Shown: piece by piece, positions 1 through 64,000 of the stretch
Layout of the letters: each line of letters begins with the position of its first letter
Position numbering within the stretch: position 1 is the first letter of the stretch
Source of the DNA: Pedobacter planticolens
GTDB lineage: Bacteria; Bacteroidota; Bacteroidia; Sphingobacteriales; Sphingobacteriaceae
Assembly (NCBI RefSeq): GCF_014172375.1
Contig: NZ_WNXD01000002.1
Location: forward strand, 1,116,001 to 1,180,000
Length of the DNA: 64,000 nt
Direction of reading: 5' to 3'
Program-made: the position numbers and the translations under genes
Notes under the pieces: model-generated
What the model was told of the DNA's origin: nothing
What the model saw: the letters and a program-made list of their open reading frames with translations, nothing else
Databases searched by the model: none

Positions 1-1
1 A

Positions 2-1600
2 AAAACCTATTACAAAGAAAATTATCAGCCGGTGCTGACTGATAATTATATCACTTTAACTACGCACAATAGCAAAGCTGATACATTAAATAAAAACAGC
101 TTAACTAAGTTGGATAGTAAGTCGTTTTTGTACCACGCTACTATTGAAAAAGAATTTAGTGAGAGTGCTTATCCCGCCGAAAAAACTTTAGAACTAAAAA
201 TTGGTGCGCAAGTGATGTTTATTAAAAATGATCCAACTGGCGAACAACGATTTTTTAATGGAAAAATAGCTGTGGTTACTAAATTAAGTAATGATAGTAT
301 TGAAGTACAAGTTGATGGTTCGAAACAAAACTTAGTAGTTGAAAAATATACTTGGAAAAACATTAAATACAACACCAATAAAACAACGAATGAAATTGAG
401 GAAGAAATTGCAGGAACTTTTACGCAGTTTCCATTAAAATTAGCTTGGGCTATTACAGTTCATAAAAGTCAGGGTTTAACTTTTGATAAGGCAATTATTG
501 ATATTGGCGATGCCTTTGCACCAGGACAAATTTATGTGGCGCTCTCGCGTTTACGCTCTATGGATGGTTTGGTGCTTACTTCGTTAATTTCAGGCAAGGG
601 AATTAGGCAAGACCAAAATGTAACTTTTTTTGCTAGAACAAAAGAACAGCAGGAAGATTTGATCGTTCAAATTAAAAAGGAAAGCGATGCGTTTTTAAGG
701 CATTCGTTGCTGCAAAGTTTCAATTTTACAGTATTGGATAATTATGTTTTTGAACATGTTTTTAGTTATACAAAAGATGAAAAAAGATCCACAAAGCAAA
801 CGCATTTAGCTTGGGCGGTAAAACTGCAACAAGATTTAATGGCGTTAAAAGTAAATGCCGATAAATTTTTAAAACAGATAGAGCGTTTGTTTATCATCGG
901 CAACGCCGAAAGTTTAAACTTACTTTTAGAAAGAACAGAAGCGGCGGTTAACTATTTTAATCCGCAATTAGCACAAATGAGTGATTCTATTTTTGAGTTA
1001 ATAGAAGTTGTTAAAACTGAAAAGCAGACCAAAGAATATTTAGCGGAATTGTTAGCCATGGAAGCTATGTTTTATGAGCAATTTAAAAGAATTCTTAAAG
1101 CAAAATCGATGCTGGCTGCAGCAAATAAAGGTGTCGAATTAACTAAGGAAGAGGTTTTGGCTTTGTACACAAGTGCAAAAAGAGAAGAACAGGTTAAAAC
1201 GGCGTATACTTTGCCAAATAAAAAGGAATTTAATCCGACTGAAGAAGATGAATACGGTAAGCCAAGGGCGATAAGAAAACCCAAAACACCAGCTGCACCT
1301 AAAGAAGATACAAAAGAAATTACGTTGGCATTATTTAAAGAAGGTAAAACATTAGCAGAAATAGCAACAGAACGTAAAATGACACAAAGTACAATTGAAG
1401 GGCATTTAGCGCATTTTGTTGCAAAGCAAGAAGTAAAAGCAAACGAGCTTATTTCTGAAAAGAAATTGACAGAAATTATGGGTGCTATAGTTAAACTGAA
1501 ATCAATTAGAATGAATGATATTCGTGAGCATTTAGGTAAATCTTATGCTTTTGGAGAAATAAAAATTGCGATAGCTGCTTATTTAGCGGAGGGGAATTAA
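2..1600 (+). CDS. Pif1/RecD-like helicase, C-terminal part, with C-terminal HTH region (5' truncated)
   Basis: The frame is open back to the left edge, so the N-terminal ATPase part with Walker A lies outside the window and the GTG at 32 is not a real start. Visible helicase elements are VHKSQGLTFD (motif V type) and IYVALSRLRSMDGL (motif VI type), as in the Pif1/RecD branch of superfamily 1. A long charged helical linker follows. The last ~100 residues (LAEIATERKMTQSTIEGHL onward) resemble the HTH_40/RecQ-C type winged helix seen at the end of Bacteroidota Pif1-like helicases. Probable role: ATP-driven DNA unwinding in repair or recombination. Its 3' end overlaps the convergent gene by 18 bp. 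Confidence 0.85.
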   Translation, partial: KTYYKENYQPVLTDNYITLTTHNSKADTLNKNSLTKLDSKSFLYHATIEKEFSESAYPAEKTLELKIGAQVMFIKNDPTGEQRFFNGKIAVVTKLSNDSIEVQVDGSKQNLVVEKYTWKNIKYNTNKTTNEIEEEIAGTFTQFPLKLAWAITVHKSQGLTFDKAIIDIGDAFAPGQIYVALSRLRSMDGLVLTSLISGKGIRQDQNVTFFARTKEQQEDLIVQIKKESDAFLRHSLLQSFNFTVLDNYVFEHVFSYTKDEKRSTKQTHLAWAVKLQQDLMALKVNADKFLKQIERLFIIGNAESLNLLLERTEAAVNYFNPQLAQMSDSIFELIEVVKTEKQTKEYLAELLAMEAMFYEQFKRILKAKSMLAAANKGVELTKEEVLALYTSAKREEQVKTAYTLPNKKEFNPTEEDEYGKPRAIRKPKTPAAPKEDTKEITLALFKEGKTLAEIATERKMTQSTIEGHLAHFVAKQEVKANELISEKKLTEIMGAIVKLKSIRMNDIREHLGKSYAFGEIKIAIAAYLAEGN

Positions 1601-2038
1601 AAAACTATGCTCATTAATTGTTGCTTTTGTTGGCACATATATAGCGTATAAAAACATAACTATAAAGCATAATGCCATATTAATAATGAATAATTTCCAT
1701 ACTAATTTTATAGTTTTTTCTTCTAATTTAAAAAGATAATTATCTTCTTCTTTCCCATGTTTAGTAATTTTAAAGGCAGAGAATAATATTAGATATACTA
1801 CCGCCATATAAATAGCTAAACAAATCCATATCAAACCCTTATTTATTCCTAAATGATTAAAAAATGGTGATCCTATCACCAAGCTGATTGCACAATTTAT
1901 TGTAGTAATAAAAAGGAATAAAGTAAGACCAATTATCGAAGAAACTAAAATGGGTGTTGCACTGCTATAACCACCATCCTTTTTAAGAAAATAATTAAAA
2001 AGAACTTCATAGAACCTACTTATTGATTTTTTCATCAT
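1583..2038 (-). CDS. small integral membrane protein of unknown function
   Basis: A 151-residue protein with three clear hydrophobic segments (about residues 30-53, 67-90 and 112-135), a basic N-terminus and a charged loop (KHGKEEDNYLFKLEEK) between the second and third. I recognise no family. It starts one base after the dapF stop on the same strand, so it is probably cotranscribed and perhaps translationally coupled to dapF. Its stop lies inside the 3' end of the convergent helicase gene. Two in-frame ATGs (2038 and 2035) make the exact start ambiguous by one residue. Confidence 0.6.
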   Translation of the reverse strand: MMKKSISRFYEVLFNYFLKKDGGYSSATPILVSSIIGLTLFLFITTINCAISLVIGSPFFNHLGINKGLIWICLAIYMAVVYLILFSAFKITKHGKEEDNYLFKLEEKTIKLVWKLFIINMALCFIVMFLYAIYVPTKATINEHSFLIPLR

Positions 2039-2821
2039 TTATACGCTCAATTCTCCCTCAAAAACTTGTTCTGCTGGGCCACATAAAAACACATTAGTAA
2101 ATTTCGAGCCATCGTAATCAAAGTTAATTTGCAATTTGCCGCCTAAAACTTCAATAGGAGTTTCAATATGCCCTGGTTGTTTTTGTTGTGCCATTGCCAT
2201 TGCTACAGCAGTTACGCCTGTGCCACATGCATAGGTTTCATCTTCTACGCCACGTTCAAAAGTGCGCACAAATAAGTGATCGCCTTTATCCTCCACAAAA
2301 TTTACATTAATGCCATTCAGTTTATACGTATCGTTATTGCGAATATTTTTACCAGTAGTAAATACATCAAGCGCAGCTAAATTTTTAACTTCTTCTACAT
2401 AATGAGGAGAACCAGTATTTAACACAAAAGCACTTCCATCAGCTTTAATTGTATCAACATCAATCATTTGTAACTCAACCCAATTGCCTTCTGCTGTAAT
2501 TTTGGCGTAATGAGGGCCATCAACTGCCAAAAAATTAGTTTCATTTTCAATAGCACCTAAAAATTTGGCAAATGCAACAATGCAACGACCACCATTTCCG
2601 CACATGCTGCCTACATTGCCATCGGCATTGTAATACACCATTTCGAAATCGTAATCCTTATGTTGTGTTAAGAACATTAAACCATCAGCACCAATGCCAA
2701 AACGACGATCACAAAGTTGTGCTATGAGTTTATTATCGATATTTTTTAACTCACTAACGCGATGATCTATTAAAATAAAATCGTTCCCTGCACCTTGATA
2801 TTTATAGAATTTTATGTTCAT
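2039..2821 (-). CDS. dapF: diaminopimelate epimerase
   Basis: Interconverts LL- and meso-diaminopimelate, the penultimate step to lysine and the source of meso-DAP for peptidoglycan; cytosolic. The N-terminus FYKYQGAGNDFILID is the family signature. The two catalytic cysteines are visible in MCGNGGRC and in YACGTG, each in the expected half of the pseudo-symmetric fold. I start at 2821 (MNIKFYK, 260 residues) because the 12 residues of the longer frame precede the conserved N-terminus and do not resemble DapF. The small membrane protein gene follows immediately downstream. Confidence 0.97.
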   Translation of the reverse strand: MNIKFYKYQGAGNDFILIDHRVSELKNIDNKLIAQLCDRRFGIGADGLMFLTQHKDYDFEMVYYNADGNVGSMCGNGGRCIVAFAKFLGAIENETNFLAVDGPHYAKITAEGNWVELQMIDVDTIKADGSAFVLNTGSPHYVEEVKNLAALDVFTTGKNIRNNDTYKLNGINVNFVEDKGDHLFVRTFERGVEDETYACGTGVTAVAMAMAQQKQPGHIETPIEVLGGKLQINFDYDGSKFTNVFLCGPAEQVFEGELSV

Positions 2822-2996
2822 TATTTCTTCATTTAAGCATGTAATATTTGCCAGCATTAAGTGTCAAATCAATGGTTAAATTTGATTTAACATTTTTTAA
2901 CACAAAATTAGATGTGTTTAGTATACAAATATCGTTTATATGGTATTAAATTTGAGTAAATCATTCGTAAAAAAGAATAATAATTATATATATACA

Positions 2997-4550
2997 ATGA
3001 AAAAAATAGGATTAATAGTGTTGGCTGCATTTTTAGGAGGTGCAGTTGCAATTGGCGCTTATAAACTATTAGAGCGCAACAACGATAACTTTTCATTAGC
3101 CGAGAAGCAGAATTTGATGTTTGCCAATAACCCAATTAAAGTGGGGTCATCTGGCGCAGTAGATTTTGTGCAGGCGGCTGCGGCAGTTTCGCCAGCCGTA
3201 GTACACATTAAAACCACATACGGTTCAAAAGTTACATCTGATGAAGGAAGTGGTGGAGATATGTCTGACATGTTCGATCAGCTTTTTAGAGGTGGAGGTG
3301 GTTCAAGGTCAAGAGTGCCAAGGGCAGCTTCGGGTTCTGGTGTAATTTTAACGGCTGATGGCTATATCGTAACCAATAATCACGTAGTAGATAATGCTGA
3401 TAAAATTGAAGTTATCTTATCAAATAGACGTAAAGTAATGGCAAAAGTGATTGGTAAAGATGCCAACACAGATTTAGCTTTAATTAAGATTGATGTAACT
3501 GGTTTGCCTTTTGTTAAAATGGGTAACTCTGATAATGTACAAGTTGGCGAGTGGGTTTTGGCCGTAGGTTTCCCTTTAGATTTACAAACTACTGTAACGG
3601 CAGGTATCGTGAGTGCAAAAGCACGCAATATTGGTATTTTAAACCGTGAACAACAACAACCAACCCGAGAAGAGTACGAAGAATATCAAAGAACAGGTAA
3701 AATACCAGATCGCCCGGCAAATAACGCTATCGAATCTTATATTCAAACAGATGCGGCAATTAACCCAGGTAATAGCGGTGGTGCTTTAGTGAATACAAAT
3801 GGAGAATTAGTTGGTATTAATGCCGCAATTGCTTCTCAAACTGGCACCAATGAAGGGTATGGCTTTGCAATTCCAATTAACTTGGCTAAAAAGATTTTAG
3901 AAGATTTTAAAGAATATGGCGCTGTAAAACGTGGTTATATCGGTGTAACTTTTCAGGCTTTAGATGCTGATGCAGCTGAACGTTTAAAAATAAAAGACAT
4001 TAATGGTTTGTATGTAAGTAGTGTACTTCCTGGTGGTGGTGCGGCATCTGCTGGATTAAAAGAGGGTGATATCATTAAAAAAGTTGAGGGTGTAGAAATT
4101 TATGACTCACCAGATTTACAAGAAAAAATTGGTCGTATGCGCCCAGGCGATAAAGTTGCTTTAACTGTTTTGAAAACAGATGGTTCTACCAAGAATGTAA
4201 CCGTAACTTTAAAACCAGAAAGCACAGTTAGCTTAGCATCGGCAAAAACAGTAGAGAGTAAGTCTACTGGAGCAACAATTAGCAAATTGGGAGCAAGTTT
4301 TGCACCAGCATCAGCAGCGGTAAAAGCTAAATTCGGAGTTAAAGATGGTGTTGTGGTAACCAATGTAGAGCAAGGAAAATTGTTCGATTATTGGGATGTG
4401 AGTAAAGGCTTATTAATTACAAAAGTAAATGGCAAGCCAGTAAATAGCGCAGCTGATATTGAAAAAGCATTGCCAACATCTCCAAATGGTAAAACTACCA
4501 TTTCTGGTTTTAATGAAAACGGTGGTTCATATACGTTTTCATTCAATTAA
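2997..4550 (+). CDS. HtrA/Do-family periplasmic serine protease
   Basis: Envelope quality-control protease/chaperone. From the start at 2997 (MKKIGLIVLAAFLGG, 517 residues) it has an N-terminal membrane signal. The trypsin-like domain shows the triad: His in TNNHVVDNAD, Asp in DANTDLALI and Ser in NPGNSGGAL. A canonical PDZ domain (RGYIGVTF to about TVTLKPES) is followed by a second, more diverged PDZ-like domain (about residues 415-517). The in-frame 19 residues upstream of 2997 look like leader DNA. It is monocistronic, ending at a strong terminator. Bacteroidota Do-family proteases commonly have this two-PDZ layout. Confidence 0.95.
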   Translation: MKKIGLIVLAAFLGGAVAIGAYKLLERNNDNFSLAEKQNLMFANNPIKVGSSGAVDFVQAAAAVSPAVVHIKTTYGSKVTSDEGSGGDMSDMFDQLFRGGGGSRSRVPRAASGSGVILTADGYIVTNNHVVDNADKIEVILSNRRKVMAKVIGKDANTDLALIKIDVTGLPFVKMGNSDNVQVGEWVLAVGFPLDLQTTVTAGIVSAKARNIGILNREQQQPTREEYEEYQRTGKIPDRPANNAIESYIQTDAAINPGNSGGALVNTNGELVGINAAIASQTGTNEGYGFAIPINLAKKILEDFKEYGAVKRGYIGVTFQALDADAAERLKIKDINGLYVSSVLPGGGAASAGLKEGDIIKKVEGVEIYDSPDLQEKIGRMRPGDKVALTVLKTDGSTKNVTVTLKPESTVSLASAKTVESKSTGATISKLGASFAPASAAVKAKFGVKDGVVVTNVEQGKLFDYWDVSKGLLITKVNGKPVNSAADIEKALPTSPNGKTTISGFNENGGSYTFSFN

Positions 4551-4578
4551 AAATTAATATTACATGTTATAACAATTA

Positions 4579-4603
4579 GGAGTGGTAATGCCACTCCTTT
4601 TTT
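4579..4603 (+). terminator. rho-independent terminator after htrA-like gene
   Basis: Perfect 7-bp stem GGAGTGG/CCACTCC with a 5-nt loop, followed directly by a run of six T residues, 28 nt after the protease stop codon. Confidence 0.9.
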
Positions 4604-4740
4604 ATGCACTTATTTTAAGGTTAAGGCCTTCATTAGTCTTGTTTTTTTCAAGCGAAACTTGAGGTTAATTGTTTGTTATTTGCCTTGTCTTTGCGTTATA
4701 AAAACCTCGTTTTGCATCGTAAAAGCATAGTGGTTAAAAC

Positions 4741-4805
4741 GCACTTAGTTCGGGGTTGGTTCGGGGTTAGTTCGGACTTATGACAATTGTATCCGAACCA
4801 AGTGC
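4741..4805. repeat. inverted repeat enclosing 11-bp tandem units
   Basis: Arms GCACTTAGTTCGG (4741-4753) and CCGAACCAAGTGC (4793-4805) are complementary at 12 of 13 positions. Inside the left half, the unit TTCGGGGTTGG is repeated (TTCGGGGTTAG, then TTCGG). A related GTTCGGGCTTGAAG stretch occurs near 38028, and the flank right of the right arm contains GAAGCCCGAA, so this is probably a dispersed repeat. Function unknown. Confidence 0.6.
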
Positions 4806-5182
4806 GACTGAAGCCCGAATTAAACTTGAGCCAATAGTTAAGCTGTTACGAACAGAGTATATTTCTTTATATTCTTTCCTAGAAGCATTAGCATTTTATA
4901 TTAGTTGTTGTAACTTCTTTTTGTTCATTTATCTCATTCGTTAGTTGCAATTATCCTCTTTCAGTGTAAGAATTCTTTTCTATAAATGTTTATTTGTAGT
5001 CTGTAAATCCATGGCTTTCTTAATGAATTTTATTCGTCATTTAAACGTATGGATTTTCAGTCCATAGGAGTTAGTAGGTAAGAATTTCAGTGAATTTTTA
5101 TCTCTTTTTTTTAGAACGTTTCTAAATAGCTTCTTTATTGCGTTTTTATACCTAGTATGTCTATTTTAAATCATATTTTAAA

Positions 5183-5190
5183 TACTTTTG
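5183..5190 (+). promoter_or_regulatory. candidate -7 element for the sdh operon
   Basis: TACTTTTG fits the Bacteroidota -7 consensus TAnnTTTG and lies 27 bp before the sdhC ATG. I see no convincing -33 TTTG at the usual distance, so this is a partial match. Confidence 0.5.
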
Positions 5191-5217
5191 CACTAACTGA
5201 ATAAAAAATAAAAGCTA

Positions 5218-5892
5218 ATGGGTAGTATCACAAATGCTTTTTCCTCATCAATAGGAAAAAAACTAATAATGGGCATCACAGGCCTTTTTCTAATCTCGTT
5301 TTTAGTAGTACACTGTTTTCTAAATTCTTTTGTGTTTTTTGATAAGACAGGAGTTTTATTTAACGAAGGCGCTCATTTTATGGCAACCAACTGGATTATC
5401 CGTGCTATGGAAGTGGTATTAATGGCCGGTTTGTTATTGCACATTGTACAAGGAGCACGGTTAACATTCCAAAATCAGGCAGCAAGACCAGTTAAATATG
5501 CGTATAACGACGGCAATGCAAACAGTAAATGGTATTCTCGTTCAATGGGTTTGTTAGGTACTTTGTTATTGATTTTCTTAATCGTTCACTTATCACAATT
5601 CTGGGTTGTATCTCGCTTTACAGGTATTCCTACTATTGATGCAAACGGACATGAAGATTTATATGCAGTAATGAAAGAAACTTTCAGCAATGTTTGGTTT
5701 GTGGTTTTATATGTTTTATCAATGATTTCTTTAGGTTATCACTTATTACATGGTTTCGCTTCAACTTTTCAAACCTTAGGTTGGAATCATAAAAAATACA
5801 CCCCACTTATTAAAGCAATTGGCGTTGGTTTTTCAATCATCGTACCATTACTTTTTGCAGCAATGCCAGTTTGGATCTATTTAGGTCTTTAA
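5218..5892 (+). CDS. sdhC: succinate dehydrogenase/fumarate reductase cytochrome b subunit
   Basis: Membrane anchor of complex II, passing electrons from the iron-sulfur subunit to menaquinone. The 224 residues carry five hydrophobic segments. Histidines at about positions 32, 75, 124 and 175 lie in membrane helices, where the two b hemes of the single-anchor (type B) enzymes are ligated. Start MGSITNAF follows a candidate promoter. First gene of sdhC-sdhA-sdhB, 30 bp before sdhA. The absence of a separate sdhD is normal for this enzyme type. Confidence 0.95.
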   Translation: MGSITNAFSSSIGKKLIMGITGLFLISFLVVHCFLNSFVFFDKTGVLFNEGAHFMATNWIIRAMEVVLMAGLLLHIVQGARLTFQNQAARPVKYAYNDGNANSKWYSRSMGLLGTLLLIFLIVHLSQFWVVSRFTGIPTIDANGHEDLYAVMKETFSNVWFVVLYVLSMISLGYHLLHGFASTFQTLGWNHKKYTPLIKAIGVGFSIIVPLLFAAMPVWIYLGL

Positions 5893-5922
5893 AATAATTT
5901 TGAACGAATAAAGCTATATATA

Positions 5923-7902
5923 ATGTCAGCAATAAATTCAAATATACCAGAGGGAGATGTAACCACTAAATGGACGAAATTCAAATCGTCTGTGGCTTTG
6001 GTTAACCCTTCAAACAAAAGAACTTTAGAAGTAATTGTAGTAGGTTCTGGCTTAGCTGGAGCATCTGCAGCAGCAACTTTGGCCGAAATGGGTTACAAAG
6101 TAAAATGCTTCTGTTTTCAAGATTCACCACGTAGAGCACACTCTATTGCTGCACAAGGTGGAATAAACGCCGCCAAAAATTATCAAAATGATGGCGATAG
6201 CACGTATCGTTTATTTTATGATACCATTAAAGGTGGAGATTATCGCTCACGTGAGGCAAACGTATATCGTTTGGCTGAGGTAAGTGCAAATATCATCGAT
6301 CAATGTGTGGCTCAAGGTGTTCCTTTAGCTCGAGAATATGGCGGTTTGTTAGATAACCGTTCATTTGGTGGTACACAAGTTCAACGTACTTTTTATGCAG
6401 CCGGACAAACTGGCCAACAGTTATTATTAGGTGCATATTCTGCTTTAGAACGTCAAATTGGAATGGGTAAAGTAGAAATGTTTACTCGCCATGAAATGCT
6501 TGAAGTAGTTAAAATTGACGGAAAAGCTCGCGGAATTATTGCTCGTAACTTAATTACTGGCGAATTAGAACGTCACTTCGGTCATGCAGTGGTTTTAGGA
6601 ACAGGTGGTTACGGAAACGTATTCTATTTGTCTACCAATGCAATGGGAAGTAACGTAACTGCAGCTTGGAAAGCAAATAAACAAGGCGCATTTTTTGCAA
6701 ATCCTTGTTACACTCAAATTCACCCAACATGTATTCCAGTTTCTGGAGATCATCAATCTAAATTAACTCTAATGTCTGAGTCGTTACGTAACGATGGACG
6801 TATTTGGGTTCCTAAAAAGAAAGACGATACACGTAAAGCATCAGAAATTCCAGAAGATGAAAGAGATTACTATTTAGAGCGTCGTTATCCTGCTTTTGGT
6901 AATTTGGTTCCTCGTGATGTGGCTTCTCGTGCTGCAAAAGAAAGATGTGATGCAGGTTATGGTGTAGGTTCTTCTAAATTAGCGGTTTACTTAGATTTTA
7001 AAGCAAATACAGAACGTTACGGCAGAATTGAAGCTTCTAAAGCGGGAAATCATCATCCTGATAAGGAAACTTGCATGCGTTTAGGTTTAGCTGTTATTAA
7101 AGAAAAATACGGTAACCTGTTCGATATGTATGCGCAGATTACTGGTGAAAATCCTTATGAAACTCCAATGCGTATTTATCCAGCAGTTCACTATACTATG
7201 GGCGGTTTATGGGTAGATTATAACTTGATGACAACCGTACCGGGTTTATATTGTGCAGGTGAGGCCAACTTCTCAGACCATGGAGCAAACCGTTTAGGTG
7301 CATCAGCTTTAATGCAAGGTTTGGCAGATGGTTATTTTGTTCTTCCTTACACTATCGGACAATATTTATCGAAAGAAATTTCGGTTAAAGCAATTCCAAC
7401 AGATCATCCAGCATTTGCTGAAGCAGAAGCAAGAGCAAAAGGAATCTTAGATCACTTTATTAATATTAAAGGAACTAAATCTGTAGATCATTTCCACAAA
7501 AAATTAGGTTTAATTATGTGGGAAAAATGCGGAATGGCTCGTAATGCTGAAGGTTTAAAATCAGCGATTGCTGAAATACAACAATTGAAAAAAGATTTTT
7601 GGAGTGATGTTCGTGTACCAGGATCGGCAGATGAATATAATCCAGAATTAGAAAAAGCAGGCCGCGTTGCAGATTTTATCGAACTAGGAGAATTGATGTG
7701 TATGGATGCATTAAATCGTGAAGAAAGCTGCGGTGGTCACTTCCGTGAAGAGCACCAAACCGAAGAAGGAGAAGCATTGCGTGATGATGAAAATTTTGCT
7801 TACGTAGCCGCTTGGGAAAATAAAGGTGATGGAACTTTTGAACTTCACAAAGAAGAATTGAAATTCGAAAATATTAAAATAGCACAAAGAAGTTATAAAT
7901 AG
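5923..7902 (+). CDS. sdhA: succinate dehydrogenase/fumarate reductase flavoprotein subunit
   Basis: Catalytic subunit oxidising succinate to fumarate in the TCA cycle, on the cytoplasmic face of the membrane. The FAD-binding Rossmann motif [12 protein letters not shown] is at residues 39-50. His73 in [14 protein letters not shown] is the covalent flavin site of the family. [14 protein letters not shown] near residue 450 is the conserved substrate/flavin region. At 659 residues it matches the longer Bacteroidota/epsilon-type SdhA. It lies between the cytochrome and iron-sulfur subunit genes. Confidence 0.97.
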
Positions 7903-7916
7903 TATTTAGATGGGCA

Positions 7917-7984
7917 GTATTTAGTATTTAGATCTGGGCATATTCGCTATTCTATCTAACTACTAACTACTAATTACTAAATAC
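7917..7984. repeat. dyad repeat inside the sdh operon
   Basis: GTATTTAGTATTTAGAT (7917-7933) is an imperfect inverted match to ACTAATTACTAAATAC (7969-7984). Short TAGTATTTA/AACTACT words repeat through the 96-bp sdhA-sdhB gap. It belongs to the same style of word-like intergenic dyads found elsewhere in the window. Its position could influence the sdhA/sdhB transcript ratio or stability. Confidence 0.6.
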
Positions 7985-7998
7985 CTAATCTCTATACA

Positions 7999-8769
7999 AT
8001 GAGTACAGGAAATATGAACTTAACGCTAAAAGTTTGGCGTCAGAAGAACACACAAGACAAAGGGAAAATGGTTGACTACAAAGTTGCCGATATTTCTCCT
8101 GACATGTCTTTTTTAGAGATGTTCGATGTTTTAAACGAAGATTTAATTACCAAAGGTGATGACCCAATTGTATTTGATCACGATTGTCGCGAAGGAATTT
8201 GCGGGATGTGTTCAATGTTTATCAATGGTCGCCCTCACGGACCGAAAGATGCAGTAACAACTTGTCAGTTGCACATGCGTTCTTTTAAAGATGGAGATAC
8301 GATTGTAGTTGAACCTTGGAGAGCAAAAGCGTTTCCAGTAATTAAAGATTTAACGGTTGATAGATCAGCATTTGATCGTGTAATTGCGGCTGGCGGATTT
8401 ATTTCTGTAAATACAGGTAATGCGCAAGATGCTAACAATTTGCCAATTCCAAAATCGCAAGCAGATGCAGCTTTTGAGGCAGCGGCTTGTATTGGTTGTG
8501 GTGCATGTGTGGCAACGTGTAAAAATGCATCGGCTATGCTATTTGTTTCGGCTAAAATTTCTCAATTGGCTTTATTGCCACAAGGACAACCAGAACGTTA
8601 TAAACGTGTACAAAATATGGTTGCACAAATGGATGCTGAAGGTTTTGGTAACTGTACAAATACTGGTGCTTGTGAAGCAGAATGCCCTAAAGGAATTTCT
8701 TTAGAGAACATTGCTCGTATGAATAGAGATTATTATTCGGCTAAATTTATCAGCGAAGAAGAAGGATAG
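7999..8769 (+). CDS. sdhB: succinate dehydrogenase/fumarate reductase iron-sulfur subunit
   Basis: Carries electrons from FAD to the cytochrome subunit. The plant-type 2Fe-2S domain has Cys63, Cys68 and Cys71 in [11 protein letters not shown] and Cys89 in TTCQ. The C-terminal ferredoxin-like domain has [11 protein letters not shown] and the second set [14 protein letters not shown]. These cysteines supply the 2Fe-2S, 4Fe-4S and 3Fe-4S clusters expected of SdhB. At 256 residues it is a normal size. It closes the operon and is followed by a terminator. Confidence 0.97.
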
Positions 8770-8896
8770 GCTTTGTTCATTAGTTCATTGGCCATTAGGT
8801 ATGCTGGCTAACAAATGACTATTGAACTGAATAATTTGTTTTTATCCTATAAAATTACTAGATTTAAATGTCCGAGACACAGGAGATTTAATAAAC

Positions 8897-8928
8897 GAAA
8901 AACCCCGACCATTTGGCTGGGGTTTTTT
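8897..8928. terminator. bidirectional terminator between sdhB and the TonB_C gene
   Basis: Stem AACCCCGACC/GGCTGGGGTT with loop ATTT, flanked by A and T runs, so it can act on both strands. It lies between the convergent ends of sdhB and the minus-strand TonB_C protein gene. Confidence 0.9.
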
Positions 8929-8953
8929 GTGGAGTATAATCAATGGTTAACAA

Positions 8954-9751
8954 TTATTTAGGGAGTTTAAATTTAACAGGAATATTGTATTTAACGCGTA
9001 CTACTGTGCCATTTTGCATTCCAGGATTCCATCTTTTGCTTAAACTAAGTACTCTAACAGCTTCTTCATCAGTTCCTGACCCGAGTTTGCGATTTACCTT
9101 AATATCACTTAAGGAGCCATCTTTTTCAACAATAAAAGAAAGAGACACCATTCCTTCCACTTTGTTATCAATTGCAGCTTTAGGGTATTTCATGTTTTCT
9201 CCTAAAAATTGATAAAACTTTGCCATACCGCCTGGGTATGACGGTGGATTTTCCATGGATACAAAATTATAAACTGTATTTTCATTAACAGGACCAGTAG
9301 AATTATAAACTGGTGTAGCTACTTTAGGATTTGAGTCTTTACCAGGAATAGCGAACTTAACAGGAATATTGTATTTAACTCTAACCACTTTACCATTTTG
9401 CATTCCAGGATTCCATTTTTCAGATAATTTTAAAACTCTAACTGCTTCCTCATCTGTTCCGCCACCTAGTTTACGGTCAACTTTAATGTCGTTTAGCGAT
9501 CCATCTTTTTCAACTGTAAAGGAAACAAAAACACTCCCTTGTACATTATTTTTTACGGCACTATCAGGGTACTTCATTGTTTTTCCTAAAAAGTCATAAA
9601 ACTTGTCAAGACCACCTGGGTAAGTTGGAGGCGTTTCCATTGTAACGAAGTTGTAAACCGTGTTGTCTTCTACTGCTTGGGCTGCCGTTTTATTTTGGCA
9701 AAAGCCGAGCATTAACACCGCTATTAGCGATGAGAAAATTAATTTTTTCAT
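8954..9751 (-). CDS. secreted protein with two tandem TonB C-terminal-like domains
   Basis: A signal peptide (MKKLIFSSLIAVLMLGFC, with cleavage near AAQA) is followed by two TonB_C-like repeats, about residues 32-135 and 158-265. Each has the YPGG(L/M) entry and a VKYN(I)PVKF exit, and the pair share most of their sequence. Classical TonB has an N-terminal membrane anchor and a proline-rich spacer; both are missing here, so this is a free periplasmic tandem domain. It closely resembles the middle of the M56 protease encoded two genes upstream, pointing to duplication within the operon. Likely partner: plug-type or protease sensor domains in the periplasm (inference). Confidence 0.85.
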   Translation of the reverse strand: MKKLIFSSLIAVLMLGFCQNKTAAQAVEDNTVYNFVTMETPPTYPGGLDKFYDFLGKTMKYPDSAVKNNVQGSVFVSFTVEKDGSLNDIKVDRKLGGGTDEEAVRVLKLSEKWNPGMQNGKVVRVKYNIPVKFAIPGKDSNPKVATPVYNSTGPVNENTVYNFVSMENPPSYPGGMAKFYQFLGENMKYPKAAIDNKVEGMVSLSFIVEKDGSLSDIKVNRKLGSGTDEEAVRVLSLSKRWNPGMQNGTVVRVKYNIPVKFKLPK

Positions 9752-9777
9752 GTGATTTTAGTTTTTAGGTATGGGAT

Positions 9778-10134
9778 TTATTTGATTGTCTTCTTTGGTA
9801 CGTAATCTTTAGTAGAGATAATAATTACTCCGTTTTTTGCTCTTTGTCCGTATAGCGCTGTAGCTGAGGCATCTTTTAAAATACTTATAGTGCTGATTTT
9901 ATTTGGATCAATTCCTTTTATCCCAGCGTATTCGATGACTTCATCATTTAATACAACTAACGGATGATTTGTGTCTGCTTTATCAATAGCAACCCTACAG
10001 ATAAACCCTGAGGCCGAAGTTACTGTTTTAACCGTGTCAGGCTTTGTCTTTGCTGAACCAGTTTCTTGAGCATTGGCTTGCTGAAATGAGCATACTAAAA
10101 CTGTTAGTAACAACAAATAAATTAACTTTTTCAT
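9778..10134 (-). CDS. small secreted receptor-plug-like protein
   Basis: 118 residues with a signal peptide (MKKLIYLLLLTVLVCSF, ending ANA). The mature part carries only the end of a TonB-receptor plug: PLVVLNDEV, then IDPNKISTISILKDASATALYG and NGVIIISTK, the pattern that precedes the barrel in SusC-like receptors. No barrel follows. The segment is similar to the last ~70 residues of the M56 protein encoded 12 bp upstream. It is probably a stand-alone interaction module of the same periplasmic system. The start ATG directly precedes the signal peptide. Confidence 0.8.
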   Translation of the reverse strand: MKKLIYLLLLTVLVCSFQQANAQETGSAKTKPDTVKTVTSASGFICRVAIDKADTNHPLVVLNDEVIEYAGIKGIDPNKISTISILKDASATALYGQRAKNGVIIISTKDYVPKKTIK

Positions 10135-10146
10135 ATGCGATTTAAT

Positions 10147-12126
10147 TTAATTTCTATTGATAAGTGTTGCTGTTATTGAGCGAGGTTTTTGTTTTTTCGA
10201 TGTAATAACTATAGCGCCATTTTCACCACTTTTTCCGTATAGAGCAATAGCATTACTTCCTTTTAGCACAGTAATTCTTTCTACTGTTTTAGGGTCAATA
10301 TCTTTTAAAATACCCATCTCTTTTATTTCTCCATCTAAAACTACAAGAGGAGGGGTTTTATCGTCAGCATAACCTTTAAAGATAATATCTGTTTTAGCTT
10401 CTTGTTTTTCTGTTCCTAATGAAAACTTAATAGGGACGTTATATTTTACTCGAACTACTCTTCCATTTTGCATTCCAGGATTCCATCTTTTAGAGAGTTT
10501 TAAAACCCTAACTGCTTCTTCATCTGTGCCATAACCTAATTTTCGGTCTACTTTAATATTATTTAATGATCCATCTTTTTCTACTGTGAAAGAAACAAAT
10601 ACAGTACCTTGTATATCATTATCACCAGCTAATACTGGATATTTTATGTTTTCCCCTAAAAAGTTATAAAACTCATTAAGTCCTCCCGGATAACTTGGTG
10701 GAATCTCCATCGCCACAAAATTGTAAACTCTATTATCGGTAACTTCTTCTTTAGGTGCATAACCTGTTATAACTAGGTTTTGCAAAACAGTATATCCTTC
10801 TGTGTTTGTTGCGTCTTCATTTTTAAGTTGAGTATCTGTGCCATCAAGTTTAAAAGTTACTTTTAAGCAGTAATTACCATCTTTTTGAAAGAAGTCATCG
10901 TAATTAGCTATTTGCTGGGTAACTTCTTCATCGCAACCACCACCTAGTTCGTTTTGTACCACTAAATCGTTTACTTTACCACGACTAACTGTAAAATTAA
11001 CTACTAAATTTCCTTGTATTTTTTTCTTAACAGCTTCGGCTGGATACTTTATGCCATCTCCTAAGAATTTGTAAAAACTATTCCATGAATTTGCCTTTTC
11101 TTTTTCTAAGTTATCGCCACTGGCTGAAGGAGAAATCACGTTACTTTTGGTTACCAGATCTTGCACCTGAACTTGATCTAATTTAACTGCGGATGTTGAT
11201 GCTAAGTTTACCACGCTTAATGGAGCTTTTATTGCCTGATTTACCACTGAACTCGCATCATTTAAAGGTATTTGATCGGCTACTGCCAAAATCTGATTGT
11301 TTTTACGAATTGTGGCGGACGATAAAACAAGTGTTAATGCAAACAAGGGCACAAATAAACCATATTTTAAAATTGCGGTTTTCTTAGAGCGCTGTTTGTG
11401 CAGCATAAAAATTCTCTTTTTTATTAAGGATTTAGTGAAAAACCCATTCATTAATGTATTTGGTTTTACTCCAAAAGCTTGACTTAATAATAAAAGTGCA
11501 TAGGTTTCTTTATCTCCCTGAAATTTAGCTGCGGCCTCATCAGCCAAATATTCGTGTATGTTTTTAACCGATTTTTTGTACAAATAAATAACCGGATTAA
11601 ACCATGTAATTATTCCTAAAATCTCAAAAAAGATAACATCTAGGGTGTGTAATTGCTTTACATGAATGTCTTCATGCAAATCAACAGTAGCTCTTTCTGG
11701 TAAATTTTCGGCTACTGATTTTCGTTGAAAAAAAGAAAAGGCATCATTTGCACTAGCTCTGCTAAATAACAAGTTAATTGCTAACAACTGATAGATGAAG
11801 TATAGCAAATAGCAAAGTACACCAAAAATATAAATAATCACAATTAACCGCCCCCAATCGTATTGATCTTGTGTTTGCGGTAAAATGGCATAATTATTTA
11901 CGACGGCATTTATCTCGCTTACGCTGATATATAGTTTATCGCTTACTACTTTTTCGCTAAATAGTTCGAACCTTAAAAAAGGTATAGCCAAAGAGAATAA
12001 GCCCGATGAAACAAGGTATATCCGATTTAATACAAAATAGGTTTCCTTATCTAAAAGTAGCTTGTAAAAACAATAAAATATAATCAAGTAAATGTTTACT
12101 TGTAAGAGATAATGCGCCCAACTCAT
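10147..12126 (-). CDS. BlaR1-like M56 metallopeptidase fused to two TonB_C domains and a plug-like tail
   Basis: Residues 1-290 form a multi-helix membrane M56 peptidase of the BlaR1/MecR1 type, with zinc motif HEDIH and downstream NIHEYLADEAAA supplying the third ligand region. In place of a penicillin-binding sensor, the extracytoplasmic part has a degenerate TonB_C domain (about 350-435), a canonical TonB_C domain (about 470-570, YPGGLNEF to VKYNVPIKF) and a plug-like tail (PLVVLDGEI, VLKGSNAIALYG, NGAIVITSK). It overlaps the BlaI-type repressor gene by 4 bp. By analogy with BlaR1-BlaI it should cleave or trigger cleavage of the repressor on an envelope signal; the signal is unknown. Confidence 0.9.
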   Translation of the reverse strand: MSWAHYLLQVNIYLIIFYCFYKLLLDKETYFVLNRIYLVSSGLFSLAIPFLRFELFSEKVVSDKLYISVSEINAVVNNYAILPQTQDQYDWGRLIVIIYIFGVLCYLLYFIYQLLAINLLFSRASANDAFSFFQRKSVAENLPERATVDLHEDIHVKQLHTLDVIFFEILGIITWFNPVIYLYKKSVKNIHEYLADEAAAKFQGDKETYALLLLSQAFGVKPNTLMNGFFTKSLIKKRIFMLHKQRSKKTAILKYGLFVPLFALTLVLSSATIRKNNQILAVADQIPLNDASSVVNQAIKAPLSVVNLASTSAVKLDQVQVQDLVTKSNVISPSASGDNLEKEKANSWNSFYKFLGDGIKYPAEAVKKKIQGNLVVNFTVSRGKVNDLVVQNELGGGCDEEVTQQIANYDDFFQKDGNYCLKVTFKLDGTDTQLKNEDATNTEGYTVLQNLVITGYAPKEEVTDNRVYNFVAMEIPPSYPGGLNEFYNFLGENIKYPVLAGDNDIQGTVFVSFTVEKDGSLNNIKVDRKLGYGTDEEAVRVLKLSKRWNPGMQNGRVVRVKYNVPIKFSLGTEKQEAKTDIIFKGYADDKTPPLVVLDGEIKEMGILKDIDPKTVERITVLKGSNAIALYGKSGENGAIVITSKKQKPRSITATLINRN

Positions 12127-12500
12127 TTTGGTTTGTTTTTAAATTTGTTGATCATTTTTAAAATTTCATCCACATCACTTAAATCCAATTTTTCTTCTTT
12201 TACAAAAAACGAGAACATGCTTTCTACAGAGTTTTCAAAATAATTACCTAATAATTTTTCTGTTGCATGGCGCTTGTATTCTTCGCGACTAATTAAAGGA
12301 TGATATTTATGAGCTTTCCCAAAAGCTTCATGTCCAATAAATCCTTTAACTTCTAAAATTCTAATAATGGTAGATACCGTGTTGTAAGCAGGTTTAGGTT
12401 CTGGCAAATAATCCATTACTTCTTTTACGAATGAATTTTCTAGTTGCCATACAATTTGCATGATTTGTTCCTCTGCCTTTGTTAAATCTTTTATTTCCAT
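12123..12500 (-). CDS. BlaI/MecI/CopY-family transcriptional repressor
   Basis: 125 residues, the usual size of the family. The N-terminal winged helix begins LTKAEEQIMQIVWQL, and the recognition region is AYNTVSTIIRILEVKGF. The C-terminal helices (about 75-120) would dimerise and carry the site cut by the partner M56 protease. The stop overlaps the start of the M56 gene (ATGA), so the pair is translationally coupled. It probably represses its own operon from sites in the 12501-12665 gap. Confidence 0.93.
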   Translation of the reverse strand: MEIKDLTKAEEQIMQIVWQLENSFVKEVMDYLPEPKPAYNTVSTIIRILEVKGFIGHEAFGKAHKYHPLISREEYKRHATEKLLGNYFENSVESMFSFFVKEEKLDLSDVDEILKMINKFKNKPK

Positions 12501-12540
12501 GATAATTGTTGTTTTTATGGTGTTTGAGCGTTATTTTAAA

Positions 12541-12587
12541 TATGTTAAACAATATTGAATGTCCTAACATATAAATAATTTAACATA
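12541..12587. promoter_or_regulatory. candidate BlaI-type operator repeats
   Basis: A perfect 9-bp inverted pair, TATGTTAAA (12541-12549) and TTTAACATA (12579-12587), flanks a third partial copy, CTAACATATAA, near 12564. It lies in the divergent gap upstream of the repressor gene, where an autoregulatory operator is expected. Binding is not shown by sequence alone. Confidence 0.35.
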
Positions 12588-12665
12588 AACTTAAAACTAA
12601 TATTTTAGTTTACAAAACATTTCACTAATTATTTTCTATATTATTGAAAAATAAATCTCATCGGT

Positions 12666-14069
12666 ATGAAAATAGCCTTTCATGGTGCAGCCCGTAACGT
12701 TACAGGTAGCAAACATTTAATTACGTTAAACAACGGAAAAAAAATATTATTGGATTGTGGCATGTTTCAAGGTATGGGCCAAGAAACCGATGAACTAAAT
12801 AAAAACTTTGGCTTTAATGCAGCAGAAGTAGATATTTTAGTGCTTTCGCATGCGCATATAGATCACAGCGGATTAATTCCTCGATTAGTAGCGCAAGGTT
12901 TTAAAGGAGCGATTTATGGTACACCAGCCACTAAAGAATTAAGTAAAATATTGCTATTAGATTCTGCGAAAATACAGGCAGGCGATTTAAAATATAAAAA
13001 TAAAAAACAGCAGCAACGTGGTTTGCCATTAGAAGAAGCTTTGTACGAGGAAGAAGATGTGCTACAAGCAATGGATTATTTTGTGGCAGTTGATTACCAT
13101 ACAGAAACAAAGTTGATAGATGGCGTAACAGTGCAATTTGTAGATGCTGGACATATTATTGGTAGTGCATCGGTGCATTTAACTATTGTTGAGGATGGAA
13201 AAACTACAAAATTGAGTTTTAGTGGCGATGTTGGTCAGTATGGTGATTTGCTATTAAAATCTCCGGAAGAATTTCCGCAAGCTGATTATGTTTTATTAGA
13301 ATCTACCTATGGTGATAAATTGCACAAAGACGAGCAGCCAACTAAGGAAGCGTTATTGGCGGTAATTTTAAAAACCTGTGTACAGAAAAAAGGTAAAGTA
13401 ATTATCCCAGCTTTTAGTGTGGGCAGAACGCAAGAGATTTTATATATTTTAAATAATTTAGGTTTAGAAGGAAAATTGCCCGATGTTAAGGTATATGTGG
13501 ATAGTCCATTATCTGAAAAAGCTACACAAATTGTAGAAAGCCATTCGGAAGGATATAATCAGGAAGTTTTGGCGATTTTAAAAGTAGATGAGAACCCATT
13601 TGATTTTAAAAACCTACATTATGTAGAAGATGCGGAAGAATCTAAAGCGCTAAATTATAATCCAGATCCATGTATAATTATATCATCATCGGGCATGGCC
13701 GAAGCAGGAAGAGTAAAACATCACATTAAAAATAACATAAGCGATAGCAAGAATACAATTTTGATGGTTGGTTATTGCGAGCCTAATTCGTTAGGTGGTC
13801 GTTTAAAAAATGGTGCAAAGGAAGTAAGTATTTATGGCGAACAATTTCAAGTAATTGCCGAAGTACAAAGTATACAATCTATGAGTGCACATGGCGATTA
13901 TGAAGATTTACTCCGATTTATGTCCTGCCAAGATCCTGCTAAGGTTAAAAAAGTATTTTTAGTGCATGGAGAATATGATGTGCAGCAAATATTTGCGCAA
14001 AAATTAATTGCTGCCAGATTTTTGAATATAGAAATTCCAGATAGGCACCAGGAGTTTGAGTTAACCTAA
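12666..14069 (+). CDS. MBL-fold/beta-CASP RNA metallo-hydrolase
   Basis: 467 residues. The metallo-beta-lactamase signature LSHAHIDHSG (HxHxDH) lies near residue 60, with further metal ligands at DAGHIIGSASVHL and FSGDVGQYGD. The beta-CASP part carries SSSGMAEAGRVKHH and SMSAHGDYEDLL, and the C-terminal VFLVHGE is the last ligand motif. This is the CPSF73/YsgC-like architecture, associated with RNA endonuclease or exonuclease activity in the cytosol. It is divergent from the BlaI operon and ends 8 bp before a convergent gene with no obvious terminator. Confidence 0.92.
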   Translation: MKIAFHGAARNVTGSKHLITLNNGKKILLDCGMFQGMGQETDELNKNFGFNAAEVDILVLSHAHIDHSGLIPRLVAQGFKGAIYGTPATKELSKILLLDSAKIQAGDLKYKNKKQQQRGLPLEEALYEEEDVLQAMDYFVAVDYHTETKLIDGVTVQFVDAGHIIGSASVHLTIVEDGKTTKLSFSGDVGQYGDLLLKSPEEFPQADYVLLESTYGDKLHKDEQPTKEALLAVILKTCVQKKGKVIIPAFSVGRTQEILYILNNLGLEGKLPDVKVYVDSPLSEKATQIVESHSEGYNQEVLAILKVDENPFDFKNLHYVEDAEESKALNYNPDPCIIISSSGMAEAGRVKHHIKNNISDSKNTILMVGYCEPNSLGGRLKNGAKEVSIYGEQFQVIAEVQSIQSMSAHGDYEDLLRFMSCQDPAKVKKVFLVHGEYDVQQIFAQKLIAARFLNIEIPDRHQEFELT

Positions 14070-14077
14070 ATCAATTA

Positions 14078-14716
14078 TCAGATGGTAATTAAGTTATTTT
14101 TTATGCCATAAACCACTAAACCAGTTCTTGATTTGATATTCAATTTTGCAAAAAGTGATTCGCGATAATTATCTACTGTTCGTGGGCTGATATTCATTTC
14201 TGACGCAATCTCTTTGTAGGTTAATTCGGTGCTGCAATACTGAAGAAATATGAGCTCTTTTTCAGAAAATATAGGCTTTGTATCTTCGTTTTTTAATGAA
14301 ATTAATAATCTGCCTGACACTAAATCGTTAATGTAAAATCCCTTTTCTACAATGGTTTTAATCGCAGTTAACAATTCAGATGGTTTTGATTCCTTTAACA
14401 TGTAGCCGCCTGCTCCAGCTTTCAACATTCCGATAATTGCTTTTTCATCTTCAAACATGCTTAATGCTAAGACATGAGCCTGTGGATAATTTTCTTTTAG
14501 CCATTTGGTGGTCGCATATCCATCCATAATTGGCATATTAATATCCATTAAAATCACCTGAACGTTTTCAAAGATTTTAATTTTCTCTTGCAGATCTACG
14601 CCATTTTTTGCTTCAATAACAACATTGATTTCCTCAAACTCTGCTAATAGATTGGCAAGCCCCGAACGGAACAACGTATGGTCATCTACAACCGCTATAT
14701 CTATAGTATTTAACAT
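14078..14716 (-). CDS. NarL/FixJ-type response regulator
   Basis: An N-terminal receiver domain has the acidic pair VVDDH, phospho-Asp in ILMDINMP, Thr/Ser-type ALSMF and the lysine in MLKES. The C-terminal LuxR-type HTH is FSEKELIFLQYCSTELTYKEI to ISPRTVDNYRESLFAKL. I start at 14716 (MLNTIDIAVVDD, 212 residues), four bases after the histidine kinase stop; the longer frame would overlap the kinase. Last gene of a four-gene minus-strand operon. Target genes are unknown, but the nearby stand-alone LuxR HTH genes belong to the same DNA-binding class. Confidence 0.93.
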   Translation of the reverse strand: MLNTIDIAVVDDHTLFRSGLANLLAEFEEINVVIEAKNGVDLQEKIKIFENVQVILMDINMPIMDGYATTKWLKENYPQAHVLALSMFEDEKAIIGMLKAGAGGYMLKESKPSELLTAIKTIVEKGFYINDLVSGRLLISLKNEDTKPIFSEKELIFLQYCSTELTYKEIASEMNISPRTVDNYRESLFAKLNIKSRTGLVVYGIKNNLITI

Positions 14717-14720
14717 AATT

Positions 14721-15533
14721 TTATGGGTAAGGAATTTCAATTGAAGTTATAGTTCCATCAGTAGGATTTGAATTTATGGTAATTTTACCCTCAATCATTT
14801 TTATTCTATTATGAATTGATGATAGGCCTATTCCTTTATTTTGTGTTTTTGCTGTTTCATAATCAAAGCCGATGCCATTGTCTTTTACGGTTAAGTAAAG
14901 TAAATCTTTAATGATATAAACTTCTATTTCTATATGTGATGCTTGAGCATGTTTAATTATATTATTAATAATCTCTTGAAGCAGCCGCAAAATAATAAGG
15001 TCTTTGTTTGGCGATGAAATTTCGATATCGAGTAATTCGTTTTTTACTCTTATTTTGTAATTACCTATCTTTTTTAATCGATCTATTTCTTGTTTAATTG
15101 CCTTTCCTAACCCCGTTTGAACTATAAGTTCGCCATTCATTAATTTAGCTAAACCTCTTAATTCTTTAATAGAACTATTAACTAAACCTATAGATTCAGA
15201 CACTTTTTTCTCCAATTTTTGTGGTTCTTTTAAATTGATTGAACTTAAAGTAAGCGCTGTTAAACTTAGTAGTTGACCAATATTATCATGCAAATCTGAT
15301 GCGATGGTTTGCATGGTTTGCTCTTGTACTTCGAGGTGGGTTTTTAAGAGCTCTGATTCGAATTTTTGATGCATAGTTTTCGTTTCCTCTTTATGAAGTT
15401 TTCTGCGATGATTATTTATAACCACCAATAATATTAGCCCAATTGCAACAATAAAGAAAACAAGAGATATTAATATAATTGCCGTGAAGAAGTTTGACTC
15501 CTTTGGAGACATAGAAATGATTTGATCCAACAT
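14721..15533 (-). CDS. sensor histidine kinase (HisKA_3 type)
   Basis: A short N-terminus with one transmembrane helix (about residues 15-40) leads into a coiled coil. The HisKA_3 dimerisation box has phospho-acceptor His in ASDLHDNIGQLLSL. The HATPase_c domain follows with N-box IINNIIKHAQ, G1 DNGIGFD and G2 KGIGLSSIHNRI. Partner of the response regulator encoded 4 bp downstream. It overlaps the preceding membrane-protein gene by 64 bp; a start at 15512 (MSPKESN) would cut this to 43 bp. With almost no periplasmic loop of its own, it may sense through the polytopic protein encoded upstream. Confidence 0.92.
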   Translation of the reverse strand: MLDQIISMSPKESNFFTAIILISLVFFIVAIGLILLVVINNHRRKLHKEETKTMHQKFESELLKTHLEVQEQTMQTIASDLHDNIGQLLSLTALTLSSINLKEPQKLEKKVSESIGLVNSSIKELRGLAKLMNGELIVQTGLGKAIKQEIDRLKKIGNYKIRVKNELLDIEISSPNKDLIILRLLQEIINNIIKHAQASHIEIEVYIIKDLLYLTVKDNGIGFDYETAKTQNKGIGLSSIHNRIKMIEGKITINSNPTDGTITSIEIPYP

Positions 15534-16141
15534 CCGTACATAATAATATTCAAAAAATTCATAATAACATATCTTAAAGGGAAATAATTTTTTTTGCTGT
15601 AGGCAATTATTTCCTCATAAAAGGCACTAACACTAGTGCTGGTTGCATAAAAAATAAAGCATCCAGTAATAAACCAGAAAGCAGGTTCTTTTAAGATATC
15701 TTTAGGTTCCTCTTGGTGAAATAAACTGTAATAGTATAAAATAGATAATACGATTATAGATCCTCCAAATAAAGTATTAGTAGTAGAAAAGGATTTAAAA
15801 AAGCTAACGTTTATCCAGTTCCAAGCATAAAATCCAATCAAAAAGAATAAGAAAATAAGGCAAATGGTTTTTATTCTTTTTAGTTCGATGATTTTAGAAA
15901 AGATATAGAGGTGAAATAGGATATACAACATTAAATATAGGTTATAAAGCCATTGCGTATCGGGCCTTAAACCCAAAATCCTGCTCATGTAAAAGCTATA
16001 GCTCTCTATGGCTACTGTTAGGGCAAGATAGGGGGCAAACCATTGCCAAAATTTTGGAATGGTTTCTTTAAACAACAGAATGGATGTGAGTAAGCACATC
16101 CATTCTGCAAGTAAGGAGAACGGGAATTTAATTATTTCCAT
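15470..16141 (-). CDS. polytopic membrane protein, candidate sensor partner of the histidine kinase
   Basis: 223 residues with about six or seven hydrophobic helices and no recognisable catalytic motif. Aromatic-rich helices (for example YLMLYILFHLYIF) and a short cytoplasmic tail are visible. I recognise no named family. The gene overlaps the histidine kinase gene downstream and shares a TAATG junction (one base) with the gene upstream, so it is tightly coupled to the two-component pair. Role as signal-input subunit is an inference from this arrangement. Confidence 0.7.
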   Translation of the reverse strand: MEIIKFPFSLLAEWMCLLTSILLFKETIPKFWQWFAPYLALTVAIESYSFYMSRILGLRPDTQWLYNLYLMLYILFHLYIFSKIIELKRIKTICLIFLFFLIGFYAWNWINVSFFKSFSTTNTLFGGSIIVLSILYYYSLFHQEEPKDILKEPAFWFITGCFIFYATSTSVSAFYEEIIAYSKKNYFPLRYVIMNFLNIIMYGCWIKSFLCLQRSQTSSRQLY

Positions 16142-16671
16142 TATGGGGTTCCATCATAACCAATATCGTAATTATCATCATCATCGTTATTATATGGTGG
16201 GCAAATTTCTGCTTGGTCAAGGCCTTGACCTTCTCCTATATCTCCTTCTCTTATCTCTCTTGATGTTGCAAGTGAGATATAACTTTTGTTATCAAGTATA
16301 TCTCTAAAACCATGCCCAATTTTAGTATTACAAAGAACGGTTGTAGTCTTATTTTCATATTCACTAGCATTTGTATTCCCTGGCAACGGATCTGAAAGAG
16401 GGAAACAATGAGAAGCCAGATAAATTTTAAGCCCAAATGCTTTAATACTTTCTTTCTCAGCTTCTATTGCTTTAATTAGATTAGGGCTTAGTGTTTTATT
16501 GGCCATCAATAATTCTAATACTTCATACACGTTAAAATGTGAATATTTTAATGAATCTGTGCCTTTTATCTTTTGTCTATAAGCAAGAACCATATCTCTT
16601 ACCACATCCCTATCAAATCCTTTTGATCGAAATCCTAATAACTTCTCAGTGCCATTTAATTCTACTATCAT
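16141..16671 (-). CDS. uncharacterised cytosolic protein heading the two-component operon
   Basis: 176 residues, without signal peptide or membrane helix. The N-terminal half is helical (FDRDVVRDMVLAYRQKIKG). The middle has CFPLSDPLPGN. The end is strongly acidic (NNDDDDNYDIGYDG). I recognise no family. It is the first gene of the four-gene minus-strand operon; its stop shares a base with the next start (TAATG). It diverges from the small-gene operon at 16873, so the shared 200-bp gap probably holds both promoters. Confidence 0.65.
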   Translation of the reverse strand: MIVELNGTEKLLGFRSKGFDRDVVRDMVLAYRQKIKGTDSLKYSHFNVYEVLELLMANKTLSPNLIKAIEAEKESIKAFGLKIYLASHCFPLSDPLPGNTNASEYENKTTTVLCNTKIGHGFRDILDNKSYISLATSREIREGDIGEGQGLDQAEICPPYNNDDDDNYDIGYDGTP

Positions 16672-16762
16672 AATTTTTTTGTTTAGATGGTTTAATTTGT
16701 TAATTCAATATAAAAGTCGCTAATGTTCAGCGTATTAACAACAGTGAAATTACGTATGGATT

Positions 16763-16784
16763 TACCGTAAAAATACCTTGTTAA
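16763..16784 (+). promoter_or_regulatory. 22-bp upstream box, copy A
   Basis: Begins TACCGTAAAAATACC. Identical at 20 of 22 positions to 18704-18725. In both places exactly 40 bp separate the box from a TAnnTTTG -7 element. Candidate activator site for the small-gene promoters of this region. Confidence 0.5.
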
Positions 16785-16824
16785 CTCGGGTGTTTACCTC
16801 CTAACTTTTAGCATTACTTCGCTT

Positions 16825-16832
16825 TAATTTTG
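16825..16832 (+). promoter_or_regulatory. candidate -7 element for the 16873 operon
   Basis: TAATTTTG matches TAnnTTTG, 40 bp before the ATG at 16873. No clear -33 TTTG is seen, which would fit an activator-dependent promoter using the 22-bp box. Confidence 0.5.
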
Positions 16833-16872
16833 GGTATACAAATGTTTATTAACGCTAAAACTCAACAAAATC

Positions 16873-17202
16873 ATGGAGACAAAAAACTTTAAGACACTCG
16901 ATGAATTTAAAACCGAACTTATTTCAGATTCGGAAATGCAAAATCAATTCAAGGCAGATCCTATTGCAGCTATTAGTCAAATACAACAAAAAAAGCCATT
17001 AGATGATGTTTGGATTTATAGGATAGTGGTATTAGCATTAGGTATTACCATTCTTGCTATCATTCTTGGAACTATCGTGTTAATTGCAGTAGGAAGAGTT
17101 GAAGGCGATACAGGCGTGCCTACCATTCTAACTGCAATTGGATCTGCTGCCATAGGTGCTTTGGCAGGATTACTTGCGCCAACATCAACTAAAAACAATT
17201 AA
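16873..17202 (+). CDS. small two-helix membrane protein of unknown function
   Basis: 109 residues. A soluble N-terminus (about 1-45) contains SEMQNQFKADPIAAISQ, which resembles the nitrile-hydratase-like leader pattern (acidic, F, ADPxAA). Two hydrophobic segments follow: IVVLALGITILAIILGTIV (about 50-70) and the glycine/alanine-rich AIGSAAIGALAGLLAP (about 86-103). I recognise no family. First of three genes on the plus strand running to 18341, preceded by a -7 box and the 22-bp box. Confidence 0.65.
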   Translation: METKNFKTLDEFKTELISDSEMQNQFKADPIAAISQIQQKKPLDDVWIYRIVVLALGITILAIILGTIVLIAVGRVEGDTGVPTILTAIGSAAIGALAGLLAPTSTKNN

Positions 17203-17224
17203 TTATTTCATCAATAAATATGAT

Positions 17225-17479
17225 ATGACAATAGACCAATTAAAGGAGGTGATGAAATATCACCTTAAGAGTTTTAACGACGAGGGCGTTGGAATTAATG
17301 ACCAAACAATTCATAATTCAGTTCTTAGTGATTCTGATGGAATTGGAAATGCTAACTCAAAAACTATTTATCGAGCTTTTATGAGGTGGACAATGACTGA
17401 AAATGGGCATGAAGATAAAGTGTGGCCATCAGATTGGTTTGAAAAAGATGTATCGTATTTGGCATCAAAAATTATTTAA
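17225..17479 (+). CDS. small protein of unknown function
   Basis: 84 residues from ATG 17225 (MTIDQLKEVMKYHL); the longer frame from 17156 overlaps the previous gene and is unlikely. It is polar, with no signal or membrane helix, and has a tryptophan-rich end (FMRWTMTENGHEDKVWPSDWF). It starts 22 bp after the membrane protein gene and stops 10 bp before the outer-membrane-like protein gene, so the three probably form an operon. No family recognised. Confidence 0.6.
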   Translation: MTIDQLKEVMKYHLKSFNDEGVGINDQTIHNSVLSDSDGIGNANSKTIYRAFMRWTMTENGHEDKVWPSDWFEKDVSYLASKII

Positions 17480-17489
17480 TTAAGCTGTT

Positions 17490-18341
17490 ATGAAAATTAT
17501 TTATTTTAAATTATTAGGACTTATTTTCTTTTCCTTTTTAGCATTTATTACTTATGCCCAAGAAAAACCAATAGAGCTTTCAATTGGTAGTATAAAAACA
17601 GAGCTTAAGAATAAAGCTATCGATTTTGGAATAAAGTATGTTGAGTCCATTGATAGCCTTATCAGTAGAAAGGGTATATTCTTGGGTGGGAAAAAAAGCC
17701 TTTTTCAAGCATCTCCAGAAATTAATGTGCAATCAGGAACTGATGATGCTTTTTCATCAATAGATGTAAAACTTCAAGGCTTATTCATCTTCTTTAAAAC
17801 GAAAACAGTTGCGGGTGTTATAACTCCATGTTCTGATTGTTTATTTCATACTTTGCCGCTTGCAGCTGGAGTTGAAACGAATAACAGTTTTAATGTTATT
17901 AACGGAATTTTGGAAGTTGGGTATGTGCCGTGGTATCAATCTATGCAGAAGGTTCCAAAGCTTATAAAAAGCACAAAAATTGGTGTATTTGTACAAGGAG
18001 GTCAGAAATTTGATTGGAACAATGGAGGTAATGCCCCAGTTGGTGGAGAGTTGGACGAGAGTAAAGAGAAAATAGATGAAGCAATATTTAGATTGAAAGG
18101 AACTTTTTCCATGGACACAAAGAATCTGTTCCCAAAAAGTTGGGTTGGTTTAGTAGGTTCTACAGATGGTTGGTATGATATTCTAAATAAAGAAATTTAT
18201 TATACGCTCAGTGGAAAGTTGAGATTTTATTTATCAAGCAATAAGAAAAGATTCTTTGATTTTAAATACCAAAAAGGTTCTGGAGCACCAAACTTTAATC
18301 AAGGAGATCAATATGGGATGGGATTAACGGTTACTTTTTAA
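17490..18341 (+). CDS. secreted, probably outer-membrane beta-barrel-like protein
   Basis: 283 residues with a signal peptide (MKIIYFKLLGLIFFSFLAFITYAQ). The mature part is rich in alternating beta-type segments and ends with an aromatic residue (YGMGLTVTF), the usual last strand of outer-membrane barrels. Two cysteines (PCSDCLF) are close together. I recognise no family. It closes the three-gene operon starting at 16873; a dead LuxR-HTH gene follows 16 bp after its stop. Confidence 0.6.
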   Translation: MKIIYFKLLGLIFFSFLAFITYAQEKPIELSIGSIKTELKNKAIDFGIKYVESIDSLISRKGIFLGGKKSLFQASPEINVQSGTDDAFSSIDVKLQGLFIFFKTKTVAGVITPCSDCLFHTLPLAAGVETNNSFNVINGILEVGYVPWYQSMQKVPKLIKSTKIGVFVQGGQKFDWNNGGNAPVGGELDESKEKIDEAIFRLKGTFSMDTKNLFPKSWVGLVGSTDGWYDILNKEIYYTLSGKLRFYLSSNKKRFFDFKYQKGSGAPNFNQGDQYGMGLTVTF

Positions 18342-18357
18342 TATCCGACAAGACAAA

Positions 18358-18584
18358 ATGATAATCGCTATTTCATGTCAAAATCATACAGTTATAAACC
18401 AGCGAGAACTTGAAATCTTGCGCCTAGTTTGCATGGGCTATAACAGTAGGTAAATTGCTGATCAGCTTTTATTAGCGAACTTACTGTGCAAACTCATCGT
18501 CGCAACAAGGTAAAGAAATTGGGTTTAAGAAACTCACACTAATTGATAGTTTGAGCATTTAAAGAAAGAATGCTTTCTGTATAA
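18358..18584 (+). pseudogene. decayed copy of the small LuxR-type HTH gene
   Basis: The DNA aligns along its whole length with the intact gene at 19180-19404. Reading from ATG 18358, the HTH part (QRELEILRLVCMGYNSR) is stopped by TAA where the intact copy has CAA (Gln). One T is missing in the run of the DQLFI region, a -1 frameshift. Two more codons became stops: CAA to TAA in NSHQLIV and TGG to TGA in VWAF. The end KERMLSV is still legible. A terminator follows. All three nonsense changes are transitions consistent with C-to-T. Confidence 0.9.
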
Positions 18585-18585
18585 T

Positions 18586-18615
18586 AAAAAGGCCTCCAAA
18601 TTTGGAGGCCTTTTT
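18586..18615. terminator. terminator after the LuxR-HTH pseudogene
   Basis: Perfect palindrome GGCCTCCAAATTTGGAGGCC (18591-18610) flanked by AAAAA and TTTTT, so it can work in both directions. It presumably ends the 16873 operon transcript. Confidence 0.9.
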
Positions 18616-18703
18616 ATTTCTAGAAGCTTTGATAAACTTTCAAAGTTTTTTTAAAATTTAGAATTATCATCTTCTTCAATTCGACTATAGCATACTACAA
18701 GAA

Positions 18704-18725
18704 TACCGTAAAAACACCTTATTAA
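18704..18725 (+). promoter_or_regulatory. 22-bp upstream box, copy B
   Basis: Begins TACCGTAAAAACACC. Differs from the box at 16763-16784 at two of 22 positions and has the same 40-bp spacing to the downstream -7 element. Confidence 0.5.
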
Positions 18726-18765
18726 AAAGGGCAAATAGGCGTTAAAATTGAAAAAATTACATGGG

Positions 18766-18773
18766 TAAATTTG
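18766..18773 (+). promoter_or_regulatory. candidate -7 element for the 18825 gene
   Basis: TAAATTTG matches TAnnTTTG, 51 bp before the ATG at 18825. The spacing to the upstream 22-bp box equals that of the 16873 promoter. Confidence 0.5.
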
Positions 18774-18824
18774 ATTGTATTAAATAATCACCCCTAAATA
18801 AATTAACCATTAAATTAAAAAATC

Positions 18825-19121
18825 ATGAAAAATTATTCTCTCAAAATCGCAATTCTATTCTGTGCTGTACTCGTGTTTTCTAAATGTAAACCTGAAGACG
18901 AAGTAAAATCATCAACCTGTACCTTTAGTGATGCAGAATCAAAAGCTTATTACAATACAGCTATGAAATTTGCCAATAGCCCAACACGCAGTAACTGCAA
19001 TGTTTTAAAGACGGCTTCACTCGATTTAATTAAAAAGTTTGAAAAATGCGATGCTGCTACAAAAGCACAAATTGCTCAATTAACGCAACAATGGAATAAT
19101 ATTGATTGTAATAGTTTCTAA
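18825..19121 (+). CDS. small cysteine-containing putative lipoprotein
   Basis: 98 residues. The signal sequence MKNYSLKIAILFCAVLVFSKC ends at a possible lipidation cysteine, although Lys before Cys is atypical for a lipobox. The mature part is short and helical, with four further cysteines (STCTF, SNCNV, EKCDA, IDCNS) that could form two disulfides. No family recognised. It lies between the dead and the intact LuxR-HTH genes and has its own promoter with the shared 22-bp box, so it is probably a regulated secreted product of this small locus. Confidence 0.65.
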   Translation: MKNYSLKIAILFCAVLVFSKCKPEDEVKSSTCTFSDAESKAYYNTAMKFANSPTRSNCNVLKTASLDLIKKFEKCDAATKAQIAQLTQQWNNIDCNSF

Positions 19122-19179
19122 TAATCGGCTAAATCATAAAGTTATGAAACTAATAAAAAGCTTTAGAAAAAATTGACTT

Positions 19180-19404
19180 ATGACTCTCAATATATCTTAT
19201 AAGGCTGAACATATTACCCAACGAGAACTAGAGATATTGTATATGGTTTGCATGGGTTTTAATAGCAGGCAAATTGGCGACCAGCTTTTTATTAGCGAAC
19301 TTACTGTGTGCACTCATCGTCGCAATATGGTGAAGAGACTTGGTCTAAGAAACTCACACCAATTGATAGTATGGGCATTTAAAGAAAGAATGCTTTCTGT
19401 ATGA
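19180..19404 (+). CDS. stand-alone LuxR-type HTH regulator (74 residues)
   Basis: Consists of little more than a GerE/LuxR DNA-binding domain: ITQRELEILYMVCMGFNSRQI, then the recognition helix region ISELTVCTHRRNMVKRLGLRNS. No receiver or ligand-binding domain is present. It is similar in class to the C-terminal domain of the NarL-type regulator at 14078 and nearly the same as the decayed copy at 18358. Located 58 bp after the small putative lipoprotein gene and followed by its own terminator. Probable local transcription factor; targets may include the promoters with the 22-bp box. Confidence 0.88.
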   Translation: MTLNISYKAEHITQRELEILYMVCMGFNSRQIGDQLFISELTVCTHRRNMVKRLGLRNSHQLIVWAFKERMLSV

Positions 19405-19435
19405 GGGAAATCTCCAATTTTGGAGATTTCCCTTT
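19405..19435 (+). terminator. terminator after the LuxR-HTH gene
   Basis: Perfect 12-bp stem GGGAAATCTCCA/TGGAGATTTCCC with loop ATTT, directly after the stop codon, followed by a short T run. Confidence 0.85.
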
Positions 19436-19444
19436 ACTAGTAAA

Positions 19445-19460
19445 TACCCATTTTTAGGTA
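19445..19460. promoter_or_regulatory. candidate NarL/LuxR-type 7-2-7 dyad
   Basis: TACCCATTTTTAGGTA can be read as heptamer TACCCAT, two bases, then inverted heptamer TTAGGTA, the 7-2-7 arrangement known for NarL-class sites. Read on the other strand it resembles the 22-bp boxes (TACC, A run). It lies 90 bp before the gene at 19550. Confidence 0.35.
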
Positions 19461-19549
19461 TTGTTTACTGATGCTATACTTTCTTATTTTGATATACGTA
19501 ATCGACTACCAATTTGTTTAATAAGTTAACCCTTTAATATTAAATCAAA

Positions 19550-19993
19550 ATGAAAAAAATTACCCTCACTTTAGTAGGCCTACTCTTCTCTTTAGGCTTT
19601 GCTTTTGCTCAAAATGATGTGATATCAATTGATCTAAAAGGAACAAAGTATACCGTTAGTAAGAAAATCCCAAAGGAAATTATTGGAGAATATTTATATG
19701 AAAAGAAAGGCGAACCGAAAGTTGTGTTAAATGCAGATGGAACTGGATCTTTCCAACCACATATGGTTCCACCAATTTCTATTAAATATTGGATTGATTG
19801 CGATGCAAAAGGAGTGATAAGAAAAACAGAAGGGATTAATGGTAGATATCAATATACTTTGCTCATTCAATATTTAGATGGAAAAAATGGTAACTACCCA
19901 GTAAATAGTTACGATTTAATGGGAGTAACTGTAATAACCGATGAAGGTTGGGCTGTAATATATGGTGAACGTTATAAGGCGTTAAATAAATAG
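19550..19993 (+). CDS. small secreted protein of unknown function
   Basis: 147 residues with a clear signal peptide (MKKITLTLVGLLFSLGFAFAQ). The mature ~125 residues look beta-rich, with EIIGEYLYEKKGEPKVVLNADGTG at the start, similar in style to lipocalin-like or DUF-type calycin proteins, but I cannot name a family. It follows the LuxR gene and the dyad at 19445 and ends at a strong terminator, so it is a separate transcription unit. Confidence 0.65.
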   Translation: MKKITLTLVGLLFSLGFAFAQNDVISIDLKGTKYTVSKKIPKEIIGEYLYEKKGEPKVVLNADGTGSFQPHMVPPISIKYWIDCDAKGVIRKTEGINGRYQYTLLIQYLDGKNGNYPVNSYDLMGVTVITDEGWAVIYGERYKALNK

Positions 19994-20002
19994 TTAATTA
20001 AC

Positions 20003-20032
20003 AAAAAAGCCTCCAAATGCGGAGGCTTTTTT
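20003..20032. terminator. bidirectional terminator between convergent genes
   Basis: Stem AAAAAAGCCTCC/GGAGGCTTTTTT with loop AAATGC. Serves the small secreted protein gene on the plus strand and the M28 peptidase gene on the minus strand. Confidence 0.92.
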
Positions 20033-20051
20033 GTTTAAGATTAGAAAATTC

Positions 20052-21674
20052 CTATTGTCTTGCAGGTGCTGGTTTAGGCATCTCTTTACGTGGTAATTTC
20101 TCTGCTCTTTCAGAAGTATGATAAACGAAAGAAGCCACAATTGTAGCTGATTTTTTCAAGTCATCTTCCACTAAACGATCATAAGTATCCATGTTAGAGT
20201 GGTGCGTACGTGAATTATAATCCATTGGGTCTTGAATAAACTGGAAACCTGGTAAACCCATAGCATCATAAGATTGGTGATCTGTACCACCAGTATTGCT
20301 AATGGTAATTGTTTTTGCACCTAAATCTGCAAAAGGAGTTAACCAGCTTTGAAAGATGTCTTTAACGGCAGCATTACCTTGCAAATAGACACCGCGAATA
20401 GTTCCAGTTCCATTGTCTAAATTATAATAAGCACTTAATTTTTCATGCTCTGGTTTCAGTACCAATTCTTTCGCTGGAGTTTCTGGAGTAGTAGCAGTTG
20501 CTGGTCTAGCAGCAGCAGCTGGTGTGCCAAAGTGTTCAGCAACATATCCTCTCGATCCAAATAAACCTTGTTCTTCCGAGCTCCATAAAGCAATACGAAT
20601 AGTGCGTTTTGGTTTAAAATCAATTGCTTTTAAAATGCGCATGGCTTCAATCATTACAGCAGAACCTGCACCATTATCAGTTGCTCCCGTTCCAGCATGC
20701 CACGAATCATAATGACCACCAATCATTACAACTTCATCCTTTAATTTAGGATCAGTTCCAGGAATTTCGCCAATTACGTTATATCCTTTTGGATCCTTAT
20801 CATAAAATGAAGTTTTGATATCCGCTTCCATTTCTACTTTTTCACCACCACGTAATAAACGTAAAATGTGTAAATAATCTTCACCTGCAACTTCTAATTC
20901 TGGAGAAACAGGTTTAGCATCTAACTTATAAGAAGCGCCATTGCTCGTAAAGAAAGTTCCGTAACTACCTCTAGCTAAAGTTAATTTTAATCCGATTTTT
21001 TCAGCCACTAACATGCTATCTAATGCTGCACGTATTGCGAATTGTCTCATCATCATAGCTCTTTGATCATTGCCTGATCCAGCAGCACGTTGTGGTCTGC
21101 CACCAGCACCAGCAGCTTGTGGTTGTGCAGCTGCCATTTCTGTTAATTGCTCATCCGTATATCTTAATAGCTCAGGTTTATCATTACTACGAATAGGTGC
21201 TCCTTGATCTAGAATAACAATTTTACCAGCTAATTTGCCTTTGTATTTTGCTAAATCTGTAACGGTATCTGCTTTTATTAAAACCACATCAGATTTAATT
21301 AAACCTTTTGTGCCTGGAGTCCATGCCTTAGGCGAAGCGATAATAGCATGATAATAAGGTAATGTGGTAGCTGCATAAAATTTATCTACTTGCCAACCTT
21401 TACCAAAGTCTCCCCATGCCTCTAAATGAACATTTTTTAAGCCCATTTCTTTCATGTATTTAACCGCCCAATCTTGCGCTCTTTTTAAGCCTGGCGAGTT
21501 AGATAAACGTGGTCCAGAAACATCTGTAATATGGAAAGCAATATCCATAGCTTTAGATTTTTCCAAACCTTCTGTTCTGATTTTTTGAACAATTGCTGAG
21601 TTTACAGGCTCTTGAGCAAATGCAGAAAAGCACAAGCCAATGGCTAATGCACTAAAAGTAAATTTTTTCATCAT
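20052..21674 (-). CDS. secreted M28-family metallopeptidase with PA-like insert
   Basis: 540 residues with a signal peptide (to AFAQ). An M28 aminopeptidase/carboxypeptidase: zinc ligands in GGHYDSWHAGTGATDNGAG (His, bridging Asp), catalytic Glu in SSEEQGLFG, Asp in YYNLDNGTG and the last His in RTHHSNMDTYD. A protease-associated-type segment (about residues 110-270) precedes the catalytic part and includes an A/G/Q-rich stretch (MAAAQPQAAGAGG). Likely degrades peptides in the periplasm or outside the cell. Convergent with 19550 and divergent from a second M28 gene. Confidence 0.93.
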   Translation of the reverse strand: MMKKFTFSALAIGLCFSAFAQEPVNSAIVQKIRTEGLEKSKAMDIAFHITDVSGPRLSNSPGLKRAQDWAVKYMKEMGLKNVHLEAWGDFGKGWQVDKFYAATTLPYYHAIIASPKAWTPGTKGLIKSDVVLIKADTVTDLAKYKGKLAGKIVILDQGAPIRSNDKPELLRYTDEQLTEMAAAQPQAAGAGGRPQRAAGSGNDQRAMMMRQFAIRAALDSMLVAEKIGLKLTLARGSYGTFFTSNGASYKLDAKPVSPELEVAGEDYLHILRLLRGGEKVEMEADIKTSFYDKDPKGYNVIGEIPGTDPKLKDEVVMIGGHYDSWHAGTGATDNGAGSAVMIEAMRILKAIDFKPKRTIRIALWSSEEQGLFGSRGYVAEHFGTPAAAARPATATTPETPAKELVLKPEHEKLSAYYNLDNGTGTIRGVYLQGNAAVKDIFQSWLTPFADLGAKTITISNTGGTDHQSYDAMGLPGFQFIQDPMDYNSRTHHSNMDTYDRLVEDDLKKSATIVASFVYHTSERAEKLPRKEMPKPAPARQ

Positions 21675-21846
21675 AATATTGTTGTTTTTAATTGAAGATG
21701 AAGCTATACAAACCTATTGTTATATTTTGGTCTGCAGGTTTGCGATGGTTTCATCATAATAGTTAGTTAAGTATCATTATTATGGTGAATTTACAGTTAA
21801 TGATAAATAATTGTACCTTTCTATTCACATTTTTACATGCCATATT

Positions 21847-23205
21847 ATGATTAAAATGAAATACTTAGGTCTTTTATTAGCTGTTATTCTTTTCTCTGAA
21901 AATTCATTTGCACAAAAGACAATAACTAGAGATGCTAATATTAGCACGATGGTTAATGAAGTTGCTTCCACTAATTTAGAGCAAACGATTAAAAAACTGG
22001 TTTCTTTTCAAACCCGACACACGCTAAGCGATACCTTAAGTAAAACAACAGGTATTGGGGCTGCTAGAACATGGATTAAAAGTGAATTTGAAAAATATGG
22101 TGCAGCTGGTGGTGGCAGGCTTCAAGTTTCTTATGATACTTTTACGCAAGCTGCTGATGGAAGAAGAATTACTGCACCCGTTGTACTTAAAAATGTACTA
22201 GCAGTTTTACCTGGAACAGATCCGAATGATAAAAGAATGCTATTAGTTTCTGGGCATTATGATTCGAGAGTGACAGATGTAATGAATATCAAAGATTTCG
22301 CTCCTGGTGCAAATGATGATGCATCCGGCGTAGCCGCTATGATGGAAATGTGCAGAGTAATGAGCAAGCAGAAATTTAACTGTACGTTAGTTTTTGTAGC
22401 CATGGTTGGTGAAGAACAGGGTTTATATGGTGCAACAAATTTGGCTAAACGAGCAAAGGAAGAAGGTTGGAATGTACATTTATTAATGAATAATGATATT
22501 GTTGGAAACTCTTACGGAATGGAAACCGATTTAAAAGACAATAAAAGTGTACGTGTTTTTAGTGAAGGAGTTTCTGCTTTAGAAACACCAGCTCAAGCTG
22601 CGGCTAGACAATCGGCTGGAACTGAAAATGATGGGAAAGCTCGTCAGGCGGCGAGATATATTAAAGAAGTTGCAGAGCGATATGTTGACCAATTGGAAGT
22701 AAAACTGATTTACAGAAGAGATCGTTATTTGCGTGGCGGAGATCACACTCCATTTTCTCAACAAGGTTTTGCCGCAGTGCGGATAACAGAAATGAACGAA
22801 GATTTTAATCGCCAACACCAGGATGTGAGAACAGAAAATGGTTTTAAATATGGCGATTTACCCGAATATGTAGATTATAACTATCTGCAAAAAGTAACAC
22901 GAATGAATTTATCAGTGATGGCAAATTTAGGTTTGTCAACTCAAGAACCTGAAAATGTTGTGGTCCTTACTTCAGGATTAACGAATAAAACTTCCCTAAA
23001 ATGGGATGCACCAAAAGGAAAATCTCCGGCAGGTTATTATGTGTTGATGCGTGAAACTACAAGTCCTTTTTGGGAACAGAAATTCTTTGTAAAAGAGAAT
23101 GCAGCAACGTTATCCTATTCAAAGGACAACTATTATTTCGGTGTACAATCCGTTGATGAAAACGGACATGAGAGTTTGGTAGTTATTCCAAAAGCTGGGC
23201 GATAA
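21847..23205 (+). CDS. secreted M28-family metallopeptidase with C-terminal fibronectin-III-like domain
   Basis: 452 residues from ATG 21847 (MIKMKYLGLL); the longer frame adds residues before the signal peptide. Zinc/catalytic motifs: SGHYDSRV, GANDDASGVA, GEEQGLYGA, LLMNNDIVGN and GGDHTPFSQQGF. The last ~90 residues (EPENVVVLTSGLTNKTSL to VDENGHESL) form a fibronectin-III-like module. It diverges from the M28 gene at 20052, but the two catalytic domains are only distantly alike, so this is not a simple tandem duplicate. An R1 hairpin follows the stop. Confidence 0.92.
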   Translation: MIKMKYLGLLLAVILFSENSFAQKTITRDANISTMVNEVASTNLEQTIKKLVSFQTRHTLSDTLSKTTGIGAARTWIKSEFEKYGAAGGGRLQVSYDTFTQAADGRRITAPVVLKNVLAVLPGTDPNDKRMLLVSGHYDSRVTDVMNIKDFAPGANDDASGVAAMMEMCRVMSKQKFNCTLVFVAMVGEEQGLYGATNLAKRAKEEGWNVHLLMNNDIVGNSYGMETDLKDNKSVRVFSEGVSALETPAQAAARQSAGTENDGKARQAARYIKEVAERYVDQLEVKLIYRRDRYLRGGDHTPFSQQGFAAVRITEMNEDFNRQHQDVRTENGFKYGDLPEYVDYNYLQKVTRMNLSVMANLGLSTQEPENVVVLTSGLTNKTSLKWDAPKGKSPAGYYVLMRETTSPFWEQKFFVKENAATLSYSKDNYYFGVQSVDENGHESLVVIPKAGR

Positions 23206-23215
23206 AATAAGTTTT

Positions 23216-23273
23216 ACCACATAGAAACATAGTTGGGTGCTGTTTAGCTAATTTTTCTATGTGCCTATGTGGT
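23216..23273. repeat. R1 hairpin repeat, empty copy
   Basis: Arms ACCACATAGAAACATAG (23216-23232) and CTATGTGCCTATGTGGT (23257-23273), 15/17 complementary, loop 24 nt. It fills the 85-bp space between two convergent genes. Same arms as the GxxExxY cassette at 56978-57428. Confidence 0.85.
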
Positions 23274-23290
23274 TAAAAACATAACCTATC

Positions 23291-25681
23291 TTAATTCCTA
23301 TTTCCAGCCTTTGCTTGTCTTGCGCCTTGGTTTTCTTTAAGGTTTAATTTATACACAAATGTTAAGCGATATCTAGCTGCATTTGGACTGTTAACTTGCG
23401 AAAGTAAATAGTTGCTACCAGTGGTTGTGGTCTCGAACTTTCTCAGATTAAATAAATTAGTTACATCAAATATTAAAGTAGCCTTATCTTTTAAGAAAGT
23501 TTTAGCAGCTCCAAAATCTATATTATGTATGCTGGCGGTTCTACTTTGTGCATTGCTTTGTGCACCAGTAAAATTATATCGTCCTTGAAGACTCAATTTT
23601 TTAGGTAGTTTTATTTGTGTGCTTATTCTGCTGGTTAAAATATTGCCGCTGTAATAGAAATCCTGATTTGAATAAAAACCTTTTTGTTTAAAATAGTAAG
23701 CATTCACTTCCATGCTAAATTGTAAAAACTTGTACGGATTGTATAAGGCCGAAAGCTCTAATCCACCACGTGTTTCTCCATCAATATTTATAGGTGTTGT
23801 AATAAATACTCCGCTAGCATTTCCATAGGTATAATCTTGCGTAATGTCTTTGTTGTTTTGGTAATATAAAGAAGGATTAAAAGTCAACTTACCCCAATTT
23901 TTTAAAAACCCTAGTTCTACAACATCAGCATAAGATGGATTTAAATTCGGATTACCAACATACTGAGCATTAAAATCTGTTAGTTCGTTAAAAGGATATA
24001 ATGCAAAAAGCGAAGGTCTATTTATACGTTTACTATAACTAGCTTGCAGCGTAGCATTTGTGCTAAATGGATAAGATAAGTTAAGCGTTGGGAAAAACCG
24101 TGTATAGTTTTTATCACTGTTAAATGTCCCAGCTTTATCTTCCAAACCAATTTTAGTTAATTCAGTTCTCAACCCAAATTGGTAACCTATTTTATTCCAT
24201 TTGCTATTAAATTGTACATAAGCACTTCCAATTAATTCATCATAAATAAGCTGATTATTAATTCCATCCAATATTTCCCAAGCAGTATTGTTTTGTCGCT
24301 CAGCTTTAAAATCACTTGTTACGCTACGTTTTTCGGCTTTAACGCCAAACTCTAAATTTGTAATACTATCTAAAGGTTGTACATAATCTGTTTGCAACAT
24401 AAAATCTTTACTAGAACCTATCGAACTTGTTCTAACACCAGGAAAAGCAGTAGCAGTTGGAAAAGTTTTTTGTGTAGATAAATTCCAATCCTTATCGCTA
24501 TTCCAGAAATCGTACTGCATATCTATTGTATATTTCTTATTGGGTTTATCGAATGTTTTGGTGTAATTAAATTCTAATTGGTTGTAATTTCTTTTCTCCC
24601 ACGATTCTCCTTTACGTAATAATGTGCTATCTAATGTTTGCCCTTGTTTCGCATAATCGTATAGCAAACTTGTTTTATCATGATCATTTGTTGTTTTGTT
24701 TAAAAATGCGGCAGTAATCGTATTGTGATTATTTAGTATAAAATCTCCCCCAAAATATAACATCTTCGCATCATCATGTCTATCTTCATCTTGCCTTTTA
24801 TGGAGCAAATTGGTTGTTCCTGCATCATTGGTAGCTTGATCAGAAATATACAATCCATCATAATCAGAATAACGGACACCAAACGTAGAAAACAAGTTAA
24901 TTTTTGCTGATTTATAGTTTAAACTTGGCGTAATCTTGGTTTCATTTGGTATTCCAGCAACTAAACTTAATTGACCATTTAAACCTGATTTTTTATTTTT
25001 CTTTAAAACAATATTGATAATTCCAGCAGAGCCAGCCGCATCGTAACGTGATGAAGGATTTGTAATTACCTCTACTCTTTCTATTTGATCTGCCGGCAAT
25101 TGATCTAAGGCATTTCCTTGCGTAAATCCAGAACGCCTGCCATCAATTAAAACCAAAACATTGCTATTTCCTCTTAAACTAACACCTCCAGCAGGGTTTA
25201 CACTTACAGATGGTACACCATTCAATACATCTAATGAAGAACCAGTTTGCGATAAAACATCTTTTCCAACCTGAAATATTTTCTTATCCAGCTTTAAACT
25301 AATGGATGGCTGCTCGCCATTTATTGCAACTTCTTTTAATAATGTTGCATCTGGCAGAAGGTTGATAGTTCCTAAATTAACAGATAAATTAGATTTGCTT
25401 AGGGTTTTAACTACGGCTTTATATCCTATCAATGAAAACTCTATTGTTGCACTATCAGTCGAAATAAATTCTAGTTTAAATGCACCTTTTTCATCCGTAA
25501 TTGTTGCGGCTACTAATTTAGCTGTTGCATCCTTTATGCGAACCGTTGCATACATAATAGGATCTTTAGTAGATTGCTCTTGCACAGTTCCGTGTACTGT
25601 TATTGATGCTGTATTTGTTTGTTGAGCTTTACTAATTGAGTAACTAAACAAGAGTGTAAGTAAGAGAATAAGTCGTTTCAT
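23291..25681 (-). CDS. TonB-dependent receptor / outer-membrane beta-barrel protein
   Basis: 796 residues. Signal peptide, then a carboxypeptidase-regulatory-like beta-sandwich (about residues 25-105, TVQEQSTKDPIMYATVRIKD). The plug follows (about 125-230: LDVLNGVPSVSVNPAGGVSLRG, VLVLIDGRRSG, IERVEVITNPSSRYDAAGSAGIINIVLKK). The rest is a 22-strand-type barrel of the OMP_b-brl_3 class ending in VYKLNLKENQ plus a short tail. No SusD gene is adjacent, so it is not a standard polysaccharide locus. Substrate unknown. It diverges from a LytS/LytTR pair that may regulate it. Confidence 0.93.
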   Translation of the reverse strand: MKRLILLLTLLFSYSISKAQQTNTASITVHGTVQEQSTKDPIMYATVRIKDATAKLVAATITDEKGAFKLEFISTDSATIEFSLIGYKAVVKTLSKSNLSVNLGTINLLPDATLLKEVAINGEQPSISLKLDKKIFQVGKDVLSQTGSSLDVLNGVPSVSVNPAGGVSLRGNSNVLVLIDGRRSGFTQGNALDQLPADQIERVEVITNPSSRYDAAGSAGIINIVLKKNKKSGLNGQLSLVAGIPNETKITPSLNYKSAKINLFSTFGVRYSDYDGLYISDQATNDAGTTNLLHKRQDEDRHDDAKMLYFGGDFILNNHNTITAAFLNKTTNDHDKTSLLYDYAKQGQTLDSTLLRKGESWEKRNYNQLEFNYTKTFDKPNKKYTIDMQYDFWNSDKDWNLSTQKTFPTATAFPGVRTSSIGSSKDFMLQTDYVQPLDSITNLEFGVKAEKRSVTSDFKAERQNNTAWEILDGINNQLIYDELIGSAYVQFNSKWNKIGYQFGLRTELTKIGLEDKAGTFNSDKNYTRFFPTLNLSYPFSTNATLQASYSKRINRPSLFALYPFNELTDFNAQYVGNPNLNPSYADVVELGFLKNWGKLTFNPSLYYQNNKDITQDYTYGNASGVFITTPINIDGETRGGLELSALYNPYKFLQFSMEVNAYYFKQKGFYSNQDFYYSGNILTSRISTQIKLPKKLSLQGRYNFTGAQSNAQSRTASIHNIDFGAAKTFLKDKATLIFDVTNLFNLRKFETTTTGSNYLLSQVNSPNAARYRLTFVYKLNLKENQGARQAKAGNRN

Positions 25682-25778
25682 GGCACAAGTTTACAAGCCA
25701 TTGTTTGCTTAAAAGTAGAAAACCATGTGAACTGCTCTATGTCCTTTTGAAATGCATTTTTCTCAGCAGGTTATATAT

Positions 25779-25786
25779 TATCTTTG
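25779..25786 (+). promoter_or_regulatory. candidate -7 element just before the LytS-like kinase
   Basis: TATCTTTG matches TAnnTTTG but ends only 4 bp before the ATG at 25791. If real, the transcript would be leaderless or start at an internal codon; a chance match is possible. Confidence 0.25.
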
Positions 25787-25790
25787 ATGA

Positions 25791-27455
25791 ATGAAGAATT
25801 ACCTTTTTCTTTTTCTAGCACTATGTTGTCTTTGTTCTTGCAGACCAGACATTAGTTTTAAAGATTATCCGCCTGTTTTTAAAACAGGAGATAACCAGTC
25901 GTGGGCAAAAAAAGATTTTAATGCTATTGGTTGGGCAACTGATCGTGACTATACCAAAAACAATATCTTTTGGGTAAGAACAAAACTAGATTTAACAAAA
26001 AAACCAGTAGGACACCTTGGTGTAAAAATTGAAGCCTTTGGTGCTTTCGATGTGTATTGGGATGGGAAACTTATCGGGAAAAACGGTGAGGTAATTAGTA
26101 GCAAAGCTGAAGTTCCAGGTACATCAACAAGTTATTATAGTATACCAGATTCATTAGCCCAAATAGGAAGCCATGTGGTAGCAATCAGAGCTTCGCAGTC
26201 TTATTTGCCAAATGTTCAGCGGAGTGTTAATGTAGGTTTAAGCACATATGAAAGTTTACTTAAATTCCCTTTAATCATTACCTCCTTTATGAATTTAATA
26301 GCTGGCGCTTTTCTAATTGCAGCCATCTATTATCTTTTCTTATACATTAATAGCAGAAGTAGGCAGTACACCGTTTTAATTTTTGCTGTAATCTGCTTTC
26401 TGTTTTTCGCATTGCTGATTTTAGAATACGTCAAGTATTATGTAGAAATACCTTATCCGCGTTTTTTCTTACGATTGGAATTTATAGGCTGGATAACTTT
26501 TGCACTCTCCATGTTAGTGCCCTTATATTTTACAATTCAGTTTAAGTTTAAATGGAAGAAAATAGTGATGAGTTTGCTTTTTATCACATTGGTATCCATC
26601 TACATTTTAAACTTTGGACATTACGATATCACCGCTATTTATTATAGTCTAACCATGTGGATTTTCTCTTTGATAGTTGTTTTTAATGCTATTTATCAAA
26701 AAGAAAAAGGAGCCATAATTGTACTAATAGCTTTACTATTAAGAGTATTGATTAATCAATTTCTATTTTATGATTTTAGCTTATTTATTAGCTTTTGTAT
26801 TATCGTTTTGTGTATGCTTTACCTTAATACCATTCAAATGAAAGTGATAGAAGAAGAATATCAATCCTCACTTTTACTTTCTTCTAAGCTACAATTAGAA
26901 CTAATTAAAAAGAATATCCAACCTCATTTTATAAAGAATACACTTACGTCTTTAATAGATTGGGTAGAAGAATCGCCTAAAGAAGGTACGGCATTTATTC
27001 AGGCATTGGCCGATGAATTTGATATTATAAACGACATATCAGAACAGGTGTTGATACCGATACGCCAGGAGATTGAACTTTGCAAAAAACATTTATCAGT
27101 CATGCAATTTCGTAAAGAGATAAACTATAAATGGGAAGAAAGTGGTATCGATGAAAATGAATTTATTCCACCAGCATTATTCCATACCATTTTAGAAAAC
27201 GGGATAACCCATAGCAGTCCGTTTGAAGATGGTAGCATGAAGTTTAAATTATCGTTTTCAGCAACTGCTGGATACAAACAATATACTTTTGAAACCTTTG
27301 CCAATAATAGAGTTAAACTTAAACCGAGAGCTGGCGGTAATGGATTTGTTTACATCAAAGCCCGACTAACAGAAAGTTATGGAGATAATTGGGAGTTTAC
27401 ATCAAATGAAAATGAACAAGGTTGGATTTCAATTGTTAAAATTTATACCAAATGA
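25791..27455 (+). CDS. LytS-type sensor histidine kinase with extracytoplasmic beta-sandwich and 7TM region
   Basis: 554 residues. The N-terminus LFLALCCLCSCRPD looks like a lipoprotein signal. A beta-sandwich sensor (about 25-155, FWVRTKLDL, GAFDVYWDGKLIGKNGE) is of the 7TMR-DISM extracellular type. About seven membrane helices follow (about 160-345), then a His_kinase domain with phospho-acceptor region NIQPHFIKNTLTSL (canonical NPHFLFN). The ATPase part has an N-box variant (ILENGITHSSP) and GGNGFVYIKARL. It overlaps the LytTR regulator gene by 4 bp. A lipobox ahead of a polytopic kinase is unusual. Confidence 0.87.
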   Translation: MKNYLFLFLALCCLCSCRPDISFKDYPPVFKTGDNQSWAKKDFNAIGWATDRDYTKNNIFWVRTKLDLTKKPVGHLGVKIEAFGAFDVYWDGKLIGKNGEVISSKAEVPGTSTSYYSIPDSLAQIGSHVVAIRASQSYLPNVQRSVNVGLSTYESLLKFPLIITSFMNLIAGAFLIAAIYYLFLYINSRSRQYTVLIFAVICFLFFALLILEYVKYYVEIPYPRFFLRLEFIGWITFALSMLVPLYFTIQFKFKWKKIVMSLLFITLVSIYILNFGHYDITAIYYSLTMWIFSLIVVFNAIYQKEKGAIIVLIALLLRVLINQFLFYDFSLFISFCIIVLCMLYLNTIQMKVIEEEYQSSLLLSSKLQLELIKKNIQPHFIKNTLTSLIDWVEESPKEGTAFIQALADEFDIINDISEQVLIPIRQEIELCKKHLSVMQFRKEINYKWEESGIDENEFIPPALFHTILENGITHSSPFEDGSMKFKLSFSATAGYKQYTFETFANNRVKLKPRAGGNGFVYIKARLTESYGDNWEFTSNENEQGWISIVKIYTK

Positions 27456-28147
27456 GAGTATTGATCATTGAAGATGAAGCCAGAATTGCTAGGCGATTGG
27501 AAAGAATGGCAAGTAATTATTTTGAGCAAAACTCTATCATTTCTATTTGCGATTCTGTTCAAAAAGGAATGGACCATATAGAAAATAATGAAATTGATCT
27601 TTTGTTATTGGACTTAAATCTAAATGGAGAAAACGGTTTCGATGTATTGGAAGCTGTGGTTTCAAAATCATTTCATACCATTATAGTTTCCGCTTACACC
27701 GATAAAGCAATTATGGCATTTGAATATGGTGTGTTAGATTTTGTACCTAAACCATTTGATGAACTTAGATTAGCACAGGCTTTTAAAAGAATAACGAATA
27801 CTTTAAAAACAACCGATGAACCGCTTAAGTTTTTAGCTGTTAAAAAGGCTGGAAATATAAAGCTGATAGACATTGAAGAGTTGCTTTACATTAAAGGCGC
27901 TGGAATTTATAGCGAGCTACATTTACGGAACGGAAACCAAGAATTACACGATAAATCTTTAGAAACTTTAGCGCAACTCTTACCTAATTCTTTTAACCGC
28001 ATTCATAAATCATATTTAGTTTCTTTAGCATTGGCTGAGAAAATAATTGTTCAACCTGGAAGCAAATACAGCTTGCTGATAAAAAATGGCGAATTATTGC
28101 CAATTGGCAGATCTAAATACAAAGAGCTTAAGGAAAAGATAATTTAG
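27452..28147 (+). CDS. LytTR-family response regulator
   Basis: 231 residues. Receiver domain: IIEDEARIARR, phospho-Asp in LLLLDLNLNGENGFDVL, Lys in VPKPFDE. The LytTR DNA-binding domain (about 130-231) shows the family pattern: IDIEELLYIKGAGIYSELHL, SFNRIHKSYLVSL and GRSKYKEL. Partner of the kinase whose gene overlaps its start. LytTR regulators bind tandem sites about 21 bp apart, which makes the 21-bp-period array starting 53 bp after its stop worth noting. Confidence 0.93.
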   Translation: MRVLIIEDEARIARRLERMASNYFEQNSIISICDSVQKGMDHIENNEIDLLLLDLNLNGENGFDVLEAVVSKSFHTIIVSAYTDKAIMAFEYGVLDFVPKPFDELRLAQAFKRITNTLKTTDEPLKFLAVKKAGNIKLIDIEELLYIKGAGIYSELHLRNGNQELHDKSLETLAQLLPNSFNRIHKSYLVSLALAEKIIVQPGSKYSLLIKNGELLPIGRSKYKELKEKII

Positions 28148-28200
28148 CTGCTTTCAGTTAATTAAAGAGTAATTGTCAATTGACATTGCATTAAAAACAG

Positions 28201-28473
28201 TTTACAATTGTTCTTTGTTGGTCTACAATTACTCTCTGTAGGTCTACAATTACTCTCTGTTGGTCTACAATTACTCTCTGTAGGTTTACAATTACTCTCT
28301 GTAGGTCTACAATTACTCTCTGTAGGTTTACAATTGCTCTCTGTAGGTTTACAATTACTCTCTGTAGGTCTACAATTGCTCTCTGTAGGTTTACAATTGC
28401 CCTTTGTAGGTTTACAATTGCTCTCTGTAGGTTTACAATTGCTCTTTGTAGGTTTACAGTTACTCTTTGTAGG
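28201..28473. repeat. 21-bp tandem array A1, 13 units
   Basis: Thirteen head-to-tail units of exactly 21 bp with few substitutions. Each unit junction carries TGTAGGTCTACA or TGTAGGTTTACA, a (near-)palindrome TGTAG-N2-CTACA, so the array presents regularly phased dyads every two helical turns. It lies between the LytTR regulator gene and the terminator of the ABC operon. An open frame across it (28208-28480) only reflects the multiple-of-3 period. Confidence 0.95.
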
Positions 28474-28492
28474 CCCTTAATCTATAAAATAG

Positions 28493-28515
28493 AAAAAGGG
28501 TAGCATCCGCCACCC
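28493..28515 (-). terminator. terminator of the ABC-transporter operon
   Basis: On the minus strand GGGTGGC/GCTACCC (one G-T wobble), loop GGAT, followed by TTTTT. It lies 39 bp past the permease stop codon. Confidence 0.8.
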
Positions 28516-28553
28516 CTAACTAAACTAAAAACTAAATTGTACTAAAATCTTTA

Positions 28554-29342
28554 TTATTTGATGGTCTTTTTAGCAACCAGAAAGTAACCTATAATGAATA
28601 CCACAACGCCACAAATTAAACTGTTGTAAATGGCTTGGTCGAAAATTATCATTTTATTAAAATCACCTTTGGTATGCATAATATTGGTAACCGTTAAGTT
28701 TGGATAGGCATAAGGCAAATAATCAACGTATTTCCAATTTACATTAGCGGTGATAATACCCATAATGGTTAGCAAGAAACCAATTCCGAAAGGTTTTAAA
28801 AAATCGTTCCACATTAAATTCATCAAAAACTGAATAGAAATAATTCCGATAGCTGATAAAAATAATTTACTGAAGAACCTGAATATAATGTTGTTCGCAT
28901 TGTAATCGCCAAACTTTAATTCTGGTTTAATTAGCTGTATGCCATGACCCGTTAAGATGATGAATACCCCAAACAATAACATCGTTATAAAGGTTAAAAA
29001 TACAATGTAAACGTATTTGCTGGCGTAAATAGAAAGTTTTGGTAAAGGCAAAGAAAACAAGCTTTTCCAGGTATCACCTTTATATTCCATGTTGGTAATT
29101 GCGTAAGTATTGTAAATTACCAACACGGGTAAAAGTAATACGCCCATTACACCAACAATGGCAGAAATATACCTAAACCACAACATAGGTGCAGGGTTAT
29201 GAGCTAATTTAGTTGCCTGACTTATAAAGCCCCAGCTCATTAATATACAAATTACCAATGGAAGTAAAATTGCACTCCAAAAGGCAAGCGTTTTTCTCGA
29301 TTTATAAAATTCTGAGGTTAAGGATACAAAGAATGAGCGCAT
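28554..29342 (-). CDS. ABC-2 type transporter permease
   Basis: 262 residues with six hydrophobic helices in the ABC-2 arrangement. The N-terminus (FFVSLTSEFYKSRKTLAFW) is typical of the permeases that pair with CcmA-type ATPases. It starts 3 bp after the ATPase gene stop. Together with the ATPase and the 57-residue peptide gene it forms a three-gene minus-strand operon next to a LytS/LytTR pair, a layout seen for peptide exporters and antimicrobial-peptide resistance pumps. Substrate unknown. Confidence 0.9.
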   Translation of the reverse strand: MRSFFVSLTSEFYKSRKTLAFWSAILLPLVICILMSWGFISQATKLAHNPAPMLWFRYISAIVGVMGVLLLPVLVIYNTYAITNMEYKGDTWKSLFSLPLPKLSIYASKYVYIVFLTFITMLLFGVFIILTGHGIQLIKPELKFGDYNANNIIFRFFSKLFLSAIGIISIQFLMNLMWNDFLKPFGIGFLLTIMGIITANVNWKYVDYLPYAYPNLTVTNIMHTKGDFNKMIIFDQAIYNSLICGVVVFIIGYFLVAKKTIK

Positions 29343-29345
29343 CAG

Positions 29346-30254
29346 TTAGTTTTTTGAAGTAATGTCTAAGAATAAATTTTCAAGGTCTTTTCTTTCTTTA
29401 CTAATCGCGTAAACGGTAATTCCGTTTTGTACCAATAAAGTATTTAGGTAGCCCATATCTTCTTTGTTTTTAAAAGTTATAGAAATGGTATGCTCCTCTT
29501 TTTGTACGATTTCTGCACCTGCATTTATCAAAATAGCACTGGTTTTTTCTAAATCGTTAGTTTCTATTTTTATGGTTGGTTTGCTTAAGCTGTGTAAGTC
29601 GTTAATGGTACCTTGAAATAATAATTCTCCTTTATTGATAATACCAACATGAGTAGCTGTTCTTTCTATTTCTGCCAAAAGATGACTTGATACCAAAATC
29701 GTTTTTTGATGTTTGGTAGCTAACTCAATCATTAAATTTCTAATTTCTATAATCCCGTTCGGGTCTAAGCCATTGGTAGGCTCATCTAATAACAACAATT
29801 CTGGATCTGATACCAACGCCAAAGCAATGCCTAAACGTTGTTTCATCCCTAAAGAATATTTGCCAGCTTTTTTATCAGCAGCATCCGTTAAGCCAACTAA
29901 ACTTAACATTTCGGCACATTTACTTTTTCTAATTCCTAAAAGGATGCAACGATTAACTAAGTTTTCTTTTCCTGTTAAGTGACCGTATATAGCAGGTTGC
30001 TCTACTAAAGCGCCCATGCGTTTTAAACTCGCAATGCGATTAGAGTTGATATCTTTTCCGAAAATGAAAACCTGATCTGCAGGAGATTTTAACAAGTTTA
30101 ATAATATTTTTATGGTTGTGGTCTTTCCTGCGCCATTTGGCCCAAGGAAACCATAAATACTACCTTTTGGTACTTGTAACGATAAATCTTTAACAACGGT
30201 TTGTGAGCCGAAATTATACGTTAAGCCTACAGTTTCTATAGCGAAATTGCTCAT
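29346..30254 (-). CDS. ABC transporter ATP-binding protein
   Basis: 302 residues. Walker A GPNGAGKTTTIK (about 38-49), signature YSLGMKQRLGIA, Walker B LLLLDEPTNGLDP and switch His in LVSSHLLAE. The C-terminal ~80 residues form the extra domain common in CcmA/BcrA-type drug or peptide exporters. It powers the permease encoded 3 bp downstream. Its ATG follows the stop of the small-peptide gene by two bases. Confidence 0.95.
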   Translation of the reverse strand: MSNFAIETVGLTYNFGSQTVVKDLSLQVPKGSIYGFLGPNGAGKTTTIKILLNLLKSPADQVFIFGKDINSNRIASLKRMGALVEQPAIYGHLTGKENLVNRCILLGIRKSKCAEMLSLVGLTDAADKKAGKYSLGMKQRLGIALALVSDPELLLLDEPTNGLDPNGIIEIRNLMIELATKHQKTILVSSHLLAEIERTATHVGIINKGELLFQGTINDLHSLSKPTIKIETNDLEKTSAILINAGAEIVQKEEHTISITFKNKEDMGYLNTLLVQNGITVYAISKERKDLENLFLDITSKN

Positions 30255-30256
30255 GC

Positions 30257-30430
30257 TTATTTTAAAATTGCAGCAGTTGCTTTAACAATTGTATTTGTTG
30301 GTGTTGTGTTTTTTAAAGCAACTTCTTCATCATGGTTAGTGGTTGTGCTAGTTGCAAAAGCTAATACCATCATGATAAATACTGGAAATAATAAAAGTAA
30401 GAATGGCGATACGTTTGATAACTTTTTCAT
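30257..30430 (-). CDS. 57-residue single-helix peptide heading the ABC operon
   Basis: Starts at ATG 30430 (MKKLSNVSPFLLLLFPVFIMM); the longer frame adds only polar leader codons. One hydrophobic helix (about residues 9-26) is followed by a polar tail rich in Thr (ATSTTTNHDEEVALKNTTPTN). It ends two bases before the ATPase start, so all three genes are coupled. It could be a small exporter subunit, a regulatory micropeptide or an exported peptide; I recognise no family. Confidence 0.6.
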   Translation of the reverse strand: MKKLSNVSPFLLLLFPVFIMMVLAFATSTTTNHDEEVALKNTTPTNTIVKATAAILK

Positions 30431-30683
30431 GGTTCTTCTATTTTTGAGTTTGTGTTGTTTCGTTTTGTTAAACAAATAGAATACTAAAAAAAATACTACT
30501 AAAATGTTTTAGACCAAGTGCATATTATTCTAGATAAACGCTTAAAAAGAATAGTTTTGTAACTGGTTGTTTGATTTAGCCTTTTGGTAGAAAAAAAATG
30601 CCAGTTCGTCGAAAGTGATAGCTTAAAATAAATGGAATATTTACTTTGGATATAAATAGAAGGCATATTAAAATAATACACGC

Positions 30684-31715
30684 ATGAGAAGTAAAGGTGC
30701 AATAATTGTAAATGCGATTTTTTGGGTATTAATTCTTGCATTTTCGCTATTAATGGTACTCAATAGTCCAGAAAAAGTAACACGCTTTGAGCTATTGGTG
30801 CAATTTGGCTATTTTGGACTTATTAATGTTTCGATATATTTCATCAATTATCTGATACTTATTCCAAATATTATCCAAAAACAACAACGATCATGGTTGT
30901 ATCTGATTTCAATTGCAGGATTAGTTGCAGTAACAATGGTTGTTAAGTTTGGAATTGCATTAATGTATCCCGAAGTAATGTTATCACACCGAGGCCCTCA
31001 AGGTAAACTAGAAGACATATCTTATACAAGCTTCTTAGTTGGTACATTTCTAATAACCGGCTTTTTTATCGTTATCAGTTCACTACTTAAATTTTCTACA
31101 GATTGGTTTTCAAACGAACGCATACAACGCAATCTAGAGAGCGAGAAAAAAGACATGGAATTGCAGTTTTTAAAATCTCAACTTAACCCACACTTTTTAT
31201 TTAACTCACTAAATAATATTTATTCACTGGCGTATCAAAAATCAGATAAAACAGCGGATGCAATTTTAAAACTATCTGAAATTATGCGTTACATGATTTA
31301 TGAAAGTAACGATAGTTGGGTAGATTTAAGTAAAGAAGTGGAATACGTTAAAAGCTATGTAGAATTACAAAAATTGAGATTTAAAGATGGTGCAGCAGTA
31401 GAAATTACTATAAACGGTGAAATAGATGGACAACAAATCGTGCCACTCATTTTAATTTCTTTTGTAGAAAATGCATTTAAACATGGTATTGCAAACGACC
31501 ACGATGACCCTATTAAAATAAATATTATTGCTAACCAAAAAATACTTCATTTTAGCGTAAGCAATAAAAAAAGTAAAACCAATAAAGACGCCATGGGTGG
31601 TGTTGGATTAAATAATGTAGAACGAAGATTGCAGTTACTTTATCCCGATAGGTATAAATTAAATATTGTAAATTCGGCTACGCATTACACCACAGAATTG
31701 ATGCTTGACTTATGA
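30684..31715 (+). CDS. LytS-type sensor histidine kinase
   Basis: 343 residues. Four membrane helices lie within residues 1-145. The canonical His_kinase box QLNPHFLFNSLNNIYSLA contains the phospho-acceptor histidine. The ATPase region follows with ISFVENAFKHGI (N-box) and GGVGLNNVERRLQLLYP (G-box). This is the standard Bacteroidota 4TM LytS. It overlaps the LytTR gene by 4 bp and diverges from the ABC/peptide operon, so that operon is the first candidate target. Confidence 0.95.
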   Translation: MRSKGAIIVNAIFWVLILAFSLLMVLNSPEKVTRFELLVQFGYFGLINVSIYFINYLILIPNIIQKQQRSWLYLISIAGLVAVTMVVKFGIALMYPEVMLSHRGPQGKLEDISYTSFLVGTFLITGFFIVISSLLKFSTDWFSNERIQRNLESEKKDMELQFLKSQLNPHFLFNSLNNIYSLAYQKSDKTADAILKLSEIMRYMIYESNDSWVDLSKEVEYVKSYVELQKLRFKDGAAVEITINGEIDGQQIVPLILISFVENAFKHGIANDHDDPIKINIIANQKILHFSVSNKKSKTNKDAMGGVGLNNVERRLQLLYPDRYKLNIVNSATHYTTELMLDL

Positions 31716-32461
31716 TATTAAAATGTATTGCTGTTGATGACGAGCCTTTAGCGCTCGATATTATTGAAGATTATGTATCTAAAGTGCCGTTTTTACAACT
31801 TGTAAAACGAACTGAAAATGCTATTGAAGCATTACAATTGGTGCAGGCTGGTGGAATAGATTTGGTGTTTTTAGATATCCAAATGCCAGACTTAACTGGA
31901 ATTCAATTCTTAAAAATTGCCAGCGGTAAATCGAATTATATTTTAACAACTGCCTATTCGCAATATGCTTTAGAAAGTTATGATTTAAATGTATCAGACT
32001 ATTTATTAAAACCAATTGCTTTTGATCGTTTTTATAAAGCGGTTGAGAAAGTTCATAATCAATTATTAAAATCTGAACCAGCTGCGGTTGCAACTCCAGA
32101 ACCTGTTGCACAACAAAATAACAATCATAATACTAGTTCAGTGCAAGATTTTATTTTCGTAAAAACGGAGCATAAAATTCAAAAAATTCAGTTAGACAAT
32201 ATTTTATATATCGAAGGATTAAAGGACTACATTTCTATTTTCACTAAAACTGAACGTGTAATTACGCTTCAGAACATGAAGAAGATGGAAGAAACTTTAC
32301 CGAAAGGAGAGTTTATCAGAGTGCATAAATCGTACATTATTGCATTAGATAAAATTGAAAGTATTGAACGTAGTCGGATTTTAATTGCGGGTAAAACTAT
32401 CCCAGTAGGAGATACGTATAGAGATGAATTTTTTAAATTAATTGACGGAAAGAATATTTAA
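31712..32461 (+). CDS. LytTR-family response regulator
   Basis: 249 residues. Receiver with AVDDEPLALDII, phospho-Asp in LVFLDIQMPDLTG and Lys in LLKPIAF. A Gln/Asn-rich linker (VAQQNNNHN) leads to the LytTR domain (about 148-249) with IQKIQLDNILYIEGLKDYI, IRVHKSYII and PVGDTYRDEFF. Cotranscribed with the kinase gene it overlaps. Typical tight LytS-LytTR pair. A hairpin repeat fills the space to the next, convergent gene. Confidence 0.95.
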   Translation: MILKCIAVDDEPLALDIIEDYVSKVPFLQLVKRTENAIEALQLVQAGGIDLVFLDIQMPDLTGIQFLKIASGKSNYILTTAYSQYALESYDLNVSDYLLKPIAFDRFYKAVEKVHNQLLKSEPAAVATPEPVAQQNNNHNTSSVQDFIFVKTEHKIQKIQLDNILYIEGLKDYISIFTKTERVITLQNMKKMEETLPKGEFIRVHKSYIIALDKIESIERSRILIAGKTIPVGDTYRDEFFKLIDGKNI

Positions 32462-32465
32462 GGGA

Positions 32466-32548
32466 GTTAATGGACGATAGACTATAGTTGATTGTCTTGA
32501 TGCTTATTAAATTTGACTATGGACAATTTGCCATCAACTATTAACCAA
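32466..32548. repeat. R3-type dyad between convergent genes
   Basis: Left part (GGACGATAGACTATAGTTGA) and right part (GACTATGG, CCATCAACTATTAACC) are imperfectly complementary, with repeating words of the kind AACTATNGACTATNG. It occupies nearly all of the 89-bp convergent gap. Similar word-rich dyads occur at 39048-39117 and 43227-43339. Confidence 0.6.
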
Positions 32549-32550
32549 TA

Positions 32551-33429
32551 TTAATTCGTTGCTACAGGTTTAACCGTATATCCCAACTTTAATAAACCTT
32601 TAATTAAACCATCAGCACCAACTAAATGCCCTGCGCCAACAGCGATAAATAAAGATTGGTTTTGCATCATTTGAGGCAATTGAACAATCCATTTGTCATT
32701 ACGGTTCTTCAACAATTCATTCATTTCTTCAGTTGTGAAACCTTTTGGATTTGCAAACATCTTTTCTAACTCTTTTAAGTTTTGAGTAATATAAGAATGA
32801 TATAGTTTTAAAGTCCCTTTCTTTATCTTTTTTGCTTCCTTAACACTTTTAACTAACATTTCTTTTTGTCTAACTAGGCTGTTGCCAAACAGTACTTTAG
32901 CTTGGTCTTCAACTGTTTCTAAACCAAATATTTTCTTTTGGTTTGCTTTTCCATAATCTTGAATGTACTGATCAATTGCAGGATTGGTTGCAGTAAAAGT
33001 TCTCGGAGCCGAAGCTTGAAGAATTATAGTTTGTATCATTATAGGCTTTAGCTTGTTCATTTTGGTAAGATCATACTTGCCCAATGTTTTCAAATAATCA
33101 GCCACTAATTTAAACTCTTTGGGAGTTAATAAACTATCTAACGTATTGTCCTTCATTGTCATATATGGTAATAGCTTCATGGCCATATCTTTGTCCATTA
33201 CCAATTCACCCACAACCGCTTCAGCCTGATTTAATTTCTCATTTAATACTTTCATGGTATCTATAAAGCCTTTATCAGCAAAGTGATAAGTGCCAAATAA
33301 GTATGATGATTTTTTTAAATCTTTACCTGAAATTTCCCATAATAAGGTGTTTTCTGCTTTTTTGGTTTGTGCATTTACGGTAAAACCGATGCTTAAAAAA
33401 CAGATTAAAAAGTACTTGATAATTCTCAT
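32551..33429 (-). CDS. TraB/GumN family protein
   Basis: 292 residues with a signal peptide (to VNAQ). Family marks are LLWEISGKDLKKSSYLFGTYHFADKG at the start (the glycine-His-type GTxH motif) and VGAGHLVGADGLIKGLLKLG near the end. TraB/GumN proteins are tiki-like; a metalloprotease fold has been proposed, but the bacterial function is not settled. It overlaps the acyltransferase gene upstream by 4 bp and is last in a compact four-gene minus-strand group. Confidence 0.9.
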   Translation of the reverse strand: MRIIKYFLICFLSIGFTVNAQTKKAENTLLWEISGKDLKKSSYLFGTYHFADKGFIDTMKVLNEKLNQAEAVVGELVMDKDMAMKLLPYMTMKDNTLDSLLTPKEFKLVADYLKTLGKYDLTKMNKLKPIMIQTIILQASAPRTFTATNPAIDQYIQDYGKANQKKIFGLETVEDQAKVLFGNSLVRQKEMLVKSVKEAKKIKKGTLKLYHSYITQNLKELEKMFANPKGFTTEEMNELLKNRNDKWIVQLPQMMQNQSLFIAVGAGHLVGADGLIKGLLKLGYTVKPVATN

Positions 33430-34172
33430 GAAGCTATAGGTTGATTTAATTTTTCTCTTATCGCATTCTCTGCAGCTAAAGTTATTTCTTCTGCATTTTT
33501 ATCGGTCTGATCAATTGGTTTTAAAACTGTCCATTTAATCGGGTTAGCAATACTTAAAGGAAACTTACCAAAACGAACAATTTTCCAAGAATTTTCAATT
33601 GCAACCGGAACTACTAAAGCATTAGGAACTACTTTTAAAAGTGTAGCAATACCGCCTACTTGAAATGTTTTTAATTGACCATCTTTTGCTCTTGTACCTT
33701 CTGCAAATATTACTGCGGACCAATTATTTTCTTTCATTCGGCGACCTAATTTTATAATTTCGGCAACAGCTTGTTTGCTGTCTTTACGATCAATGTTTGC
33801 ACCACCACCATATTTTAAATTAAATGAAATAGAAGGAATGCCTTTTGTTAATTCGATTTTTGAAATAAATTTAGGTTGATACTTGCGTAAATACCAAATC
33901 AAACCTGGAATATCATACATGCTTTGGTGGTTTGCCACAAAAATAATTGGTTTATCAGTTGGCAAATTTTGTTGATTGGTAAACGTAACAGAGTTTAGTA
34001 AAAACCAGTTGCAATAGGTTAAGAAAAAATTCATAACATCTACCGAAACTTTATGCGCTTTATATCCAAAAAATCGATAGCAAATCCATTGTATAGGTTG
34101 GAAAATGCAAAGCAATAAGAAGAAGAAAAAGTGAAATATGGGGGCAAAAATGTAGCCTAGTAATTTTCTCAT
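33426..34172 (-). CDS. plsC: 1-acyl-sn-glycerol-3-phosphate acyltransferase
   Basis: Transfers an acyl chain to lysophosphatidate in phospholipid synthesis at the inner membrane. 248 residues: an N-terminal hydrophobic helix (about 5-28), the catalytic NHQSMYD box (HX4D type) near residue 80, and the substrate-binding FAEGTRAKDG box. Both motifs are intact. The stop overlaps the start of the TraB/GumN gene (ATGA). The gene symbol reflects the family; another paralogue may exist elsewhere in the genome. Confidence 0.88.
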   Translation of the reverse strand: MRKLLGYIFAPIFHFFFFLLLCIFQPIQWICYRFFGYKAHKVSVDVMNFFLTYCNWFLLNSVTFTNQQNLPTDKPIIFVANHQSMYDIPGLIWYLRKYQPKFISKIELTKGIPSISFNLKYGGGANIDRKDSKQAVAEIIKLGRRMKENNWSAVIFAEGTRAKDGQLKTFQVGGIATLLKVVPNALVVPVAIENSWKIVRFGKFPLSIANPIKWTVLKPIDQTDKNAEEITLAAENAIREKLNQPIAS

Positions 34173-34176
34173 TTGT

Positions 34177-34884
34177 TTAGTTAATATAGGGATAAAATTG
34201 AACCTTATCTATATATGCTTTTGTTGGTAAAGTAGCTTCTTCTATATTTCCACCCCAATTTACGGATTTTGTTGCCCAAAGGTTAAAAACAATGTGCATT
34301 GCTTTATTAGGGATTGCTGTGGTTGTAGAATGAACTATCTTTCCATCTATTTCCCACTTAATTTCATTTGGGTTCCATATAATCGCATAATCATGAAACG
34401 CTGCAGTTGTGTTAAAATCAAGTGCTATCACTTTGTCGTGTGATGTTTTATCTATCCAATTATTAAGCGTTATTTCATTTGGAGATTTCCCGCTAATTTC
34501 GAAATCTATTTCTTGGTTATTTTCTGCAGGCTGATAAAGAAAAAATGCGGTGATGCATCCTAAAGCATCAGAAGCCTTAATTCTAGCTTCAAATCTACCA
34601 TATAAATATGCTCTTTTTGATCTTATTTCAGCAGCAGTATATTCCTTTTTATGAAATTTCTCATTAGTTAATGATAAAACTAATTCGCCATTTTCGGTAA
34701 CCACATTCGCAGGAGAAAAATGTGCTAAATTATTTTCAAACGTATGATTTTCAATCGTCCAATTGGTTTTTAAACCTTTAGTAAAATCATCTGTAAACGT
34801 TTCTTTTGTCATTTTTGATAAAACCCCACAGCCACTTATTAGTGGCAAAATTAGTAACGAATAAAGTAAAATCTTTTTGCTCAT
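34177..34884 (-). CDS. glycoside hydrolase family 16 lipoprotein
   Basis: 235 residues. A lipoprotein signal (LLILPLISGC) puts it at the cell envelope. The GH16 jelly-roll shows the catalytic EIDFE motif (nucleophile and acid/base Glu, one spacer Asp), plus YGRFEARIKAS and FHDYAIIWNPNEIKWEIDG as conserved flanks. Family members cleave beta-1,3/1,4-glucans, laminarin, carrageenan or related glycans; the exact substrate cannot be read here. It shares one base with the Nudix gene upstream and lies 4 bp from the acyltransferase gene. Confidence 0.9.
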   Translation of the reverse strand: MSKKILLYSLLILPLISGCGVLSKMTKETFTDDFTKGLKTNWTIENHTFENNLAHFSPANVVTENGELVLSLTNEKFHKKEYTAAEIRSKRAYLYGRFEARIKASDALGCITAFFLYQPAENNQEIDFEISGKSPNEITLNNWIDKTSHDKVIALDFNTTAAFHDYAIIWNPNEIKWEIDGKIVHSTTTAIPNKAMHIVFNLWATKSVNWGGNIEEATLPTKAYIDKVQFYPYIN

Positions 34885-35438
34885 TAAATTTTACCTTGCT
34901 GTAGTAATATTTTGGTTTTTAAAATGGCGGCTACGCTAATACTATCCGTAATTACACCATTCATTACCATCAGATAGGCTTCTTCAAAAGGTAATTTACG
35001 AACAATTAATTCTTCTGTTTCTTCTGGAGATGATTCGCCTAATTGTAAATCTTGCGCCAAATAAATGATGGCCAACTCATCACTTACCGAATTTGATAAA
35101 TGCATGCGCTGAATTTCAGTATATCGTTTTGCAGTCAAACCTGTTTCTTCGGCAAGCTCTCTTTTTGCACTTTCTATTGGGTCTGCATTTAATACGCCAC
35201 CGCCTTCTACAATTTCCCAACTGTACTCTTTTATCGGGAAACGATATTGCCCAACCAACCATGTGTTTAAATCAGCATCTAAAGGTAAAATGCCAATGGC
35301 GATGTTTTTGAAATGCACTTCACCATAAATCCCTTCACCACCAGATGGATTTAGCACTTGATGTTCTGTTAAAGAAATCCAGTTATTATCGTAAATTTTT
35401 TCACTATTTAAAACTTTCCAAGGGTTTTCGGTGCTCAT
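34884..35438 (-). CDS. Nudix hydrolase (ADP-ribose pyrophosphatase-like)
   Basis: 184 residues with a full Nudix box: GGVLNADPIESAKRELAEET, matching GX5EX7REUXEEXGU when extended to GL. The flanks (WEIVEGGGV, LSNSVSDELAIIYLA) resemble the ADP-ribose pyrophosphatase branch, which hydrolyses ADP-ribose and similar nucleotide sugars in the cytosol. First gene of the tight Nudix/GH16/acyltransferase/TraB-like group. Substrate assignment is by resemblance only. Confidence 0.88.
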   Translation of the reverse strand: MSTENPWKVLNSEKIYDNNWISLTEHQVLNPSGGEGIYGEVHFKNIAIGILPLDADLNTWLVGQYRFPIKEYSWEIVEGGGVLNADPIESAKRELAEETGLTAKRYTEIQRMHLSNSVSDELAIIYLAQDLQLGESSPEETEELIVRKLPFEEAYLMVMNGVITDSISVAAILKTKILLQQGKI

Positions 35439-35492
35439 AGGTGCAAGATACGGAGCTTTTAATAGTATTGCAAAGCTTGTTTAAGCGTGAAG

Positions 35493-35521
35493 ACCTATAA
35501 GGTTTTTAAAACCTTATAGGT
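35493..35521. repeat. 29-bp perfect palindrome
   Basis: Arms ACCTATAAGGTTTT and AAAACCTTATAGGT are perfectly complementary over 14 bp with a single-base centre. It lies 13 bp past the stop of the TonB receptor gene (minus strand) and upstream of the Nudix gene. No T run follows on the minus strand. Similar ACCTATAAGG hairpins are common between Bacteroidota genes. Confidence 0.9.
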
Positions 35522-35533
35522 TTCGTTAAAAAA

Positions 35534-37948
35534 TTAAGGCTTAGCAGGTGGCGGTGGCGGAACTACAACTTTATTCATTTTTACTTTCGTAAAACGATAA
35601 TTTAAACTGAAGGTTACATTGCTCGAATTGTTGGTAGAGTAGCTTTGCGATGTAAAATTTGTACCCTGATTAAACGAGTTATTGTTTTTTCGACCAAAAG
35701 GATCACTTGTACTTATACGAGCGCTCAATGTATTTTTAAAGAATGATTTTCGAGCACCAAAACTACTATTGATAGAGCCTTTATTACGACCTTGAGCATT
35801 GATGTTATTGGCGTAATTTAAGTTAGATTCGAATGCAGTTTTGTAAGGCAATTGCATCGAAAAACCTAAGGATGCTCTTAAACTTAATCCATCTCTATTT
35901 AAAGCTGTGTTTAATTTTGAACTGTATTTGCTTTGAATTACACTAAAGTTTCCGTTTGCAGAAATTTTGTTTGTTGGGCGGAAGTTTCCAATTAGCATTA
36001 CCGCGAAAGAGTTGTTTGTTCCAACGTTATCGAAAGTACTTTCTGAAACGCCATTCTTTTTAACAGTTCGATATCTTTCAATAACACCGCGACTAGTAGA
36101 GTAAGAAATACGTGGTGTAAACGACCATTTTTGTCCGAAAGCGCCGAAACTGAAATCCATTTGGTGGGTATAAGCTGGAGATAAATCTGGATTACCAAAA
36201 GAAATATTTAACGTATCTGCATTGTTTACTTGCGGATTTAAGGCAAATTCTCGCGGTCTGTTAATACGGACACTATACGTTGCACCAAAATTATATCGCT
36301 TTTTGAAAAAATGATTTAAGGATACATTTGGAAATAAACTTAAATAAGGGCTAACGTGATAACTTGTTCCAGTAGAAAGATCGAAATTTACATCGGTATA
36401 TTCTCCTCTTAAACCTCCTTTTAAACCCCATCCATTTTTGCGGTAATTATAAGAAGCGTAGCCAGAAAGTATGTTTTCGTTATAAAAGAATTTGTTGGTG
36501 AGGTTTTGATTGGTGACGAATTGTTCTGTTTGATAATTGAAATTCTGAACCAATAAATCGTTATCGTTTTTACGGTAATTGTAGGCGATACCAAATTCTA
36601 ATTGATCTCTTTTATTAAAAACGGGTTTATCATAATCTAAATTAAAATTCAACCCACGATTGCTAACTTCATTATCGTTTTGCTGTAAACTAGGATTTAA
36701 ATTAGCTGGAAAAGCATACGTTCGGTTGTAAGAACGTAAATCGCTATTCGAATTTGTATTTAAGGTAATGCCCATGGTCAGTTTGCCACCAGTTGTATCG
36801 GTTTGTAAATTATAGTCGGCGTTAAAAACAAAGTTGTTGCTGTTGCCGTCTCCAAGGTTATGCTGATTGCGCAAACGAGTTGGCGTTAAGGCTTCATTAA
36901 TGTAATAAAAGTCGTTACCAGAAATGCTATTGCTATTATTGATGTTGTAATTTGTAGAAAGACGTAGGTTTTGTTTTGGCGTAATATCCCAATCTAAACC
37001 TAACCTAAAATTGCCACCATCACTTTCGCTGCGGTTATTATTAAACTGATTGTAGTAAAAAGTGGTATCTGGGAAAAAGTTAGTTCGATAACTTTCGCTA
37101 GTTCCTATGCCAATGTTTTGTCGGTAGGCAGCGCTACCATTTAAGTTATAATTTTTACCACGATAAGATGCGTTGGCATTAGTGTTTTTGTTGCCTTGTA
37201 TTCCTGCAGTTACACCTATATTTCCATTAAAGCCAACTTTAAACCCCTTTTTCATCACGATGTTCAGAATGCCTTCACCATCGCCAGAGTATTTAGAAGG
37301 TGGATTAGTCATTACTTCAATTTTTTCGATCGCATCTGATGGCAGTACATTTAACAAATCTGCAATGTTAGAAGTCATGTAATCAGAAGGTTTTCCATCT
37401 ATAAAAACGCGTGTGCTTCTTTTGCCAGAAATAGTTGCATTTCCATCAATATCAACTTGTACCATTGGCACATTTTTAAGCACATCAGTAGCCGTGCTTC
37501 CTTCTGCTAAAATAGATGAACCAACATTATAGGTAATTACGTCGGCAGCAAATTCTACCAAAGGTTTGGGTGCAGTTATCACAACTTCGTTAAGGTTACT
37601 TTGTTCGTTACCTAATTTTAGATTACCTAAATTTTTATCGAAATCTTTCTCCGTAATGATAATCTCGTTTACAAAAAGATTAGTATAGCCAACATAACTA
37701 ACCTTTACTTTGTAGGTGCCAGTTTTAAGGTTAATGAATTTGAAATATCCATTTTCATCGGTTTGTATAGTTAATAAAGGTTGCTCGGCAGTTGCCTCGA
37801 AAAGAGAAATTACTGCGTATGGAATAGGTAATGCGCCTACTTCTTCAACCACTCTTCCTCTAATAGCACCTTTTTCTGCAGCCTTAGCGCCGAAAGCAAA
37901 TAAACTCAGTAATGTAACAGCAAAAAAATAGGGTAACAGTCTTTTCAA
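35534..37948 (-). CDS. TonB-dependent receptor / outer-membrane beta-barrel protein
   Basis: 804 residues. A signal peptide (to GAKA) and a carboxypeptidase-like beta-sandwich (about 28-112, GAIRGRVVEEVGALPIPYAVI) come first. The plug follows (about 130-235: ATDVLKNVPMVQVDIDGNATISG, TRVFIDGKPSDYM, IEKIEVMTNPPSKYSGDGEGILNIVMKKG). A large barrel is rich in Asn/Tyr strands. A proline tail (VVPPPPPAKP) ends the protein. The frame has no ATG at its head, so the start is taken as TTG 37948, directly at the signal peptide. Distinct from the receptor at 23291, though of the same class. Confidence 0.92.
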   Translation of the reverse strand: MKRLLPYFFAVTLLSLFAFGAKAAEKGAIRGRVVEEVGALPIPYAVISLFEATAEQPLLTIQTDENGYFKFINLKTGTYKVKVSYVGYTNLFVNEIIITEKDFDKNLGNLKLGNEQSNLNEVVITAPKPLVEFAADVITYNVGSSILAEGSTATDVLKNVPMVQVDIDGNATISGKRSTRVFIDGKPSDYMTSNIADLLNVLPSDAIEKIEVMTNPPSKYSGDGEGILNIVMKKGFKVGFNGNIGVTAGIQGNKNTNANASYRGKNYNLNGSAAYRQNIGIGTSESYRTNFFPDTTFYYNQFNNNRSESDGGNFRLGLDWDITPKQNLRLSTNYNINNSNSISGNDFYYINEALTPTRLRNQHNLGDGNSNNFVFNADYNLQTDTTGGKLTMGITLNTNSNSDLRSYNRTYAFPANLNPSLQQNDNEVSNRGLNFNLDYDKPVFNKRDQLEFGIAYNYRKNDNDLLVQNFNYQTEQFVTNQNLTNKFFYNENILSGYASYNYRKNGWGLKGGLRGEYTDVNFDLSTGTSYHVSPYLSLFPNVSLNHFFKKRYNFGATYSVRINRPREFALNPQVNNADTLNISFGNPDLSPAYTHQMDFSFGAFGQKWSFTPRISYSTSRGVIERYRTVKKNGVSESTFDNVGTNNSFAVMLIGNFRPTNKISANGNFSVIQSKYSSKLNTALNRDGLSLRASLGFSMQLPYKTAFESNLNYANNINAQGRNKGSINSSFGARKSFFKNTLSARISTSDPFGRKNNNSFNQGTNFTSQSYSTNNSSNVTFSLNYRFTKVKMNKVVVPPPPPAKP

Positions 37949-38083
37949 GATTGAGCTAATATAAAATGGTTAGAGTTAAAATCAGTTTGGTAAATTTAGT
38001 AAATTCGTTTTCCTAAATACAAGACAAAGTTCGGGCTTGAAGGTTTAAAAAACGAGGAGTAACTATTTTATTACAGCTATATT

Positions 38084-38683
38084 ATGCTCAATTACAGCGC
38101 TATTTTTGATGAAGGTATGACGTATTCGGTTTACCGTGAAGTAGTTTATTTGCGTCTGCAAGATGGTAAAACTACTGGAGAAGATCATTCGCCGGAGATG
38201 TTGCATTATACAAAAATGAACAACCACAGAATGAACAGGATTGAGAAAGAGACGTATTTAAATAAAGACCTATCAACTGTAATTTCGACTATAAAAGGGA
38301 AATATAATTTTTTGGTAATTAGTGAGGGATGGTGTGGAGATGCTGCTCAAATTTTGCCAGTATTTGATAAAATTGTTGAGGAATCGAGAGGAAAGTTTAA
38401 CATGAGAGTAGTGTTGAGAGATGAAAATCTTGAACTAATAGACAGTCATCTCACCAATGGTGGAAGAGCAATTCCTGTTTTATTAGTATTGGATGAAAAT
38501 AAAAACCCAATTTTACCCAAATGGGGACCAAGACCACAGGTGTTCCAAACTTTATTAAAGCAATGGAAAGCCGAAAATGATGATGCGTATGCGGTTGCTG
38601 AGCAATTACATCGTTGGTATGCAAAAGATAAAACGCAAACTACACAAGCAGAGTTAGTAGAGTTATTAAAGCAATTGGATTAA
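38084..38683 (+). CDS. thioredoxin-like protein with a single-cysteine WCGD site
   Basis: 199 residues of the Thioredoxin_9-like class. The central fold has FLVISEGWCGDAAQILPVFDK, where the usual CxxC is reduced to one cysteine followed by Gly-Asp. The cis-proline region is GGRAIPVLLVLD. The N-terminal ~60 residues are helical with no signal peptide, so it is cytosolic. A one-cysteine site suggests thiol-disulfide exchange with a low-molecular-weight thiol rather than classical thioredoxin chemistry (inference). Monocistronic; an R2 hairpin follows. Confidence 0.85.
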   Translation: MLNYSAIFDEGMTYSVYREVVYLRLQDGKTTGEDHSPEMLHYTKMNNHRMNRIEKETYLNKDLSTVISTIKGKYNFLVISEGWCGDAAQILPVFDKIVEESRGKFNMRVVLRDENLELIDSHLTNGGRAIPVLLVLDENKNPILPKWGPRPQVFQTLLKQWKAENDDAYAVAEQLHRWYAKDKTQTTQAELVELLKQLD

Positions 38684-38685
38684 AT

Positions 38686-38741
38686 TACCACCTAAGACAT
38701 CTTAGAACAGCTAAGAAAATATAATATCGCTAAGGTGGTAG
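38686..38741. repeat. R2 hairpin repeat
   Basis: Starts TTACCACCTAAGACATCTTAG and ends CTAAGGTGGTA, with CTAAGA words between. Ends are the same as in the other R2 copies and share the outer TTACCAC/GTGGTA with R1. It fills the 63-bp gap between the convergent thioredoxin-like gene and clpS. Confidence 0.75.
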
Positions 38742-38746
38742 AATGA

Positions 38747-39028
38747 CTAATCTACAGTAACAGTCAACCCTTCTTGCTGTAAAATTTTACGATAAACTTC
38801 CATTTCGGTAAAAGAACCCTCAAGTACGGCACATTTTCCTTTATTATGTACTTCCAAAGCAATTTTTTCGCCTTGCGCTTCGGTATAATCTAGGTATTTC
38901 ATCATGCACCAAATTACATGTTCAAAGGTATTTACATCATCGTTCCATAAAATTAGGCGATGAACGGTTTTTAAAGAGGTAAGGATCTCTTCTAACGTAA
39001 ATGTTTCTTCCTTTGTTTCTGTTGACAT
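38747..39028 (-). CDS. clpS: ATP-dependent Clp protease adaptor ClpS
   Basis: 93 residues. ClpS delivers N-degron substrates to ClpAP/ClpCP. The conserved core is present: LILWNDDVNTFEHVIWCMM (the NDD(x)NT substrate-pocket region), AQGEKIALEVHNKGKCAVLEG (His of the pocket) and the C-terminal QQEGLTVTV. A 20-residue acidic/polar N-terminal extension is the flexible part used in Clp engagement. It is a single gene bounded by an R2 hairpin on one side and an R3-type dyad on the other. Confidence 0.96.
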   Translation of the reverse strand: MSTETKEETFTLEEILTSLKTVHRLILWNDDVNTFEHVIWCMMKYLDYTEAQGEKIALEVHNKGKCAVLEGSFTEMEVYRKILQQEGLTVTVD

Positions 39029-39047
39029 GGTACAAAAATAAGCAAAT

Positions 39048-39117
39048 TTTCACTAGTTAATAGCTCATAGTTAATAGACAATGGCTATAAATCATTAACT
39101 ATCGACTATGAACCAAA
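39048..39117. repeat. R3-type dyad in a divergent gap
   Basis: GCTCATAGTTAATAGACAATGG on the left pairs imperfectly with ATTAACTATCGACTATGAAC on the right. It lies between the divergent starts of clpS and fabH, upstream of the fabH -7 element, so it cannot act simply as a terminator here. Confidence 0.6.
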
Positions 39118-39122
39118 TTAAT

Positions 39123-39130
39123 TACATTTG
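39123..39130 (+). promoter_or_regulatory. candidate -7 element for fabH
   Basis: TACATTTG matches TAnnTTTG, 18 bp before the fabH ATG at 39149. No clear -33 TTTG. Confidence 0.45.
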
Positions 39131-39148
39131 TTCTTCAAACCAGATTTT

Positions 39149-40195
39149 ATGCAAAGTTCGAAAATCGCCGGCATCGGTTATTATGTGCCTAAAAATATAT
39201 ATACAAATACCGATTTATCTCGTTTTATGGAGACCAATGATGAGTGGATACAGGAACGTACGGGTATAAAAGAACGTCGCTTTGCGGATAGATTAGAAGA
39301 AACTACCACAACGATGGGTGTTGAAGCTGCAAAAATTGCAATCGAAAGGGCTGGTATTACTGCACAAGATGTTGACTTTATTATTTTCGCTACACTGAGT
39401 CCAGATTATTATTTTCCAGGTTGTGGGGTTTTATTACAACGTGAAATGAAGATGAAAGAGGTTGGTGCACTCGATGTGCGTAACCAATGCTCTGGCTTTT
39501 TATATGCACTTTCTGTTGCCGATCAGTTTATTAAAACCGGTATGTACAAAAACATTTTAGTAGTAGGTGCCGAAAAACATTCTTTTGCCATGGATTTTGA
39601 AACTCGAAGTAGAAATGTTTCTGTAATATTTGGCGATGGTGCTGGTGCAGTAGTTTTGCAGCCAGCAAAAAAAGAAGGACAAGGAATTTTAAGTACACAT
39701 TTGCATAGCGATGGTGCAGATGCAGAAATTTTAGCTATGTTTTATCCAGGTGCACATGCAAATAAATGGATGAAAGATAAACCAGGTTACCCTGACCAAG
39801 AGTTGGGTGGCCTATTTATGACGACCGAACAATTGGAAGACGGAGCAGCATTGCCTTATATGGATGGACCTGCGGTGTTTAAAAAAGCAGTCGTAAAATT
39901 CCCAGAGGTGATAAGAGAAGCGTTGAAAGCAAATAATTTAACTGAAAAGGATATTGATTTATTGGTGCCACACCAGGCAAATTTGCGTATTAGTCAGTAT
40001 GTGCAGCAATTGTTGGGTTTAAGCGACGATAAAGTGTTTAATAACATTCAAAAATACGGTAATACTACAGCTGCATCTGTACCAATTGCGTTGTGCGAAG
40101 CTTGGGAAGCGGGAAAGATAAAAGATGGCGACTTAGTTTGTTTAGCTGCTTTTGGATCTGGCTTTACGTGGGCAAGTGCTTTAATTAGATGGTAA
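39149..40195 (+). CDS. fabH: 3-oxoacyl-ACP synthase III family protein
   Basis: 348 residues from ATG 39149 (MQSSKIAGIGYYVPKN); the first 7 residues of the longer frame are upstream DNA. Catalytic Cys in DVRNQCSGFLYAL, His in LLVPHQANLRI and Asn in KYGNTTAASVPIAL complete the Cys-His-Asn triad of KASIII, which condenses acetyl- or branched acyl-CoA with malonyl-ACP to start fatty-acid synthesis. Slightly longer than E. coli FabH because of an insert (MFYPGAHANKWMKDKPGYP). A paralogous KASIII-like role cannot be excluded. Confidence 0.9.
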   Translation: MQSSKIAGIGYYVPKNIYTNTDLSRFMETNDEWIQERTGIKERRFADRLEETTTTMGVEAAKIAIERAGITAQDVDFIIFATLSPDYYFPGCGVLLQREMKMKEVGALDVRNQCSGFLYALSVADQFIKTGMYKNILVVGAEKHSFAMDFETRSRNVSVIFGDGAGAVVLQPAKKEGQGILSTHLHSDGADAEILAMFYPGAHANKWMKDKPGYPDQELGGLFMTTEQLEDGAALPYMDGPAVFKKAVVKFPEVIREALKANNLTEKDIDLLVPHQANLRISQYVQQLLGLSDDKVFNNIQKYGNTTAASVPIALCEAWEAGKIKDGDLVCLAAFGSGFTWASALIRW

Positions 40196-40289
40196 AGTTG
40201 ATTTACGAGTTTAGATTTACGAATTACGATTGTTGGATGTTTAATCTAGTTGCCCAAACATGCAACTCACAACGATAATAAAACAATTT

Positions 40290-41234
40290 ATGTTCAAACT
40301 AGGTGATTTTGTTCGTTTTGTAGACGAAAAGAGAGAAGGATATGTAACGCGAGTTATTGATGCGCAAACATTGGGTGTAACGGATACAGATGGGTTTGAA
40401 ATACCTGTGTCGGTTACAAATTTAACACATGTGCATGGGCATGGTTCAAATCGTGTTGCACAAAGTGATGAAAAGCAATCCGTAGTTATTGATGAAGAGT
40501 TTAAAGAAACTGGAATTTTTTTAGCGGTTGCTGAAGACTCGAAAGCGAGTTCTGTGGTACATTTTACATTAATTAATAACACCTCTTATCAGCTGTTGTT
40601 GAGTTTAAAGACGGATAAAAAAGGGATTTATAAAGGTGAATTTGCGAGTGTAGTACAAGCGAAAACGAGCACGCAAATTTATAGCGCTAATTTAAGTGAT
40701 TTAGAAATTTGGCCTGATTTTATTTTTCAGGTATTGTATTTTACTACTGCAAATGTTAAACCTGTTGCGCCGTTAAATTTAACTAGAAAGTTTAAGGCTA
40801 AGGATTTCAGTGGGGCGAAAAAACAAGTTACAGAAATTAACAAATACGCATGGTTGATACAATTAGATGAACCCGTACAGTTAATTGATGCGCAAAAGTT
40901 AAAGGAAAGTTTTTTTAGAGGGGAAACCCAGAAACCAAAAATTTTAAAACCTGCTACCGAAATAGATTTACATATCGAAAAAATAAGAGATGATTATCAG
41001 TTTTTGGGTCAATCGGAGATAATTGATATTCAGTTAGGTTATTTTCAGCAAATGCTGGATGCAGCGATTGTTCATCAGATGCCTTCTATTGTGTTTATTC
41101 ATGGTGTTGGTAATGGTACGTTGCGACATCATATTCATAAAACGATTAGCAAACATCCGCAGGTGCGCACCTTTATGGATGCCCGCAAAGAGAAGTTTGG
41201 TTTTGGTGCTACGGAAGTGGTTTTTAAGGCTTAA
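40290..41234 (+). CDS. Smr-domain protein (DUF2027/MutS2-like)
   Basis: 314 residues from ATG 40290 (MFKLGDFVRFVDEKREG). The N-terminal beta-barrel-like part (about 1-60) and middle domain match the DUF2027 layout of Bacteroidota. The C-terminal Smr domain (about 230-314) has EIDLHIEKI (the DLH motif), IVFIHGVGNGTLR (HGxGxG) and FGFGATEVVF. Smr domains of MutS2 are nucleases acting on branched DNA or on RNA at collided ribosomes; no MutS ATPase is present here. The last 4 bp overlap the convergent DUF1569 gene. Confidence 0.9.
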   Translation: MFKLGDFVRFVDEKREGYVTRVIDAQTLGVTDTDGFEIPVSVTNLTHVHGHGSNRVAQSDEKQSVVIDEEFKETGIFLAVAEDSKASSVVHFTLINNTSYQLLLSLKTDKKGIYKGEFASVVQAKTSTQIYSANLSDLEIWPDFIFQVLYFTTANVKPVAPLNLTRKFKAKDFSGAKKQVTEINKYAWLIQLDEPVQLIDAQKLKESFFRGETQKPKILKPATEIDLHIEKIRDDYQFLGQSEIIDIQLGYFQQMLDAAIVHQMPSIVFIHGVGNGTLRHHIHKTISKHPQVRTFMDARKEKFGFGATEVVFKA

Positions 41235-41674
41235 GCTCCGAATTGACGTAGGTGATGGTCTGTGTGTTTCCATAGCAGAACATCCCATTGTTGTGTGCTC
41301 ATTTTGCCAAAGATTGGATGTTTTATGGCAAGGTTCTCTTTTTGAGCATCGAACTTGTTAATTAAGCTAATTAGGTTTTGCTTTTCGGTTTCTAAGTTTG
41401 GGTCGAAGGTTACTATGAAACTTTTGTGGGTTGGTAGGTTTTTCTCGAAGGGTTCTTCTTTCATTAATTTCTTTTTAATGATTGGACCCAAAATCATAAA
41501 TATTAAGTTGCTGTGTAATTTTAGTTCGCCAATGCTCACTTTAATGGGGGCTTGTGCATGCAATAACATTTGTGATGGTAGCATTTTGCCCCATTGTCTT
41601 TCGCTGGTTTCGGTTATAGATTGAATGCGGTTGATGATTTCTTCACGTTCTGGGGTGTTGAATAATGATTTCAT
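41231..41674 (-). CDS. DUF1569/DinB-like protein
   Basis: 147 residues, all-helical, no signal peptide. WGKMLPSQMLLHAQAPIKVSIGEL, with GPIIKKKLMKEEPFEKNLPTH, is the DUF1569 pattern, and the C-terminal WDVLLWKHTDHHLRQFG carries the His residues of a DinB-like four-helix metal site. DinB-like proteins include thiol-dependent transferases; the activity of DUF1569 is unknown. Convergent with, and overlapping, the Smr gene by 4 bp. The 680 bp upstream are repeats. Confidence 0.85.
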   Translation of the reverse strand: MKSLFNTPEREEIINRIQSITETSERQWGKMLPSQMLLHAQAPIKVSIGELKLHSNLIFMILGPIIKKKLMKEEPFEKNLPTHKSFIVTFDPNLETEKQNLISLINKFDAQKENLAIKHPIFGKMSTQQWDVLLWKHTDHHLRQFGA

Positions 41675-41747
41675 GTTGATTTTATTTTGGTTGTAGGTCT
41701 GGTTTTTAGCTTGTGCAGTGTTGTTGTATTCAAATTTACTGAATAAA

Positions 41748-41978
41748 TTGGGAGTGGAGGTGATGAAAGTGGGAGTAATGTTGATGTTTGCGGAAATGCA
41801 GATGATAAAAGTAGGAGTAACTATTGCATAAGTCGGAGTGATGTTGTTAAAAGTGGGAGTGTTTTTGTTAAAAGACGGAGTGACTTTGATATAAGTGGGA
41901 GTAAAATAGGTATAAACGGAATGTACTTCTGTATAAGTCGGAGTGATTATGATAAAAGTGGGAGTGATGTTGGTTGTT
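41748..41978. repeat. 21-bp tandem array A2, 11 units
   Basis: Eleven units of exactly 21 bp, more diverged than A1. Most begin GTSGGAGT and end in TWTAA or TAAAA. No palindrome comparable to A1 is seen. It lies in a 679-bp gene-free stretch that also holds an R2 hairpin, repeat element D1 and an R1 hairpin. Confidence 0.9.
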
Positions 41979-41998
41979 TTATAGTTGTGGTAGGTTTT

Positions 41999-42058
41999 TT
42001 ACCACCTAAGAAACCTAAGAGAACCTTAGCTGGGTTTCTCCTAGGTGTTTGGGTGTTT
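41999..42058. repeat. R2 hairpin repeat, diverged
   Basis: TTACCACCTAAGAAACCTAA opens the left arm; the right side (GGGTTTCTCCTAGGTGTTTG) pairs imperfectly. A short GTGGTA just before (about 41987) also pairs with the opening TACCAC. Confidence 0.65.
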
Positions 42059-42105
42059 AGGGGTACTTCGCAATGACGAAGTGTTTTAGATTGTTTTGAG
42101 TTTAT

Positions 42106-42271
42106 TAAACCTGATAGTAACGGAAATACTTTTTTGTTGCATCATCTTGTTGTTGAATTGCACTGTTTAAAGGTTTCTCGGCTGCGCTCGAAATGACGAA
42201 AGACGTTAATACAAAAAGATTGAAGTGGATAGCAGGGCTTGCTTTAATAGGTGTTACTGAGTTGGCTTTTC
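42106..42271 (+). repeat. repeat element D, copy 1 (~165 bp)
   Basis: Starts TAAACCTGAT, continues GGAAATACTTTTTTGTTG, then AAAGGTTTCTCGGCTGCGCT followed by CGAAATGACG, and ends GAGTTGGCTTTTC. The same blocks in the same order make up 63485-63646. No ORF. Probably a dispersed, non-coding repeat. Confidence 0.8.
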
Positions 42272-42283
42272 GAATTATTTTTT

Positions 42284-42343
42284 ACCACATAGGCACATAG
42301 TTCTTCATAAGTTTTAGCTATGTTTTTTATGTGTCTATGTGGT
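42284..42343. repeat. R1 hairpin repeat, empty copy
   Basis: ACCACATAGGCACATAG (42284-42300) and TTATGTGTCTATGTGGT (42327-42343), 15/17 complementary, loop 26 nt sharing TTTAGCTA with the loop of 23216-23273. It lies 10 bp after the stop of the SDR gene. Confidence 0.85.
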
Positions 42344-42353
42344 TAGGTTAACT

Positions 42354-43226
42354 TTAACTTCCTTTGGCGGATCTGGTCATTTGTTCTAGCATGTCCCACA
42401 TTTCTGATGGTATTGCTTCTAATCCATTCATTTGGCCGGCACCTTGTAGCCATTCGCCGCCATCTATTGTAATGATTTCGCCGTTGATGTAGCCTGCAAA
42501 ATCACTGATGAGGAATGCGGCTAAGTTGGCTAGTTCTTGGTTTTCGCCTACGCGTTTTAGGGGAACTCGGTTTTTGAAATCGAATTTTTCGGCTAAATCT
42601 CCTGGTAATAATCTATCCCATGCGCCTTTTGTTGGGAATGGGCCTGGTGCGATTGCGTTGGTTCGGATGCCATATTTACCCCATTCTACGGCTAGGGATC
42701 TGGTGAGTGCGAGTACGCCGCCTTTTGCGCAAGCGGATGGAACGACGTAGGCGGAACCGGTAAAGGCATAGGTGGTTACGATGTTTAGGACGCTTGCGGG
42801 TTGTTTTTCTTTGATCCAATGTTTGCCAAAGGCGAGGGTGCAGTTTACGGTTCCTTTTAAAACGATATCGATAATGCTGGAGAAGGCATTGGCTGATAAG
42901 CGTTCTGTTGGGGAGATGAAATTGCCTGCGGCATTGTTTAATAGTCCGTCTACTTTGCCAAACTTTTGGATGGTTGCTGAGAGTACGGCTTCTACTTGTT
43001 CATAGTCTCTTACATCGCATTGCACAGCTAAAACTTGTCCGCCTGTTTCTGCTGCCATTTCATTGGCGGTTTTTTGTAGTACTTCTAATTTGCGGCTGGT
43101 GATAACCAAATTGGCACCTAGTTTTAAGAAATAAGTTCCCATGGCTCGGCCTAAGCCTGTGCCGCCACCTGTTACTACTATGGTTTTACCTTTTAGGGCA
43201 TCGTCTTTTAACATTTCGTTGGTCAT
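42354..43226 (-). CDS. SDR oxidoreductase, 2,4-dienoyl-CoA reductase-like
   Basis: 290 residues with Rossmann motif VVTGGGTGLGRAMG and structural NNAAGNF. The usual YxxxK is replaced by VVPSACAKGGV (Ser at the Tyr position), and SLAVEWGKYGIRTNAIAPGP follows. This is the pattern of the DECR/PDCR branch, which reduces 2,4-dienoyl-CoA with NADPH during beta-oxidation of unsaturated fatty acids, rather than a dead SDR. The C-terminal tail ends in Lys-Gly-Ser. Next to an enoyl-CoA isomerase-like gene, which supports the pathway. Confidence 0.85.
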   Translation of the reverse strand: MTNEMLKDDALKGKTIVVTGGGTGLGRAMGTYFLKLGANLVITSRKLEVLQKTANEMAAETGGQVLAVQCDVRDYEQVEAVLSATIQKFGKVDGLLNNAAGNFISPTERLSANAFSSIIDIVLKGTVNCTLAFGKHWIKEKQPASVLNIVTTYAFTGSAYVVPSACAKGGVLALTRSLAVEWGKYGIRTNAIAPGPFPTKGAWDRLLPGDLAEKFDFKNRVPLKRVGENQELANLAAFLISDFAGYINGEIITIDGGEWLQGAGQMNGLEAIPSEMWDMLEQMTRSAKGS

Positions 43227-43339
43227 TGGTTCATTTGGTTCAATTGTTCATTTGGTTCAATTGTTCATTGGTTCATATGTTCAATGGTCGATTATGCTTA
43301 ACCTGTTGAAGTTATTAACTATCGACCGTAAACCATTTA
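43227..43339. repeat. word-rich repeat between two beta-oxidation genes
   Basis: Tandem words TTGGTTCA, TTTGGTTCAATTGTTCA (43230-43285) lead into an R3-like dyad (TTATTAACTATCGACCGTAAACC). It occupies the whole 113-bp gap between the enoyl-CoA isomerase-like and SDR genes, both on the minus strand. Confidence 0.6.
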
Positions 43340-44101
43340 CTATTTCTTTTGTAGGCTATCGATAATTGTTTTTAGAATTGCTCTGGTGCTTGGTGACCAC
43401 CATTGTTTTAGCATAATTTCTAGGTCGGCACTTTGATCTGCACTTGTGCTTGCTATTAGTTCTTTTCGGATGTTTAGTTTGCTTTGCGACCAGGTGTTTC
43501 TCTCGTACGCCATGTATTTTCTGGCTTTGCGTTCGGCAGCAGTTAAAATGCTTTCGGGTTTTACTAATTCATCTACTAAACCTATGGCTAGGGCTTCTTC
43601 TGGATGAAATAGTTTTCCTTCTAATAGGCTTCTTGTTGCATGGGCTTTGCCTAACCAAAATGAGTATAGGCTAAAGATGCTGTTTGGCACGATAATACCA
43701 ACTGGAACTTCATTTAAGCCAATGATATATTTTCCTTCGGCCATTACGCGGGCATCGCAAGCGAGAGCAATTACGCAACCGCCTGCTGGGCTATGTCCGT
43801 TTATTGCTGCTATTAATGGTTTTTTGAAGGAGGTGATTTTGGCAACGAAGTTTAGAAATAGATGCCAAAAACTTTTTGCTTCTTCTTCGTTGTAGTTGTA
43901 TAGTTCTATTAAATCTAACCCTGCTGAAAAGAAGTGTTCTTTGCCTGTAATTATTGCACCACCAATGTTAGGGTCTGTTTCGATATTGTTTAGCATATCG
44001 GTTAGTTCGATAACCATTTCTCGGTTTAATGAGTTTGATTTGGGCCTGTTGAGGCTAATTATTGCTAGACGATCTTTTATGGTGGTTTCTATTGTTTTCA
44101 T
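43340..44101 (-). CDS. enoyl-CoA hydratase/isomerase family protein, delta3-delta2-enoyl-CoA isomerase-like
   Basis: 253 residues of the crotonase fold. Oxyanion-hole regions are GGAIITGKEHFFSAGLDL and AAINGHSPAGGCVIAL. The motif GLNEVPVGIIVPNS places a Glu where mitochondrial delta3-delta2-enoyl-CoA isomerase has its catalytic base, and the two-Glu hydratase arrangement is not evident. The role would be moving the double bond of unsaturated acyl-CoA so beta-oxidation can proceed, together with the dienoyl-CoA reductase-like neighbour. Other crotonase activities remain possible. Confidence 0.83.
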   Translation of the reverse strand: MKTIETTIKDRLAIISLNRPKSNSLNREMVIELTDMLNNIETDPNIGGAIITGKEHFFSAGLDLIELYNYNEEEAKSFWHLFLNFVAKITSFKKPLIAAINGHSPAGGCVIALACDARVMAEGKYIIGLNEVPVGIIVPNSIFSLYSFWLGKAHATRSLLEGKLFHPEEALAIGLVDELVKPESILTAAERKARKYMAYERNTWSQSKLNIRKELIASTSADQSADLEIMLKQWWSPSTRAILKTIIDSLQKK

Positions 44102-44110
44102 AGGGTTTGG

Positions 44111-46837
44111 TTAATTTACTTGGTAAGTAATTACTTTTCTGGCGAGATTGCCATCGGCATCTATACCTTCTATTACTATTCTGTATGTTCCAGTTTGGTC
44201 TGTGTTGTAATAGTTTAGCGTTGCTTTACCAGTTGCATCTGATACTACGTGAGGATTCCAATACACGGTTGGTCTAAAGTCTGGCTTGTCATCTTGTTTT
44301 ACATCGTATTTTGGAGAGTAAAATTGGCGAACTATATCATATCCTTTTGGTGTAAAAATGGTGATACCCGGCGCACTTATTTCAGACATTTTTTTGCCCT
44401 TACCTCTTTTGGTGGTAATAATTAATATTCCATTATATCCATCTACACCATAAATTACTGATAACGCAACATCAGTAATTACCTCAATGCTTTCAACTTC
44501 GGAAACTTCAATATTATCCAAAGAGAAATCACGTAGTACTATTCCATCTAACGATACTGCCATTATAGGAGCAGCCTCGAATCTGCCTTTTGTAAGAATT
44601 GGTTGCCCTCTTGTGTCTTCTTCTGTAGATACTGCTACCCCTGGAACACGGCCTTGGAAATATTGAGCTAAGGAAAGAGTATTTTTTAAATCTTCTTCAG
44701 TTACCACATAATTTGCTCTGCCTCGCCCATTTAAGTTTGATGAATTTGGTGAAGCTTTATCTTCTTTAGTAACTTTCTGTACAATATTTACAGTTTTTAG
44801 TTGGTTTGTTCTGTTTAAAAATCCTTTTTTGTATTGTTCCTCAAAGTAATTATCACTTTCTGTAAGGTATTTTAAAATGGAGGTATTTACATTTGTTTCG
44901 ATATCGCCATTGTTAGTATTTGCACCGATTGATTGTTGCTGGAATTTATCTAGTACTATTCTAACATCTTTTTTGCCTTCCTTAGTACTGCCTTGTAATA
45001 CAAATTTTATACTATCTCCAAAACTAACACCATCAAAACTAAAATGACCATTTTCATCAGATGTGGTATTTGCCATTACCATTCCTTTTGTTGTGGAAAG
45101 CAACGTGATTTTTCCATTTGCTACAGGTTTTTTATTATTTGTTGTTACTAATCCACTAATTTTCATGCTTTTTTCTGCTGGATAAGTAGGGGTTTGTATA
45201 GAGGGGTTATTTATCGCTTTCCAATCTATCTTTCTCCATCCTTGGGTAAGTAAAAGATTATCTAATTCTATATGGGTTTTTAAATCATTATTTGAAAAAT
45301 AATGATTGGGTTTTTCTATATAACCTGTTAAATCTGAAGTGAGTAAAAGGCTTGTTAATATATTGCTTTCATTTTCTATATCAGGGATAACCACAGATGA
45401 ATTAGTAACGGCTACTGAAAAGCTACCTTGTGTAATTTTAGAATTGTTTGAAGCTACTAACGTCAAATCCATATTTGATTTTTTGCCATAACTTGATTTT
45501 AAATTCTGTAAGTCGATATCAATTTTATCTGCAGCATTATTTGCAAAAGCTACACGTTCACTAACTGGGGTATTATTTGGAGAGAAAAGTGTAATTTGAA
45601 CAATACCCGATGGGAAATTAATTTTAGGCACAACTACAGTTGCAATCTGCTTGGCTGTAGAAACTTTAGTTGCAAAAAAAATGGTGCCGTTATGTTGTGC
45701 TATTAAGTTAAGATCGCCTTGGTTGAGGAGATTCGGACTCATCATGATTTTGATTGCCATTTTTGAGGTGTCGGTATTATTGACAGCTAATGCATATCCG
45801 CTTGGTTCTACTTTTGGTAGGTTAATGGTTTTTTCTGTGCCATTTGCAAATTTTATTTTTGCGCTATAAGTTTTCCCTTCGTTTGGTGTTAGCGATAATG
45901 TACCCATGCCTAAGTAAACAGTCTCGAAGCTTGAAATCTCGGTCCCATCATTATCTATAATTACTCCATTTACATTTTCTCCAAGTCCGTTGGTATTAAT
46001 TGCTTTAATAGCAATTTTGCAGGGGAGGCCAGCGATTAGATTTCCTCCTTCTGGGAAAAATTGAACATCGACCGCATTCGATGTTGTTTTTATGGGGATG
46101 TTTTTAACAACTTTTTGACCATCTGGCATGGTAATAGTTGCAAGTATTTTTCCAGATTTAGAGAGGTTTGGTTGCGTGTTAATTATAGGAATTTTGATTT
46201 CGCCATTGGCATTTGTTGTAGTTTTTGCTTTAGAACTCTTGTTTGTATTTAATTGAATTTCATAATTGACCTCACTGTTTGTATAAGGCTTGCCATCTTT
46301 GTTGGTAAACTGAATAGTTGTACTAACTTTTTCAATGAGATTTTCCGTAGTAAATTGACTGCTTGTTTTAGTGAAAACTTTGTTTGCCCAAGAATTTCCA
46401 ATTTTTATGGTTTTGTCAAAGAAAAATGCTGATCCAGCATTTCGCATCCATTGTGTATAGGCTCTAATACGATAATTGCCCTCATTTAGAGAATCGGTTA
46501 ATTTAAAATCTCCCCAAGCAATACCACCCTTCATTGATAATTTGAGTTGTTTTTGGATTGAATCCTTTTCATTAATCAACTCAACATAAATAATGTTACT
46601 AATTGCTGTTGGCTTTTGATCACGACTATCTATTACATAAGCTTTAAACCAAATATCATCGCCAATGGCATAATAAGGTTTATCCAAGTGAAGATGAATT
46701 TTCTCTTGCGGAAATTTTTTTGTGAACTCTTCCAATTTTTTTAGCAACTCTGTAAATGGATCTTCATCTACAATAAATGCAGAGAAGCTAAAGAGAGATA
46801 ATAGGCCAACAAAACAAACAATTAGTCTTTTTTTCAT
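44111..46837 (-). CDS. secreted macroglobulin-like/plug-domain protein, copy 2
   Basis: 908 residues. Signal peptide (to FSAF), then an MG2-like domain (HLHLDKPYYAIGDDIWFKAYV), several Ig/macroglobulin-type segments and a carboxypeptidase-like beta-sandwich (about 545-620, KISGLVTTNNKKPVANGKI). A TonB-receptor plug follows (about 690-790, QYFQGRVPGVAV, VSLDGIV, VESIEVITDVALSVIYG), and a final beta domain ends VITYQVN. No barrel follows. The gene begins two bases before its paralogue ends. Ends of the paralogues are nearly identical, middles diverged. Probably periplasmic; partner unknown. Confidence 0.85.
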   Translation of the reverse strand: MKKRLIVCFVGLLSLFSFSAFIVDEDPFTELLKKLEEFTKKFPQEKIHLHLDKPYYAIGDDIWFKAYVIDSRDQKPTAISNIIYVELINEKDSIQKQLKLSMKGGIAWGDFKLTDSLNEGNYRIRAYTQWMRNAGSAFFFDKTIKIGNSWANKVFTKTSSQFTTENLIEKVSTTIQFTNKDGKPYTNSEVNYEIQLNTNKSSKAKTTTNANGEIKIPIINTQPNLSKSGKILATITMPDGQKVVKNIPIKTTSNAVDVQFFPEGGNLIAGLPCKIAIKAINTNGLGENVNGVIIDNDGTEISSFETVYLGMGTLSLTPNEGKTYSAKIKFANGTEKTINLPKVEPSGYALAVNNTDTSKMAIKIMMSPNLLNQGDLNLIAQHNGTIFFATKVSTAKQIATVVVPKINFPSGIVQITLFSPNNTPVSERVAFANNAADKIDIDLQNLKSSYGKKSNMDLTLVASNNSKITQGSFSVAVTNSSVVIPDIENESNILTSLLLTSDLTGYIEKPNHYFSNNDLKTHIELDNLLLTQGWRKIDWKAINNPSIQTPTYPAEKSMKISGLVTTNNKKPVANGKITLLSTTKGMVMANTTSDENGHFSFDGVSFGDSIKFVLQGSTKEGKKDVRIVLDKFQQQSIGANTNNGDIETNVNTSILKYLTESDNYFEEQYKKGFLNRTNQLKTVNIVQKVTKEDKASPNSSNLNGRGRANYVVTEEDLKNTLSLAQYFQGRVPGVAVSTEEDTRGQPILTKGRFEAAPIMAVSLDGIVLRDFSLDNIEVSEVESIEVITDVALSVIYGVDGYNGILIITTKRGKGKKMSEISAPGITIFTPKGYDIVRQFYSPKYDVKQDDKPDFRPTVYWNPHVVSDATGKATLNYYNTDQTGTYRIVIEGIDADGNLARKVITYQVN

Positions 46838-46838
46838 A

Positions 46839-49532
46839 TTAATTTACTTGGTAAGTAATTACTTTTCTGGCCAAATTTCCATCTACATCTATTCCTTCTA
46901 TTACAATTCTGTATGTTCCAGTTTGATCTGTGTTGTAGTAATTTAGGTTTGCTTTACCAGTTGCGTCTGATACTACGTGAGGGTTCCAATATACAGTTGA
47001 TCTTAAATCTGGTTTAGGATCGGGGGTTGCATCGTATTTTGGTGAATAAAATTGGCGAACTTGATAATACCCTTTCGGTGCATAGGTAACTATGCCTGGG
47101 GCATATCTGGCGTAATTACTTTCTGTACCAGCACCTCTTTTTGTGGTAATTACGATAACACCACTTGCACCGCCGCTGCCATAAATTGCGGTGTTGCCTA
47201 TACTTTTTAACACTTCAACACTTTCTATATCTTGTACAATGATGTCGTCTAATTGGAAATCACTTCCCATATTCATTCCATCTAAAACTATGCTCATTGC
47301 ACCTCCATTCGCCCGTGTAGAATAGGCTTTTCCGTCGCGTATCATTATACCTGCAACCCTGCCTTGTAAATACATGGAAAGGGAGAAAGCAGTTTCTAAA
47401 TCTTTAGCTGTAACTACAAAGTCTGCACGACCAGCACCATTTAAATTCGATGAATTAGGAGCTGGGTTTTTCTTTTCAACAATGTTAACTGTTTTAAGCG
47501 TAATCGTTCTGTCCAATAAGCCTCTTTTAGTTTGCTCATCAAAATATTTATCACTCTGTGCTAAATAAGGCATTAAGGTTTCGTTCACATTAACTTCAAC
47601 ATCACCAGTGTTTTTATTTACAGTAACTACTTGCCCAGGTACCACATCTAGGTCTATTTGTATGTTTTTGTTATTTTTATCGGTGCGGGCTTGTACCACA
47701 AATTTGATATTTTCTGTAAAATCAATTTTATCAAAGTTAAAACGACCATTGGCATCACTTAAGGTGTCAACAACAAAAAAGCCGTTAGAATTAGAAAAGA
47801 GTACTACTTTTCCTTTAACTACTGGTTTACCTCCTTTGGTAAGCGTGCCGCTTATTTTTAGACTTTTTTCTGCTTGATACGCGATAGCTGAAAATTGGTT
47901 ATTGATAATGTTGTTCCAATTTATTCTCCTCCACCCCTGTGTAAGTAATAAATTATCTAATTGGGTGCGTGTTTTTAAATCGTTGTTTAAGAAATAGTGA
48001 TTTGGTTTTTCTACATAACCCTTTAAATCTGATGTAAGTAAAAGACTTGTTAAAATATTACTCTCGTTTTCTAAATCTGGAGCAACTGCAGCTGTATTTG
48101 TAATAGCGACTGAGAAACTTCCTTCTATTGGTTTTGCATTACTGGTTGCAGTGAATATTAAATCTACATTTCCTCTTTTGTCATAATCCGATTTTAAATT
48201 CTGAACATTTAGGGCAATTTTATCATTGCTGTTATTTACAAAAGCTAATCGTTCTGCAACGGGTAAATTATCGGCAGAAAACAAAGTGAGTTGAACAATA
48301 CCTGATGGAAATTCGGATTTAGGAGCGCTTACTGAAATTAGTTGTTTTTCTGATGAAAGTTTGGTTACAAAATATACATTGCCATTGTGTTGTGCTACTA
48401 ATTTAAGTTCGCCTTTATTCATTACATCGGTAGTTAATATTACTTTGATGTTCATTTTAGCGCTATCTGTATTATTTACGGAAAGTACATAACCACTGGC
48501 TTGTGGTTTAGGTAAGGCAATAGTTTTTTCAGAACCGTTTGTAAGTTTAACTTTTGCTGTATAAGTTTTGCCTGGCAGCGGATTTAAAATGAAACTTCCC
48601 ATACCCAAATAAGCTGTCTCAAATTTTAAAATTTCGCTACCTTCATTATCTAAAACTCTACCGCTTACATTTTCTCCTAAACCATTTGCATTAATTGCTT
48701 TGATAGCAACTTTGCTCGGTAAACCTTCAACTAAATTTCCTCCTTCTGGGAAAAACTGAACATCAACCTCTGCAGAAGTGGTTTTTACTGGAATAACTTT
48801 AACAACGGTTTGTTTATCAGCCATTGTAATGGTGGCAGTAATTTTACCCGATTTGTATACATTAGGTTGAGTATTAAGGATTGCAACATTAATTTCACCA
48901 TTTTCATTAGTAGTTGCTTTGCCTCTAGTAATATTTCTCGAATTTAATTGTACCTCATAATTGACTAAGTTATTTGCATATGGTTTGCCATTTTTATCTG
49001 AAAATTGAATAGTGCTATTTACTTTTTCTGCATTATTTTCGGTACTATATTGATTGTTAGTTTTAGTGAAAACTTTATTCGCCCAAGAATTCCCAATTTT
49101 TATTGTTTTATCAAAAAAGAATTCCGGTCCGGCATTTCTCATCCACTGTGTGTACGCTCTAATTCTGTAATTTCCTTCGTTTAACGAATCGGTCAGCTTA
49201 AAATCTCCCCACGTAATTCCGCTTTGCATAGGCAATTTGATTTGTCTTTTAATAGAATCCTTTTCATTAATTAATTCTACATATAAGATTTTGCTTAGCG
49301 TTGAAGGTTCAGAAGTTCGACTATCAACTACGTAAGCTTTAAACCAAATGTTATCGCCCACGGCATAATAAGGCTTATCTAAATGGAGATAAACTTTTTC
49401 TTGTGGATACTTTTTAGCAAATTCTTCGAGCTTTTTGAGTAATTCGGTAAATGGATCATCATCAGTTATAAAGGCAGAAAAACTGAACACAGAGAGGAGC
49501 GCAATGGATAGGATTAGAAGTTTTCGTTTCAT
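46839..49532 (-). CDS. secreted macroglobulin-like/plug-domain protein, copy 1
   Basis: 897 residues, same layout as the downstream paralogue: signal peptide, MG2-like domain (YLHLDKPYYAVGDNIWFKAYV), Ig-like segments, carboxypeptidase-like module (KISGTLTKGGKPVVKGKV), plug-like domain (YLQGRVAGIMI, SIVLDGMNMG, VEVLKSIGNTAIYGSGG, VIVITTKRG) and a C-terminal beta domain. The first ~170 and last ~60 residues are almost the same in both copies, while the plug regions differ, as if the plug face were under different selection. Tandem duplication with possible gene conversion at the ends. Confidence 0.85.
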   Translation of the reverse strand: MKRKLLILSIALLSVFSFSAFITDDDPFTELLKKLEEFAKKYPQEKVYLHLDKPYYAVGDNIWFKAYVVDSRTSEPSTLSKILYVELINEKDSIKRQIKLPMQSGITWGDFKLTDSLNEGNYRIRAYTQWMRNAGPEFFFDKTIKIGNSWANKVFTKTNNQYSTENNAEKVNSTIQFSDKNGKPYANNLVNYEVQLNSRNITRGKATTNENGEINVAILNTQPNVYKSGKITATITMADKQTVVKVIPVKTTSAEVDVQFFPEGGNLVEGLPSKVAIKAINANGLGENVSGRVLDNEGSEILKFETAYLGMGSFILNPLPGKTYTAKVKLTNGSEKTIALPKPQASGYVLSVNNTDSAKMNIKVILTTDVMNKGELKLVAQHNGNVYFVTKLSSEKQLISVSAPKSEFPSGIVQLTLFSADNLPVAERLAFVNNSNDKIALNVQNLKSDYDKRGNVDLIFTATSNAKPIEGSFSVAITNTAAVAPDLENESNILTSLLLTSDLKGYVEKPNHYFLNNDLKTRTQLDNLLLTQGWRRINWNNIINNQFSAIAYQAEKSLKISGTLTKGGKPVVKGKVVLFSNSNGFFVVDTLSDANGRFNFDKIDFTENIKFVVQARTDKNNKNIQIDLDVVPGQVVTVNKNTGDVEVNVNETLMPYLAQSDKYFDEQTKRGLLDRTITLKTVNIVEKKNPAPNSSNLNGAGRADFVVTAKDLETAFSLSMYLQGRVAGIMIRDGKAYSTRANGGAMSIVLDGMNMGSDFQLDDIIVQDIESVEVLKSIGNTAIYGSGGASGVIVITTKRGAGTESNYARYAPGIVTYAPKGYYQVRQFYSPKYDATPDPKPDLRSTVYWNPHVVSDATGKANLNYYNTDQTGTYRIVIEGIDVDGNLARKVITYQVN

Positions 49533-49612
49533 TGTGTGAAAATAATAAAGCCTTAAGTTACAAAAACCTAAGGCTTAATTGAAATAATGTAATTAAAAAG
49601 TTAGTTGATTAA

Positions 49613-50149
49613 TTAAAATGTGTTTTTCCACATCATACTTTCTACTGGTTTGGTAGTTTTATTGTTGTATTTAGCATCGTTTTTAGTGTTGTACATATTT
49701 TCTATACTACCATCAACTAAAAAATAAATAAGCTGACCAATAGGCATGCCCGCATAGATACGAACGGGTTGTGCGCAAGAAATTTCTAATGTCCAGGTGT
49801 TGCAAAAACCAACATCGCCTTTGCCAGCGGTAGCATGAATATCAATACCTAAACGACCTGTACTACTTTTGCCTTCTAAAAATGGAACATGAGCATGAGT
49901 TTCGGTATATTCTAGTGTTACACCCAAATATAAAGTGCCAGGTTGTAGTACAAATCCATCTTTTGGTATTTCGAAATGCTCTATTTTATTGTGTGCTTTA
50001 GCATCTAAAACACGATCTTTATATGTAGCCAGGTATTTGCCCAAATGCACATCGTAAGAGTTAGTGCCAAGGCAGTTTAAATTAAATGGTTCTATAATAA
50101 TGGTGCCTTTGTCTATTTCTTCGAGTATGCGTTTATCTGACAGTATCAT
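49613..50149 (-). CDS. dcd: dCTP deaminase
   Basis: 178 residues. Converts dCTP to dUTP, feeding thymidylate synthesis. Conserved blocks: LSDKRILEEID at the start, NSYDVHLG, LEGKSSTGRLGI (catalytic/phosphate-binding region), HATAGKGDVGF and GMPIGQLIYF, all in family order in the dUTPase-like trimeric fold. Length is normal. Divergent from the phosphopantetheinyl transferase gene. Whether it is mono- or bifunctional (dCTP deaminase plus dUTPase) cannot be decided from the sequence. Confidence 0.95.
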   Translation of the reverse strand: MILSDKRILEEIDKGTIIIEPFNLNCLGTNSYDVHLGKYLATYKDRVLDAKAHNKIEHFEIPKDGFVLQPGTLYLGVTLEYTETHAHVPFLEGKSSTGRLGIDIHATAGKGDVGFCNTWTLEISCAQPVRIYAGMPIGQLIYFLVDGSIENMYNTKNDAKYNNKTTKPVESMMWKNTF

Positions 50150-50188
50150 TTTATAAGTATTTTGGACTAAATTATGATTAATTTAAGA

Positions 50189-50196
50189 TACTTTTG
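50189..50196 (+). promoter_or_regulatory. candidate promoter for the phosphopantetheinyl transferase operon
   Basis: TACTTTTG (-7 type) lies 21 bp before ATG 50218, with TTTG at 50161-50164 as a possible -33 element. The 24-bp spacing is a little longer than the usual ~19-21. Confidence 0.5.
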
Positions 50197-50217
50197 CATT
50201 GATTTTCTAAATAAGAG

Positions 50218-50859
50218 ATGCCAGTAGTTTTTAATAAAAAAATTGATGATCAAACCATACTTTCGGTATGGAAAATTGAGGAAACGGAAGAACAGTTACT
50301 CTCTGGTTTACAACTTAAACAGCATGAGCTGGATGTTATCGCTTCTTTAAGTAATGGAAAACGAGCATTACATTGGCTAAGTACGCGTTTATTGCTGCGA
50401 ACCATGCTCAATACAGCAGATTATATAGATTGTCGAATGGATGATCATGGCAAACCGTATTTAGTTAATTCTGACACTCATATTTCTTTAAGTCATTCGT
50501 ATGATTATGCTGCCGTAATAATTAGTAAGGATAAAAAAGTTGGGGTGGATATCGAATTGATTAAAATGAAAATTAAAAGCATTAAACATAAATTTTTATC
50601 TGATGTTGAGCTTGCTCAAAAACAAATTGGCGATAATACCAATGGTTTATATGTTGCTTGGTGTGTTAAAGAAGCAATTTACAAATGGCATGGCAAAAAG
50701 GGTTTAGAGTTTAAACAACATATACATATTAAGCCTTTTAAATTAAAAGATGAAGGTTCATTGCAAGCCTTGGTAGAATTACCAGATGGTACAAAGGAAT
50801 TAGCCGTGAATTATTTTAAAACCAAAGATGGTTATATGTTGGGTTATGTTGTTGCTTAA
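50218..50859 (+). CDS. 4'-phosphopantetheinyl transferase superfamily protein
   Basis: 213 residues. Attaches phosphopantetheine from CoA to carrier proteins. The Mg-binding/catalytic motifs are present: VGVDIELI and WCVKEAIYKWHGKKGLEFK (the WxxKEAxxK signature). HISLSHSYDYAAVI is the CoA-binding P-loop-like part. At 213 residues in two pseudo-repeats it is Sfp-like rather than AcpS-like. First of three plus-strand genes (with lipB and an SGNH hydrolase), 9 bp before lipB. Confidence 0.93.
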   Translation: MPVVFNKKIDDQTILSVWKIEETEEQLLSGLQLKQHELDVIASLSNGKRALHWLSTRLLLRTMLNTADYIDCRMDDHGKPYLVNSDTHISLSHSYDYAAVIISKDKKVGVDIELIKMKIKSIKHKFLSDVELAQKQIGDNTNGLYVAWCVKEAIYKWHGKKGLEFKQHIHIKPFKLKDEGSLQALVELPDGTKELAVNYFKTKDGYMLGYVVA

Positions 50860-50868
50860 TTAAAAAGG

Positions 50869-51564
50869 ATGAATAAGGTAGTTAAGTTTATAGATTGGGG
50901 TTTAACAGATTATCAAGATGCTTGGGCAAAACAAGAAGAAATATTTGATGAAACGGTTGCCTTAAAAGGCAAAAACAGAACTGAAAACACTGAAATTGAA
51001 ACTTCGAATTATCTTGTTTTTTGCGAACATCCGCATGTGTATACGTTAGGCAAAAGCGGGCATCCAGAAAATTTATTATTGGATGAAGAAGGCTTAAAGA
51101 ATAAACTAGCTACTTATTATAAAATTAATCGTGGGGGTGATATTACTTATCATGGCCCTGGTCAGATTGTAGGTTACCCAATTTTAGATTTAGATAATTT
51201 TTTCACCGATATCCATTTATATCTAAGAACACTAGAAGAAGCCGTGATTTTAACACTTGCAGATTACGGAATTACCGCTGGTCGCTATACTGGGTTTACA
51301 GGTGTTTGGTTAGATGCAGACAATGAAAAAGCTCGTAAAATTTGTGCATTAGGTGTGCGTTGTAGCAGATGGGTAACCATGCATGGCTTTGCATTTAATG
51401 TAAATACCGATTTAGATTATTTTAAAAACATTGTTCCTTGCGGGATAGATGATAAAGATGTTACTTCGTTGGAGAGAGAATTGGGTAGAAAATTGGATAT
51501 GGAAGAAGTAAAAGGAAAACTCAAAAATCATATCGCTCAGTTATTTAAAATGGAATTAATTTAA
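50869..51564 (+). CDS. lipB: lipoyl(octanoyl) transferase
   Basis: 231 residues. Transfers octanoyl from octanoyl-ACP to lipoyl domains of 2-oxoacid dehydrogenases and GcvH. LipB motifs: VFCEHPHVYTLGKSG, NRGGDITYHGPGQIVGYPILDL (conserved block) and KICALGVRCSRWVTMHGFAFNV with the catalytic Cys of IVPCGI and Lys in KICALG. Start ATG follows AAAAAGG, a possible weak ribosome site. Placement after a phosphopantetheinyl transferase gene is coherent, since both depend on acyl carrier protein. Confidence 0.96.
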   Translation: MNKVVKFIDWGLTDYQDAWAKQEEIFDETVALKGKNRTENTEIETSNYLVFCEHPHVYTLGKSGHPENLLLDEEGLKNKLATYYKINRGGDITYHGPGQIVGYPILDLDNFFTDIHLYLRTLEEAVILTLADYGITAGRYTGFTGVWLDADNEKARKICALGVRCSRWVTMHGFAFNVNTDLDYFKNIVPCGIDDKDVTSLERELGRKLDMEEVKGKLKNHIAQLFKMELI

Positions 51565-51606
51565 TTGGTTTAAATCTTCATCATAAAATTTTACGTAAAT
51601 TAAAAG

Positions 51607-52302
51607 ATGAAATTTAGCCTTGGGTTTTTATCATTATGCTTATTATTGAGTTGTAGTAAAAATGCAATCCAAAAGATGTCTCCAACAAATAAATCATCCT
51701 TAACTTATCTCGCCCTCGGCGATTCTTATACCATTGGCGAAGCTGTTCCTCAAAAAGAAAGTTTCCCTTATCAAGTAAGTTCGATGCTAAATGAGCAAGG
51801 ATTAAAGTTTGCTGCTCCAAAAATTATTGCAAAAACAGGTTGGACAACGGATGAACTGCAAGCCGCTATCAAAGCTGAAAAAATTACTGAAACTTACGAT
51901 ATAGTTACTTTGCTCATCGGGGTTAATAATCAGTATAGAGGAAATTCGCAAGCAGAATATCGCGTACAATTTGCAGCATTATTACAAACAGCTATCGGCT
52001 TTGCTGGCGGAAATAAAAAACATGTTTTTGTGATTTCAATCCCCGATTGGGGTGTAACACCTTTTGGAAAAGGAAGTGGGAGAAATACAGCTACCATTGC
52101 ACAAGAAATTGATACATTTAATGCTATTTGTAAAGAAGAAACTTTAGCAAAAGGTGTGAGTTATATTGATATTACACCAGGTTCTAGAAATGCAGCAACA
52201 GATGCTTCTTTAGTAGCTAGCGATGGGTTACATCCCTCTGGTAAAATGTACAGCGAATGGGCAGTAAAAGTTTCGAATGCGGTTGTAGCTGTGTTTAAAT
52301 AA
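51607..52302 (+). CDS. SGNH/GDSL-type esterase lipoprotein
   Basis: 231 residues. Lipoprotein signal ending LLLSCSKN. SGNH blocks: YLALGDSYTIGEAV (Ser nucleophile), a Gly in the second block, LIGVNNQYRG (Asn) and SDGLHPSGKMYSEWA (Asp and His). Hydrolyses an ester or acetyl group at the envelope; the substrate cannot be inferred. Last gene of the dcd-divergent plus-strand group; an R2 hairpin follows its stop and separates it from the convergent RDD gene. Confidence 0.92.
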   Translation: MKFSLGFLSLCLLLSCSKNAIQKMSPTNKSSLTYLALGDSYTIGEAVPQKESFPYQVSSMLNEQGLKFAAPKIIAKTGWTTDELQAAIKAEKITETYDIVTLLIGVNNQYRGNSQAEYRVQFAALLQTAIGFAGGNKKHVFVISIPDWGVTPFGKGSGRNTATIAQEIDTFNAICKEETLAKGVSYIDITPGSRNAATDASLVASDGLHPSGKMYSEWAVKVSNAVVAVFK

Positions 52303-52304
52303 AT

Positions 52305-52383
52305 TACGACCTAAGACAGCTAAGAAAACCTAAGCTTATTTATAAAAGTATGTGCTAAGATGATCTAAGGTTTCTTAGGTGGT
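52305..52383. repeat. R2 hairpin repeat
   Basis: Left arm TACGACCTAAGACAGCTAAG and right arm CTAAGGTTTCTTAGGTGGT, built from CTAAG/CTTAG words. It fills the 88-bp gap between the convergent SGNH and RDD genes. Confidence 0.75.
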
Positions 52384-52390
52384 GAAAAAA

Positions 52391-53125
52391 CTAAACCGCT
52401 CTAGAAGTAAGCTGATTATAATCCATAATCACAGTTTTTAAAAACTCAAGTTCATTCATCCCGTTAGGCATAACAATACCCAAATGATTAGAAACTCTAG
52501 CTGCCATGTGATAAATTAAATCGTGGTTTCGAGTTTTGTAATACGTATTTAAAACTTCGTGAATGAGTTCTATATCTCTATCCGTCATTTGGTGTACACT
52601 ATCAAAAACTGGATTATATTCTTCGGCAACTGGATGAAAAGCAATGTGTTGAAATTGTGTACGCGGCACAGTTTTAATTAACGTTGTACCCGCAACAATA
52701 TCGCCAATGCGCTGCTTATTATCTGTAACGGCTACGCAAATTAATGCGCCCAACCATTGCGTTAACGTAAAATCTACTATTCTAAAAACCCACCGTATAA
52801 AATACTGTCCTAGGCTCGCTTGTGCGCCATCAAGGCTGATGACTTTAATTTTTAATAAACGTTTACCAACACTTTGACCATTCATGAAAATCTCACACAA
52901 TAAATCGTAGAATACGAAACCAACCGCGTAAATAATAAATGGAATAAAGCTAAAAATACTGCCACCACTCGATAATCCAATCATTTGAAACAACAGTAAA
53001 AAGATAATAAATATTGCTATAAACAAACCGAAATCAATTAATCGAGCGGCAACACGTTCGCCTAAGCCCGCAACGGGATAATCAATATCAATATGTTGAC
53101 TAGTATTTACTTTAACGGTTTCCAT
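52391..53125 (-). CDS. RDD-family membrane protein
   Basis: 244 residues. The signature RDD pattern (Arg and two Asp in the first helices) is seen as VAARLIDFGLFIAI. Helices lie at about 30-50, 60-80 and 110-130, and a typical YFIRWVFRIVDFTLTQWLGAL block follows. The soluble C-terminal ~90 residues (DRDIELIHEVLNTYYKTRNHDLI) are an extra helical domain found in Bacteroidota members. It diverges from the SpoIIM-like gene; RDD, SpoIIM, DUF4129, MoxR and DUF58 proteins recur together in Bacteroidota, so it belongs functionally to the cluster to its right. Confidence 0.9.
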   Translation of the reverse strand: METVKVNTSQHIDIDYPVAGLGERVAARLIDFGLFIAIFIIFLLLFQMIGLSSGGSIFSFIPFIIYAVGFVFYDLLCEIFMNGQSVGKRLLKIKVISLDGAQASLGQYFIRWVFRIVDFTLTQWLGALICVAVTDNKQRIGDIVAGTTLIKTVPRTQFQHIAFHPVAEEYNPVFDSVHQMTDRDIELIHEVLNTYYKTRNHDLIYHMAARVSNHLGIVMPNGMNELEFLKTVIMDYNQLTSRAV

Positions 53126-53217
53126 AGTCTCAAATATAATAGGGATTTTTATTTTTTATTGACTAATTGAAATTTTGTTTTATTTTAACAGAAATATTTA
53201 ACCCGGGAAATTATTTT

Positions 53218-54174
53218 ATGAGAGAAGCGCTGTTTGTGAAGCAGAATTCCGATAAATGGAAAAGCTACGAAGTTTTACAAACGAATAACCCCGATGAATT
53301 GGCCCATCGTTTCATAGATATTACAAACGATTTGGCGTATGCAAAAACCTTTTATCCAAAATCTCAAACTACAGGATATTTAAATGGTATTGCATCTGTT
53401 TTACACCAATCTATTTATAAAAATAAAAAAGAAGAAAAAGGTCGTTTTGCCCGCTACTGGAAATACGAATTACCGTTATTATTCTATCAATATCGTAAGC
53501 AGATAGTTTACTCATTTATTTTTTTCATTATCGCCGCTAGCATTGGAGCATTATCTGCCAAGTATGATGATCGTTTTGTTCGCTTAATTATGGGCGATAG
53601 TTATGTAAACATGACGAATGAAAATATTGCAAAGGGAGATCCGTTTGGTGTTTACAAGAAAACAGGAGAATTTCAAATGTTCTTTCAAATTGCAGCAAAC
53701 AACGTTTGGGTTTCGTTTGTGATGTTTGTAAGTGGAGCACTTTTGTCAATTGGACCAGTATTTTTTCTGCTCAGAAATGGAATTATGCTTGGCGCATTCG
53801 AATATTATTTCTTCAGCAAAGGTTTAGGTACGCAATCTATTTTAGTCATTTGGATTCACGGAACGTTAGAAATATTAGCCATTATTATTGCGGGCGGTGC
53901 CGGATTAGTTTTAGGTCATGGCCTACTTTTTCCAAAAACGCACACACGTTTAGTCGCCTTTAAAAACAGCGCCAAAGATGCCACAAAAATAGCTTTGGGT
54001 ATTATTCCAATCATTTTAATGGCTGCATTTTTCGAAAGCTTTATTACTCGTCATACCGAAATGCCAATTTGGTTAAGCATTAGTATTTTAGCTGGCTCCT
54101 TAATTTTTATGATTTGGTATGTAATCATTTATCCAATACAACTATATAAACGCACTCAAACAGTAAACTCATGA
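53218..54174 (+). CDS. SpoIIM-like stage II sporulation protein M family membrane protein
   Basis: 318 residues from ATG 53218 (MREALFVKQNSDKW); the longer frame begins at a TTG and adds unlike residues. N-terminal ~95 residues are cytosolic and helical. The membrane part has about six helices, with the family segment NNVWVSFVMFVSGALLSIGPVF and the helix LVIWIHGTLEILAIIIAGGAGL characteristic of SpoIIM-like proteins (related to ABC-2 permeases). No sporulation is implied in this lineage. First gene of the cluster ending with DUF58; overlaps the next gene by 4 bp. Confidence 0.88.
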   Translation: MREALFVKQNSDKWKSYEVLQTNNPDELAHRFIDITNDLAYAKTFYPKSQTTGYLNGIASVLHQSIYKNKKEEKGRFARYWKYELPLLFYQYRKQIVYSFIFFIIAASIGALSAKYDDRFVRLIMGDSYVNMTNENIAKGDPFGVYKKTGEFQMFFQIAANNVWVSFVMFVSGALLSIGPVFFLLRNGIMLGAFEYYFFSKGLGTQSILVIWIHGTLEILAIIIAGGAGLVLGHGLLFPKTHTRLVAFKNSAKDATKIALGIIPIILMAAFFESFITRHTEMPIWLSISILAGSLIFMIWYVIIYPIQLYKRTQTVNS

Positions 54175-55049
54175 AAGATAAAGTAGAATTTAAAAAAATA
54201 AGAGAATTTGGAGATATTATTGGAGATACTTTTCTCTTCATTAAACAGAATTTTAAGCCTTTAATGGCGGCATTTTTCTCGCTAAGCGGCATTTTTATTT
54301 TAGGCGGAATATTAAGTTCAATAATTGCTCAAATGCAGTTAGTTGGTTTAACGGAAAGTGGGGGTTATCCAGGTAGCGGCCCGTTTGCAAAGTATTATAA
54401 CATGGGATTTAGCTATGTAATAGTTATCATTTTTATGATTTTAAGCTATACCTCCATGTATGTTTCGGTTTTAAGTTACGTTACATTGTATGTAGAAAAG
54501 GGAAATTTACCACCAACGGTTGCTGAAGTATGGGCGTACTTTAAATATTACTTTTTCAGAATGTTGGGAAGTGGACTTTTGATGACAATTTTCTTATGTC
54601 TATGCTTTGCGTGTTGTTTAATTCCTGGTGTGTACGTTTTCCCAGCAGTAACATTATTTTATGTAGTTATGATTATAGAGAACGGAAACTTTTCACACGC
54701 TTTTGAACGATCATTCAAATTACTAAAAAATGAATGGTGGGTAACCGCTGCAACTTTATTAGTCATCTATGTTATATTTTACGCTTGCAGTATGATTGTA
54801 CAATTACCTGCCATAATTATTGCAATGGTCAGTGCATTTACACATGCAGAACAACCCATTACAAAAACCTATGCTTTTGTTTCTTCAGTATCGCAACAGA
54901 TTGCTTATATATTTATGATTCTTCCAATCATTTGTTCAACACTAATTTATTTCAATTTAGTAGAACGAAAAGAAAGCCTTGGCTTATTAAATAGAATTGA
55001 TGGTTTGGGTCAAAATTCAAATCAAGCCGAAACTCCAGAAGAATATTAA
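54171..55049 (+). CDS. polytopic membrane protein of the MoxR/DUF58 cluster
   Basis: 292 residues with about six hydrophobic helices (for example YVIVIIFMILSYTSMYVSV and LLMTIFLCLCFACCLIPGVY). A central FERSFKLLKNEWWVTAATLLVIY motif resembles the membrane domain seen in glycerophosphoryl-diester-phosphodiesterase-type membrane proteins, but no catalytic domain is attached. The start overlaps the SpoIIM-like gene by 4 bp and the stop touches the next ATG. Function unknown; the conserved neighbourhood suggests a part of a membrane-associated MoxR chaperone system. Confidence 0.8.
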   Translation: MKDKVEFKKIREFGDIIGDTFLFIKQNFKPLMAAFFSLSGIFILGGILSSIIAQMQLVGLTESGGYPGSGPFAKYYNMGFSYVIVIIFMILSYTSMYVSVLSYVTLYVEKGNLPPTVAEVWAYFKYYFFRMLGSGLLMTIFLCLCFACCLIPGVYVFPAVTLFYVVMIIENGNFSHAFERSFKLLKNEWWVTAATLLVIYVIFYACSMIVQLPAIIIAMVSAFTHAEQPITKTYAFVSSVSQQIAYIFMILPIICSTLIYFNLVERKESLGLLNRIDGLGQNSNQAETPEEY

Positions 55050-55790
55050 ATGCGCTTACTGCTGGTTTTCTTTATCGTTTTTATATGGACTAGTAATGCC
55101 CACGCGACTGCTGTGCAAAAACCAGTTGCTAAACCTGCCGTAGTTAAAAAAGGTATTATTTTAAAATCAGATAGCAGTAAAGTAGATCTACGAAAATTTG
55201 ATGAAACGGCAGTTAAAAAATATAGTGTACAAAAAGACTTTATTTATGATGATGTTGCACCACAAAGTTTAAGCTTATGGGATCGTTTTTGGAGATGGAT
55301 TTGGCGTTTAATCAATAATATTTTTAGTGGAGGAATTACCGGCAGCATTATAAAATATGTTTTAATCGCTGTTGTAATTGCCATAGTTGTATTTGCGGTT
55401 ATTAAATTAATTGGTTTAGATTATAAATTCCTAACGGGAAAATCTAAAGCAGTAGCCATACCATTTGAGGAAAGTTTAGAAAACATTCATGAAATTGATT
55501 TCGATGAACAAATTGATTTCGCTTTGCAAAACGGAAATTATCGCCTCGCGGTACGACTGTTATATTTAAAAACTTTAAAGCATTTAAGCGATAAACAGCT
55601 CATTAACTGGCAGCCAGAAAAAACCAATCAGGCTTATGTTTTAGAGCTCGAAAATGAAAACTACAAACAAGAATTTAATACGCTAACTAACCAATTCGAA
55701 TACATTTGGTACGGCGAGTTTTTTATAGATAAAAGTAGTTTCGAACCAATTAATCAATCCTTTTTACAGTTTAATCAAAAAACGATATGA
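55050..55790 (+). CDS. DUF4129 domain-containing membrane protein
   Basis: 246 residues with a signal-like N-terminus (MRLLLVFFIVFIWTSNAHA) and one membrane helix (about 108-132, YVLIAVVIAIVVFAVIKLI). The DUF4129 domain at the C-terminus (about 160-240) contains ALQNGNYRLAVRLLYLKTLKHL and YIWYGEFFIDKSSFEPI. ATG directly follows the previous stop; overlaps the next gene by 4 bp. DUF4129 proteins are regular members of the MoxR/DUF58 cluster. Molecular role not established. Confidence 0.88.
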   Translation: MRLLLVFFIVFIWTSNAHATAVQKPVAKPAVVKKGIILKSDSSKVDLRKFDETAVKKYSVQKDFIYDDVAPQSLSLWDRFWRWIWRLINNIFSGGITGSIIKYVLIAVVIAIVVFAVIKLIGLDYKFLTGKSKAVAIPFEESLENIHEIDFDEQIDFALQNGNYRLAVRLLYLKTLKHLSDKQLINWQPEKTNQAYVLELENENYKQEFNTLTNQFEYIWYGEFFIDKSSFEPINQSFLQFNQKTI

Positions 55791-56971
55791 ACAGCGGATT
55801 GAGAAGATATTTAATAATTGGTAGCATTTTAATAGTGGGTTATTTGGTTGCACAATATTTTAAACCAAAGCCAACTAATTGGGCGCCCACTTATCTTTCT
55901 GAAGATAAAATTCCATTTGGCACTTACATTTTACGCCAAAGAATTAATGATATTTTTCCAAATACAAAAATAAAAACTGTTCAATCTGCTGTTTATAATA
56001 ACTTAAGAGAGCAACCAAAAGGTCAATCTAATTATTTTATTATTGCTTCAAACTTAAGTGTAGATAAACTCGATTACCGAGAAATGGTAAAATATATGCA
56101 AAGCGGAAACAATATTTTTATTGCTGCTTTTCAAATTAAAGGTGGTTTACTAGATAAGTTAAAACTACAAATTGCATCCGATTTCAACTTCCAGAATAAA
56201 CGAAAATATCCTATCAACTTTGTTAATCCATCCTTAAAAAGAGACCTTGATTATTATTTTGATAAAGGAATAAGCGAGCAATATTTTTTAAATGTAGATA
56301 CCGCAAGAGCTATTGTTTTAGGGAAGAAGGAAGATAAGTTTTCCAATTTTATTCAATACAAATTTGGTAAAGGCTCTTTGTTTATCTTACCAAATCCACA
56401 ATTGTTAACCAATTATAGTCTGCTCAAAGAGGATGGTTTGGATTATGCATCTAAAGTGCTTTCTTATTTGCCAAAAGCAGAAACCTTAATTTGGAACGAA
56501 CATTTTACCCGGCCTGATGCGCAAGATCATTCAGTTTTAAGAGTGTTTTTTAAATACGATGAATTACGATGGGCCTATTACATTGCGCTATTTAGTTTAG
56601 TGGCGTTCATTTTATTTGAAATTAAACGAAGACAACGGATAATTCCAGTAATAGAAAGATTAAAAAATACATCTGTAGAATTTGCCGAAGTAGTAGGGCG
56701 AGTGTATTACCAGCAGCGCAATAATAGAGATATTGCAGAGAAAAAAGTAAGCTATTTATTAGAGTATATCCGGAATAAATACCGCCTAAAAACTTTGGAT
56801 TTAAACCAAGAATTTAAAGAATCGCTGATTAAAATTTCTGGTGCAAATGCAGATATAATCGATGAGCTTTTAGAAGAAATAACATACCTTAAAGCGGGGC
56901 AAATGGTGAAAGACCAACAGCTAATCCGTCTAAATAAATTAATTGAACAATTTTATAAACAAGACCAATAA
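55787..56971 (+). CDS. DUF4350 domain-containing protein
   Basis: 394 residues. An N-terminal helix anchors it (RYLIIGSILIVGYLVAQYF). A flavodoxin/GATase-like DUF4350 domain occupies about 35-230 (SEDKIPFGTYILRQRINDIFP). A second helix lies near 262-282 (YYIALFSLVAFILFEI), followed by a cytosolic helical tail (RLKNTSVEFAEVVGRVYYQQRNNRD). Cotranscribed with DUF4129. It ends just 6 bp before the left arm of the GxxExxY cassette that splits it from the MoxR gene. Confidence 0.87.
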   Translation: MNSGLRRYLIIGSILIVGYLVAQYFKPKPTNWAPTYLSEDKIPFGTYILRQRINDIFPNTKIKTVQSAVYNNLREQPKGQSNYFIIASNLSVDKLDYREMVKYMQSGNNIFIAAFQIKGGLLDKLKLQIASDFNFQNKRKYPINFVNPSLKRDLDYYFDKGISEQYFLNVDTARAIVLGKKEDKFSNFIQYKFGKGSLFILPNPQLLTNYSLLKEDGLDYASKVLSYLPKAETLIWNEHFTRPDAQDHSVLRVFFKYDELRWAYYIALFSLVAFILFEIKRRQRIIPVIERLKNTSVEFAEVVGRVYYQQRNNRDIAEKKVSYLLEYIRNKYRLKTLDLNQEFKESLIKISGANADIIDELLEEITYLKAGQMVKDQQLIRLNKLIEQFYKQDQ

Positions 56972-56977
56972 TATACA

Positions 56978-57428
56978 ACCACATAGACACATAGTTATGT
57001 TGACAAAAAAGTACTTAGACGATTTGACTTATGAGATTATAGGAAGTGCTATTGAAGTTCACAAAGTATTGGGACGAGGATTGTTAGAAAGCGTATATCA
57101 TAGGTGTTTAATAGAAGAACTATTATATAGAAAAATAAATTTTCTTACTGAAATGAAAGTTCCTATAGTTTATAGAAGCAAAGTATTGGATATAGATTTG
57201 AGATGTGATTTATTTGTTGAACAATGTGTAGTGGTAGAATTAAAATCAGTGAATGAAATGACAAAAGTGTTTGATGCTCAGCTTCTGACCTATATGAAAC
57301 TATTACGATGCCCTAAGGGCATCCTTATTAACTTTAATAGCTCAAATATTTTTAAAGAAGGTCAAAAGACTTTTGTAAATGAATATTTTAGTACGCTACC
57401 AGATAACTAAACTATGTGCCTATGTGGT
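56978..57428 (+). mobile_element. candidate R1 cassette: GxxExxY gene framed by a 17-bp inverted repeat
   Basis: Left arm ACCACATAGACACATAG (56978-56994) and right arm CTATGTGCCTATGTGGT (57412-57428) are complementary at 16 of 17 positions. The gene's ATG lies 2 bp after the left arm and its stop 1 bp before the right arm, so the cassette contains the gene and nothing else. The same arms occur as empty hairpins at 23216-23273 and 42284-42343. The cassette interrupts the otherwise tight DUF4350-MoxR spacing. Mobility is inferred; no target-site duplication is obvious. Confidence 0.6.
56997..57410 (+). CDS. GxxExxY protein (PDDEXK-like)
   Basis: 137 residues from ATG 56997 (MLTKKYLDDLTYEIIGSAIEVHK). 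The naming motif is GRGLLESVYHRCL (GxxExxY), then RKINFLTEMKVPIVYRS, IDLRCDLFVEQCVVVELKSVNEM (the D...ExK core of a PDDEXK-type nuclease fold) and LLTYMKLLRCPKGILINFN. Family members are found scattered and often in several copies in Bacteroidota; biochemical function is not established. The longer frame would run back through the left repeat arm into the DUF4350 gene. See the cassette entry for its unusual framing. Confidence 0.92.
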   Translation: MLTKKYLDDLTYEIIGSAIEVHKVLGRGLLESVYHRCLIEELLYRKINFLTEMKVPIVYRSKVLDIDLRCDLFVEQCVVVELKSVNEMTKVFDAQLLTYMKLLRCPKGILINFNSSNIFKEGQKTFVNEYFSTLPDN

Positions 57429-57466
57429 TAAAAATATAGGGCTAAATAAAAAACTAAATTATAACA

Positions 57467-58444
57467 ATGGAACAGGAAATGTTTAATCAACGAACCGATT
57501 TAAGCCAATTAAGTGCCGCAGTAGATCAAATTAGGCAATCTTTAAGCCATGTAATTATTGGTCAAAAAGACACTATAGATCTTTTAATTGCAGGTTTATT
57601 GGCAGATGGACATCTTTTATTAGAGGGTGTGCCTGGTGTAGCGAAAACCTTAAGCGCTAAATTAGTAGCAAAATGTATTTCAGCAACATTTTCTAGAATA
57701 CAATTCACGCCAGATTTAATGCCATCTGATGTATTAGGAACAGCAGTATTTAGCCCTAAAACAGCAGAATTTCAATTTAGGCAAGGACCTATTTTTGGCA
57801 ATATCATTTTGGTAGATGAAATTAATCGTGCGCCCGCAAAAACGCAATCTGCGTTATTTGAAGCGATGGAAGAACGCCAAATTACAGTGGACGGAAACAC
57901 CTACAAATTAGAAGAACCTTTTATGGTTTTGGCAACTCAAAACCCAATAGAACAAGAAGGAACGTATCGTTTGCCAGAAGCACAATTGGATCGTTTCCTA
58001 TTTAAAATCGAAGTTAAATATCCTTCGTTAGAAGAAGAAATAGAAATATTAACGAGCCAACATCAACAACGAACAGAAGACCAATTAAAAGAAATTAAAC
58101 CTGTTTTATCGGTGGAGCAAATTAAAGCGTTAAGAGCAACTATCAAATCATTGTTTGTTGAACCTAAATTGCTGGCGTACGTTGCGCAAATTACGCATGA
58201 AACCCGACATAATAAATCGTTGTATTTAGGAGCATCGCCAAGGGCATCTTTGGCTATGGTAAATGGGGCAAAAGCTATTGCTGCAATGGCTGGTCGTGAT
58301 TTTGTAACACCAGATGATATTGTAAAAGTAGCTGCGCCTGTGTTAGCGCATCGCATTATGCTAAGTCCAGAAAAGGAAATGGAAGGGTTAACTACGGCAG
58401 ATGTGGTTGCACAAATTATTAAAAAAATAGAAGTGCCGAGATAG
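57467..58444 (+). CDS. MoxR-family AAA+ ATPase
   Basis: 325 residues. Walker A EGVPGVAKTLSAK, Walker B IILVDEINRAPAKTQSALFEAMEE, sensor-1 VLATQNPIEQEGTYRLPEAQLDRFL and sensor-2 GASPRASLAM, all canonical. MoxR ATPases act as chaperones for von Willebrand factor A/DUF58 partners in the cytosol. The DUF58 gene starts 3 bp downstream. Upstream, the GxxExxY cassette and ~40 bp separate it from DUF4350. Confidence 0.95.
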   Translation: MEQEMFNQRTDLSQLSAAVDQIRQSLSHVIIGQKDTIDLLIAGLLADGHLLLEGVPGVAKTLSAKLVAKCISATFSRIQFTPDLMPSDVLGTAVFSPKTAEFQFRQGPIFGNIILVDEINRAPAKTQSALFEAMEERQITVDGNTYKLEEPFMVLATQNPIEQEGTYRLPEAQLDRFLFKIEVKYPSLEEEIEILTSQHQQRTEDQLKEIKPVLSVEQIKALRATIKSLFVEPKLLAYVAQITHETRHNKSLYLGASPRASLAMVNGAKAIAAMAGRDFVTPDDIVKVAAPVLAHRIMLSPEKEMEGLTTADVVAQIIKKIEVPR

Positions 58445-58447
58445 TAA

Positions 58448-59794
58448 ATGAAGAACCTGTTTAGAAAATATTATACAGACCTATTTTTAGGTAAACGATT
58501 ATTCATCGCCATTGGCGTATGCGTAACCCTGTTTTTATTTTCTTTTTTCATGCCATTTTTAGGCGATTTACCTTACATCCTTTTTGGCATATTAATGGTT
58601 CTAGTTTTACTAGATATCTTTTTACTGTACAGAAATGATAGGGGCGTTTTTCTTCGGAGAGATGTGCCAGAACGGTTAAGCAATGGCGATGATAATGAAC
58701 TTAAGATTTACCTCGAAAACTTTTATCCTTTTCAAATTAGTGTAGGAATTATCGATGAAATTCCATTTCAATTCCAAAAACGCGATTTATGGTTTACAGC
58801 TAATTTATCATCGCGAGAGCAAAAAATAATCACCTATACCTTGCGACCAACTAAACGCGGTGAATATCATTTTGGATTGACGAGATTATATGTGCAATCA
58901 CCTTTGGCCTTAATAAGCCGTCGATTTAATATTGGGGCTGATAAGATTGTACCCGTTTATCCCTCGTTTTTAAAGTTGAGACAATATGAATTAATGGCTG
59001 TGTCAAATCGTTTAACCGATATCGGGATAAAGAAAATGAGACGAATTGGTCATAGTATGGAATTTGATCAGGTTAAGAACTATGTTGCTGGAGACGATTA
59101 TAGAACTGTAAACTGGAAAGCAACAGCTCGCAAAGGCGATTTAATGGTCAACTCTTTTACCGATGAAAAAGCACAACATATTTATTGCATAATCGATAAG
59201 TCCAGGGCAATGAAAATGCCTTTCGAAGGTTTAAGCTTACTAGATTATGCCATTAACGCCAGCTTAATTTTGAGTAGCGTAGCTTTAGTAAAGCAAGATA
59301 AAGCAGGGCTGATTACCATCGCCGAAAAAACAGGGAGTTTAGTGCCAGCCGATCGTCGACCAACGCAATTAAACAAAATTATGGAAGTGTTGTATAAAGA
59401 GAAAACTCGCTATCTGGAAACCGATATGGAAGCTTTATATATTAGTGTAAGGGCAGTTTTAAAGCAGCGAAGTTTGGTGGTTTTCTTTACTAATTTCGAA
59501 AGTATGTCGGCGTTAGAAAGACAATTACCCTTTTTAAAACGCATTGCTAAATTCCATTTGTTATTAGTGGTGTTTTTTGAGAATACCACGTTGAAATCAT
59601 TAAGTGAAGAACCAGCACAAGATATAGAAGGCATTTATATTAAAACCATTGCCGAGAAATTTGCTTTCGAAAAGAAATTAATGGTTAAGGAATTAACGAA
59701 ACATGGTATTTTAAGTTTGCTAACTCCACCTCAAAAATTAACTGTTAATGTGGTAAATAGATACTTGGCAATCAAAGCGAAACAGCAGATTTAA
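58448..59794 (+). CDS. DUF58 domain-containing protein
   Basis: 448 residues. Two N-terminal membrane helices (about 18-58), a beta-sandwich region (about 70-180) and the DUF58/vWA-like domain: RRIGHSMEFDQVKNYVAGDD followed by YRTVNWKATARKGDLMV, and then YCIIDKSRAMKMP (metal-binding-like D and S). The characteristic DYRxInWkaSAR-like block identifies the family. It is the presumed client/partner of the MoxR ATPase encoded just upstream. Last gene of the cluster; an R2 hairpin follows. Confidence 0.94.
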   Translation: MKNLFRKYYTDLFLGKRLFIAIGVCVTLFLFSFFMPFLGDLPYILFGILMVLVLLDIFLLYRNDRGVFLRRDVPERLSNGDDNELKIYLENFYPFQISVGIIDEIPFQFQKRDLWFTANLSSREQKIITYTLRPTKRGEYHFGLTRLYVQSPLALISRRFNIGADKIVPVYPSFLKLRQYELMAVSNRLTDIGIKKMRRIGHSMEFDQVKNYVAGDDYRTVNWKATARKGDLMVNSFTDEKAQHIYCIIDKSRAMKMPFEGLSLLDYAINASLILSSVALVKQDKAGLITIAEKTGSLVPADRRPTQLNKIMEVLYKEKTRYLETDMEALYISVRAVLKQRSLVVFFTNFESMSALERQLPFLKRIAKFHLLLVVFFENTTLKSLSEEPAQDIEGIYIKTIAEKFAFEKKLMVKELTKHGILSLLTPPQKLTVNVVNRYLAIKAKQQI

Positions 59795-59799
59795 ATAAA

Positions 59800-59870
59800 T
59801 TACTAGCTAAGACATTTTAGAATAGTTGAGAAAGATCTAACTTAGGTTCTCTTAGGTTTCTAAGGTGGTA
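59800..59870. repeat. R2 hairpin repeat
   Basis: TTACTAGCTAAGACATTTTAG on the left pairs imperfectly with CTTAGGTTTCTAAGGTGGTA on the right. It fills the 86-bp gap between the convergent DUF58 and sdaA genes. Third of four R2 copies found at a convergent junction. Confidence 0.72.
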
Positions 59871-59880
59871 AACCCCAAAC

Positions 59881-61308
59881 CTAGCACTCTGGTAAACTTA
59901 ATGGAATATTCGTTGCCAAGCCCCCATCAGAAGTTTCTTTGTACTTAGAGTTCATATCTAACGCAGTTTCCCACATGGTATTTACAACTGCATCTAAACT
60001 TACTTTTGCCTTATCGGGATTACTTTGCAACGCCAACTGACTTGCAGTTATAGCCTTGATAGCGCCCATCGTATTACGTTCTATACACGGAATTTGCACT
60101 AAACCACCAATCGGATCGCAGGTTAAACCTAAATGATGTTCCATTGCTATTTCCGCAGCCATTAAAACTTGTCGTTGCGAACCACCCAAACATTCTGTTA
60201 ATGCAGCGGCAGCCATCGCTGATGATACTCCGATTTCTGCTTGGCAACCACCCATGGCCGCAGAGATTGTTGCTCCCTTTTTAAAAATACTTCCAACTTC
60301 AGATGCACAAGCAATAAAATGAATTATTTTCTCCTCATCATACCCATCGCAGAAAGCAATAAAATATTGTAAAACTGCTGGTATAACACCCGCCGCCCCA
60401 TTTGTTGGCGCTGTAACCACTCTGCCAAAAGCAGCATTCTCTTCGTTAACAGCCAAAGCAAAACAACTTACCCAGTCTAAAATATAGTTAAAACCATTGC
60501 CACCATTTCTAATAGCCGCTACCCAACTATCGTAATCTGTATAGGTTTGTCCGTTAATTAATCGTTTATTTAATGCCGAAGCTCTGCGGGCAACATTTAA
60601 TCCACCAGGTAAAAAACCACCAGTGTGGCAACCGCGATAAATACATTCCTTAATCACCTGGAAGTGTTGCAAAATACCCTTTTTGGTTTCAGCTTCTGGT
60701 CGCCAAGCAGCTTCATTTTCTAATACCACCTCACTTACTTTTAAACCCGTAGATAAACACCAATGTAAAAGTTCGCTTGCTTTTTGTACGGGAAATGGAA
60801 GGTCAACCTGTTCTTTTTCACTTCCATTTTCTCCTTCTTTAACTACAAAACCACCGCCAATAGAATAATAAGTTTCAGAAAAGGCTTTGCCTGTATTTAA
60901 GAATGCTTGAAAAGTGACTGCGTTAGGATGAAAAGGTAAACTCTCTGTAAATAGGAAGATTAAATCATCTATATACGAGAAATCGATTTTTTTTTCTCCT
61001 CCTAAAAGTAATTTCTGACTAGTTTTAATTTCTTCAACAGTGCTATCAATTGCGTTTACATCAAAAGTTACCGGATCGCCACCGGCTAAACCCAATAAAA
61101 TAGCAATATCAGTTCCGTGCCCTTTGCCTGTTTTAGCCAAAGAACCATACAAAAGTATTTTTACTTGCTCAACCTCGTTTAATAAACCTTGTTTTTTTAA
61201 GGAAGCTGTAAATTGTTGAGCTGCTCGCCAAGGACCTAAAGTGTGTGAACTGGAAGGACCAATACCTATTTTAAATATGTCGAAAACTGAAATTTGTTCG
61301 TTTTGCAT
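59881..61308 (-). CDS. sdaA: L-serine ammonia-lyase (iron-sulfur type)
   Basis: 475 residues from ATG 61308 ([15 protein letters not shown]); the longer frame starts at a TTG. Deaminates L-serine to pyruvate. Single-chain layout: beta domain first ([16 protein letters not shown]), catalytic alpha domain after residue ~190 with [54 protein letters not shown]. The three cysteines of the oxygen-sensitive 4Fe-4S cluster fall in GGCQ, TCDP and IPCIER. Single gene, divergent from the fucosidase gene. Confidence 0.95.
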
Positions 61309-61375
61309 CGTTAACAAAGCTATATACTTTTACTGATATTTGTGTATTTTGTGGTGCGAAGTTTAAAATCATTTT

Positions 61376-62776
61376 ATGAAAAAAGCAGCATGTATAATTT
61401 ATTTCCTTTTCATCAGTTTTTTAACTTTTGCTCAAACCTACCAACCACCAACAGATACAAAAGTTGTCGCTAAATTATCCCAATGGGGAGATAAAAAATT
61501 TGGATTGTTTATGCATTGGGGCATTTACAGTATCCCAGGGATTGTAGAATCGTGGAGTATTAATTCTGAAGATGCATCATGGATACCTCGCGATAGTACC
61601 CGTAATTACGAAGAATATAAAAAGTGGTATTTCGATCTCAATAAACAATTTAATCCTGTAAAGTTCGATCCAACCATTTGGGCTAGCTATGCTAAAAAAG
61701 CAGGTATGCAATATGTGGTTTTTACGACTAAACATCACGATGGTTTTGCAATGTTCGATACGAAACAAGGTGAGTATAAGGTAACGAATGCAGCTGTTCC
61801 TTTCTCCTCAAATCCAAAGGCGAATATTGTTAAGGAAGTTTTCTCTGCTTTTAGAAACGAAGGGTTTATGATTGGCGCATACTTTTCTAAACCAGACTGG
61901 CACAGTGAATATTATTGGTGGCCGCGTTATGCTACGCCAGATCGGAACAACAATTATGATATTCGTTTACATCCGCAGCGTTGGCGACAGTTTAAGCAGT
62001 ACACTTATAACCAAATTGAGGAGTTAATGAGCGATTATGGTTCGGTGGATATTTTATGGTTAGATGGTGGTTGGGTTAGACCAAAGGCAACTGTTAATGA
62101 AGAGGTTTTGTCTTGGGGTGCGCCAATTCCTGCTTGGGATCAGGATATTGATATGCCTAGCATTGCCAAGATGGCTAGGGCTAAACAACCTGGTTTAATT
62201 ATGGTGGATAGAACGGTGCATGGTGAATATGAAAACTATCAGACACCTGAACAAAAGATTCCCGAAAAGCCTTTAAATTATCCTTGGGAAACGTGTATGA
62301 CCATGGGTGATGCTTGGGGTTATGTGCCAAATGATAATTATAAAAGCACCAATACCCTCATTCATTTATTAGTAGATATTGTTGCCAAAGGCGGGAACTT
62401 TTTATTAGATGTTGGTCCAAAACCTGATGGTACTTTTCCCGATGTTGTGTTACAACGCTTAACTGAAATTGGGCAATGGATGGATATTAATAAGGAAGCA
62501 ATTTATGCAACCGAGCCAATTGCGCCTTATAAAACTGCTAACGTTTGCTTTACTAAAAGTAAAAACGAAAGTAGTTATGCGTTGTATTTGATTGATGAGA
62601 AGGCTGAGCTTGCTCCAACTATTCTGCTTAAATCGGTACCAAAGATGCCTAAAAGGATTTCTTTATTGGGGGTTAAATCTGTTTTGAAATGGAAGCGGGT
62701 TGGTAATGATTTGGAGATTGTTTTACCTAAGGATGCAAAAGGTTTGAAGGATGCGTTAGTTTTTAAGATGGAATAG
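61376..62776 (+). CDS. secreted alpha-L-fucosidase (GH29)
   Basis: 466 residues with a signal peptide (to TFAQ). GH29 blocks: KKFGLFMHWGIYSIPGIVESW at the start, AKKAGMQYVVFTTKHHDGFAMFD, and YGSVDILWLDGGW with the nucleophile Asp in LWLDGG. The C-terminal small domain (ESSYALYLIDEKAELA to KME) is beta-rich. Removes terminal fucose from glycans in the periplasm or outside. Single gene with a terminator; no SusC/SusD pair is adjacent, so it is not in an obvious polysaccharide locus. Confidence 0.93.
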   Translation: MKKAACIIYFLFISFLTFAQTYQPPTDTKVVAKLSQWGDKKFGLFMHWGIYSIPGIVESWSINSEDASWIPRDSTRNYEEYKKWYFDLNKQFNPVKFDPTIWASYAKKAGMQYVVFTTKHHDGFAMFDTKQGEYKVTNAAVPFSSNPKANIVKEVFSAFRNEGFMIGAYFSKPDWHSEYYWWPRYATPDRNNNYDIRLHPQRWRQFKQYTYNQIEELMSDYGSVDILWLDGGWVRPKATVNEEVLSWGAPIPAWDQDIDMPSIAKMARAKQPGLIMVDRTVHGEYENYQTPEQKIPEKPLNYPWETCMTMGDAWGYVPNDNYKSTNTLIHLLVDIVAKGGNFLLDVGPKPDGTFPDVVLQRLTEIGQWMDINKEAIYATEPIAPYKTANVCFTKSKNESSYALYLIDEKAELAPTILLKSVPKMPKRISLLGVKSVLKWKRVGNDLEIVLPKDAKGLKDALVFKME

Positions 62777-62808
62777 TAAAGATATATTTCTAATACTCGT
62801 TATTGCGA

Positions 62809-62848
62809 AGAAGGTTCTTCATCTGAAGTGGGAACCTTCTTTATTTTA
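62809..62848 (+). terminator. terminator after the fucosidase gene
   Basis: Stem AGAAGGTTC (62809-62817) with GAACCTTCT (62832-62840), loop of 14 nt, then TTATTTTAG. Confidence 0.75.
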
Positions 62849-63298
62849 GTAAATACAGAGATAAATAGGAGACTGCCACGCTGCGCTCGCAAAGACGACC
62901 GCTTTATACTGCTGCTTACCTAACGCGTTCGTCATTGCTGTAAAGGCACGAAGCAATCTTTCTTGCTTTCTCTTTTTCAGCTCGCCGCCGCTATGGCTCT
63001 AAACTTTTTCTTGATAAAAAGTTTAACAAAAATCAAGGCTTAGTATCATCTCTTGGATTAAGCTATCAAAACTTTTAAGGCAACAAGCAGCAGGTTCGAT
63101 GAAGGATCGAACTGGCTCATTGTTTTGGATTGTGGTTTTTGAAAGTTTGTGCTGAAGTTTGGATTGCTTTCTCCTTCGGAATGCTACAAGGCCGGTCCTC
63201 GTTCTTGGGGGTGGGTTGTGGTTTGGGAGCCTCACCCCTAACCCCTCTCCGAAGGAGAGGGGAATTCATGATGGAAATTAATAGTGTTTAACTGGCGG
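62849..63298. other. gene-free stretch with REP-like sequences
   Basis: Contains blocks such as CACGCTGCGCTCGCAAAGAC, CGTCATTGCTG and GCACGAAGCAATCT, and the perfect hairpin CCCCTCTCC-GAA-GGAGAGGGG (63242-63262). These resemble intergenic repeats common in Bacteroidota genomes. A 70-codon minus-strand frame at 63023-63235 has no protein-like features and is not called. Together with array A3 and element D2 this makes almost 900 bp without a gene. Confidence 0.6.
63242..63262. repeat. perfect 9-bp hairpin
   Basis: CCCCTCTCC and GGAGAGGGG with a GAA loop, preceded by CTCACCCCTAA. Very stable fold without a T run. Confidence 0.85.
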
Positions 63299-63445
63299 GT
63301 GCTAAGTTTCTTCTTGCGCTTGTTCGGTTTCTCCTTGCGTTTGCTAGGTTTCTTCTTGCGTTTGCTGGGTTTCTTCTTGCGTTTGCTAGGTTCTTACTTG
63401 CGTTTGTTAGGTTTCTCTTGGCAGGTGCTAGGTTTCTTTTTTGGA
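63299..63445. repeat. 21-bp tandem array A3, 7 units
   Basis: Seven units of exactly 21 bp, core GCTAGGTTTCTTCTTGCG. The unit sequence is unrelated by eye to A1 and A2 but the period is the same. An open frame across it (63284-63487) is a by-product of the period. Element D2 begins 39 bp later. Confidence 0.9.
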
Positions 63446-63484
63446 ATGTTACAACTTAAGTTTATAGTGCAGTTTTGGGTTCTC

Positions 63485-63646
63485 TAAACCTGATTGTAGT
63501 GGAAATACTTTTTTGTTGTGTTATCTATCTGGAGCGCACAGCTTAAAGGTTTCTCGGCTGCGCTCGAAATGACGGAAGACTTTGCCAAAAAAGATTGTAA
63601 CGGAAAGCGGGGCTTACGTAAATAGATGCTACGGAATTGGCTTTTC
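63485..63646 (+). repeat. repeat element D, copy 2 (~162 bp)
   Basis: Same block order as 42106-42271: TAAACCTGATTGTAGTGG, AAATACTTTTTTGTTG, AAAGGTTTCTCGGCTGCGCT then CGAAATGACGG, and ATTGGCTTTTC at the end. Blocks between are diverged. Confidence 0.8.
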
Positions 63647-63675
63647 TAAGGGTTGGTAGGAATGAGGTTGTTTAA

Positions 63676-64000
63676 CTATTTGTCTTTTGTATTAATGAGT
63701 TTATTCATTACTTCTATGGTTTTTGCTTGCGCTGAAATTGTTCCTTCTTGTAGGGTGATAATTTGATGTAAACGCTCTATTTCGGTAAGTTGATTGTATT
63801 GGGAGTTGATTTTTACTGCATCTTCTTCGGCTATTGAAGGAGCATTAGCCTCAGAATTACTATATGCTTTTGTAGGCCTGCCTTCTCCTGTAATAATCCA
63901 GGTAGGGTTTAGGTCATTGCATTTTGTGAATATTAGATCGTAGTTGATGGTGTTTCTTGTGTACCAATTGGCAAGTGTATTTGTGCCAAGTCCTAAAAAT
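63676..64000 (-). CDS. phage CI-like HTH repressor, C-terminal part (5' end outside window)
   Basis: An open frame of 107 codons runs from the right edge to TAG at 63676-63678. It has no start inside the window. The visible N-terminal part GLGTNTLANWYTRNTINYD followed by LIFTKCNDLNPTWIITGEGRP matches the second half of the bacteriophage-CI-type helix-turn-helix domain found in short Bacteroidota XRE regulators. The rest is a coiled-coil-like tail (LTEIERLHQIITLQEG to VMNKLINTKDK), probably for oligomerisation. It may be a resident or prophage-derived regulator; what lies beyond the edge is unknown. Confidence 0.78.
   Translation of the reverse strand, partial: FLGLGTNTLANWYTRNTINYDLIFTKCNDLNPTWIITGEGRPTKAYSNSEANAPSIAEEDAVKINSQYNQLTEIERLHQIITLQEGTISAQAKTIEVMNKLINTKDK

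Follow-up and report, generated by a model that had tools for sequence, protein, structure and literature searches.

A GxxExxY nuclease gene between matching inverted arms in Pedobacter planticolens suggests an undescribed kind of repeat-spreading element

What joins a small nuclease gene to a repeat whose arms enclose it almost to the base pair, when the same arms also occur around short loops? The question is raised by a cassette in the window, the whole 64,000-nucleotide stretch of Pedobacter planticolens DNA analysed here. Its left arm, ACCACATAGACACATAG (56978..56994, + strand), was evaluated by shuffling and consists of two tandem CACATAG words, and its right arm, CTATGTGCCTATGTGGT (57412..57428, − strand; reverse complement ACCACATAGGCACATAG), is complementary to it at 16 of 17 positions. 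Between them lies a GxxExxY gene of the PD-(D/E)XK nuclease family (56997..57410, + strand, 137 aa), with 2 bp from the left arm to the ATG at 56997 and 1 bp from the TAA at 57410 to the right arm. None of 5000 flank shuffles equalled the arm score of this cassette, and the 17-mer with up to three mismatches has 7 matches in the window against 0.26 expected, a number reached by 0 of 100 shuffles. The initial annotation had described 17-bp arms enclosing a GxxExxY-like gene with gaps of 2 and 1 bp, and the coordinates, the shuffles and the TIGR04256 and PF13366 profiles all agree with it. It had also reported two further arm pairs around loops of 24-26 nt, and both are present: an empty hairpin at 23216..23273 (24-nt loop) in a convergent intergenic region where ORFs end at 23205 (+) and 23291 (−), and another at 42284..42343 (26-nt loop) beside a − strand ORF ending at 42354.

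The cassette and its nuclease gene

The cassette is situated between two protein genes, an upstream gene labelled DUF4350-like in the initial annotation (55787..56971, + strand) and a downstream gene labelled from its sequence as a MoxR-type AAA ATPase (57467..58444, + strand), and the left border of the insertion is the stop codon of the former. The PDDEXK gene is the sole ORF between the arms, and no transposase is found in the cassette. Neither the arms nor the hairpins of the window contain a GT[AG]G foot; the arms start with ACC after A/T-rich DNA.

The window protein scores 130.6 bits against TIGR04256 (cut-off 35) and 125.4 bits against PF13366 (cut-off 22) in profile searches. Its PD-(D/E)XK residues are intact and the G-x-x-E-x-x-Y motif is present; in an alignment of 58 relatives, G28, E31, Y34, D71, E81, K83, Q95 and Y99 are invariant. 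The AlphaFold model (pLDDT 97) has a PD-(D/E)XK fold with 4ic1 as the top structural match (Z 9.4), and the lower matches, Wolbachia CinB, HsdR, Cas4 and Hjc, indicate the superfamily only; those below Z 8 (the Holliday-junction resolvase Hjc, XisH, the RecB family) were excluded as functional evidence. An assignment to Cas4 or the Cas-associated nucleases was rejected, the PF01930 score of 16.4 bits being below the gathering cut-off of 22.7. A sequence search of the PDB with the window protein gave a best E of 0.39 only, and a scan of viral contigs returned no relative. The GxxExxY family is widespread and has no known function, its role being described nowhere in the open-access literature searched, and the cognate word repeats set out below supply a first testable function.

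Comparison of relatives dates the insertion. The full cassette is found at the DUF4350-moxR junction in genomes G000, G019 and G123, whereas in G091 the two arms remain but all that is left of the gene is its beginning and its end, an internally deleted cassette, and G101 has hairpins. An empty junction, which the initial annotation had suggested seeking in close relatives, is present in G007, G027, G028 and G057, where a clean ACCAATA(A/G)ATATGG is read and moxR starts 2 bp after the upstream stop codon. Between G000 and G019, dS is about 2 for the GxxExxY gene and 1.5-3.1 for the flanking genes, and dN/dS is 0.04 for the GxxExxY gene, which is under purifying selection. The insertion in the window is old and has been inherited with its site, so the gene itself shows no sign of recent transposition. 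In the moxR tree, empty sites lie beside occupied ones (G007 next to G000, G028 next to G091), a patchiness consistent with several precise losses or with several insertions at this one site, each of which would require an active process; exchange of the locus between strains is a further possibility. No clean target-site duplication was recovered from the comparison of occupied and empty moxR sites, whose spacers are too diverged.

Arms and arm words beyond the window

The host genome (4.06 Mb) carries four GxxExxY genes. Another of them, L032, has clear inverted arms of a different sequence, TTAACCATTAAGGAATTAAGA / TCTTAATGCCTTAATGTTAAA, and the remaining two have weaker arms. Because the arms differ from gene to gene, the architecture rather than one string was tested, by taking the best inverted match between the 150 bp upstream and the 150 bp downstream of each gene, with neighbouring ORFs and mispaired flanks as controls and a Smith-Waterman score of at least 24 as the definition of matched arms. 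The median flank score was 26 for 73 Pedobacter GxxExxY genes (18 for mispaired flanks), 27 for 30 genes across Bacteroidota (17 mispaired) and 26 for 76 genes from other phyla (16 mispaired), the last set drawn from Chlorobi, Ignavibacteria, Acidobacteria, Proteobacteria, Chloroflexota, Verrucomicrobia, Planctomycetota, Armatimonadetes and others. The degenerate scan for distant genes was built on the closer alignment, the broad alignment being too diverse. In the pooled set, matched arms were found at 59% of 207 GxxExxY loci, whereas only 1% of 153 neighbouring ORFs and 13-15% of the mispaired flanks reached the same score. The effective number of loci is below 207, orthologues being included among those from Pedobacter, and about 40% of GxxExxY genes have no detectable arms. 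The linkage between gene and arms is thus real. Abutment to within 1-2 bp, on the other hand, holds for the window gene and not as a general trait, as over 92 armed loci the median distance is 34 bp ahead of the start codon and 15 bp beyond the stop codon.

The arms are built of two to four tandem degenerate words of 7-8 nt with variable spacing (CACATAG, CACAAAG, CACAGAT, CACAGAG). Examples of such runs are ACCACATAG-ACACATAG, ACCACAAAG-ACACTAAG-AACACAAAG, ACCACAGAT-GAACACAGAT-AAACACAGAT and ACCACAGAG-GCACAGAG-ACACAGAG. Self-similarity within arms is maximal at lags 8 to 10 (0.35-0.37 vs 0.29 when shuffled), and the words are spaced by about one helical turn. The words sort with the protein tree of GxxExxY and drift with identity to the window protein, from CACATAG at 74-100% through CACAAAAG near 57% to CATATAAG and CATCTAAG near 53-56%. 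A Mantel test of protein distance against arm similarity gave a rho of −0.17, a strength matched by 1 of 1000 permutations, and 0.02 for control DNA outside the arms; the signal is weak when all pairs are taken together and greatest between closely related proteins. The words covary with protein clade and form several word families. Thus, of the expectation that GxxExxY genes elsewhere would carry the arms of the window, the shared architecture was borne out and the single ACCACATAG family was not.

The distribution among genomes was followed in 145 members of the genus, 84 with a GxxExxY gene above the cut-off and 61 without. The GxxExxY-positive genomes partly form clades, and the presence and absence figures that follow are raw counts that ignore this kinship. 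Exact ACCACATAG arms occur in 21 of the 84 positive and none of the 61 negative genomes, in line with the link first proposed; the corresponding numbers are 42/84 and 0/61 for CACAGAT arms and 57/84 and 1/61 for CACAAAG arms (58 genomes in total). Any of the three types is found in 71 of 84 positive genomes and in one negative genome, an incomplete draft. The arms are therefore restricted to GxxExxY genomes. In the host genome, 33 arms with at most one mismatch were counted, and none in the reversed control. Within the GxxExxY-positive genomes, kinship again being ignored, the copy number of CACATAG arms is 36.3 with a gene of the matching clade and 2.7 without, and the number of CACAGAT arms is 9.6 and 2.4, respectively. 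There are counter-cases: G011, G075 and G140 have many ACCACATAG arms, with a nearest GxxExxY protein only about 53-56% identical, and some CACAGAT arms occur in 29 of 67 GxxExxY genomes without a CACAGAT-clade gene.

Short hairpins and their relation to the cassette

Gene cassettes of the CACAGAT clade have an L-type left end, with AAAAAGGAT as second word, and an R-type right end, with ACACGGAT/ACACAGAT. Dispersed CACAGAT hairpins with a recognisable partner combine one L and one R in 9 of 9 cases; as the loci were picked by their R-type arm, L-L pairs would be invisible, whereas R-R pairs, detectable in this selection, number 0 of 9. In the host genome, five dispersed copies have in common about 105 nt between their arms that run collinear with the two ends of the gene. 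Plain local similarity between this family and the gene was non-significant, but when both gene ends were tested jointly the match was significant for four of the copies, being equalled by 0-2 of 2000 shuffles, as against 16 of 2000 for the fifth. Together, the internally deleted cassettes and the retained L and R ends support a derivation of the short hairpins from the gene cassette, as had been proposed from the window.

The five copies (L007, L011, L014, L023 and L025) have ACCACATAG arms within a larger unit with TIR-like ends, AGAAACTGTCTAAA, and may represent a MITE that took up a deleted GxxExxY cassette or developed from one. In G021, hairpins form tandem arrays with periods of 83 bp and 106 bp and three-word arms, ACCATATAAGGCATATAGAACATAG (L374, L375).

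A candidate mechanism, its rivals and related systems

The pairing of a nuclease with a matching repeat, recurring in many phyla, suggests a kind of repeat-spreading element that has so far gone undescribed. We consider it about two-thirds probable that the cassette is the gene-bearing form of such an element, a GxxExxY nuclease within its own cognate ends, with the hairpins as non-autonomous derivatives. In this scheme, GxxExxY would recognise, as a multimer, the words of its own arms and would nick or cut there, after which host repair or replication might copy or excise the element; internal deletion of the gene would then yield short hairpins, each keeping a left end and a right end, that could spread to intergenic sites. 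A more far-reaching proposal, for which we would stop a little short of even odds, is that the GxxExxY nuclease itself copies or excises the DNA between its tandem-word ends. GxxExxY would then stand for a class of repeat-mobilising enzymes that is new, is related to neither the HUH nor the DDE transposases and extends over some ten or more phyla, and S23, a four-helix-bundle protein with 7-periodic ends, would underlie a second, independent class.

The rival that survives best, unlikely as we judge it, is that another host enzyme, a RAYT/HUH transposase or an IS, moves the hairpins, and GxxExxY is cargo between the arms. It would accommodate the Y1_Tnp genes found in 78 of the 84 genomes with GxxExxY and in 4 of the 61 without, the arm family of the host genome that lies within a larger unit with TIR-like ends, and the REPIN-like inverted doublets and tandem arrays that the hairpins form. 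However, the arm words track the GxxExxY clades both within Pedobacter and across phyla, and G031 and G087 have arms and GxxExxY with no Y1 match. The true RAYT genes in these genomes are flanked by GC-rich palindromes of a kind of their own, such as GTCGGGATTTGCAATCCCGAC, and matched arms are lacking around the remaining Y1 genes, so that RAYT is disfavoured as the mover of the GxxExxY arms.

An element acting at the RNA level, similar to the intervening sequences of 23S rRNA, is rather less probable still. The arms would pair in the transcript and be processed, either by RNase III or by the protein itself, while the gene would travel in host mRNAs. The sense orientation of 45 of 49 multi-phylum loci between co-directional genes is what such an element would be expected to show (Pedobacter counts were left out, as many loci are orthologous and the antisense cases cluster in one clade), but ordinary genes are often sense-oriented as well. 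S23, the ORF of rRNA intervening sequences (PMC4990558), does have the same architecture in Pedobacter genomes. On the other side, empty hairpins are found between convergent genes too, and the left and right arms differ systematically in their L and R words and often mismatch; therefore, a perfect RNA stem is not the conserved feature. Least probable is a domesticated regulator or genome-maintenance nuclease with the arms as operators or substrates and hairpins spread passively through recombination and replication slippage, which would suit a gene under strong purifying selection that has been inherited vertically at the moxR site, as well as the tandem arrays of G021, but leaves the dispersed L-R hairpins, the empty and deleted cassettes and the matching arms around genes of distant phyla unexplained.

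Returning to the cassette as a gene-bearing element, its closest parallel is the REPIN-RAYT system, in which a usually single-copy, vertically inherited gene for a DNA-processing enzyme is flanked by repeats that are also dispersed intergenically as inverted doublets, each enzyme type having its own repeat type, and in which hairpins form tandem arrays (PMC8049555, PMC6006769). The GxxExxY system likewise has dispersed intergenic inverted doublets, clade-specific repeats and tandem hairpin arrays. Unlike the RAYTs, which are HUH tyrosine transposases, GxxExxY is a PD-(D/E)XK nuclease; its arms are without the GTAG/GTGG foot; an individual arm consists of tandem words in a row and not of a separate hairpin; and the gene lies between a single left end and a single right end. 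Despite its dispersed doublets, the cassette was therefore not assigned to the REPIN-RAYT systems, as it has neither an HUH Y1 enzyme nor the foot, and RAYT-REP systems with different repeats coexist in the GxxExxY genomes. As in MITEs with an autonomous IS, internally deleted copies retain both ends, but the cassette has no DDE transposase. Hence, the likeness to RAYT/REP or MITE systems put forward in the initial annotation extends to their logic and not to an HUH enzyme, a GTAG foot or a transposase, and by analogy a REPtron or REPIN in which a nuclease replaces the HUH transposase would be a fair description.

The intervening sequences of 23S rRNA also comprise a small ORF, S23, within inverted terminal repeats able to form a stem (PMC4990558). 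Whereas they lie in an rRNA helix, the GxxExxY cassette lies between protein genes and its ORF encodes a nuclease, and membership in this group was rejected. We regard the kind of element as probably new because neither its protein nor its repeat belongs to a known repeat-mobilising family; searches of the open-access literature with arm strings, family accessions and REP/Pedobacter terms, subscription literature being outside their scope, returned no description of the link between gene and repeat. If true, the link would provide a nuclease-based counterpart to REPIN-RAYT, and it may explain the scattered CACAGAG/CACAAAG/CACAGAT-type hairpins in many genomes.

Two other families share these hosts. 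S23 (PF05635) genes are present in 83 of the 84 genomes that have GxxExxY and in 7 of the 61 that lack it, and they are flanked by inverted arms of a parallel but different type, whose period is strictly 7 (lag-7 identity 0.67 vs 0.34). In Pedobacter, these S23/23S_rRNA_IVP four-helix-bundle genes lie outside rRNA (L136-L165), with arms of 7-nt words, e.g., GTTTTAAGTTATAAGTAATACGT, that vary by protein clade; this parallel case could explain an rRNA intervening-sequence protein outside rRNA genes. Pedobacter RAYT genes (L346-L365) have GC-rich REP palindromes, GTCGGGATTTGCAATCCCGAC and CTGGTCGTAGCGTCTCGCTACGAC, and some are within 2-3 kb of S23 genes. GxxExxY, S23 and Y1_Tnp, though unrelated, co-occur almost perfectly (145 genomes, kinship ignored). 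Since each of S23, RAYT and GxxExxY co-occurs with its own repeats, three unrelated families and three cognate kinds of repeat share hosts; shared host machinery or permissiveness is possible, and permissiveness or clade structure may thus explain part of the presence and absence pattern.

The window contains other inverted sequences. Perfect GC-cored palindromes at 18583-18618 and 20000-20035, AAAAAGGCCTCC.../...GGAGGCTTTTTT, are probably intrinsic terminators, and an inverted pair at 63160-63268, TGGATTGCTTTCTCCTTCGGA / TCCGAAGGAGAGGGGAATTCA, spaced by 67 nt, perhaps belongs to another repeat family.
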